From positions 1 to 32,292 of the IMG/VR virus record IMGVR_UViG_3300025652_000027: a stretch of DNA of 32,292 bases, one strand, 5' to 3'. This DNA is from a virus. The notes under the pieces are model-generated. The model was not told the origin of the DNA. It saw only the letters and a list, made by a program, of their open reading frames with translations, and searched no databases. Positions 1 through 32,292 of this stretch are shown in pieces; the stretch's first letter is position 1; every line of letters begins with the position of its first letter. Made by a program: the position numbers and the translations under genes.

Positions 1-127
1 CTGAGTGGATGATGCAGATTAGACCTATAATAGTAGATGAAGATTTCACTATACTTTGTGGTAATATGAGATACCGAGCTTGTATTGATTTAGGTTATAA
101 GAAAGTTTGGACTAAGCAATATGTTAC
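1..127. repeat. Left copy of the 127-bp exact terminal direct repeat
   Basis: Bases 1-127 are identical to 32166-32292. The repeat lies inside a ParB-like gene whose reading frame runs straight through the junction, so joining the ends restores one continuous gene. A repeat of exactly 127 bases matches a common maximum k-mer of short-read assemblers and is best read as an assembly overlap of a circular or circularly permuted genome, not as a biological terminal repeat. Confidence 0.93.
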
Positions 128-464
128 TCTTACAGAAGAGCAAAAGAATGAGCTGATTCTGAAAGATAATATTAGTAGTGGAGATTGGGCAGAGGATATG
201 TTAGAGGCTGAGTGGAAAGATACTGCATATAAAAAATGGATGGGAGCTAACTCCGTATCGTATGATGACCTTGACTATGAGGACTTAGTATTAGATATGG
301 ATAAGATGGAGAGCAATGTTAAGCGTAGCATACACCTAAAGATTAATAACCATAAACAAGAGATTACCGATATGCTTAAATCACTTAGAGATGATGGGGT
401 GTACATAGGTAAGGTCTTTATTGATGCACTAACTAATGAAAAGAATAAACCTTTATCCGATTGA
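1..464 (+). CDS. ParB-like N-terminal domain protein, 3' part (gene continues from 32045)
   Basis: This is the downstream part of a gene that starts at 32045 and crosses the circular junction; joined, it encodes about 194 aa. The N-terminal part carries the ParB/Srx-type fold signature: HPNNPR near the start and CGNMRYRAC (bases about 57-84), the equivalent of the ParB GxxRxxA box. The C-terminal half is charged and unassigned. ParB-like domains of this kind occur in phages next to terminase and DNA-modification genes, where they may bind DNA or act as nucleases/CTPases. It sits between a second ParB-like gene and the hypermodification genes and overlaps the next gene by 29 bases. Family assignment is good; role is inferred. 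Confidence 0.8.
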   Translation, partial: EWMMQIRPIIVDEDFTILCGNMRYRACIDLGYKKVWTKQYVTLTEEQKNELILKDNISSGDWAEDMLEAEWKDTAYKKWMGANSVSYDDLDYEDLVLDMDKMESNVKRSIHLKINNHKQEITDMLKSLRDDGVYIGKVFIDALTNEKNKPLSD

Positions 465-1218
465 ACACAATGTTAAGATAGGTAATGTATGCGAATACAT
501 AGAGCCTAACATAACAGAAGATTGTTTGTTTTATGTTGATGATGAATTAGTAGGATTCTACATAAGAAACGTAAGTAAATATTCTCAAAAATTACCCTCG
601 TTTTTAGCAATAGCAGACCAAGAGTTCAGAACAAAGAGAGTGCCGAAAAGCACAATGAAGAGGGCATCCGGTTTACACGATGCTGATTCAGAGGTATTAC
701 AATATTCAACCATACTTGGAAGCGTAGCACCAAGACATCATATGAGGCGACCTTACGCTACAATTAGTTCCGTGCATCAAAAGAAGTCAGCAAGACCGTT
801 TATCAAGAGTATGATGCTTACCTGCTTAGAGGGGCAAAAGATAATGAAAGAGATAGCACCTGAGATATATAATAGGCAGATGCAGTTATTCTCTGATGTA
901 CAAGATAAATGGAAGTTTGCAAATATGTACACATCAACAATATCTAACTATAATATATCAGCACCTTATCATATTGATAATGCTAACATTAAAGGTTCGG
1001 TAAATATGATATTCACTAAGAGGAATAATAGTAAAGGTGGTTGCCTAACTATACCGGACTACAACATAACTATTGAGAGTTGTGATAATTCTATGATAGT
1101 ATATCCGGCTTGGAGAAACGTACACGGAGTAACTCCTATTATACCACTTAAAGATGGGGGTTATCGTAACTCACATATATTCTATCCACTTAAAGCATTC
1201 CTCAATGAGCATATTTGA
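436..1218 (+). CDS. 2-oxoglutarate/Fe(II) dioxygenase-like protein, possible TET/JBP-type base oxidase
   Basis: 260 aa. The C-terminal third shows the metal and cosubstrate pattern of the double-stranded beta-helix oxygenases: H179-x-D181, GGCLTIP at 201-207, H230 in VHGVTP, and R244 followed by N-S, which fits the usual HxD...H...R order and spacing. The N-terminal half (VPKSTMKR, MRRPYATISSVH) is unassigned. Phage TET/JBP enzymes hydroxylate the methyl group of thymine or 5-methylcytosine in DNA. No C5-cytosine methylase and no hydroxymethylase was found in this genome, so thymine would be the simpler substrate if the role is right. The next three genes look like later steps of the same pathway. 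Oxygenase fold likely; DNA as substrate is inferred from the neighbours. Confidence 0.62.
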   Translation: MKRINLYPIEHNVKIGNVCEYIEPNITEDCLFYVDDELVGFYIRNVSKYSQKLPSFLAIADQEFRTKRVPKSTMKRASGLHDADSEVLQYSTILGSVAPRHHMRRPYATISSVHQKKSARPFIKSMMLTCLEGQKIMKEIAPEIYNRQMQLFSDVQDKWKFANMYTSTISNYNISAPYHIDNANIKGSVNMIFTKRNNSKGGCLTIPDYNITIESCDNSMIVYPAWRNVHGVTPIIPLKDGGYRNSHIFYPLKAFLNEHI

Positions 1219-2191
1219 TGTTAAAAGTATTAACCGGAATATAGTACGTTGGGAGGACTATCTTTATAAACCTACACCGGTGGAACAGATAGGCGAGATA
1301 TGGTTTAAGAGGGAAGATATGTTTGCACCTTTAGGATATGATGGTGTGAACGGAAGTAAGCTAAGGCAATGTATATGGCTTGTAAATGATTGGGTAAAGA
1401 AGAAGAACATTAGGGGGGTGGTATCCGGTTCCGTAGTTGGTTCTCCACAACACCCTTTCATAGCATCTACTTGTAAGCATTACGGAATAGGATGCTTGAT
1501 AGCTACCGGCTCTAAGAACCATCAAGAACATTTAAATATGCAGATGGCACAAGAGCTTGGAGCTAAGTTCTATGTAGCTAAGATTGGTTATGCAAGAGCA
1601 TTACAGAGTATATCATTTAAGTTAGCTAAGCAGTTAGATAATCACGAGGTATTAGAAACGAATATAACAGTTGATGAAAGACTAAACCCTGCATATAGAA
1701 TAGAAGAGTTCCATAGGGTTGGTGCAGAGCAAGTAAAGAACATACCTAACAATATAGAAACGATTATCATTCCGTGTGGTAGTTGTAATTCTGTTGTATC
1801 TATATTATACGGAATACATTTATTCAAGCCGAAAGGACTTAAGAATATTGTGCTGATGGGCATAGGTAATAATGGTAGCTTCAACATAGATTATATACCA
1901 AGAAGATTGAGTATAATCGGAAAGGTCTTAGGTAAAGATGTACACTCTGATTTTAGCTTCAAGAATGGTAAATATAATATGGTGCATCACAATTTAAACG
2001 GCACCGGTTATTGCACATATTCTGATATTATGCCATACGATTATCACGGCTTAATATTCCATCCTCGGTATGAGGGAAAGTGTATGAATTACATACAAGA
2101 AAACAAAGAAAAGTTTAAGAAATATTGGAACAAAAATACCCTATTTTGGGTAGTAGGAAACAAGCCTATAGCTACAAAGCTATTCGTTTAA
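1205..2191 (+). CDS. PLP-dependent enzyme, tryptophan synthase beta/ACC deaminase-like fold
   Basis: 328 aa from ATG 1205, which overlaps the previous gene by 14 bases; an upstream ATG at 1154 would overlap by 65 and is less likely. The start WFKREDMF followed by VNGSKLRQ is the signature of fold-type II PLP enzymes, with K52 the likely Schiff-base lysine. CGSCNSVVS later in the protein fits the cofactor phosphate-binding loop. In thymidine hypermodification, PLP enzymes rework the amino acid attached to the base, for example by decarboxylation. The location between a dioxygenase and a transferase/kinase pair supports such a job; the actual reaction cannot be read from sequence. A metabolic amino-acid lyase is the alternative. 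Confidence 0.72.
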   Translation: MSIFDVKSINRNIVRWEDYLYKPTPVEQIGEIWFKREDMFAPLGYDGVNGSKLRQCIWLVNDWVKKKNIRGVVSGSVVGSPQHPFIASTCKHYGIGCLIATGSKNHQEHLNMQMAQELGAKFYVAKIGYARALQSISFKLAKQLDNHEVLETNITVDERLNPAYRIEEFHRVGAEQVKNIPNNIETIIIPCGSCNSVVSILYGIHLFKPKGLKNIVLMGIGNNGSFNIDYIPRRLSIIGKVLGKDVHSDFSFKNGKYNMVHHNLNGTGYCTYSDIMPYDYHGLIFHPRYEGKCMNYIQENKEKFKKYWNKNTLFWVVGNKPIATKLFV

Positions 2192-2255
2192 TTTAAGCTA
2201 CAAAAGAAGCTCTCTAAGGAACGAACTACCCTTTGTGGTATATAGTGTTAAGAAA
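2187..2255 (+). promoter_or_regulatory. Bipartite intergenic element, copy 1
   Basis: A 19-base block (TTTAATTTAAGCTACAAAA, 2187-2205) and a 16-base block (ATATAGTGTTAAGAAA, 2240-2255) are separated by 34 bases. Both blocks, at the same spacing, recur at 22718-22786. Each copy begins at the stop codon of the gene before it and precedes the start of the next gene. The spacer is not conserved base for base, although both spacers hold a CTTT. It may be a phage promoter or a regulator site; it does not match the host TAnnTTTG consensus well. Confidence 0.6.
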
Positions 2256-2276
2256 AGAAAGATAAGGAAAACACCT

Positions 2277-3407
2277 ATGGATATGAGTAATACAGAAGCA
2301 CTCTCAGAAAAGCAAGTCATTGGACGTTGGTCTGAAATTAACAAAGAAAATGAGGTCAAAAAGTTAGAGTACGGAATGGACTTTCGACTACCGATTTATC
2401 GTAGAGAAGTGTTCCTTAGATTTTATGAATTTCATCTGAAATATAACGCACACCCGGGAGCAGTTTACTACACATTTGATTACATATTTGATACGTTAGA
2501 ACTTACACAAGAACAAAGATTATGGTTCACTTTTATTAATGGATGTTCACAGAATGTAGTCAGCACATATATGATATTTATTCAGTTTCCTGACCTGCAA
2601 GATATTGATATGTCAGAGCTTAGAAAGTGGTTTAGAGAACACTACACTAAAATAGGTTGGGATACTGATAGACGTTATCACAAAAACGTATTCGAAGATT
2701 GTGTACAGAATTACATAGATGTATTAGGAGGCAGAACGCAAGAAGAGTTATTCTCAGAGTTATGCAATACAGATGATAAGTATAAGAACTTTGGTAGGGT
2801 GTGGTCTTTTGTAATGAACAAATTTTACACATTCGGCAGGTTAGCCACGTTCTCATATTTAGAATATCTTAGGATAGCCGGTCTTAATTTAGATTGTGAT
2901 AGCTTATTCATAGATAATATTACCGGAAGTAAGTCGCATAGGAATGGCTTATGTAAGGTCTTAGGAAGAGATGACTTAGATTGGCATAACAATATTGTAA
3001 AGTATTCTGAGAACACCCTTAAATGGCTTGAGAGAGAGGGTAAGAAGCTACTGCAAGATGCTAACGAAAGAATTAATCATAAAGACGTATCATATTTCAC
3101 ATTGGAATCTACTTTATGTTGTTACAAAGGATGGCATAGAAAGAATAGAAGATACCCTAATGTATACAATGATATGTTTAGAGATAGGATAGTATATGCA
3201 GAAAAGAAGTGGGGCATAAGATTAGATATATTTTGGGATTGCAGACAAGATTGTTTACCGGCTCATCTTCTGATAGAGAATAACCCTAATGATTACGGAA
3301 TCAAACCACAGAAACAAAATCACTATCGTAAGTACGGTGAAGTTATTATGATGGATAGGGAATGGGATTGCTTCGAGAATAAATATAACGAATACATAGA
3401 CAGATGA
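2277..3407 (+). CDS. Amino acid:DNA transferase-like protein (former aGPT-PPlase clade)
   Basis: 376 aa from ATG 2277. A GTG at 2235 would add 14 residues, but those bases belong to a conserved non-coding element, so the later ATG is preferred. The protein is largely helical and aromatic-rich; the stretch TFGRLATFSYLEYLR followed by GSKSHRNGLCKVLGRDDLDW looks like the conserved core of the phage aGPT-PPlase-2 family, later described as amino acid:DNA transferases in the hypermodified-thymidine phages ViI and M6. Those enzymes join an amino acid to 5-phosphomethyl-dU in DNA. The stop overlaps the kinase gene (ATGA), which fits a shared pathway. Family recognised from memory of the motif, without a profile search. 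Confidence 0.62.
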   Translation: MDMSNTEALSEKQVIGRWSEINKENEVKKLEYGMDFRLPIYRREVFLRFYEFHLKYNAHPGAVYYTFDYIFDTLELTQEQRLWFTFINGCSQNVVSTYMIFIQFPDLQDIDMSELRKWFREHYTKIGWDTDRRYHKNVFEDCVQNYIDVLGGRTQEELFSELCNTDDKYKNFGRVWSFVMNKFYTFGRLATFSYLEYLRIAGLNLDCDSLFIDNITGSKSHRNGLCKVLGRDDLDWHNNIVKYSENTLKWLEREGKKLLQDANERINHKDVSYFTLESTLCCYKGWHRKNRRYPNVYNDMFRDRIVYAEKKWGIRLDIFWDCRQDCLPAHLLIENNPNDYGIKPQKQNHYRKYGEVIMMDREWDCFENKYNEYIDR

Positions 3408-3913
3408 ATATATTAATCATAGGTAATTGTGGGGTTGGTAAAACGTGGGTAATGAAGAAGCTCATAGAACAACACAATATGAAGTTAAGAGGCAAATTAG
3501 GGATGTTTAAATTTCACTACAATGAAGATATAACAATAGTAGGGAAATATGATGGTAGCACATTCGAGGGAAGCGATAAATTATCTATGGCAGTAATGAG
3601 AGATGTAGACACATTTAAAACGTGGTGTGATGCAAAGAGTGGTATTGTAGTAGCTGAGGGAGATAGGTTTATGAATAAAAACTACATAGACAAGATGAGG
3701 CCTCTAATAATACAAATACAAGGTAACGGAGAGGCAGGAAGAATAATGAGAAAGAGTGAGCAAACAGAAAGACATTTAAAGGCTATAAATACAAGAGTAA
3801 GTAATATATCAAAACAGTTCGGTATAGTAAAAGTATATGATTCAAATCATTGTCTTAAATTAATCAATAAGCAAATAGATGAAAGAAGAAAGTTACAAAA
3901 AGTTACAAGGTAA
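3404..3913 (+). CDS. P-loop kinase, 5-hydroxymethyluracil DNA kinase-like
   Basis: 169 aa. A Walker A motif GNCGVGKT lies at residues 7-14. It is followed by GKYDGSTFEGSDKLSMAV, VVAEGDRF and an Arg-rich segment (MRKSEQTERHLKAINTR). This arrangement, above all the Y-D-G...G-x-D-[KR]-L-S-M stretch, resembles the kinase domain of phage 5-hmdU DNA kinases, which phosphorylate the hydroxymethyl group so that it can be displaced by an amine or amino acid. In some phages the kinase and a helical domain are fused; here the partner is the separate gene upstream, joined by a 4-base stop/start overlap. The ATPase fold is certain; the substrate is inferred. Confidence 0.7.
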   Translation: MNILIIGNCGVGKTWVMKKLIEQHNMKLRGKLGMFKFHYNEDITIVGKYDGSTFEGSDKLSMAVMRDVDTFKTWCDAKSGIVVAEGDRFMNKNYIDKMRPLIIQIQGNGEAGRIMRKSEQTERHLKAINTRVSNISKQFGIVKVYDSNHCLKLINKQIDERRKLQKVTR

Positions 3914-4247
3914 AAAAGGGCAGTTCTTAGAGGCTCTTACTAAGGCACTTGGCATTGTTACTACTGCATCTAAGATAAGTGGTATAACAAGGCAGTCGCA
4001 TTACCGATGGATGCGTGAAGATGATGAATACAAACAAGCCGTAGATGATATAGATAATATGGTTCTTGATTTTGCTGAGAGCTCATTACATACATTAGTA
4101 GGGGAGAACAATGTACCTGCAACAATATTCCTACTTAAGACTAAAGGTAAAGGTAGAGGATATGTTGAAAGGTCTGATATTAATATTGGCTCGGCAGAAC
4201 GTATTAAGATAGACATAGTTCCTTTTGATGAAGAACCCGAAGATTAA
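3879..4247 (+). CDS. terS: Terminase small subunit
   Basis: 122 aa. Residues about 20-50 form a helix-turn-helix (GIVTTASKISGITRQSHYRW) of the type that reads the packaging site, followed by helices for oligomerisation and an acidic tail that would contact the large subunit. It overlaps the kinase by 35 bases and the large terminase by about 20. No other methionine start lies before the HTH, which supports this start despite the long overlap. Confidence 0.85.
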   Translation: MKEESYKKLQGKKGQFLEALTKALGIVTTASKISGITRQSHYRWMREDDEYKQAVDDIDNMVLDFAESSLHTLVGENNVPATIFLLKTKGKGRGYVERSDINIGSAERIKIDIVPFDEEPED

Positions 4248-5547
4248 ACTATTTAAGAAGCAGTTAGAGTGCTTTAGATACCTTGAGGATGATGTTACTA
4301 CTGAGGTCTTATTTGGTGGTGGTGCAGGAGGTAGTAAAACCTTTACCGGTTGCCTATGGCAAATAAGTAGGAGGTTAAGATACCCGGGAACAAGGTCTGT
4401 AATAGGCAGGTCTAAATTAAAGAATCTTAAAGCCACTACACTAAACACATTCTTTGAGGTAGCACAAGAATATTGTGGACTCACTCCGGATGTTGATTTC
4501 AGATATAATGCATCTGATAGCACAATCACATTCTACAACAAATCAGTAATATACCTTAAAGACTTATTTCTATATCCATCAGACCCATTGTTTACTTCAT
4601 TAGGTGGGTTAGAGATTACGGATGCCTTTATAGATGAATCTGCTGAGGTAACAGAGAAAGCAGTAAACGTACTTAATAGTCGTATTAGATATAAGTTAGA
4701 TGAGTATAATCTGATACCTAAAACATTGCTCACTTGTAACCCATCAAAAGGGTGGTTGTATAGCAAGTATTATAAGCCATCATTAGCTAACGACTTACTA
4801 CCATATCAAAAGTTCGTTAAATCACTTGTAACGGATAATAAGGCTATATCTAAACACTACCTAAAACAATTAGAGAAGTTAGATAAGATAAGTAAAGAGA
4901 GGTTACTATTCGGTAATTGGGAATACGTAGATGATGATGCTTTATTATTTGAGTATAATAGCCTACAAGATATGTTTACTAATTCATATGTGCAGGGTGG
5001 TACTAAATATATTACCTGCGATGTAGCTCGGCTTGGAGCTGATAAGAGTGTGATTATATTATGGGATGGTCTTAGAGCTGAGAAGATTGAAAGTATAGAC
5101 AAAAACACTATACCGGAGATAATAGCCAAAATCGGTAATTTAAGAGCTGAACACAATATACCTAATAGTAAGATAGTGATTGACCAAGATGGTGTAGGGG
5201 GTGGTGTTGTAGATGCCTTTAGTGGGTGTGTAGGGTTCGTTAATGGAGGTAAGGCTCTTAAGAAAGAGAATTATGCTAATCTAAAAACACAATGCTATTT
5301 TAAGTTAGCTGAGTTAGTAAACGAGGGTAAGATATTTATAAAGGATAAGGCATACAAAGATGTTATCATAACTGAGCTTGAAGTTGTGAAGAGAGATAAG
5401 GTAGATAAGGATTCTCAGAAGTTAGCGATAGAGGGCAAAGATATACAGAAACAGAAGCTCGGTAGGAGTCCTGATTATGCAGATGCAATTATGATGAGGA
5501 TGTGGTTTGAGAGCTTCGGCTCGTATGGTGAGTATGCCATAATTTAA
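4228..5547 (+). CDS. terL: Terminase large subunit (packaging ATPase and nuclease)
   Basis: 439 aa from ATG 4228 (a TTG lies one codon earlier). The ATPase domain has Walker A GGGAGGSKT around residues 30-38 and a Walker B-like TDAFIDESAE with D136/E137. The RNase H-like nuclease domain has TCDVARLGADKS, then IVIDQDGVGGG, then GRSPDYADA near the C-terminus, giving three spaced acidic residues for two metal ions. It pumps DNA into the prohead and cuts the concatemer. Length and motif order are normal for the family. Confidence 0.96.
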   Translation: MKNPKIKLFKKQLECFRYLEDDVTTEVLFGGGAGGSKTFTGCLWQISRRLRYPGTRSVIGRSKLKNLKATTLNTFFEVAQEYCGLTPDVDFRYNASDSTITFYNKSVIYLKDLFLYPSDPLFTSLGGLEITDAFIDESAEVTEKAVNVLNSRIRYKLDEYNLIPKTLLTCNPSKGWLYSKYYKPSLANDLLPYQKFVKSLVTDNKAISKHYLKQLEKLDKISKERLLFGNWEYVDDDALLFEYNSLQDMFTNSYVQGGTKYITCDVARLGADKSVIILWDGLRAEKIESIDKNTIPEIIAKIGNLRAEHNIPNSKIVIDQDGVGGGVVDAFSGCVGFVNGGKALKKENYANLKTQCYFKLAELVNEGKIFIKDKAYKDVIITELEVVKRDKVDKDSQKLAIEGKDIQKQKLGRSPDYADAIMMRMWFESFGSYGEYAII

Positions 5548-5574
5548 TAACTTTACAACAAATTAACCTTTGTA
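5548..5574 (+). promoter_or_regulatory. Candidate late promoter 1
   Basis: TAACTTTAC (5548-5556), 11 bases, then CTTTGTA (5568-5574), ending 7 bases before ATG 5582. The same two blocks with the same spacing occur before the scaffold gene at 16281. The downstream block resembles the TAnnTTTG element of Bacteroidota with one extra base. Transcription would start within a few bases of the start codon, giving a leaderless or nearly leaderless mRNA. Confidence 0.6.
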
Positions 5575-5581
5575 ATATAGG

Positions 5582-6190
5582 ATGAAGAAAGAAGTCGAAA
5601 TAATAGTACCGGAAACGTGGTCGGATGTTACCTTAGAAAGATACCAAGATTATACAATTAGGGTATCCGGCTTAGAGGATGAGGATGAGATTGTTCTTAA
5701 CTCTATAAGCACTTTATGTGGCATCCCTATTGATATTGTTAAGAGGTTAAAAATCAGCGATATAAAAACACTATATATCAAGTTATCTAAACTAATATCA
5801 GTACCGGTTAATAAAGAGATATTCTACAAGATAAATATCAAGGGTGTTACGTATGGCTTCCATCCTAATTTAGATGAGATGAGCTTAGGCGAGTTCGTAG
5901 ATTTAGAAGAGCAAACTAAGGATGGTATTGATGGTTTCCATAATGTATTGTCTATACTTTACAGACCTATAACAGAAGAGAAAGGAAGTAACTATAACAT
6001 AGAGCCGTATAACGAATTACACATTAAAAACGCACCTTTATTCAAGGATGTTAGTATTGATGTGGTAAATGGTGTTATGGTTTTTTTTTACACTTTAGGG
6101 AACAAGTGTATCAAGAATTCGAGCCGTTATTTAGAAGCGAATCTAACGAAGTATCTGCAAGGGGTAACTACGGATGGTTTAGTGTCATAG
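5582..6190 (+). CDS. Probable tail assembly chaperone, 0-frame product
   Basis: 202 aa if translation stays in frame. The N-terminal part (ETWSDVTLERYQDY) is well formed, but after the T9 run at 6081-6089 the last 34 codons look unlike a folded domain. The -1 frame at that point is open to 6312 and reads like a conserved phage C-terminus. Tail chaperones of siphophages commonly make two products in this manner (the G and GT pattern). The position before the tail genes agrees. Function is inferred from architecture and context. Confidence 0.65.
   Translation: MKKEVEIIVPETWSDVTLERYQDYTIRVSGLEDEDEIVLNSISTLCGIPIDIVKRLKISDIKTLYIKLSKLISVPVNKEIFYKINIKGVTYGFHPNLDEMSLGEFVDLEEQTKDGIDGFHNVLSILYRPITEEKGSNYNIEPYNELHIKNAPLFKDVSIDVVNGVMVFFYTLGNKCIKNSSRYLEANLTKYLQGVTTDGLVS
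6081..6090 (+). other. T9 slippery run, probable -1 frameshift site
   Basis: Nine T followed by A. In the 0 frame it reads GTT TTT TTT TAC; slipping back one base on T TTT TTT gives TTT then TTA CAC, entering the frame open to 6312. Ribosomal -1 frameshifting, polymerase slippage on the T run, or one T missing from the assembly would all join the two frames. Confidence 0.65.
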
Positions 6191-6312
6191 ATACGTTAGC
6201 AGGAGAGGATATTCTTAGGTTCAACGCAGTAACAGAATTACCCTTTAGGTTATGCTTTATTAAGCTACAATTAATGAAAGATATATCAAGGGAAAAAAAC
6301 AAGAAGAAATGA
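6088..6312 (+). CDS. -1 frame extension of the tail assembly chaperone gene
   Basis: Read from the slip site, this frame gives about 74 residues continuing the upstream protein (joined product about 243 aa from 5582). It includes GNYGWFSVIDTLAGEDILRF and then a TELPF segment, a typical folded, hydrophobic phage C-terminus; it ends in a lysine-rich tail. An ATG at 6106 could start it separately, but that would discard the beginning of the segment. The stop overlaps the next start (ATGA). Confidence 0.62.
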   Translation, partial: LHFREQVYQEFEPLFRSESNEVSARGNYGWFSVIDTLAGEDILRFNAVTELPFRLCFIKLQLMKDISREKNKKK

Positions 6313-7556
6313 TTACATACAACGGCATAATATCATACTTTAAAGAGTTCGCAGATAAGCACCTGCAAATTAATTCATTTACTCAAGGTTCGGCAGATAA
6401 GATTGACCTAAAGAAGATTAATGATTATCCGGTTCTGCATATTGATATTACCGGTACAAGCATACAAGAGAAAACGATTGTATTTAGTGTAGATGTTTAT
6501 ATCATAACGGCATCACAATCAGATGATGAAATAGAGAGGGTAGATGCTCTTTCAAGCACACTAATGATAATGCAAGATTTACGTGCTGAGTTCTACGAGG
6601 GTAAATATATTGTGCCTAAATTATTACTACTAAGAGGTAGTGAAGAATTAGACTGCAATCCTATCGAAGAAAGTTTTAATAATAGAGTGTATGGTTGGAG
6701 TACATCAATGAGCGTAACCGGTATTAACGAGGCTACAAGATGTTCTATTCCTTATCCATTAGAAACAAACTTATTAGAGCAATGGAATGGAGATGAATTC
6801 ATACCACCTTTTGATAGTCCTTTGTTCGGCGATTATTATTGGTATAGTGCTACTGAGCAGGTTCAAGGTAAATTAACATATAATGTACTTAATAATATTG
6901 TAGCCATAGCACCTATAAAGAGTTCTAATTGGCTAACAATTCCTGCAATAGTAACTGACGTTGGGGGTGGTAAGCCTATAAATTATAATCAAGAAAGTCA
7001 AGCTATTAGATTGCAAGGGGAGGGTGCAGATTATAGAATTACTGCATCAGTACAAACACCAACAGAAAGATATACATACGTAGCAGTTAAGCTCAAGAAT
7101 ATTAAATCATTAGATACTGAAAACACATCACTAATTCAAGTGCTTGGAGCAGGATTGACAGATGGAATACACGTATTTATAGGAAGTCCTACCGGTGTAG
7201 AAACGAGAAGAAATAAAATATGCTTAGCTAACAGAGATGAAACATTCGTTTTAGTAGGCGATAATATATCAGATGGTGGTAACGACTACATAAGAGAAGA
7301 AACACTCTCTATAGGCTTAGAAATAGGGGGAGATGATATAAATAGTATGGTAAAGGTGGTAATGAATGGTGAGGTGGTGTTATCATCACAAATACCAACG
7401 GCTCCATTAGACGTAATCTGCATAGGAGATAATGATAATAATACACAAGCAACGTGTTCATTTGATTTTCAAGAGTTATACTTGCATAGGCATACCGGAA
7501 TAGCCTCAAGATTAGATGATTTTATTAAGGTTGTAGATTGGTTAGATTACAGATAG
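6309..7556 (+). CDS. Tail completion-like protein with C-terminal lectin-like domain
   Basis: 415 aa. The first 150 residues (VFSVDVYIITASQSDDEIER and a helix around QDLRAEFYEGKY) look like the alpha/beta tail terminator proteins that sit at the head-proximal end of siphophage tails. From about residue 165 onward the protein is beta-rich with repeated short strands and ends in a helix-like DFIKVVDWLDYR, as in LamG/concanavalin-type domains. The fusion would place a carbohydrate-binding domain on the virion. Both assignments are inferred from composition and position. Confidence 0.5.
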   Translation: MITYNGIISYFKEFADKHLQINSFTQGSADKIDLKKINDYPVLHIDITGTSIQEKTIVFSVDVYIITASQSDDEIERVDALSSTLMIMQDLRAEFYEGKYIVPKLLLLRGSEELDCNPIEESFNNRVYGWSTSMSVTGINEATRCSIPYPLETNLLEQWNGDEFIPPFDSPLFGDYYWYSATEQVQGKLTYNVLNNIVAIAPIKSSNWLTIPAIVTDVGGGKPINYNQESQAIRLQGEGADYRITASVQTPTERYTYVAVKLKNIKSLDTENTSLIQVLGAGLTDGIHVFIGSPTGVETRRNKICLANRDETFVLVGDNISDGGNDYIREETLSIGLEIGGDDINSMVKVVMNGEVVLSSQIPTAPLDVICIGDNDNNTQATCSFDFQELYLHRHTGIASRLDDFIKVVDWLDYR

Positions 7557-8129
7557 ATGGCTCAGATTAACTTAAATAATACTGCAAAGGCTCTTGACTT
7601 ATACGGGAAAGAAGTTATTAAAAGAGCTAAGAGGAATCTTAAGATAAAGAAGAAAGTAGATGGTAAGTGGGTAACCACAGATAACACCGGAAAACTTGGG
7701 GCAGGGCTTTATTATAAACTGACTAAAAAAAGCAATAAGATAAACATCAAATTTGAATCGACTGCTGATTATGGTTACTTTATGGAAAAGGGTGTTCAAG
7801 GAAGATTAAGTACCAAAGCATCCGTAAAGAATTATCCGACCGGAATGACTAAGGCTAAATTCAAAAAAAAGAACTTAGCTGAGGGTGTTATAGAAGATTG
7901 GATAAGGACTAAGAAAGTGAAGCTAAGAGATAAGGACGGAAAGTTTATCCCTATGACTGATTCTAACATTAGAGGTGCATCGTATATGATAGGTAAAAGT
8001 ATTGCAGAGAAAGGTCTTGGAGCAAGGAGTTTTATGGCAGATGCAATAGAACAAACTAAACGTAGATTTGTGGTATCTTTAAAAGAGGGATTGTTAAAAG
8101 ATTTAAGAAACTCAATAGAAGTAAAATAG
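7557..8129 (+). CDS. HK97 gp10-like neck/tail protein
   Basis: 190 aa, starting directly after the previous stop. The pattern YGYFMEKGV in the middle, then a WI helix, a basic RDKDGKF segment and a C-terminal ARSFMADAI helix, is that of the HK97 gp10-like family, which joins head and tail or caps the tail tube. Strongly basic N-terminal half. It lies in the tail block, after the terminator-like gene. Confidence 0.72.
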   Translation: MAQINLNNTAKALDLYGKEVIKRAKRNLKIKKKVDGKWVTTDNTGKLGAGLYYKLTKKSNKINIKFESTADYGYFMEKGVQGRLSTKASVKNYPTGMTKAKFKKKNLAEGVIEDWIRTKKVKLRDKDGKFIPMTDSNIRGASYMIGKSIAEKGLGARSFMADAIEQTKRRFVVSLKEGLLKDLRNSIEVK

Positions 8130-9554
8130 ATGAGTATAATAAACTATAATTGGAACTCAGAGTCCTACGTTAAGAGTGGAAGCGAAAGGGTAATTACCTG
8201 CACTTCTAATAGTATTGTAGGTAACTTTAAATACAGATTTTATTTAGAGATTATATACGATGGGCAGACCTACTCATATACATTTAGACCGAACGCAAGT
8301 GGTTACGGATTGATAAATATTAACAAGATATTACAGAGCATAGTTCAGCCTATTTCGGTTCAACAAGTATTGACAGTTCCGGATGCAGATACGAGTTTAT
8401 TGGTTAATGATTTTCAGCAGAATATTCATTCAATGCCTCACTTCAAATTTGCAGGTACCGGACACAATCCTCAATACATATCAACCGGTGGTACGACTGT
8501 GAAAAGAGTATTAGTAAAGCTTTGGGATTTCTATGCAAATAACGCAACGGATGTGCCTACAAAACAGAATGCACCACAACAGAATTACTACTACGTATTT
8601 AGTGGTCAAGGTAAGAGTACAGACCTAATAAATGAGTTATACACTAACTTTAAATTGACCGGTAATTCATCTGAATTTATTAGTCCTTTATATACTGAAA
8701 AGGTAGGAAACGGAAATATTTATTCTACCGATGTTGACCTAACTGACTACGGAACAATATCTATTTTTAATAGAACACAAGTGGTAAACGGAAGTGCAGA
8801 CCCTTACAGATTATTCATAACCTATTATGATGCAGATGATAATATATTAGCACAACAAGGGTTATTAAATAGTGCCACGTATGGGGGGGAATATAATTCC
8901 GGTGCAGGGGTAACTAATGATTCTATGATACTTACATTTGGATGCTTTCCTGCTAACCTTAATAAGCTACCTGCGACTTTTAACAGACCGTCAGATTATA
9001 GTGCATTAGCATATTATTACGTAGGGTTTTTAAATTCTACTAATCAATCAAGAAGTGCATATTACAAGTTTAATGTAGTTGATAGATGTAAAAAATACGA
9101 CACTCAAAGATTTGCCTATATTAACAGTATGGGGGTGTGGGAATATATCACGTTCAATAAGAAGAGAACTGATAAGCTAAGCAATAAAAAAACTGAGATT
9201 AAATCATCAGTATTTGATTATAGTAGAGCATACGCAACCATAACACCGGATGAGTATAAAGAGGGTAGTTATGTACCGGGTGTAGCACACGAAAGTAGGG
9301 TAGTAAAATCATCTAATATAAAATCATCCTTTACTATCAACACCGGCTTCCTTAAACCACACGAAATATTAAAGGTAAAAGAGATGTTCTTAGCACCTAA
9401 GATAAGCTATATTAATACTGATGGTACTGCAATAGCAGTTATTCTTACAAACCCTAATATTGATGATGTGGTCGTTTCGCATAGATACGAGCAAACTGAG
9501 TATAAACTAAACTTTGAATATTCAGTACCTAAACATAACCCTATTATATTCTAA
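8130..9554 (+). CDS. Tail tip/baseplate protein of unknown type
   Basis: 474 aa. It is rich in beta strands, Tyr and Asn (for example YRFYLEIIYDGQTYSYTF) and lacks a recognised enzymatic motif. It directly follows the gp10-like gene and precedes the 1377-aa tail protein by two bases. Position and composition suggest a distal tail or baseplate component, perhaps tying the tube to the receptor-binding protein. No family was recognised. Confidence 0.55.
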   Translation: MSIINYNWNSESYVKSGSERVITCTSNSIVGNFKYRFYLEIIYDGQTYSYTFRPNASGYGLININKILQSIVQPISVQQVLTVPDADTSLLVNDFQQNIHSMPHFKFAGTGHNPQYISTGGTTVKRVLVKLWDFYANNATDVPTKQNAPQQNYYYVFSGQGKSTDLINELYTNFKLTGNSSEFISPLYTEKVGNGNIYSTDVDLTDYGTISIFNRTQVVNGSADPYRLFITYYDADDNILAQQGLLNSATYGGEYNSGAGVTNDSMILTFGCFPANLNKLPATFNRPSDYSALAYYYVGFLNSTNQSRSAYYKFNVVDRCKKYDTQRFAYINSMGVWEYITFNKKRTDKLSNKKTEIKSSVFDYSRAYATITPDEYKEGSYVPGVAHESRVVKSSNIKSSFTINTGFLKPHEILKVKEMFLAPKISYINTDGTAIAVILTNPNIDDVVVSHRYEQTEYKLNFEYSVPKHNPIIF

Positions 9555-9556
9555 AT

Positions 9557-12500
9557 ATGGCAATGCAATTAATAGCTTTAGATGGTAGCGATAATCAATA
9601 TGAATTAGATATTGAAAAGGGTTCACCGGTAACGGCAGACTTCAATTTTAAGGATATAAAAGACCTTAAGTCGAAAGGCTCACATACCTACAATTTTAGG
9701 TTACCATCATCAGTAGCGAATGAGAAGTATTTCGGTCATTACTTTATGGTAGGTTCTTACTTTGCCGGTGCAGGTTCTTATAACCCATTCGCAAGGAGAG
9801 AAGCATATTTATTACAAGACACGATAGAGGTATTTAGAGGCTTTATTCAATTAACGAATGTGTACCTTAGAGAGGGGAATAAATATGAGTATGAGTGTAT
9901 TCTATTTAGTCCTGAAGTAAACTTCTTAGATAGCTTAAAAGGGTTAAAATTTAATCAGTTAAATTACCTTGAGTGGCAACACACACTCACACCGAATAAC
10001 ATATACAATTCTTACGTATTAGAAGATATTGATAATGGTAATTTGATATGGTCTTTTTGGGATTACGGGATGGGGTTAGCATCTAACGATACTGCTACCG
10101 GTTATGATAATTGGTTTGGAAGTCCCGGAGGTACGTTCTTGACCTATAATGCTGAGCATATCAATATGAGATTATTACGACCACAAGCAAGGGTTAAATC
10201 TCTTATAGATAAGATAATGGAATATTCCGGTTATACTTATACATCAGCGTTCTTAGACTCGGCTTATTTCTCTAAGATATATTGTGACCTTAATTGGTCT
10301 GCAAGAGATTCTGTAAAGGTTACCGTACCGGCTCAAGATTACTATGTACAAGCTTTAAATTCTACTACACAAACAATCAATACTTATAGTGGCACTTTCA
10401 GTCAGTTGCTCGTAGCAGATACTGAGATTTCTGACGTATCTAATTCGTGGTCGCAACAATCAACGGCAGGTTACACATTTAGTAAATGGACTAATCAAAG
10501 AAGTGGTAGTTATGTAGTTACGATGGAAGCTGATGTTACCTTTGCTACACCACAAGTAGATGGTAATATGGGCTTTGCTATATACAAGAATGCTGACTTT
10601 AGTTCAATACCTTATGCTTATGAATACGTAGGGAACGGCTCTCAATATGGGCAACAAGTAACCGGTGGTACAGTTACTTTCAGTACAACGATTAACACAC
10701 AATCAGTAGGAGATGAGTTCTTTTTTGCGTGGTGGAATAGCGACTTAGTACCGGAGATGGGTGTTACTATTGCTAACTTTAAAATCGTTATCAATGCAGT
10801 AAATACTCAAGGCACGAGTAATCAAGTTTACGTACCAAATTTGTTTGGCGACTTATCTTGTGAAGCGTGGATGAGAGGTATTATGCAGAAGTTCAATTTA
10901 GTAGTAGTACCGAATAAGAATGATTCTAAGAATTTATTGATAGAACCATACAACGATTATACTGATAGTGGCACAACAAAAGATTGGTCTAATAAGATTG
11001 ATTTTAAGAAAGATGTACAGATTATACCACCAACAAAATATAGTGGCAGAAAGGTTGTTTTTAGTGACGAACAGAAAGGCGATTATGTATCTGAAACATT
11101 GGGCTATAATAACGTAGATGAGTTCGGATATGGCTCTTATATTGAGCCGGGCATACAAAATCAATTTAGCGAAAAGAACACACAATTTAAAACGATATTT
11201 AGTCCTACAATTAACTATCCACTTAATGGGATGAATACTGATTTAGGCTTCTATTCTTGTGCAAGGTTCGGTATTAATAATGGTGTTAAAAAGAACGTAG
11301 GAGGAATGTGTTTATCATTCTATCACGGAACGCATAGTTTACCTACTAATAAGGTGTATAAATTGAATTATGCAAACACCGGAGAGAGTGGTTCATTTGA
11401 TGGTGCAGATAGAACATTAGTACCTTTCTTTAGCGAGTATGATAAGAAGAATTTTACACAAGCACAATCGACAGATACATTCTCAATAAATTGGCATACG
11501 GGTATATTTGTTCCGGTCTGCGAATGGGATGCATTAGCGTTTAAAGGCTCAGTAAAGAAATATTGGGCAAATTACATATTAGATAACTTCAATGTCAATA
11601 GTAGGATGTTATCCTGCCATATGAGATTGACACCACGAGATATAGCTGACTTTACCTTTGGAGATGTTATCACTATAAACTCACAGAACTATAAGATAAA
11701 CTCTATTAAAGGCTACCCAATATCGAGTACCGGAGTATGTAAGGTAGAGTTATTAGCTACGTTTGAATCTATTAATGTGCCTATTGTAGTAGGAGGGGGT
11801 GGAACAAGCTCGACAGACCCATTCGGTGGCTTTATAGAGTGTCCTTATGAACCGGTGTTTTTTAACATATATACCGGCATAGGAACATTCAACAATACTA
11901 CACTTGGAACTACACAAGATATTACTCAAGATTGTTGCGTATCATTCGGCTTGTATTGGAATGAAGATAATGATAAATGCTATAACGCACCACCTGATGA
12001 TAACGACTCGCAACCACCTATTGGAGATGGAACGATAGGAAGTGATGACAATACTGACTTAGACGATAATACTATTACCGGTGGTGGTGGTGGTAATGGA
12101 TGGGGACAAGATAGTATGACGATAGAATACTTATACAACCACGATATTAAGGGTAAAGAAAATGAGTTGTATAAACCGGATGAACATATCATTAAAGGAG
12201 ATAAGAATAAGATTAAAGAAATGACTAAGCGAGTAGCTATTTTTGGTAGTCAAAATGATGTAGGTTTAAATGTTAGAACATCTACAATTAATGGTAATGA
12301 AAATCAGATTAGAACTATACAATCTAATCAAACATTATTTACAGAGAATGTAACTTTTAGCACCACAATAAATGATGTAGTAATAACCGGTGATAATGCT
12401 ATCGCACGGATAAACGGAGATAGAATACAATCTGTAAAATTACCTAATACTACACCGGTTGCAGGTACATCGCAGAGAGGCGAGTTTATAGTCAAGTTTA

Positions 12501-13690
12501 GGACTGATGGTAATTACGTAAACAATCCTGTAGGGCAGTATGGTTTGATAGAATTTACTAATGGTAAATATAATTCAATAGCTAATAAAGATGCTATAAG
12601 GTTTTCAGATAAATCAAACATAATAATTTCTACTGAACTAATTGGTGTTTCAGAGATACCGGTTGATAATGTGTTCTCTACTAAAGCGTTGATAAGAAAG
12701 ACCTTTCAAGTATCACAATATATTGTGCCGAATGTATTAAGCTCAAGTACAGAATTTTCAGATATATCTACTGCATTAGGTAGCGTTGATTATAGTATAT
12801 ATCCTTTGCTGAAAATACCTTATACTACTGAACAGAGTGGTATTGCATTTAATGTGTTTACTGATAGATATAGAGATGCAATTAATTGGACTCTTAAGGT
12901 ATCATACGAAACTACACCATTAGCGAGTGGTACATTAAATATTATACCTTATCCTCCGTATTTAGCAGACTGTGAATTGTGGCTTGATGCCTCTAACGAA
13001 GCAAGTGTCATAGTTAATGGTAGCGATGACGTACAAGAGTGGAAAGATATATCCGGACAGACTAATCACGTTTTACAAGCATCATCCACCTACAAGCCTA
13101 AATATCGTAGAGATAATTGGGATAAACCTTACATAGATTTTGACGGCTCAAGTGCTAATTTAACAAGCACAGATGTAGACCTGCGTAACCTATTCAATTT
13201 TAACAATACATTTGTGGTGGTATATAAATCTGATATAACAACGGCAGAGTATTACGGACAAGTTCTTGTAGGGGGTAACACAAATAATAGCTTTGCAGTA
13301 AGGTGTGGTCTAAGAGTAAATGCAAACGGAAACGGAGGGGCAGGTGGTTCTGATTCTATTACATTTAGTAATCAAATTTCGACTACTAATTTCAATGCTT
13401 GTAATATACCTAATGCCGGTGTAACTAATTATAGTATAGCAGTAGGGAGAAAGACCGGTACGACTTGTCAGGTGTTTGATGGTAACGGAAACACAGATAC
13501 AGAATCTAACGGAATAAACCAAAACTCTATTGCAAGGTTCTGCATAGGGGGTTCTTCGTATAACGGAACAAGTGATATTGCAGAATTTAACGGAAGAATA
13601 TACGAGGTATTTGCCTATGCAGATGCTAAGTCAGACGCAGAAATAGAAAAAATAATATCTTACTGTAAGACGAAATGGAATATACAATAA
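9557..13690 (+). CDS. Large tail tip protein with C-terminal LamG-like lectin domain (probable receptor binding)
   Basis: 1377 aa, the largest gene. The first roughly 740 residues (ARREAYLLQDTIEVFRGFIQ; later DIADFTFGDVITINSQNYKI) look like a baseplate hub/tail protein of Bacteroidota phages. A Gly-rich linker (TGGGGGNGWGQD, near residue 840) leads to a beta-rich middle. From about residue 1138, CELWLDASNE...VQEWKDISGQ to the end has the pattern of a LamG/concanavalin-like carbohydrate-binding domain and closes with EIEKIISYCKTKWNIQ. It is the best candidate for contact with host surface glycans. Overlaps the next gene by 16 bases. Confidence 0.72.
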   Translation: MAMQLIALDGSDNQYELDIEKGSPVTADFNFKDIKDLKSKGSHTYNFRLPSSVANEKYFGHYFMVGSYFAGAGSYNPFARREAYLLQDTIEVFRGFIQLTNVYLREGNKYEYECILFSPEVNFLDSLKGLKFNQLNYLEWQHTLTPNNIYNSYVLEDIDNGNLIWSFWDYGMGLASNDTATGYDNWFGSPGGTFLTYNAEHINMRLLRPQARVKSLIDKIMEYSGYTYTSAFLDSAYFSKIYCDLNWSARDSVKVTVPAQDYYVQALNSTTQTINTYSGTFSQLLVADTEISDVSNSWSQQSTAGYTFSKWTNQRSGSYVVTMEADVTFATPQVDGNMGFAIYKNADFSSIPYAYEYVGNGSQYGQQVTGGTVTFSTTINTQSVGDEFFFAWWNSDLVPEMGVTIANFKIVINAVNTQGTSNQVYVPNLFGDLSCEAWMRGIMQKFNLVVVPNKNDSKNLLIEPYNDYTDSGTTKDWSNKIDFKKDVQIIPPTKYSGRKVVFSDEQKGDYVSETLGYNNVDEFGYGSYIEPGIQNQFSEKNTQFKTIFSPTINYPLNGMNTDLGFYSCARFGINNGVKKNVGGMCLSFYHGTHSLPTNKVYKLNYANTGESGSFDGADRTLVPFFSEYDKKNFTQAQSTDTFSINWHTGIFVPVCEWDALAFKGSVKKYWANYILDNFNVNSRMLSCHMRLTPRDIADFTFGDVITINSQNYKINSIKGYPISSTGVCKVELLATFESINVPIVVGGGGTSSTDPFGGFIECPYEPVFFNIYTGIGTFNNTTLGTTQDITQDCCVSFGLYWNEDNDKCYNAPPDDNDSQPPIGDGTIGSDDNTDLDDNTITGGGGGNGWGQDSMTIEYLYNHDIKGKENELYKPDEHIIKGDKNKIKEMTKRVAIFGSQNDVGLNVRTSTINGNENQIRTIQSNQTLFTENVTFSTTINDVVITGDNAIARINGDRIQSVKLPNTTPVAGTSQRGEFIVKFRTDGNYVNNPVGQYGLIEFTNGKYNSIANKDAIRFSDKSNIIISTELIGVSEIPVDNVFSTKALIRKTFQVSQYIVPNVLSSSTEFSDISTALGSVDYSIYPLLKIPYTTEQSGIAFNVFTDRYRDAINWTLKVSYETTPLASGTLNIIPYPPYLADCELWLDASNEASVIVNGSDDVQEWKDISGQTNHVLQASSTYKPKYRRDNWDKPYIDFDGSSANLTSTDVDLRNLFNFNNTFVVVYKSDITTAEYYGQVLVGGNTNNSFAVRCGLRVNANGNGGAGGSDSITFSNQISTTNFNACNIPNAGVTNYSIAVGRKTGTTCQVFDGNGNTDTESNGINQNSIARFCIGGSSYNGTSDIAEFNGRIYEVFAYADAKSDAEIEKIISYCKTKWNIQ

Positions 13691-13923
13691 CAGACACAGA
13701 GGCAAAGAATATTGATGTAGAGCTGATATTCAAATTAGATGCTTTAGACAATCATATGCAAGAGGGTATAAGCATTATAACACCACTTATAGACGTTCTG
13801 AGCGACTTTAAATACATTTATGAGCCAAAGGCTATATTAGATTATTATAGTCGCTTAAAAAGGAATTATGAAGCTCGTAAATCAGAATGGTTAAATAGAG
13901 AAAAGCTATGGCAGACAAACTAA
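13675..13923 (+). CDS. Small conserved-looking protein before the tape measure
   Basis: 82 aa, predicted mostly helical, acidic in the first half and basic in the second (LKRNYEARKSEWLNREKLW). It overlaps the large tail gene by 16 bases and the tape measure gene by 16 bases, so it is translationally tied to both. No family recognised. A tail assembly factor acting on the tape measure is a reasonable guess from position only. Confidence 0.65.
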   Translation: MEYTITDTEAKNIDVELIFKLDALDNHMQEGISIITPLIDVLSDFKYIYEPKAILDYYSRLKRNYEARKSEWLNREKLWQTN

Positions 13924-15683
13924 TATTTGAGATGGAGATTGAGGCTAAGATGGATAAAGCCTTAGATGAAGTCAAAGAAGTAAATAAGAATACAAAAGAG
14001 ATAAACGAGAATTTATCAGACATAAAGAAGTCGGGTAAAATAGCTGAGAAAGGTCTTAAAGGTATTGCTAAAGGGTTTAAGGGAATAGGCTTAGCTATGA
14101 AAGCCGGTGGTTTCTTTTTGATTACTGAGGCATTTAAATTCCTTAAAGATATAATGATGCAGAATCAAAGGGTTATGGATGGTGTTACCATAGCTACCGA
14201 GGCTCTATCTCAAGTATTTAATGTATTAGTAACGACTGCGTTAGATTTAGGAAGTTCAATCGTAGATGCGTTCTCTAACCCTCAAGAAGCAGTAGAGGGA
14301 TTGTGGGATGCTATTAAGGAGAATATAGTAAATAGATTTGAGGGGTTTATTGACTCATTTAAAGCTTTAGGTAAAGTTATAGAGGGTGCATTCTCATTAG
14401 ATTGGGATTTACTGAAAGAGGGTGCATCAGACTATGGTACTTCATTAGTGCAAGTATATACCGGTTTAGACGAAGTTCAACAAGCAGAGGCTTGGGAGCT
14501 TATGAAAGATGGTGTTAATACGATAGTAAAGACCGGAACAGAAGCAGTTAATACGGCTACTAAAATAACTGAGCTTCGTAATGCAGTTAAGCAGTTAGAA
14601 GCAGACCAAAGATTATTAAATTTTACTTACCTTAAAGAGCAAGAAACTCAACGACAAATAAGAGATGATATTAGCAAGACTTTTGAGGAAAGAATGGAAG
14701 CTAACAAGTTATTAGGAGAATCTCTTGAAAAGCAATTAGAAGATGAGAAAGCTATATTAGATGAAAAGCTAAAATTAGCTAAATTAGAGTCTGATGCTGA
14801 TACTGAAAATGTAGATAAGAAAGCAGAGGTAACAAATGCCTTAGCAGAATTGGCTGACCTTGAAGAGAGAATAAACGGATTCCGGTCTGAACAGATTGTA
14901 AATAGGGTTGCCTTAGAGCAAGAACAGAAAGAGGCTTTAGACGAGCTAAAATTAGCTGAGATGACAGAAAAGGAAGCTGAGTTTGAGGCCTTAAAACAAG
15001 AGTACGAGGCGAAATTAGAATTAGCAAGAAAGGCAGGGGTAGATACATTAGAGATAGAGAAACAATATGAGCTATCCGTTAAAGATTTAAAGCTTAAGAA
15101 TCAAAAAGAAATAGACGATGAATTAGCTAAACAAAAAGCTGAGCAAGATAAGATAGATGCTAAAGCACAAAAAGACAAATTAAAGGCAGAAGAGTTCCAA
15201 GCTAAGTCTAAAATTGATATGCAGAAAAAAGCGTATGGTATGGCTAAGGGTTTATTTGCAGAGAATGAAAAAGTGCAAAAAGCATTCGCATTAGGAGAGA
15301 TAGGTATTGATACTGCAAAAGCTATATCAAGCCTTACGGCTAACTCAGAGGGTAACCCTGCAAACGCACTTACATTTGGTGGTGCAGGTATATTGCAATT
15401 TGGTGTAGGTATGCTTAGAATATTAGCTAATATAAAATCGGCTAAATCATTACTAAGTGGCAAAGGCTCGACACCGAGTACAGACTCCGGAGGTGGTAGT
15501 GCAGGGGCAGGAGCTTCTACATCAGCACCAACACCTACACAAGCACAAGAAGTGCCACAATTCGACTTAGCAGGGAGCGTAGATATGTTCCAACAACAAC
15601 CGGTTCAAGCATTTGTTATACAACAAGATGTTCAAGACCAAACTGAATTAAATCAACAAATACAAAACAGAGCAACATTATGA
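13908..15683 (+). CDS. Tape measure protein
   Basis: 591 aa. N-terminal amphipathic helix (EIEAKMDKALDEVKEVNKNTK), a Gly/Lys-rich hydrophobic segment around residues 45-85 (GLKGIAKGFKGIGLAMKAGG), then a long coiled coil at about 210-455 with many E/K/Q repeats, and a Gly/Ser/Thr/Pro-rich low-complexity linker before a Gln-rich end. This is typical of siphophage tape measures, which set tail length and help pass DNA through the envelope. By length it predicts a short tail of roughly 90 nm at about 0.15 nm per residue. Confidence 0.85.
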   Translation: MADKLIFEMEIEAKMDKALDEVKEVNKNTKEINENLSDIKKSGKIAEKGLKGIAKGFKGIGLAMKAGGFFLITEAFKFLKDIMMQNQRVMDGVTIATEALSQVFNVLVTTALDLGSSIVDAFSNPQEAVEGLWDAIKENIVNRFEGFIDSFKALGKVIEGAFSLDWDLLKEGASDYGTSLVQVYTGLDEVQQAEAWELMKDGVNTIVKTGTEAVNTATKITELRNAVKQLEADQRLLNFTYLKEQETQRQIRDDISKTFEERMEANKLLGESLEKQLEDEKAILDEKLKLAKLESDADTENVDKKAEVTNALAELADLEERINGFRSEQIVNRVALEQEQKEALDELKLAEMTEKEAEFEALKQEYEAKLELARKAGVDTLEIEKQYELSVKDLKLKNQKEIDDELAKQKAEQDKIDAKAQKDKLKAEEFQAKSKIDMQKKAYGMAKGLFAENEKVQKAFALGEIGIDTAKAISSLTANSEGNPANALTFGGAGILQFGVGMLRILANIKSAKSLLSGKGSTPSTDSGGGSAGAGASTSAPTPTQAQEVPQFDLAGSVDMFQQQPVQAFVIQQDVQDQTELNQQIQNRATL

Positions 15684-16276
15684 CAAAGATTGTAGAGTTA
15701 ATTATCGATGAAGATAATAAAGAGAACCAAGATGGTGTATTCGCTATTTCGTTAGTAGAACAACCGGCAATAGAATCTGACTTTATTGCACTATCTAAAG
15801 AAGAAAAGCAGGTAGAGGTTCAGTTCCAAATGCAAGACAAAGAGAAGCAATTATTGACCGGTGCAGTCTTGATTCCTAACAAGCAAATATTAAGGATAGA
15901 TAGGGAAACGAATTCAGACTATTATGTTTACTTTTCAAGGGATACTATTCGTAAAGCCTCTGAGCTATTTATGATGAATGATAATCAACATAATCACACC
16001 TTACACCATAAGTCTGATTTAAACAATCTGACCGTAGTAGAAAGTTGGTTAAAAGATAGCAAGATAGACAAGTCAGTACAATACGGCTTTTCAGATTTAC
16101 CTATCGGTACGTGGTTCGTATCAGTAAAGGTTAATGATAAATCGGTGTGGGATAATTACGTTAAGACCGGTAAGGTTAAAGGTTTCTCAATAGAGGGCTA
16201 TTTTACTGATAAGACTGAGCTAAGCGAAGATGAATTAACCCTGCAAAAGATTAAGGAAATAATTAAAAGAGGATAA
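15680..16276 (+). CDS. Prohead protease (XkdF-like)
   Basis: 198 aa. ISLVEQPAIESDFIAL at the start, GAVLIPNKQILRID, YYVYFSRDTIRKA, a His-rich NHTLHHK, LTVVESW, GTWFVSVKV and KGFSIEGYF follow the order seen in XkdF-type prohead proteases; a His of the HNHTLHH stretch and the Ser of GFSIEG are the likely catalytic residues. It would cut the scaffold and capsid proteins during head maturation. The ATGA overlap with the tape measure and the scaffold gene downstream support this. Confidence 0.82.
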   Translation: MTKIVELIIDEDNKENQDGVFAISLVEQPAIESDFIALSKEEKQVEVQFQMQDKEKQLLTGAVLIPNKQILRIDRETNSDYYVYFSRDTIRKASELFMMNDNQHNHTLHHKSDLNNLTVVESWLKDSKIDKSVQYGFSDLPIGTWFVSVKVNDKSVWDNYVKTGKVKGFSIEGYFTDKTELSEDELTLQKIKEIIKRG

Positions 16277-16280
16277 ATAC

Positions 16281-16307
16281 TAACTTTACGTTAGTTCTAT
16301 CTTTGTA
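16281..16307 (+). promoter_or_regulatory. Candidate late promoter 2 (capsid operon)
   Basis: TAACTTTAC (16281-16289), 11 bases, CTTTGTA (16301-16307). TATCTTTG at 16298-16305 fits the host TAnnTTTG -7 element exactly. Only 5 bases separate the G of TTTG from ATG 16311, so the capsid mRNA would be leaderless or nearly so. Shares both blocks and spacing with 5548-5574. Confidence 0.68.
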
Positions 16308-16310
16308 TAG

Positions 16311-16937
16311 ATGAACATTAATCAATTTTTTAAAATGGCAAATAGCAAAAAAGTACTTAATTCTATTCGCACTATGTTAGGGATGGAGGAAGAAATCGAA
16401 TTCATTGCAGAGGCAATGTTAGAAGATGGAACCAAAATAGCTACTGATATGGATGCGTTTCAAGAGGGTGCTATGGCTTATGTTATTTCGGAAGATGGAG
16501 AGAAGATGCCATTACCTACCGGTTCTTATAAGACACAAGATGGTGTTGAAATGGAAGTTGTAGATGGCGAGGTTAAAGCAATATCCCAAGAGGAAGAAGT
16601 TGAAGAAACGGAAGCCGGAAAGGATAAAGAAAAGCCTTATAAAAAGGGTGAAGAAGAGGAAGAAATGTCCTCTGATGCTGAGCTTGACTTATCTGCATTT
16701 GCAACGAAAGAACAATTAGTCGAAGCACTAAGTTCGTTACACACGGAGTTATCAGAAATGATTTCAAAGGTAGTAACTGAAAATGAATCTCTAAAAGAAG
16801 ATTTAGAAAAAGTATCAAAATTATCGGCAGTAAAACCGGTTACACATTCACAAACAAATTTATCTACGAACAAGCATATTATCGAGACCGGTAATAAGAG
16901 TTTAGATATGATATTAAACCTAAAAAACAACAATTAA
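16311..16937 (+). CDS. Capsid scaffolding protein
   Basis: 208 aa, very acidic. N-terminal helix with MANSKKVLNSIRTMLGMEEE, a small beta domain (residues about 28-90), an E/K-rich low-complexity stretch, and a C-terminal coiled coil (ALSSLHTELSEMISKVVTEN). It sits between the protease and the major capsid gene and ends one base before the capsid ATG, which is the standard place for a scaffold that is removed by the protease. Confidence 0.78.
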   Translation: MNINQFFKMANSKKVLNSIRTMLGMEEEIEFIAEAMLEDGTKIATDMDAFQEGAMAYVISEDGEKMPLPTGSYKTQDGVEMEVVDGEVKAISQEEEVEETEAGKDKEKPYKKGEEEEEMSSDAELDLSAFATKEQLVEALSSLHTELSEMISKVVTENESLKEDLEKVSKLSAVKPVTHSQTNLSTNKHIIETGNKSLDMILNLKNNN

Positions 16938-17942
16938 ATGGCACAGAAGAAATATAACTTCGACATTACAGTTACCGGCGATTCATACGCAGGTATATTG
17001 GCATTGCCTTATGTAACTCCGGCAGTAAACACGGCTAACTCTATTGCAGATGGTTTAGTACGTAGAATGGATGGTGTTACTCACAAGGCAGTAATTAAGC
17101 AATTAGTAGATGATGGAGGTTCTCTACAATTAGCAGGTTGCGACTTCAACGATGGAGCTTCATTAACCCTTAAAGAAAGAGTATTGACTCTATCTGATTT
17201 GATGGTAAATGAGCAAATTTGTCGTAAGACTATTTATCCAACTTGGGTATCTACTCAAATGAATTCTCGTAATGCAGATATTCAAGCGAATTTTGCAGAC
17301 TTTTTGATGAGTGTAGTTGCAGATAACGCAGGTGCAGGTATCGAGAGAGGTATTTATAGAGGAATTAACTTTGCATCTAACGATGTACCGGGATTCTTAT
17401 CTGATGATGGTATATTTGATAATGCAGGTTTTACAAACTCTAAGCTAAAAGGTGCTTCATACGTTAGAACACGTAATGTTACTAACACTACTAACGCACC
17501 ACTTGACGCAATTAACATAGCTAAGAACTTAGAGTTAGCTTACAATCAAGCAACAACTGATTGTCCTGCTATTTTAAGAGCTCAAGATATTCAGTTTGTA
17601 GTATCTCCACAGACTTACGCATTCTACTCTCAATACTTAGCAGTAGCCGGTGGTAATGGTTACATCAATCAAGTTTCTAATCAAGATTTTGCACAACTTA
17701 CATACTTAGGAGTTCCTTTAAAGGTAGCTCACGGAATGTTCGATGGAGCTATCATCCTTACGAGAGCAGAGAACTTAGTTGTAGGTACTAACTTAGGTAC
17801 TGACTTAACTGATGCTACAATGATACCTGCGTACCAATACGATGGTTCTGATAACGTACTTGTAACTATGCGATTCGGTCTTGGAATGCAGTCAGCAGTA
17901 GTTTCAGATGCAGTAGTTATGGGTAACTTTACTGAAGTTTAA
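16938..17942 (+). CDS. Major capsid protein
   Basis: 334 aa, starting right after the scaffold stop. The protein has a delta-domain-free, HK97-type composition with balanced helices and strands, and segments such as LMVNEQICRKTIYPTWVST and GVPLKVAHGMFDGAIILTRA that fit E-loop/A-domain regions. Codons are more uniform and stop-poor in other frames than in neighbours, as expected for the most expressed gene. It forms the icosahedral shell. Assignment rests mainly on size, position and composition. Confidence 0.85.
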   Translation: MAQKKYNFDITVTGDSYAGILALPYVTPAVNTANSIADGLVRRMDGVTHKAVIKQLVDDGGSLQLAGCDFNDGASLTLKERVLTLSDLMVNEQICRKTIYPTWVSTQMNSRNADIQANFADFLMSVVADNAGAGIERGIYRGINFASNDVPGFLSDDGIFDNAGFTNSKLKGASYVRTRNVTNTTNAPLDAINIAKNLELAYNQATTDCPAILRAQDIQFVVSPQTYAFYSQYLAVAGGNGYINQVSNQDFAQLTYLGVPLKVAHGMFDGAIILTRAENLVVGTNLGTDLTDATMIPAYQYDGSDNVLVTMRFGLGMQSAVVSDAVVMGNFTEV

Positions 17943-17966
17943 TATTAACCTTAAAAATACTTAGAT

Positions 17967-18545
17967 ATGGCTTGTACGATTTCAACCGGAAAGAAGAGGT
18001 ACTGCAAAGTGCAACCCGGAGGTATAGATAAGGTTTATATAATAAACAGATTTGATGCTCAACACATCACGGCTTTAGATTCAACGGCAGGGGTATTAGA
18101 TACACCACTTGGGATGAGAGCATCAGGAGATACTGCTGATGGTAGTATATTCTTTCAGTTCGATACAGACCCTTACTTATCAGCATTAACTCAGACTATC
18201 TTAGTTAATGAGGGTGGGGGAGTAGCATACCAACAAGACCTTGAATTAGTCTTAAAAGGTGTTTACGGAGCTATGGATGAAGTGGCTGAGAGTTTATCTA
18301 ATGGTACTTGGCAAATACTTGTACAAGATAACACAGGAACATTATATTTCTGTGGTCTTGATAAGGGTATGATTGCTACCGGAGGTACTTTTGGGCATAA
18401 CGGCGACAAAGCAGTTACAGATAACATATCATACACAATTACTTTTAGTGCGACTGAGTTGAGACCGGCATTAAATTGTGGTTCATTGTCAGATGTAACC
18501 GGACAAACAGTTGTAAGTATATCTACGGCACAATTAGGTGGATAA
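17967..18545 (+). CDS. Major tail tube protein
   Basis: 192 aa, beta-rich and Gly-rich, with WQILVQDNTGTLYFCGLDKG and VTDNISYTITFSATELRPA, a pattern seen in tail tube proteins of Bacteroidota siphophages. It follows the major capsid gene by 24 bases and is closed by a strong terminator, so the pair would be made in bulk from the promoter at 16281. A head decoration protein is the alternative. Confidence 0.7.
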   Translation: MACTISTGKKRYCKVQPGGIDKVYIINRFDAQHITALDSTAGVLDTPLGMRASGDTADGSIFFQFDTDPYLSALTQTILVNEGGGVAYQQDLELVLKGVYGAMDEVAESLSNGTWQILVQDNTGTLYFCGLDKGMIATGGTFGHNGDKAVTDNISYTITFSATELRPALNCGSLSDVTGQTVVSISTAQLGG

Positions 18546-18569
18546 TAACAATCGTTTATTTTAGTAATG

Positions 18570-18605
18570 AGAGGGTAGGTAGGTAATTATCTACCCTCTT
18601 TTTTA
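18570..18605 (+). terminator. Intrinsic terminator after the capsid/tail tube genes
   Basis: A 9-bp perfect stem (AGAGGGTAG 18570-18578 with CTACCCTCT 18591-18599), a 12-base loop and an uninterrupted T run. It ends the operon that starts at 16281. Confidence 0.9.
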
Positions 18606-18616
18606 TTTAACTAATT

Positions 18617-18781
18617 ATGGATAGACTGAAAATAAAGAAGAAATACATTGGTAAGGAGTATTGGGTAAGCCATATTCAAACTATTGTATTGACTAAATAT
18701 ATGTCAGATAGCGATTATAAATTTGCCATAAAAAAATACCCACACGCATTTATTAAAGCAAGAAAGAAAGTTGATGATTAG
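18617..18781 (+). CDS. Small basic protein, unknown
   Basis: 54 aa, ATG 18617 after an A/T-rich tract just downstream of the terminator. Basic (MDRLKIKKKYIGKEYW at the start; KARKKVDD at the end) with a YPHAFIKA segment. It overlaps the next gene by 8 bases. Probably a small structural or assembly protein by position; no family recognised. Its mRNA must come from terminator read-through or an unseen promoter. Confidence 0.65.
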   Translation: MDRLKIKKKYIGKEYWVSHIQTIVLTKYMSDSDYKFAIKKYPHAFIKARKKVDD

Positions 18782-19208
18782 GTTCGAAGCTAAATACGGC
18801 AGAAAAGTCATATTTGCTGATGTGTTTAAGAACTATGAGGCAACCGGTGTTGGTACTCAGCAATACTTACCGAATAGTCAGCATTTTGAGTTGCAAAATA
18901 CAATGTATGCATTGTATATTGAGAATATAGTAACTAAATCTAAGGCTAATGTTAGCTTAACGTATGAGGGCGAGAACTCAAGGGGTGTATATTTCTCTTT
19001 TGAAATAGGAAGAGATGGTTTAGATATTACCGAATTAGGTACTTACAAATACACTATAAATGCCACTACAAGTAGTCAGCAAATTGATAAAGATTTTGAG
19101 TTAGATAGAGGATTGTTTCATCTAATTAATAATGATACCTTTACAGAACCATATATCAAACCGGATGTAGAGGTAATTCCTGCTACTAAGGTATATAAAC
19201 CGAACTAA
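18774..19208 (+). CDS. Unknown structural protein, beta-rich
   Basis: 144 aa from ATG 18774 (a TTG precedes it by one codon). It starts inside the end of the 54-aa gene and stops two bases before the portal gene. Alternating hydrophobic strands (NVSLTYEGENSRGVYFSFE, TELGTYKYTINATTS) suggest a beta-sandwich. Possibly a head decoration or head-completion protein; this is a guess from location. Confidence 0.65.
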   Translation: MIRFEAKYGRKVIFADVFKNYEATGVGTQQYLPNSQHFELQNTMYALYIENIVTKSKANVSLTYEGENSRGVYFSFEIGRDGLDITELGTYKYTINATTSSQQIDKDFELDRGLFHLINNDTFTEPYIKPDVEVIPATKVYKPN

Positions 19209-19210
19209 AA

Positions 19211-20965
19211 ATGAGCGATTTACTACAATTAGGAAAAGGACATACCTATACAGATGATACAGAGGTAATTAAGCAAGGTCAAGAGTTCGTATCATACGGA
19301 GAACAGAACGATTATCCGGACTTTTTGATAGATTTATACCAAAAATCAGCAGTACATAACGCACTATGTAACTCAATATCCACTTGGATATACGGAGATG
19401 GCATCTCAAGTCCTGAGATAAACTCTAAATCAGAGGCTTGGGCTAAGTTTCAGATGTTATTTGAGGGTGGTATAGGTAAGAATACTATACAAAAGTGCAT
19501 TTTAGACCTAAAAGTACACGGAGGATTCTATTTATCTATATCATATTCGTTAGATAGAAGCACTATATCAGAGGTACATCATATGCCGTTTGAGTGTATG
19601 AGGGTAGAACCGGAAGATGAAGATGGAGAATATAGTAAATTCTACTTATATTCTAAAGATTGGTCTAATTATAAGAAAGTTGGATACGAAAAGATTAGAG
19701 CATTCGATATGGGCGATAAAAGAGCTTATCCGAATCAAATAGCTTGTTTCAAGATGTATTCAGTAGGGCAATATTACTATCCTAAACCGGACTATCAAGG
19801 TGGTGTAAACTACATAGAGCTTGATAAGAATGTATCTGAGTTCCATTTAGCTAATATTAAGAATGGTTTAGCACCATCTTTTATGATTAACTTTAATAAT
19901 GGTATTCCATCAGATGAAAAGCGTAGAGCAGTTAAAAATAGTATTGAAAATGAGTTAGCCGGTGCAAATAATGCAGGTAAGTTTATAGTATCATTTTCAG
20001 ATGACAGAAATAATTCCCCCGAGATTACCGTACTACCACAATCGGATGCTGACAAACAATATGAGTTCCTATCAAGAGAAATAACAAGTAAGTTAATGGT
20101 ATCTCATAGGGTAGTTTCACCGAGATTATTCGGAGTCAATACCGATGGTGGTGGTTTGGGTAACAATGCAGACGAGCTTCGTACGGCATCTATTCTATTT
20201 GAGGATACTGTGGTTAATAATTACAGAGATATACTCTTAGAAGCGTTCGAATTGATTATGGGAGAGTGTGGCACACCTATTAAGTTAGAGTTCGTATCTA
20301 AACAACCATTTAAGAGTGAAGAAAACGTAAAAAGAGATGTTGAAGAAATAGAAGCATCTGCTGAATTTGATATGTCTGACGAAGATGAGGCTTCGTGGTT
20401 AGAATATCTTAAAGACAAAGGTGAAGAAATAGATACTACTGAGTGGGAGTTGTTAGAAGAAACAGATGTAACAGATGCTGAATCTGAGGCTGAGTTTCAT
20501 AATCAACCTACAAAGCTTTTCAAGAGATTTGCAGACCCTGACGAAAGGTCAAAATTAGACAAGGGTTTATATAAGATACGATACCGGTATTCTGAGAATG
20601 TATCTGATAATAGCAGGTTGTTCTGCAAGAATATGGTAGCTAACGCAAAGTTAGGTGTTATATATAGATTCGAGGATATTAAAGAGATGGGAGATGCCGG
20701 TATTAACTCTGAATTCGCAGAGAGAGGCAAGTCTAAATATTCTATTTGGTTATATAAGGGTGGTTGCTATTGTCATCATAATTGGATACGTCAAGTATGG
20801 TTTAGAAAGAGAGTAGGAGGTAAGTTTCTACCTAACGAGGGCTTAGACAACGATAAAGATATTACCGGAAACGAGCCTAAAGGTCAAGGATTGAGAAATG
20901 GTAAGGGATGGAAGAAAGCTAATACAAAGCCTAAGGATATGCCTAACCGAGCTAAAATAAATTAA
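19211..20965 (+). CDS. Portal protein with C-terminal extension
   Basis: 584 aa. Residues 1-375 follow the portal pattern of Bacteroidota phages: FVSYGEQNDYPDFLIDLYQKS, VHNALCNSISTWIYGDGI, the IKNGLAPSFMINF and SREITSKLMVSHRVVSPRLFG segments (wing/clip and long helix). Residues about 375-430 are an acidic linker. From about 435 a separate domain (LYKIRYRYSENVSDNSR ... GGCYCHHNWIRQVWF) resembles the C-terminal domain found on some phage head proteins, with Cys/His residues that could bind a metal. The portal forms the DNA entry ring; the extension may carry a minor head function. Confidence 0.85.
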   Translation: MSDLLQLGKGHTYTDDTEVIKQGQEFVSYGEQNDYPDFLIDLYQKSAVHNALCNSISTWIYGDGISSPEINSKSEAWAKFQMLFEGGIGKNTIQKCILDLKVHGGFYLSISYSLDRSTISEVHHMPFECMRVEPEDEDGEYSKFYLYSKDWSNYKKVGYEKIRAFDMGDKRAYPNQIACFKMYSVGQYYYPKPDYQGGVNYIELDKNVSEFHLANIKNGLAPSFMINFNNGIPSDEKRRAVKNSIENELAGANNAGKFIVSFSDDRNNSPEITVLPQSDADKQYEFLSREITSKLMVSHRVVSPRLFGVNTDGGGLGNNADELRTASILFEDTVVNNYRDILLEAFELIMGECGTPIKLEFVSKQPFKSEENVKRDVEEIEASAEFDMSDEDEASWLEYLKDKGEEIDTTEWELLEETDVTDAESEAEFHNQPTKLFKRFADPDERSKLDKGLYKIRYRYSENVSDNSRLFCKNMVANAKLGVIYRFEDIKEMGDAGINSEFAERGKSKYSIWLYKGGCYCHHNWIRQVWFRKRVGGKFLPNEGLDNDKDITGNEPKGQGLRNGKGWKKANTKPKDMPNRAKIN

Positions 20966-20968
20966 CCT

Positions 20969-21529
20969 ATGGAAGCACAAGTAATATTTATAGATGCTGA
21001 ATATTTAAAGGCATATAGTCAAGTTGGTGGTAATGTAGATGATAAGTATTTATTATCAGCTATAATAACTGCACAAGACAAGTATATTCAACCTATATTA
21101 GGTACTAACCTATATAAAGACTTAAGAGATAATATAGAGGGGCTTAGCTCGGCTAATACAAATTATCCTGCGTTAATGGATGATTATATTCGTATGGCTA
21201 CGATGAGGTGGACTTTAGTAGAGCTATATCCCTATTTATCAAATAAGGTCTTGAATAGTTCTATCTCGCAAGTATCCGGAGAAAATGCTACACCTATACC
21301 TAAATCAGAAGTTGATGCTCTTATATCATTAGAGAGAAACAATGCACAGTTTTATTCTGAAAGACTTATAGATTATCTACAAGCTAATGTTAATCTATTC
21401 CCTAAGTATAATACTACATCTTCATCTTCTGATATGCAACCACAATATTCGGCTTACTATGAGAATGGACTAACCATTAGTGGCGAATCTCATAGGAATT
21501 GGTGGAACAAGATAAATTGTTGTAAGTAA
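20969..21529 (+). CDS. Head-tail connector/adaptor protein
   Basis: 186 aa. FIDAEYLKAYSQVGGNVDDKYLLSAIITAQ at the start and RMATMRWTLVELYPYLSNKV in the middle match the helical gp6/gp15-like connector proteins common in Bacteroidota phages. The position directly after the portal supports it. It would form the ring below the portal. The stop overlaps the next start (TAATG). Confidence 0.75.
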   Translation: MEAQVIFIDAEYLKAYSQVGGNVDDKYLLSAIITAQDKYIQPILGTNLYKDLRDNIEGLSSANTNYPALMDDYIRMATMRWTLVELYPYLSNKVLNSSISQVSGENATPIPKSEVDALISLERNNAQFYSERLIDYLQANVNLFPKYNTTSSSSDMQPQYSAYYENGLTISGESHRNWWNKINCCK

Positions 21530-21627
21530 TGGGCAGACCTAAAGGAAGTAAGAATAATAAAGAAGAACACAAGGAGAAGCTGAGGCTATACCTTGAAAAG
21601 AAGCGTAAGATATGCAACAAAAAATAG
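21529..21627 (+). CDS. Tiny basic protein with an AT-hook-like start
   Basis: 32 aa. Begins MGRPKGSKNNK, which matches the G-R-P core and basic flank of AT-hook DNA-binding motifs, and is otherwise Lys/Glu-rich. It starts in the stop codon of the connector (TAATG) and overlaps the next small gene by 16 bases, so it is probably translated by coupling. DNA binding is inferred from the motif only. Confidence 0.6.
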   Translation: MGRPKGSKNNKEEHKEKLRLYLEKKRKICNKK

Positions 21628-21764
21628 ATACTATTATATTTAATAGCGTTAATGCCGGTGCATTAGGTTTCACATTTATAGATATTGAGCAAGTGCTTAC
21701 AGTATTAGTTTTACTATCTGCATTAGCTTATAATATTAAGAAGATAAATACTGATGAGAAGTAA
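21612..21764 (+). CDS. Small membrane protein of the lysis cassette
   Basis: 50 aa with one hydrophobic span (VLTVLVLLSALAYNI, about residues 29-43) followed by a charged tail (KKINTDEK). It overlaps its neighbours on both sides. Candidate holin, holin antagonist or spanin part; position before the endolysin supports a lysis role. Confidence 0.62.
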   Translation: MQQKIDTIIFNSVNAGALGFTFIDIEQVLTVLVLLSALAYNIKKINTDEK

Positions 21765-22110
21765 ATATTTCACAGAGAAGGAGTTTAAGTGTGCAGGGTT
21801 GCTTTGTTTTGATAAAATGAACAAAACCCTTATTGATATGTTAGATGTGGCAAGAGAGGTAGCCGGAGTACCTTTTAAAATTACAAGCAGTTATCGTACA
21901 GAAGAGCATAATGCCAAAATAGGGGGTGCAAAGAACTCAGCACACCTACGTGGAAATGCAGTCGATATAGCTTGTACTTCATCACAAAATAGACTGATAA
22001 TAGTTGATGCTCTGATTACGGCAGGGTTCACAAGAATAGGTGTAGCTAAGACTTTTATACATTGCGATATAGATGAGGCTTTACCACAGAACGTAATATT
22101 CCTATATTAA
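21754..22110 (+). CDS. Endolysin, M15 peptidase (D-Ala-D-Ala carboxypeptidase-like)
   Basis: 118 aa. ITSSYRTEEHNAKIGGAKNS followed by AHLRGNAVDI and FIHCDID gives the M15 zinc set H64, D71 and H103, with SSYR as the conserved substrate-side motif. No signal peptide and no extra wall-binding domain. It cuts peptide bonds of peptidoglycan at lysis and would need a holin to leave the cytoplasm. Small membrane proteins lie on both sides. Confidence 0.92.
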   Translation: MRSKYFTEKEFKCAGLLCFDKMNKTLIDMLDVAREVAGVPFKITSSYRTEEHNAKIGGAKNSAHLRGNAVDIACTSSQNRLIIVDALITAGFTRIGVAKTFIHCDIDEALPQNVIFLY

Positions 22111-22247
22111 TGAGTGGGTGGGAAATATCTATTGGAATATATACCGGTGTTCTTATCGGTATATCTACATCCTCGTATGATGATGGTTATAGACACCACT
22201 TATACTTACCTTTCATATTCATCGAACTAAATACATACTATGATTGA
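22110..22247 (+). CDS. Small membrane protein, unknown
   Basis: 45 aa, starting in the endolysin stop (TAATG). Weakly hydrophobic N-terminal part (ISIGIYTGVLIGIS) and a hydrophobic, aromatic C-terminal part (HLYLPFIFIEL). It overlaps the next gene by 8 bases. Possibly a lysis accessory. No recognised family. Confidence 0.55.
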   Translation: MSGWEISIGIYTGVLIGISTSSYDDGYRHHLYLPFIFIELNTYYD

Positions 22248-22398
22248 TTTTATTGCATTACATTGGGCAGAGCTTGTAATAGGCTTATTAGCATTTATTA
22301 AGGTTGTAGTAAACCTTACACCTACCGAAGAAGATAACAAAGTATTCGGTAAGATTGATTCAATTATTAACTACTTTATCAAAGATAAATTGAAATGA
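22240..22398 (+). CDS. Small membrane protein, holin-like
   Basis: 52 aa. One membrane span (LVIGLLAFIKVVVNL, residues about 12-26), then TPTEEDNKVFGKIDSIINYF, a layout often seen in small holin-like proteins of Bacteroidota phages. Overlaps both neighbours by 4-8 bases, in line with a tightly coupled lysis block. Confidence 0.65.
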   Translation: MIDFIALHWAELVIGLLAFIKVVVNLTPTEEDNKVFGKIDSIINYFIKDKLK

Positions 22399-22481
22399 TA
22401 GTAGCGATTATTCCTCCTATTTTAGTGTTCGGAAGTGCATATTATACATATCGAAAATGGCTGAAAGAAAATGAAAATTAG
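22395..22481 (+). CDS. Tiny membrane protein
   Basis: 28 aa: hydrophobic start (MIVAIIPPILVFGSAYY) and a charged end (KWLKENEN). Starts in an ATGA overlap and ends inside the next gene. Single-span; might act in lysis or as a translational relay. Real only in so far as the chain of overlaps and the composition support it. Confidence 0.5.
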   Translation: MIVAIIPPILVFGSAYYTYRKWLKENEN

Positions 22482-22722
22482 TATGATTTTTCAAAATATT
22501 GGCAAAATATCAGAGGTATTTAAAGAGGGGCAAAGGCAAAAAAAGTGGTCTGCGAAAAGGTCAGTAAGTGGAATTTTGGTAACTGCATCAGTCACAGATA
22601 TGGCTCAAAATGGCTTGACAGAACACAACATAATTTTGTCATTTATAGCAGTTTTACCACTCATATTTTCGGTCTTTTCTGACTACAAAAAACAAGGTTG
22701 TAGCAAAAAGTGTGATATTTAA
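22471..22722 (+). CDS. Putative holin-like membrane protein
   Basis: 83 aa. Basic amphipathic N-terminal half (FKEGQRQKKWSAKRSVSG) and a strong hydrophobic span near the C-terminus (IILSFIAVLPLIFSVF) followed by a Lys/Cys-rich tail. A weaker span may lie around GILVTASVTDM. The stop leads directly into the second copy of the bipartite element. Holin is the likely role from position and topology. Confidence 0.62.
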   Translation: MKISMIFQNIGKISEVFKEGQRQKKWSAKRSVSGILVTASVTDMAQNGLTEHNIILSFIAVLPLIFSVFSDYKKQGCSKKCDI

Positions 22723-22786
22723 TTTAAGCTACAAAATTTGCGTTTTAAGAGCTTTTGACCACTTTCCTAAATATAGTGTTAAGAAA
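22718..22786 (+). promoter_or_regulatory. Bipartite intergenic element, copy 2
   Basis: Identical 19-base and 16-base blocks as at 2187-2255, with the same 34-base gap (22718-22736 and 22771-22786). It opens the 135-base gap before the phosphoesterase gene at 22858. The rest of that gap (22787-22857) shows no gene or hairpin that I can support. Confidence 0.6.
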
Positions 22787-22857
22787 GTTACGAAGTAAAG
22801 AACGCTATGAGAGTCTATTCTGGAGAAGGGGTGTTGTTTTATTAATTTATTATTCTT

Positions 22858-23949
22858 ATGAGGAAAAAATCAGACAGTCATAATAGGTTCAGATTGCAAC
22901 CGGATGAGGTTGAATTAATCAAAGAATATCGAGCTAAATCTCTTGACAATTTTAACGACAACACATCACTTGATTTGCACTTGAAAGAAAGGGGCATCAA
23001 GAAAGAAGATGTTGTATCAGTCAAACATTGGCAGAATATGAAAGGCGAACTCAGATTCTCGATTGTTACAAAAGAAGATAAAGGAATAGGTCAAAATAGT
23101 ATATTAGAAAATATCTCAAAGTTCATATCAGAACACGCACCTGCATACCCAAATATAAAACGCATCAAAGGGCAACACCTTTTAGTAATCAACCCTGCTG
23201 ACATTCACATAGGCAAATACGCATCAAGCAAAGAGACCGGAGAAGAGTATAATAATGATATAGCAGTAAAAAGGGTTATAGATGGAGTAAACGGCATATT
23301 AGCTATGGCGAGTGGCTTTAAAGTTGATAGGGTATTGTTCTGTATTGGTAATGATGTTCTTCACATTGATTCGGTTTACGGAACGACAACAAAAGGGACA
23401 CATCAGGACACAGATGGCAAGTGGTGGGAACATTTTGAGGTTGCACTACAATTATATGTAAAGTGCGTAGAGATGCTTCGAGAGGTAGCACCGGTAGATT
23501 GTGTACATTCTATGAGCAATCACGATTATCAAAGTGGTTTTCATTTAGCTCACGCATTATCAAGTTGGTTTAGGAAGTGCGATGATGTATCGGTAGACGC
23601 ATCTGTAAGCCATAGGAAGTATTATCAGTATGGAAATAACCTAATTGGCTTAGAACACGGAGATGGTGCTAAGATGGATAATTTGCCACTTATAATGGCA
23701 CAAGAGAGGTCAGAGCAATGGGCAGAATCTAAATACCGGTATTGGTATCTACATCATATACACCACAAGGTTAAACACAAGTGGAGAGATGCTAAAGATT
23801 ATATAGGCATAACAATAGAATACTTACGAAGTCCATCCGGCTCAGATTCGTGGCATCATAGGAAAGGGTATATATCAACACCGGCAGTAGAGGGCTTTAT
23901 ACACGACTTCGATAAAGGGCAGATAGCAAGGCTTACACATTTCTTCTAA
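22858..23949 (+). CDS. Calcineurin-like metallophosphoesterase
   Basis: 363 aa. The five metallophosphoesterase motifs are in order: D115-x-H117 (NPADIHIGK), GND at 164-166, NHD at 221-223 (SNHD in place of GNHD), H267-G-D (LEHGDG) and HHIHH at 299-303. The first 100 residues are a charged, unassigned N-terminal extension. Phage members act as DNA nucleases or nucleotide phosphatases. It stands alone between the lysis block and the large intergenic region, behind copy 2 of the bipartite element. Confidence 0.86.
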   Translation: MRKKSDSHNRFRLQPDEVELIKEYRAKSLDNFNDNTSLDLHLKERGIKKEDVVSVKHWQNMKGELRFSIVTKEDKGIGQNSILENISKFISEHAPAYPNIKRIKGQHLLVINPADIHIGKYASSKETGEEYNNDIAVKRVIDGVNGILAMASGFKVDRVLFCIGNDVLHIDSVYGTTTKGTHQDTDGKWWEHFEVALQLYVKCVEMLREVAPVDCVHSMSNHDYQSGFHLAHALSSWFRKCDDVSVDASVSHRKYYQYGNNLIGLEHGDGAKMDNLPLIMAQERSEQWAESKYRYWYLHHIHHKVKHKWRDAKDYIGITIEYLRSPSGSDSWHHRKGYISTPAVEGFIHDFDKGQIARLTHFF

Positions 23950-24103
23950 CATAAACGCATACATTCGTGTGCGAATAATTAAATATCTTGAATATATATA
24001 TATAAGGGGTATTTAAAATTCCAAACTTAAATTTTTTTTGCTTTTTTTTTCTCTATAAACAAGAGGGGTAGAGAGGTATTTCTAAAATCAAACACAAAAT
24101 AAT
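23950..24103. other. AT-rich intergenic stretch upstream of the early promoter
   Basis: No gene seen. It holds a short hairpin just after the stop of the phosphoesterase (ATTCG-TGTG-CGAAT, 23963-23976), an alternating AT tract (about 23991-24003), two T runs (24032-24039 and 24042-24050), and two similar 19-base stretches starting GGTATTT and ending CAAAC (24008-24026 and 24075-24093) that could be regulator sites. It is a candidate for the replication origin on composition and position alone. Confidence 0.4.
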
Positions 24104-24135
24104 TTTGTGGTTTCAAATATATCGTCTTATATTTG
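24104..24135 (+). promoter_or_regulatory. Early promoter of Bacteroidota type
   Basis: TTTG at 24104-24107, 20 bases, then TATATTTG at 24128-24135, an exact fit to the -33 TTTG and -7 TAnnTTTG elements used by the housekeeping sigma factor of Bacteroidota. Transcription would begin around 24140 and reach the ribozyme about 150 bases later. Confidence 0.82.
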
Positions 24136-24139
24136 CTTC

Positions 24140-24291
24140 AGTTCTTTGAAATACTGATTTACCCGATTCGCAAGAATATGCACCTAATTTTAGGCATATA
24201 AACGGCTGATAGTCAAGCGATTAGACTCGGAAATAGTGGTGTATTTCTCCCGTTTACGTTTCGGTTCAGTAAAAATCAGATTAGAAGAGAT
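24140..24291 (+). ncRNA. Structured 5' leader upstream of the ribozyme
   Basis: No coding capacity seen. A series of short hairpins can be drawn: ATTC-GCAA-GAAT with a GNRA loop (24166-24177), ATATG-CA-CCTA-ATTT-TAGG-CATAT (24176-24199), AGTC/GACT (24211-24227) and GAAATA/TATTTC (24230-24247). The first two overlap by two bases and may be alternatives. No known riboswitch was recognised. Confidence 0.45.
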
Positions 24292-24370
24292 AGTTAAAGT
24301 AATACTGATGAGTCCTCATAGGACGAAACACAACACACCGGCTTTATGCCGGTTGTGTCTATTACTAACT
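24292..24370 (+). ncRNA. Type I hammerhead self-cleaving ribozyme
   Basis: All conserved core parts are present. Stem I is GTAATA 24299-24304 with TATTAC 24360-24365, then a two-A bulge, then AGTTA 24292-24296 with TAACT 24366-24370. Core strand CTGATGA is 24305-24311. Stem II is GTCC/GGAC (24312-24315, 24321-24324) with loop TCATA. GAAA is 24325-24328. Stem III is ACACAA/TTGTGT (24328-24333, 24353-24358) plus CCGGC/GCCGG with loop TTTAT. Cleavage is predicted after C24359 in GTC. Open stem I makes it type I. The downstream product would be an mRNA starting 29 bases before ATG 24389. Hammerheads are known from phage-like gut sequences; activity here is inferred. Confidence 0.93.
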
Positions 24371-24388
24371 TATTAAAAAAACAAGATT

Positions 24389-24457
24389 ATGAAATCAAAA
24401 AGAAACATTATAAAAACAAAATGGGGTTCTATCAGTGTAGTTTATCCTACTAAGTAA
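24389..24457 (+). CDS. 22-aa peptide behind the ribozyme
   Basis: Very short and basic (starts MKSKRNIIKTKWG). The start is preceded by AAAAAAACAAGATT, nearly the same as AAAAAAACAGATT before the next gene, an A-rich context that suits initiation in this phylum. It is the first open frame after the predicted cleavage site. Could be a leader peptide or a real small protein; no family recognised. Confidence 0.5.
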   Translation: MKSKRNIIKTKWGSISVVYPTK

Positions 24458-24481
24458 ATTTAACAACTAAAAAAACAGATT

Positions 24482-24700
24482 ATGAACGCTACACAATTAT
24501 TACAAGAAATTCAAGATGCAAATTCTTTACTAACTTTATCAGCATTCGAAGTAGAAATTGAAAATTACGAAATAGATATATTTTTCTCACAAAGAATAAA
24601 AAAGTGGGTATTGTTTTTCGATGGCGAAAAGATTAAGGAATCTAAAAACTTAGAAACTTTAGTAAACAAATTGGTAGATATGAATGTATTAGGAGCATAA
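24482..24700 (+). CDS. Small acidic protein, unknown
   Basis: 72 aa; ATG 24482 follows an A-rich tract. Helix-strand-strand-helix layout suggested by NATQLLQEIQDAN, YEIDIFFSQRIKKWVLFF and LETLVNKLVDM. It is second in the transcript unit that follows the ribozyme. No family recognised; an anti-host early function is possible from position. Confidence 0.7.
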   Translation: MNATQLLQEIQDANSLLTLSAFEVEIENYEIDIFFSQRIKKWVLFFDGEKIKESKNLETLVNKLVDMNVLGA

Positions 24701-24720
24701 TGCACCTTTAACCTTAAGCA

Positions 24721-24778
24721 ACACCCTGCAACCTTTGTATATTACAGAGGTGTGCAGGGAGTGTCTATTACTAACTTA
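24721..24778 (+). promoter_or_regulatory. Ribozyme-like leader site 2 (hairpin plus GTGTCTATTACTAACTTA)
   Basis: Inverted repeat CCCTGCA (24724-24730) / TGCAGGG (24753-24759), then GTGTCTATTACTAACTTA at 24761-24778, the same bases as around the hammerhead cut. No CTGATGA core is present nearby. If cut after C24765 the mRNA would start 28 bases before ATG 24794. The loop also contains AACCTTTGTATATTA, weakly like a promoter. Confidence 0.7.
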
Positions 24779-24793
24779 AACAATAGCAAAGCT

Positions 24794-25192
24794 ATGAAAA
24801 ATTTTAAAACGAATACCAAAGACGCTAAGAAATTATTACAAACGATTAAAGCAGAGTTTATCTCGAAAGCTAAGAATGGTACAAACTTAAAAGGAGATTA
24901 CAACAGTGCAAAATTGAGTATAGAACAAATGAAACAACCATTGTGGTTTAACTTTATTGAATATGATGGTTCGAATGAATATTTGATTTTCTTTCAAAAT
25001 TCCTGCCAAGAATCTCATACAGATTTTAATGATTTAGTAAAAATGAAAAGCACCGGTAGATTATCGATGGGTTGCATTAGATTGAAATATACCGATGTTA
25101 GCTTAGCTGACCTTAATAATGGAGGCTACATTGTTCAAATGTCTAAGCAAATTACTTACGATGATTTGAATATGGATGCGATTGACCTTTAA
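24794..25192 (+). CDS. 132-aa early protein, unknown
   Basis: Start ATG 24794 is chosen over GTG 24752 because the upstream bases are the conserved leader. N-terminal helical part (NTKDAKKLLQTIKAEFISKA), then a beta-rich core (LWFNFIEYDGSNEYLIFF). The end (MSKQITYDDLNM) is acidic. No catalytic motif recognised. Sits just before ArdC, so an early host-takeover function is plausible but not shown. Confidence 0.75.
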   Translation: MKNFKTNTKDAKKLLQTIKAEFISKAKNGTNLKGDYNSAKLSIEQMKQPLWFNFIEYDGSNEYLIFFQNSCQESHTDFNDLVKMKSTGRLSMGCIRLKYTDVSLADLNNGGYIVQMSKQITYDDLNMDAIDL

Positions 25193-25196
25193 ATGA

Positions 25197-25235
25197 GGTG
25201 CCGGTTCCGACCGGCATCCGTGTCTATTACTAACT
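25197..25235 (+). promoter_or_regulatory. Ribozyme-like leader site 3
   Basis: A 9-bp hairpin GGTGCCGGT-TCCG-ACCGGCATC (25197-25218) is followed at once by GTGTCTATTACTAACT (25220-25235). A cut after C25224 would leave a 26-base leader before ATG 25251. No ribozyme core is seen. No T run follows the hairpin, so it is not a standard terminator. Confidence 0.7.
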
Positions 25236-25250
25236 AACAAATTATTTATT

Positions 25251-26180
25251 ATGAATGTTTACGAGATTATTACAGACAAAGTTGTTAAGGGATTAGAGAA
25301 GAAAGGTGCAGATTGGTTTAAGCCGTGGAAAGGTGGAAACGATTATCCACCTATGAGTTATGGCTCACGTACTGCATACAAAGGTATTAATTACTTTATG
25401 CTTAATTATGAGATGGGTGTTAATGGATATACATCACCGGTATTTATTACTTACAAACAGATGCAGGGTGCAGGAGGAGAGCTGAAGAAAGAATACACCG
25501 GTCATCAAGTTGTATATTGGGTTGTGAGTTATTCAGTAACGTGTGCTAATGGTAAAAAGAAATATTACCCTAACGAGAAAGCACTTAAGAAAGTAGGTAA
25601 GAGTGTACACGATAAGGATGTAGAAACGCACTTTAGTCCTCGTTACTATACAGTTTACAATTTAGATGATGTAGAGGGTGTAGAGGACTTCACACAAGCT
25701 GAGAAGAAAGAAGTTGTAGAGGGTACAGTATTCGAGAAGATTGACGATGCTCAGATTGTTTGGAATAACTATAAGAAAGCACCATCACTTAAACACGGAG
25801 GTACACGAGCATTCTATCAACCGGCTAAACATCACATACAGATGCCTATCCAAGATGACTTTATATCCTCTGATGATTACTACAAGGTATTGTTTCACGA
25901 GATGATTCACTCTACCGGTCATAAGAGTATTCTCAACCGGTTTACAGAGAACGCAGTAGAGTACAACGAGGGTAAGGAAGAATATTCATTCGAGGAACTT
26001 GTAGCTGAGTTAGGAGCGATGTTTTTAGTATCGGTTACCGGTATCGAGCCTAAGTCTGATAATAGAAATTCACAGACTTATATTAATGGTTGGATAAAGC
26101 ACTTGAAAGACAATCCTAAACATATCTTATTTGCTTCATCTAAATCACAGAAAGCAGTTGATTATATACTAACTAAATAG
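25251..26180 (+). CDS. ardC: ArdC-like antirestriction protein with zincin domain
   Basis: 309 aa. The N-terminal domain (residues about 1-140; WFKPWKGG, SYGSRTAYKGINYFML, FITYKQMQ) is the ssDNA-binding ArdC N-terminal family; the C-terminal part has HEMIHSTGH (216-224), a HExxHxxxH zinc site, and FEELVAELGA with the helper Glu. ArdC proteins protect incoming DNA from type I and II restriction. An early position directly behind the early promoter fits that job. Confidence 0.9.
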   Translation: MNVYEIITDKVVKGLEKKGADWFKPWKGGNDYPPMSYGSRTAYKGINYFMLNYEMGVNGYTSPVFITYKQMQGAGGELKKEYTGHQVVYWVVSYSVTCANGKKKYYPNEKALKKVGKSVHDKDVETHFSPRYYTVYNLDDVEGVEDFTQAEKKEVVEGTVFEKIDDAQIVWNNYKKAPSLKHGGTRAFYQPAKHHIQMPIQDDFISSDDYYKVLFHEMIHSTGHKSILNRFTENAVEYNEGKEEYSFEELVAELGAMFLVSVTGIEPKSDNRNSQTYINGWIKHLKDNPKHILFASSKSQKAVDYILTK

Positions 26181-26225
26181 AGGGTAGGTGCTTCGGCACC
26201 ACCCTTTGTGTCTATTACTAACTTA
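26181..26225 (+). promoter_or_regulatory. Ribozyme-like leader site 4
   Basis: Hairpin AGGGT-A-GGTGC-TTCG-GCACC-ACCCT (26181-26205) with a UUCG tetraloop, then GTGTCTATTACTAACTTA (26208-26225). A cut after C26212 would leave 25 bases before ATG 26238. No ribozyme core seen. Confidence 0.7.
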
Positions 26226-26237
26226 AATTAAATTATT

Positions 26238-26459
26238 ATGGCAAATATGTCTTATTGCAGGTTTGAAAATACATTAGCTGACCTGCGTGATTGCGAAGAA
26301 GCATTAGGAAATATTTATGATGAGGTAACAGAGATGTCCTCTTATGAGAAGAATGCATTACCTAAACTTATTGAACTATGTAAAAGTATCTCAGATAATT
26401 GGGATGTAGAAGAAGTACAAGATATTATTAACGAATCAGAAGAAGAAGATGAGCGATAA
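26238..26459 (+). CDS. Small conserved-type phage protein (MANMSYCRFENT start)
   Basis: 73 aa, acidic, helical. The start MANMSYCRFENTLADLRDC is of a kind I associate with small proteins of many Bacteroidota phages and hosts. Ends in a Glu/Asp-rich tail. Overlaps the next gene by 11 bases. Function unknown. Confidence 0.8.
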   Translation: MANMSYCRFENTLADLRDCEEALGNIYDEVTEMSSYEKNALPKLIELCKSISDNWDVEEVQDIINESEEEDER

Positions 26460-26754
26460 CATACATTTAAAGCTTAACAAAAATCAATACGTTAGGAATT
26501 GTTCTACTGAGAACGCATACGCTATACGATTTAGCAAGTATGATAACGAGATGTCCTTTATATCAAAAAAGTGGTCGTCATTAATCGAGGTAGATGAGTT
26601 TAAAGATGGTGAGTGGAACAACACATATTATCGAATGAAGATTCCATATTGGCTTTTTGATAAGTTATCTGATGAGCAACAAGAGAGTATTAATTCTATC
26701 ATTCAAGAAAACAATGAAGATGAAATTAGACAAAGAGAGAGTAGAGAGTCGTAA
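26449..26754 (+). CDS. 101-aa early protein, unknown
   Basis: Mixed alpha/beta, with EFKDGEWNNTYYRMKIPYWL in the middle and a charged C-terminal tail (DEIRQRESRES). No family recognised. It is coupled to its neighbours by short overlaps in the fourth leader unit. Confidence 0.75.
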   Translation: MSDNIHLKLNKNQYVRNCSTENAYAIRFSKYDNEMSFISKKWSSLIEVDEFKDGEWNNTYYRMKIPYWLFDKLSDEQQESINSIIQENNEDEIRQRESRES

Positions 26755-26983
26755 AGACTTTATATCTCGTATGGTTTGGTTAGTGATGGAGATAAAGGAT
26801 TCTGAGAGGGGTTCTTTATCTGACATTACAAAACTATTAGAATATAATTTGATGCTCAGAGAGGGCACGATAGAGGCTGAGGCCTTAGATAAGCTATTTA
26901 GATATGTTTACGAGAATGTAGATGGCAATAAAGCGAAATTAATTCTTAATTATTTAGAAATATATGCAAATAAGAAAGTGTAA
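26714..26983 (+). CDS. 89-aa helical protein, unknown
   Basis: Start ATG 26714 (or ATG 26720) is preferred over a TTG at 26657, since it reduces the overlap with the previous gene to about 40 bases. All-helical: FISRMVWLVMEIKDSERG, LSDITKLLEYNLML, AKLILNYLEIYANKK. No motif recognised. Overlaps the next gene by 20 bases. Confidence 0.65.
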   Translation: MKMKLDKERVESRKDFISRMVWLVMEIKDSERGSLSDITKLLEYNLMLREGTIEAEALDKLFRYVYENVDGNKAKLILNYLEIYANKKV

Positions 26984-27281
26984 AGATATAGTTGAAAAGC
27001 TATTGACAGAACAACCACACCTTAGAGATGATGACAATAAGTTATTGGCATCCGTGTGGTACATTGAGATAAAACAGATGAAGCTTATACCTGAACATAT
27101 TTACGGTTTTGAGGTCTTATCCTTAATAGCTGAGAAGATGTTATCTAACTCTGAATCTATAAGAAGATGCAGAGCTAAATTACAAGAGCTGAATGTGAAT
27201 CTTAGAGGTAATATTTATTATGAAAGACATAAGCATAGAGCTGATGTTGAACACGAACTTAAAAACTTTAAAAATGACTAA
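26964..27281 (+). CDS. Conserved small phage protein (LRDDDNKL...SIRRCRAKLQ type)
   Basis: 105 aa. The pattern QPHLRDDDNKLLASVWY, then SESIRRCRAKLQELNVNLRG and YERHKHR, is one I recognise from many unrelated phages and mobile elements as a small protein near replication genes. The Arg-rich second half suggests nucleic-acid binding. Function not established. Confidence 0.78.
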   Translation: MQIRKCKDIVEKLLTEQPHLRDDDNKLLASVWYIEIKQMKLIPEHIYGFEVLSLIAEKMLSNSESIRRCRAKLQELNVNLRGNIYYERHKHRADVEHELKNFKND

Positions 27282-27477
27282 AGACGAAAAACGAGATAAG
27301 CAATTAAGACTATTTGCTCAATGGTTAAAAGATACAGATGATGGCATAGATGCTTATCGTGATGGGAAGATGGAAAGAGCTATTAAACACGCAACATCAG
27401 ATTGTATGCGTAAGATAGGAGATTACTTAGAGGAGATACTTAATTTGAGTGATGAACATTTAAACGAAGAATATTAA
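27274..27477 (+). CDS. 67-aa helical protein, unknown
   Basis: Start ATG 27274 overlaps the previous stop by 8 bases and is preferred to ATG 27220, which lies 62 bases inside that gene. Charged helices (DEKRDKQLRLFAQWLKDTDD; MRKIGDYLEEIL). No family recognised. Confidence 0.65.
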   Translation: MTKDEKRDKQLRLFAQWLKDTDDGIDAYRDGKMERAIKHATSDCMRKIGDYLEEILNLSDEHLNEEY

Positions 27478-27479
27478 TT

Positions 27480-27698
27480 ATGAGTAGGTTATTCGAGTAT
27501 TTTATTGATAAGGTCTTTGTAGCAAATCCTTACGCATACCAAGAGCATTTAGAAAGACAATTACACGCTAACGAGCAGTTCTATTATCACGTAAGAGATG
27601 AATGGATTGCAGGTATAAGAACACCCTTGACACATTCTATAAAGGAATGGATATGGGCAGGTAAGCCGACACCTAAAGTCGGAACTATAAACTGCTAA
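27480..27698 (+). CDS. 72-aa protein, unknown
   Basis: Aromatic and His-rich (PYAYQEHLERQLHANEQFYYH), with a Trp-rich end (IKEWIWAGKPTPKVG). It starts two bases after the previous stop and precedes the SSB-like gene by 11 bases. No family recognised. Confidence 0.7.
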   Translation: MSRLFEYFIDKVFVANPYAYQEHLERQLHANEQFYYHVRDEWIAGIRTPLTHSIKEWIWAGKPTPKVGTINC

Positions 27699-27709
27699 AA
27701 TAAACGAAG

Positions 27710-28249
27710 ATGGCAGAGATTAAAACAAGTAAAGTAGTATCAATTCAGTCGAATGGTACTTGGGATGGTTCTTATGGAACTATGTACAAATTTGAAATAG
27801 TATTTCAGAACGGAGATGTAGGAGAGTATTCTTCTAAGAACCAAGACCAAAACAAGTTTGAGGTTGGTGTTGAGAAAGAGTATGAATACACCGGTGGTAA
27901 GTTTCCAAAAGTAAAGCCGGTATATGCTCAACCTAATACACAGAGTTCAAGTCCCGGCAGGTCATTCGGTGCTAATGATGATAAGAGGCAACAAATGATT
28001 ATTGCTCAATCATCACTAAAAGCATCAGTTGATTTTCACTCTATCAATCCGGAGCTTAAGCCGACAGAACAAGATGTAATGAAAACTGCAAAGAGGTTTA
28101 TTGATTTTGTGAATGGTAATGATTCTTTACAATTCAATAATCACTTTACTAATTCAGATAAGTTTGAGCAGGTTGGTTCTCTAAGTGGTAAACTTGAAGA
28201 AAACCCTAAAGGTAAAGGTAAAGGTAAAGATGATAACTTACCATTTTAA
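27710..28249 (+). CDS. SSB-like protein with acidic C-terminal tip
   Basis: 179 aa. The N-terminal 65 residues are beta-rich (YKFEIVFQNGDVGEY, EVGVEKEYEY) as in OB folds; a Ser/Pro linker and a helical middle follow; the end is a Lys/Gly repeat and then KDDNLPF, which mirrors the DDxxPF tip with which bacterial SSB recruits partner proteins. It would coat single-stranded DNA in phage replication. The terminator-like hairpin behind it closes this block. Confidence 0.72.
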   Translation: MAEIKTSKVVSIQSNGTWDGSYGTMYKFEIVFQNGDVGEYSSKNQDQNKFEVGVEKEYEYTGGKFPKVKPVYAQPNTQSSSPGRSFGANDDKRQQMIIAQSSLKASVDFHSINPELKPTEQDVMKTAKRFIDFVNGNDSLQFNNHFTNSDKFEQVGSLSGKLEENPKGKGKGKDDNLPF

Positions 28250-28264
28250 TTAACTGAGGGTAAA

Positions 28265-28297
28265 TAGAGCCGGTTTAAGACCGGTTCTTTACTTTTC
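28265..28297 (+). terminator. Probable intrinsic terminator after the SSB-like gene
   Basis: A 9-bp stem AGAGCCGGT (28265-28273) / ACCGGTTCT (28279-28287) with loop TTAAG and a T-rich tail (TTTACTTTTCT is partly interrupted). Probably partial termination, since no clear promoter precedes the next gene. Confidence 0.7.
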
Positions 28298-28310
28298 TAA
28301 ACATATTGTT

Positions 28311-28535
28311 ATGAATAAATTTAAACCAAAGAGTCCTCAAGAAAAGGTACTATTTTTCTTTTATGAGTCTAAAGTCGAAATAAGTGAAGCGTTAGAGTTA
28401 TCTATTCCAACAGTAGATAGGATATGTGAGAGCGAAGATATGTTCTTGAAATACTTACATAAAATAGCTGATGCAACGGATATGAAGAACATAAAGTTGC
28501 TACAAGCATATTGGAGGTTTCGAGATGGACTATAG
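28311..28535 (+). CDS. Small HTH-like protein
   Basis: 74 aa. SKVEISEALELSIPTVDRICESEDMF fits a helix-turn-helix with a turn at LSI. It overlaps the replication initiator by 11 bases. Could regulate the switch or act as a replication accessory; no close family recognised. Confidence 0.68.
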   Translation: MNKFKPKSPQEKVLFFFYESKVEISEALELSIPTVDRICESEDMFLKYLHKIADATDMKNIKLLQAYWRFRDGL

Positions 28536-29283
28536 TTTTGATATATCACACGCAAAATTATACGGAGTTGATGAGGCTATTATGATAAAGAACTTTCAAT
28601 ATTGGATAATTAAGAATAAGGCTAACGGAGTAAACATTCACGAGGGTAGAGTGTGGACTTATAATTCAGTTAGGTCTTATACCGATATATTTCCTTTTTG
28701 GACTTACAATCAAATAGACAGAATACTAAACTCTCTACGTAAACAATCTATCCTTATTACCGGTAACTTTAATAAGGCAAGATATGACCGTACAAGGTGG
28801 TACGCATTTAGCGATGAACACTCATTTATTGATAAGCCTACAACCATTCCGGCAAAAGCAGGAAAGGTATCCGGTAAAAGCAGTAATGCAATACGGCAAA
28901 AGACTGAACCTATACCAAATAGTAAAACTACAGATACTAAAACAAAATACTATAAAGAGATGGTTGCTATCTACGATAGCTTTTGTAAAGAACAATTAGG
29001 TATTCCGGCTTCTATTAATGGTGCTGAGGGTAGTGCATTAAAAACAATTATCAAAAGGTTAGTAGATATTGCGAAATTTAGAGGACACACAGAGGATGGT
29101 TGCCTCGATTCATTTAAATACATATTTGCTAATTGGAATAGTTTAGATGATTTCACTCAGAAGCAAACTAAACTGATACAAATATCCTCGAATCTAACTA
29201 ACATAATCACACAGTTAAAAAATGGAAAAGAAAAATCAAGTGGCAGTAGCCTCGCAGACGAGATACTTGCTAAATATAAGTAA
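28525..29283 (+). CDS. Replication initiator/replisome organiser (DnaD-like)
   Basis: 252 aa. N-terminal winged-helix part: HAKLYGVDEAIMIKNFQYWI, WTYNSVRSYTDIFPFWTYNQ, IDRILNSLRKQSILITG, as in phage replication proteins that bind the origin. A Lys/Thr/Ser linker (residues about 110-145) and a helical C-terminal domain follow, where a helicase loader would dock. The probable loader is the next gene, overlapping by 62 bases. Confidence 0.75.
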   Translation: MDYSFDISHAKLYGVDEAIMIKNFQYWIIKNKANGVNIHEGRVWTYNSVRSYTDIFPFWTYNQIDRILNSLRKQSILITGNFNKARYDRTRWYAFSDEHSFIDKPTTIPAKAGKVSGKSSNAIRQKTEPIPNSKTTDTKTKYYKEMVAIYDSFCKEQLGIPASINGAEGSALKTIIKRLVDIAKFRGHTEDGCLDSFKYIFANWNSLDDFTQKQTKLIQISSNLTNIITQLKNGKEKSSGSSLADEILAKYK

Positions 29284-29761
29284 CCCTATAAGCAGAGAGT
29301 TTAAGATGGATGTTATGAAGATGAACACTCAAGGGCTTGTTAAATTTGTTCTTGAAGATAAACCTATTTCAATACATAAATTACATAAAGAAGATAGCGA
29401 AAAAACCATAGACACTATTATGCTGATGCTCATTCACTTTCAAGACTTCTATAACTGCAAAAGTAAGATGAATAAAAGTCAGTTAGAAGATACTGCTATG
29501 TACATAATATCTCAGCTAAGGCATTTAAACTATTATGATATAGCTTTATGCCTTAAGTATGCTCGATTGACTGAGAAGATATACGATAGGATTGATGGTG
29601 GTATGATACTTGAGTGGCTTACAAAACACGATATAGAGCGTACCGGTTTAATCGTACAAGAAAGAGAGAAGCAGAAAGCTCAGAACAATGCTGAGTGGAG
29701 TGCATTAGGAGAAAGAACATCAGAGATGACAATTAAGAACTTTCTAAAAAAAGAATCGTAA
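29222..29761 (+). CDS. Probable helicase loader-like protein
   Basis: 179 aa, all-helical. AMYIISQLRHLNYYDIALCL and YDRIDGGMILEWLTKHDIER match a pattern I recognise in proteins beside replication initiators of Bacteroidota phages, of helicase-loader type. No helicase or primase gene was found in this genome, so the phage would have to draw on host DnaB and DnaG, which fits a loader. The long overlap at the start leaves the exact start uncertain. Confidence 0.6.
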   Translation: MEKKNQVAVASQTRYLLNISNPISREFKMDVMKMNTQGLVKFVLEDKPISIHKLHKEDSEKTIDTIMLMLIHFQDFYNCKSKMNKSQLEDTAMYIISQLRHLNYYDIALCLKYARLTEKIYDRIDGGMILEWLTKHDIERTGLIVQEREKQKAQNNAEWSALGERTSEMTIKNFLKKES

Positions 29762-29958
29762 TGGGAGATAGACTAATTATATATGATGGCGAATCTAATT
29801 GTTGTACTGCACCGGTTTATGAAAATACTGATATATGCTCTAATTGTAAAGAGCATTGCGAAGTATTAGAAACAGAGGAAGAATGGGAGGCAGAGCAAGA
29901 GCATCAACAGAATATCGATTTAGGTATTCACGATGATTATTTAGATAGGTGTAGCTGA
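29761..29958 (+). CDS. Zinc-ribbon protein
   Basis: 65 aa. CCTAPVYENTDICSNCKEHC gives two Cys pairs typical of the small zinc-ribbon proteins seen in phages of this phylum; the rest is a very acidic tail. Starts in a TAATG overlap and ends in TGATG. Likely nucleic-acid or protein contact; role unknown. Confidence 0.8.
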   Translation: MGDRLIIYDGESNCCTAPVYENTDICSNCKEHCEVLETEEEWEAEQEHQQNIDLGIHDDYLDRCS

Positions 29959-30221
29959 TGAGAAAGCACACTAAAATATATTTTAAATTTTTTGATTATA
30001 TTGCAGATGATTTTATCCCTTGTGAGGTGTGCAGTAGCAGAGCCGTGGATATACATCACATACACGCAAGAGGTATGGGTGGCTCTAACAAGGATGAGAT
30101 TAATAACCTTATGGCAGTATGTAGAACCTGCCACATAAAATATGGCGACAAGACGCAATACTTGGATTGGCTCAAAAGCATCCACCAAGAGAAAATCAAA
30201 AAACAAACAACCGGAATATGA
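29958..30221 (+). CDS. HNH endonuclease
   Basis: 87 aa. CEVC at residues 22-25, VDIHHIHARGMGGSNKDEIN and NLMAVCRTCHIKYG give the Cys-x-x-Cys pairs and the HH...N...H active site of HNH nucleases. Small, free-standing. It may assist packaging or recombination; terminase is not next to it here, so recombination/DNA repair is as likely. Confidence 0.88.
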   Translation: MRKHTKIYFKFFDYIADDFIPCEVCSSRAVDIHHIHARGMGGSNKDEINNLMAVCRTCHIKYGDKTQYLDWLKSIHQEKIKKQTTGI

Positions 30222-30543
30222 GTTGCAAAAGGCTATTTGTAGGTATCTTGATATTAAGTATAACAAGGTATTCTACAACGGCTCAGCCGGAGGTATGAGA
30301 ACATATTTATCAGTAGCTAAAAGAATGAAAGAGACCGGCTATAAGTCGGGATTTCCGGATATATTTATCTATGAGCCTAAAGGTAAATATTCCGGTTTAG
30401 CTATTGAGTTAAAAGTAAAAGGTAATTATGCAAGTCCTAAGCAAAAAGAAGTCCTATCATTACTCAACGACAAAGGTTATAGAGCCGAAGTTTGTACAGG
30501 GTTCGACAATGCCGTTAATCTTATTGACGAATATTTGGAATAA
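30142..30543 (+). CDS. VRR-NUC domain nuclease
   Basis: 133 aa. SGFPDIFIYEP, then GLAIELKVKGNYASPKQKE, then RAEVCTGFDNAVN gives the PD...ExK...Q pattern of the VRR-NUC nucleases, which often process junctions or branched DNA. The start at 30142 overlaps the HNH gene by 80 bases and adds a very basic leader; a TTG at 30223 would begin just at the domain. Ends with TAA at 30541, in the same frame as the sigma gene that follows. Confidence 0.85.
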   Translation: MATRRNTWIGSKASTKRKSKNKQPEYELQKAICRYLDIKYNKVFYNGSAGGMRTYLSVAKRMKETGYKSGFPDIFIYEPKGKYSGLAIELKVKGNYASPKQKEVLSLLNDKGYRAEVCTGFDNAVNLIDEYLE

Positions 30544-30563
30544 TGTAAATATAAAATATGTAA
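30543..30563 (+). other. Two start-stop mini-ORFs (ATGTAA) before the sigma gene
   Basis: ATG TAA occurs at 30543-30548 and again at 30558-30563. Both are AUG codons followed at once by a stop, right before a sigma gene without a usable ATG, and may hold ribosomes there. Seen in sequence; effect is a guess. Confidence 0.35.
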
Positions 30564-30579
30564 TATCAGACTAACAGTT

Positions 30580-31083
30580 ATTGAAATATTATACAAAGAA
30601 CAAGATACATTTGTTCGGTTCGCATACTCACTACTCAAAGACAAATACTTAGCAGAAGATGTAGTACAAGATGTGTTCTTACAATTACTTACTTCAAATT
30701 CAAATCACTTACTATGGATATTCGATACCGGCAAAGGTGTCAGCTATATAAATAAGATAATAGCAGTTCGATGTTTATCCAAGAAATCACAATTTTACAA
30801 ACAACAAATTAAGTACATAAAACAGAAAGTAAAGGTAAACGAGAGAGAGCTTGAATACCTTTATAATATGATTAATACTCAGTCTATTTCGATAGCTGAA
30901 GTTCTTACTAATAAGGTTACGAAAATAATTGATACCTTTGATGAGTACGAACGTAACTTATTTCTATTGTATTACGAAAGCGATATGACTTATTCTGAAC
31001 TATCTCAAGAGATAGGTATACCTAAAATATCTATATATAATACAGTCAGAAAGATACAGAAGAAAATTAAAGAAAGAATATGA
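30580..31083 (+). CDS. Sigma-70 family (ECF-like) RNA polymerase sigma factor, unusual start
   Basis: 167 aa if it starts at ATT 30580. Region 2 reads FVRFAYSLLKDKYLAEDVVQ then DVFLQLL; region 4 is FDEYERNLFLLYYESDMTYS then ELSQEIGIPKISIYNTVRKI. The first standard start in frame is GTG 30673, inside region 2, and would destroy it. The frame is open back to 30544 with no ATG, GTG or TTG. So a rare ATT start, stop read-through from the VRR-NUC gene, a frameshift or a sequence error must be involved. It is the only sigma factor seen and the natural candidate for late-gene control. Confidence 0.72.
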   Translation: MEILYKEQDTFVRFAYSLLKDKYLAEDVVQDVFLQLLTSNSNHLLWIFDTGKGVSYINKIIAVRCLSKKSQFYKQQIKYIKQKVKVNERELEYLYNMINTQSISIAEVLTNKVTKIIDTFDEYERNLFLLYYESDMTYSELSQEIGIPKISIYNTVRKIQKKIKERI

Positions 31084-31496
31084 TATTTTCACCGGATGCA
31101 AAAGCAAGGTTAGATATATGCGAAGCGTGTAAACACTTCCGTAAAACTACTCGTACGTGTGGTACTGCTATCAAAGGTAATAAGGTTGGTAGTAAGAGAT
31201 TATGTGGATGCTTTATGGATATAAAGACTACATTAAAATTTGCCACGTGTCCTATGAGTAAGTGGGGTGCATTAGAGATGAGTAAAGATGATTACTTAGA
31301 GATTAAAGAACTACTAAGCCTAACTAAAGATAAAATATCATCAGAACAACAACAAGCCGTAAGGCATTATTTAGAGAAATATGCAGGTATGAGAGTTAAG
31401 CAAAGCTCTTGTACACCCTGCGTATTAAACTACCTACACAAGTTAAAAGAAATTAAAGTGCAATATGAAAGTAATCAAGGAAGTAGTCAAGGTTAA
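31080..31496 (+). CDS. Cys-rich probable zinc-binding protein
   Basis: 138 aa. CEACKHFRKTTRTCGT, then LCGCFM and FATCPMSKWG, is a set of Cys residues fitting one or two zinc sites; a later SCTPC may complete another. The rest is helical and charged. Starts in an ATGA overlap with the sigma gene, so a partnership in transcription control is possible, but position is the only hint. Confidence 0.72.
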   Translation: MIFSPDAKARLDICEACKHFRKTTRTCGTAIKGNKVGSKRLCGCFMDIKTTLKFATCPMSKWGALEMSKDDYLEIKELLSLTKDKISSEQQQAVRHYLEKYAGMRVKQSSCTPCVLNYLHKLKEIKVQYESNQGSSQG

Positions 31497-32052
31497 AGAC
31501 CTAAAAGAATTAGGTAAGAATCCTCGTAGAATATCTGACCGAAAACTTAAGCAATTAACTAAGTCATTAGATGGCTTTAATCAGATGCTTGATATTAACG
31601 AAATAGTTATTGATGAGGGTAACAATATCTTAGGTGGTAATCAACGATTTAAAGCTTTAAAAAAGCTGAAAGAGAAAGAGGTAGTTGTACTTAGGGTAAC
31701 CGGTCTTGAAGATGATAAGAAAGATGAGTTTACAATCAAAGACAATATTCATTATGGTATATGGGATTGGGATGTGTTAGCTAATACACACGACCCGAAG
31801 ATGCTTGATGAGTACGGACTAAGCGTATGGCAACCATCTGATGGGAACGATGAAGTAGAAGAGGTACAAACTACTACACAAGTTGATGAAGTGGCAGGAG
31901 AAGGCACCGGAGAGCTTGAAGAAAAGTGTGTTGTAGTAATTGACTTTTACTCGAATGATTATGATTCTGCTAAGCTATTAATAGATGAGATGCAGGATAA
32001 ACAGATAGACACGATATTATATAACCATTTAAAAACTATTTGCGATGCTTAG
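31465..32052 (+). CDS. ParB-like domain protein (first of two)
   Basis: 195 aa. LKELGKNPRRISDRKLKQLT and NNILGGNQRFKALKKL give the ParB/Srx N-terminal fold, with GGNQRFKAL as the G-x-x-R-x-x-A-type box. A linker of Glu/Thr/Val and a small C-terminal alpha/beta segment (CVVVIDFYSNDYDSAKLL) follow. Overlaps both neighbours (32 and 8 bases). Phage ParB-like proteins may be DNA-binding nucleases or modification accessories. Confidence 0.8.
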   Translation: MKVIKEVVKVKDLKELGKNPRRISDRKLKQLTKSLDGFNQMLDINEIVIDEGNNILGGNQRFKALKKLKEKEVVVLRVTGLEDDKKDEFTIKDNIHYGIWDWDVLANTHDPKMLDEYGLSVWQPSDGNDEVEEVQTTTQVDEVAGEGTGELEEKCVVVIDFYSNDYDSAKLLIDEMQDKQIDTILYNHLKTICDA

Positions 32053-32292
32053 AGAAGAAGTTGAAGCTATAAAGGTACAAGCAGCAAAGCTTAAGCCACA
32101 CCCAAACAATCCGCGTTATATAGATGAGCATAAATATTATGAGCTAAAAGAAAGCATACAAGAGTCTGAGTGGATGATGCAGATTAGACCTATAATAGTA
32201 GATGAAGATTTCACTATACTTTGTGGTAATATGAGATACCGAGCTTGTATTGATTTAGGTTATAAGAAAGTTTGGACTAAGCAATATGTTAC
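32045..32292 (+). CDS. ParB-like domain protein (second), 5' part running into the junction
   Basis: ATG 32045 overlaps the first ParB-like gene by 8 bases. HPNNPRYIDEHKYYELKESI is the N-terminal ParB pattern. The frame continues without a break into bases 1-464 when the ends are joined, giving about 194 aa. Its C-terminal portion is described at 1-464. Confidence 0.82.
   Translation, partial: MLREEVEAIKVQAAKLKPHPNNPRYIDEHKYYELKESIQESEWMMQIRPIIVDEDFTILCGNMRYRACIDLGYKKVWTKQYV
32166..32292. repeat. Right copy of the 127-bp terminal direct repeat
   Basis: Identical to 1-127. With this copy removed the genome is 32,165 bp and circularly closed. Confidence 0.93.

Follow-up and report, generated by a model that had tools for sequence, protein, structure and literature searches.

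Why should a phage place a self-cleaving ribozyme at the head of its early operon? The question is raised by a virus record of 32,292 bases, which was analyzed at its full length and is called the window below. An earlier note on this DNA had described a hammerhead ribozyme between a Bacteroidota promoter and the first early gene, and had proposed that self-cleavage trims the early mRNA and removes a structured leader of 220 bases.

The window and its hammerhead

The window carries 127-base direct terminal repeats and is therefore probably the complete genome of a phage, assembled as a circle. It encodes an ADDT-type gene, a terminase, and a portal, the last of which matches Nonlabens and Bacteroides phages. 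The genes at 436-3407 include a 2OG oxygenase-like protein (Tet_JBP, below cut-off), a PALP-like enzyme (below cut-off), and an ADDT / thymine pyrophosphorylase-like protein, and look like a thymidine hypermodification cluster. A ParB-like gene ends the record (31465-32292), and an apparent second ParB-like frame (9-464) crosses the terminal-repeat junction of the circular genome. The promoter ahead of the hammerhead agrees with the Bacteroidota consensus in both its TTG and its TATATTTG element, as judged by eye, and would place the transcription start at about 24141. A sigma-70 promoter scan found no plus-strand site near 24130, which is expected for a Bacteroidota-type promoter, and relatives of the window phage also have a TATATTTG-type motif 3′ of their exonuclease gene.

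Inspection of the sequence located every hammerhead element at the positions previously described (Table 1). The elements are those of type I: C3UGANGA9, G12AAA15.1, U16.1 followed by H17, stems I, II, and III, and an open stem I. The AA bulge in stem I and the UCAUA loop of stem II, between which a contact might form, are present as well. A strict motif search, requiring at least 4 bp in stem II, 5 bp in stem III, and 6 bp in stem I, found the motif once in the window and never in 100 dinucleotide-shuffled windows (both strands). These features support a complete type I hammerhead heading the early operon, whose cleavage would set a 5′ end at 24360. The Rfam search that had been proposed as a check gave no match at the gathering threshold, but the motif is nonetheless present. 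Below the threshold, the best scores were 31.7 bits for RAGATH-1-hammerhead (gathering 56.3, E 0.0021) and 19.8 bits for Hammerhead_3. The miss is probably explained by the 4-nt bulge and the inner hairpin of stem III. Eight relatives also gave no Rfam match at the gathering threshold, a blastn search of the window leader against annotated phages returned nothing, and the matches to short ribozyme queries were all due to chance or to the generic core. As a hammerhead the element is ordinary; its apparent use is unusual.

Table 1 Features of the window and examples of the clade-B leader. Cuts are predicted.
Feature	Position	Strand	Basis or remark
Promoter, Bacteroidota-type	24105..24135	+	TTG 24105-24107; TATATTTG 24128-24135
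Folded leader domain 5′ of ribozyme	24141..24289	+	Closed independent domain in MFE fold of 5′ product
Ribozyme 5′ arm, stem I, AGTTA-AA-GTAATA	24292..24304	+	Pairs with TATTACTAACT at all four sites
Distal stem I AGTTA	24292-24296	+	
Bulge AA	24297-24298	+	
Stem I GTAATA	24299-24304	+	
Catalytic core CTGATGA/stem II/GAAA	24305..24328	+	Consensus match; sole complete core in window
CTGATGA	24305-24311	+	
Stem II GTCC/GGAC	24312-24315/24321-24324	+	Loop TCATA
GAAA	24325-24328	+	G12 = 24325
Ribozyme 3′ arm ACAC, stem III	24328..24331	+	Pairs with GTGT at all four sites
3′ hairpin ACACACCGGC-TTTAT-GCCGG-T-TGTGT	24333..24358	+	MFE fold, pairing probabilities
Cis cleavage site GTGTC^TATTACTAACT	24355..24370	+	Cut 24359/24360; ATG 29 nt past cut
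GTGTC of cis site	24355-24359	+	
Stem I partner TATTAC TAACT	24360-24370	+	
Early genes with sites at their junctions	24390..26459	+	
Small early ORF	from 24389	+	
Early ORF	24482-24700	+	
Hairpin of site 2	24724-24759	+	Site 2 whole: 24724..24776
Core-less site 2, GTGTC^TATTACTAACT	24761-24776	+	Cut 24765/24766; ATG 28 nt past cut
Early ORF	ATG ~24794 to 25192	+	
Hairpin of site 3	25199-25216	+	Site 3 whole: 25199..25235
Core-less site 3, GTGTC^TATTACTAACT	25220-25235	+	Cut 25224/25225; ArdC-like ATG 26 nt past cut
ArdC-like gene	25251-26180	+	
Hairpin of site 4, UUCG loop	26182-26204	+	Site 4 whole: 26182..26223
Core-less site 4, GTGTC^TATTACTAACT	26208-26223	+	Cut 26212/26213; ATG 25 nt past cut
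Early ORF	26238-26459	+	
Clade-B leader, L104	9176-9309		
Clade-B leader, L141	12354-12486		
Clade-B leader, L137	10043-10175	-	

Core-less sites at gene junctions

Comparison of the window with itself revealed what the earlier note, correct about the hammerhead, had omitted: three core-less downstream copies of the substrate strand. The sequence GTGTCTATTACTAACT occurs four times, at 24355, 24761, 25220, and 26208, with the catalytic core at the first position only, and no other 16-mer occurs four times in the window. All four copies lie on the plus strand at gene junctions, 3′ of hairpins that are unlike one another, and 25-29 nt (counted from the cut) 5′ of an ATG. The 16 nucleotides consist of GUGU (stem III), C17, UAUUAC (stem I), and UAACU (stem I past the bulge), and the identity among the copies ends exactly at both borders of the ribozyme complement. 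The downstream copies are complementary to the ribozyme arms, as substrate strands would be, they lie in RNA expected to be transcribed, and they have no core of their own: the window contains one core and four sites. The gene immediately 3′ of one core-less site encodes an ArdC-type anti-restriction protein (25251-26180).

Elsewhere in the viral contigs, the 16-mer was found once each in nine other contigs, none with a core nearby, and a pattern combining the window arm with GAAACAC was not found. None of 80 relatives collected by the exonuclease gene of the window has a hammerhead, and none of these repeats was found in the 28 relatives examined with several kb of downstream sequence. In the relatives' leaders that we inspected, the first ATG lies close behind the promoter and no leader resembles that of the window. 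The window is the sole member of its lineage found with ribozyme and sites. Among these phages, ribozyme, leader, and sites are present or absent as a set.

Survey of other hammerheads

Starting from 120 viral stretches in which a strict hammerhead core is present, we counted core-less places complementary to the arms of each ribozyme, defined by 4 bp of stem III, C17, and 6 bp of stem I, with G-U allowed. Core-less sites above the antisense background were found in L026 (11), L104 (5), and the window (3), and the remaining stretches, when pooled, were at the antisense background. The stem I arm GTAATA is also present in L036, L037, L161, L165, L174, L182, and L282-L284, with no core-less sites in the DNA searched except one chance-like match in L161. 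Most of these phages have a good stem III in cis, and the arm alone thus does not yield repeats. L150 (14132-14346) has a weak stem III with an inner hairpin like that of the window, and its contig ends right after the ribozyme; its near relative L283 has the same arm, a perfect stem III in cis, and no core-less sites. The weak stem III predicts that L150-like phages carry core-less GTGTCTATTACTA sites downstream. No trans-type match was found in the genome contigs searched. A different arrangement is seen in L161 (2297-8544), L044 (reverse strand), and L033 (1047-3320), with between five and a dozen complete hammerheads, or roughly one at each gene junction.

A second phage group with one core and many sites

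Further scans expanded the finding to about 20 contigs of a group, here called clade B, that is unrelated to the window phage. Clade B consists of tailed phages (terminase large subunit phrog_38, portal phrog_1216), which we read as podovirus-like, and their genes have Shine-Dalgarno leaders. Exactly one core was found in each of the six whole records, at the operon head, together with 6-11 sites per record; a seventh record has a run of N where the core belongs. Nearly all sites lie in one operon and on one strand, the last of them more than 4 kb from the ribozyme, and in the three operons measured the predicted cut falls 22-26 nt 5′ of the ATG at nearly every gene. The arm GCTATA is present in all 18 clade-B ribozymes, which have six stem II sequences among them, and 227 other hammerheads have 67 different arms. 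Such an invariant arm is expected of an RNA serving many sites. In L135, the ribozyme's own stem III has only 3 bp, and other sites of the same contig offer 4 bp. The clade-B members tested are also missed by Rfam, so that the lack of an Rfam match is misleading as an argument against the window hammerhead.

Paired core-less sites bracket non-coding stretches of about 115-125 nt in L026 (reverse strand 6620-6743) and L135 (reverse strand 4434-4548), which would be excised as separate small RNAs.

Other phages with many complete hammerheads at gene junctions (PMC3088659) bring up the idea that the core-less sites are decayed hammerheads whose cores have been lost. We reject this as extremely improbable, because there is no CTGATGA-to-GAAA core 5′ of the core-less sites, the sites themselves remain perfect in spite of the missing core, and the arm is invariant.

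Site variation and the ribozyme arm

Exchanging the arms between the two groups showed that each group's sites match its own ribozyme. Across 12 clade-B loci, the clade-B arm found 92 sense and no antisense sites and the window arm found none; in the window, its own arm found 4 sites (antisense strand: 1) and the clade-B arm none. Only two independent arm types are known so far.

At stem I, the 98 distinct core-less clade-B sites read TATGGC in 41 cases, TGTAGC in 34, and TATAGC in 23; these counts depend on loci fetched with the pattern TRTRGC, although further sites of those contigs were counted independently of the pattern. All 75 A-to-G changes are opposite a U of the arm, where G-U pairing is allowed, and no T-to-C change opposite an A was seen. 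No site has both G-U pairs, against 14.2 expected (Fisher p 2.6e-11, a nominal value, as the sites come from related phages and are not fully independent observations), and none of 5000 within-contig permutations reproduced this absence. In six additional sites, a single change disrupts the last pair or a different one (TATAGA, TGTAGA, TATATC, TATAGG). Position 17 is C in 92 of the 98 sites, A in 3, U in 3, and never G; an earlier unrestricted count allowing G17 had found G only at places without hairpin and leader. Site variation therefore keeps the pairing with the ribozyme: between groups, other blocks go with other arms, and within the group the changes are limited to G-U.

This pattern bears on whether a protein, such as a phage endoribonuclease or an RNA polymerase at its promoter, recognizes the sites while the hammerhead merely shares their sequence. 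A short, strictly conserved block before every gene does resemble a promoter or endonuclease site, and CTATAG is faintly like T7-type promoters. However, the two phage groups have different blocks that each match their own ribozyme arm, positions -2 to -6 upstream of the clade-B sites show no conservation, and position 17 follows the hammerhead H rule. We consider protein recognition very unlikely, and on the same three grounds we reject a T7-type promoter.

The clade-B block also has a second pairing partner. In 82 of the 98 sites, the stem I strand can pair with bases just past the Shine-Dalgarno sequence, forming a leader hairpin with the Shine-Dalgarno sequence in its loop, and its changes are compensated (TATAGC..GGCTAT, TGTAGC..GGCTAC, TATGGC..GGCCAT). 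This hairpin is real and accounts for part of the block conservation. It therefore lends some weight to the view that the hammerhead acts only in cis and was built around one copy of a block kept for translation, mRNA stability, or gene-boundary recombination; genes also appear to be shuffled between clade-B sites. The hairpin leaves several observations unexplained, though. GTGTC is kept although it lies outside the hairpin, and operon-end sites without Shine-Dalgarno sequence or leader hairpin keep GTGTCT(A/G)TAGC. The variation tracks pairing with the ribozyme arm rather than hairpin compensation, as the missing T-to-C changes indicate. No comparable leader hairpin was seen in the window, yet the block there stops exactly at the ribozyme complement, and the block was not found in the ribozyme-free relatives of the window phage examined for it. 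A hammerhead acting only in cis thus appears unlikely to us. After cleavage, the clade-B leader hairpin could instead pull the product off the ribozyme.

Predicted structures and proposed mechanism

In the MFE fold of 24285-24376 (z -3.75), stems I and II form, but the 3′ strand of stem III pairs with a second ACACA (24333-24337) beside the hairpin and not with the ACAC of the core. The leader of the window as a whole has a z of -1.86. In the predicted 5′ product, most of the arm sequence is unpaired, both in the window and in many clade-B members, and the product's own GUGU is held in the 3′ hairpin; energy models suggest that the arms are largely free because the second ACACA can hold this GUGU. 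For several clade-B products, the models predict partial pairing of the arm. Cofolding gave the hammerhead junction with sites 2 and 4; with site 3, stem III of the model was not obtained. We note that the GUGU of site 2 is predicted to be locally paired in its context, that stem III in trans has just 4 bp, and that the product's own GUGU competes.

Clade-B ribozymes are directly preceded by a conserved leader of 133-143 nt with 27 modeled pairs, and 13 pairs of leader and ribozyme show two-sided changes. Rfam holds no family for this leader. Four clade-B members (L134, L026, L135, and L171) have a second leader type. Searching with a covariance model of the clade-B leader recovers all clade-B leaders of the first type but neither the second type nor the leader of the window, which shows that the leaders are unlike; no homology was found between the clade-B and window leaders.

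We propose the following mechanism. Transcription would start near 24141, and the ribozyme would cut its own adjoining site at 24359/24360, freeing a 5′ RNA of about 220 nt that comprises the folded leader, the catalytic strand, and the 3′ hairpin. The freed arms, AGUUA-AA-GUAAUA for stem I and ACAC for stem III, would then pair with the three core-less GUGUC^UAUUACUAACU copies, and the ribozyme would cut each downstream gene junction after C17, possibly turning over many sites. Each gene unit would begin with a 5′-OH leader of 25-29 nt and end with a hairpin and GUGUC bearing a 2′,3′-cyclic phosphate. Read in this way, the first cut may serve to release the ribozyme rather than to trim the mRNA. 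Trimming as the purpose, as the earlier note would have it, does not fit the threefold recurrence of the 3′ cleavage strand at gene junctions, nor an unrelated phage group that pairs one core with up to 11 such sites. The supposedly discarded leader is more likely the product itself, with its folded 5′ domain, largely unpaired arms, and 3′ hairpin.

On the sequence evidence, we believe that one hammerhead probably processes the whole early transcript by cutting core-less sites. Such cutting may be confined to sites within the same transcript molecule, as nearly all sites are downstream in the ribozyme's own operon and local concentration would favor it. The first cut, however, parts the ribozyme from the remaining transcript, in many members little pairing is predicted for the product arms, and the last clade-B sites are more than 4 kb away. 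We regard this confinement to one molecule as a minor possibility, and lean, somewhat cautiously, towards a true intermolecular multi-site RNA enzyme that exists in two or more unrelated phage groups, each with its own arms.

Comparison with known systems

Small nucleolytic ribozymes are taught as one-shot self-cutters, and to our knowledge small RNA cutters have until now been thought to cut only themselves in nature. If our proposal is true, the phage hammerhead would be a natural counterexample and, given intermolecular action, the first small nucleolytic ribozyme in nature known to target other molecules. It would also explain the trimming of early mRNA by a phage, and would represent a compact form of operon processing in which every gene carries a tag of 16 nt and a single RNA enzyme is shared. 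The proposal makes sharp predictions, with named cut positions and compensatory arm swaps. We found no report of a natural trans-acting hammerhead, or of one core with many core-less sites, in a search that had preprints and most subscription papers outside its scope.

The best Rfam match, RAGATH-1-hammerhead (RF03152), shares with the window the CUGAUGAG core and an A-rich stretch 5′ of stem I. The window scores far under the gathering threshold, however, its stem III is bulged and has an inner hairpin, and the repeated sites are absent from the family. The discontinuous hammerhead of the mammalian Clec2 3′ UTR resembles our case in that ribozyme and substrate strands are far apart, but, as far as it is described in PMC6155905, it is a single long-range cis pair of type III with one site. 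Artificial trans-acting hammerheads of the Uhlenbeck type (PMC6155905) are likewise two-armed ribozymes that cut a separate substrate after NUH, but they are man-made.

Closest in setting are the phage hammerheads of Perreault et al. 2011 (PMC3088659). Several complete hammerheads flank phage genes, transcript processing was proposed for them, and several prophage hammerheads were active in vitro and in E. coli. The clustered prophage hammerheads lie at gene junctions of phage operons, as our sites do, and were suggested to turn long transcripts into single-gene mRNAs; they have a complete hammerhead per cut site, whereas here one core faces many core-less strands. HHphage of haloviruses HF1/HF2 is, like the window ribozyme, a single hammerhead just 5′ of the first gene of an early polycistronic transcript, and the 5′ end of that transcript has been mapped to within 3 nt of the cut site. 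It differs from the window ribozyme in its variant core and in that no core-less targets were reported there (PMC3088659).
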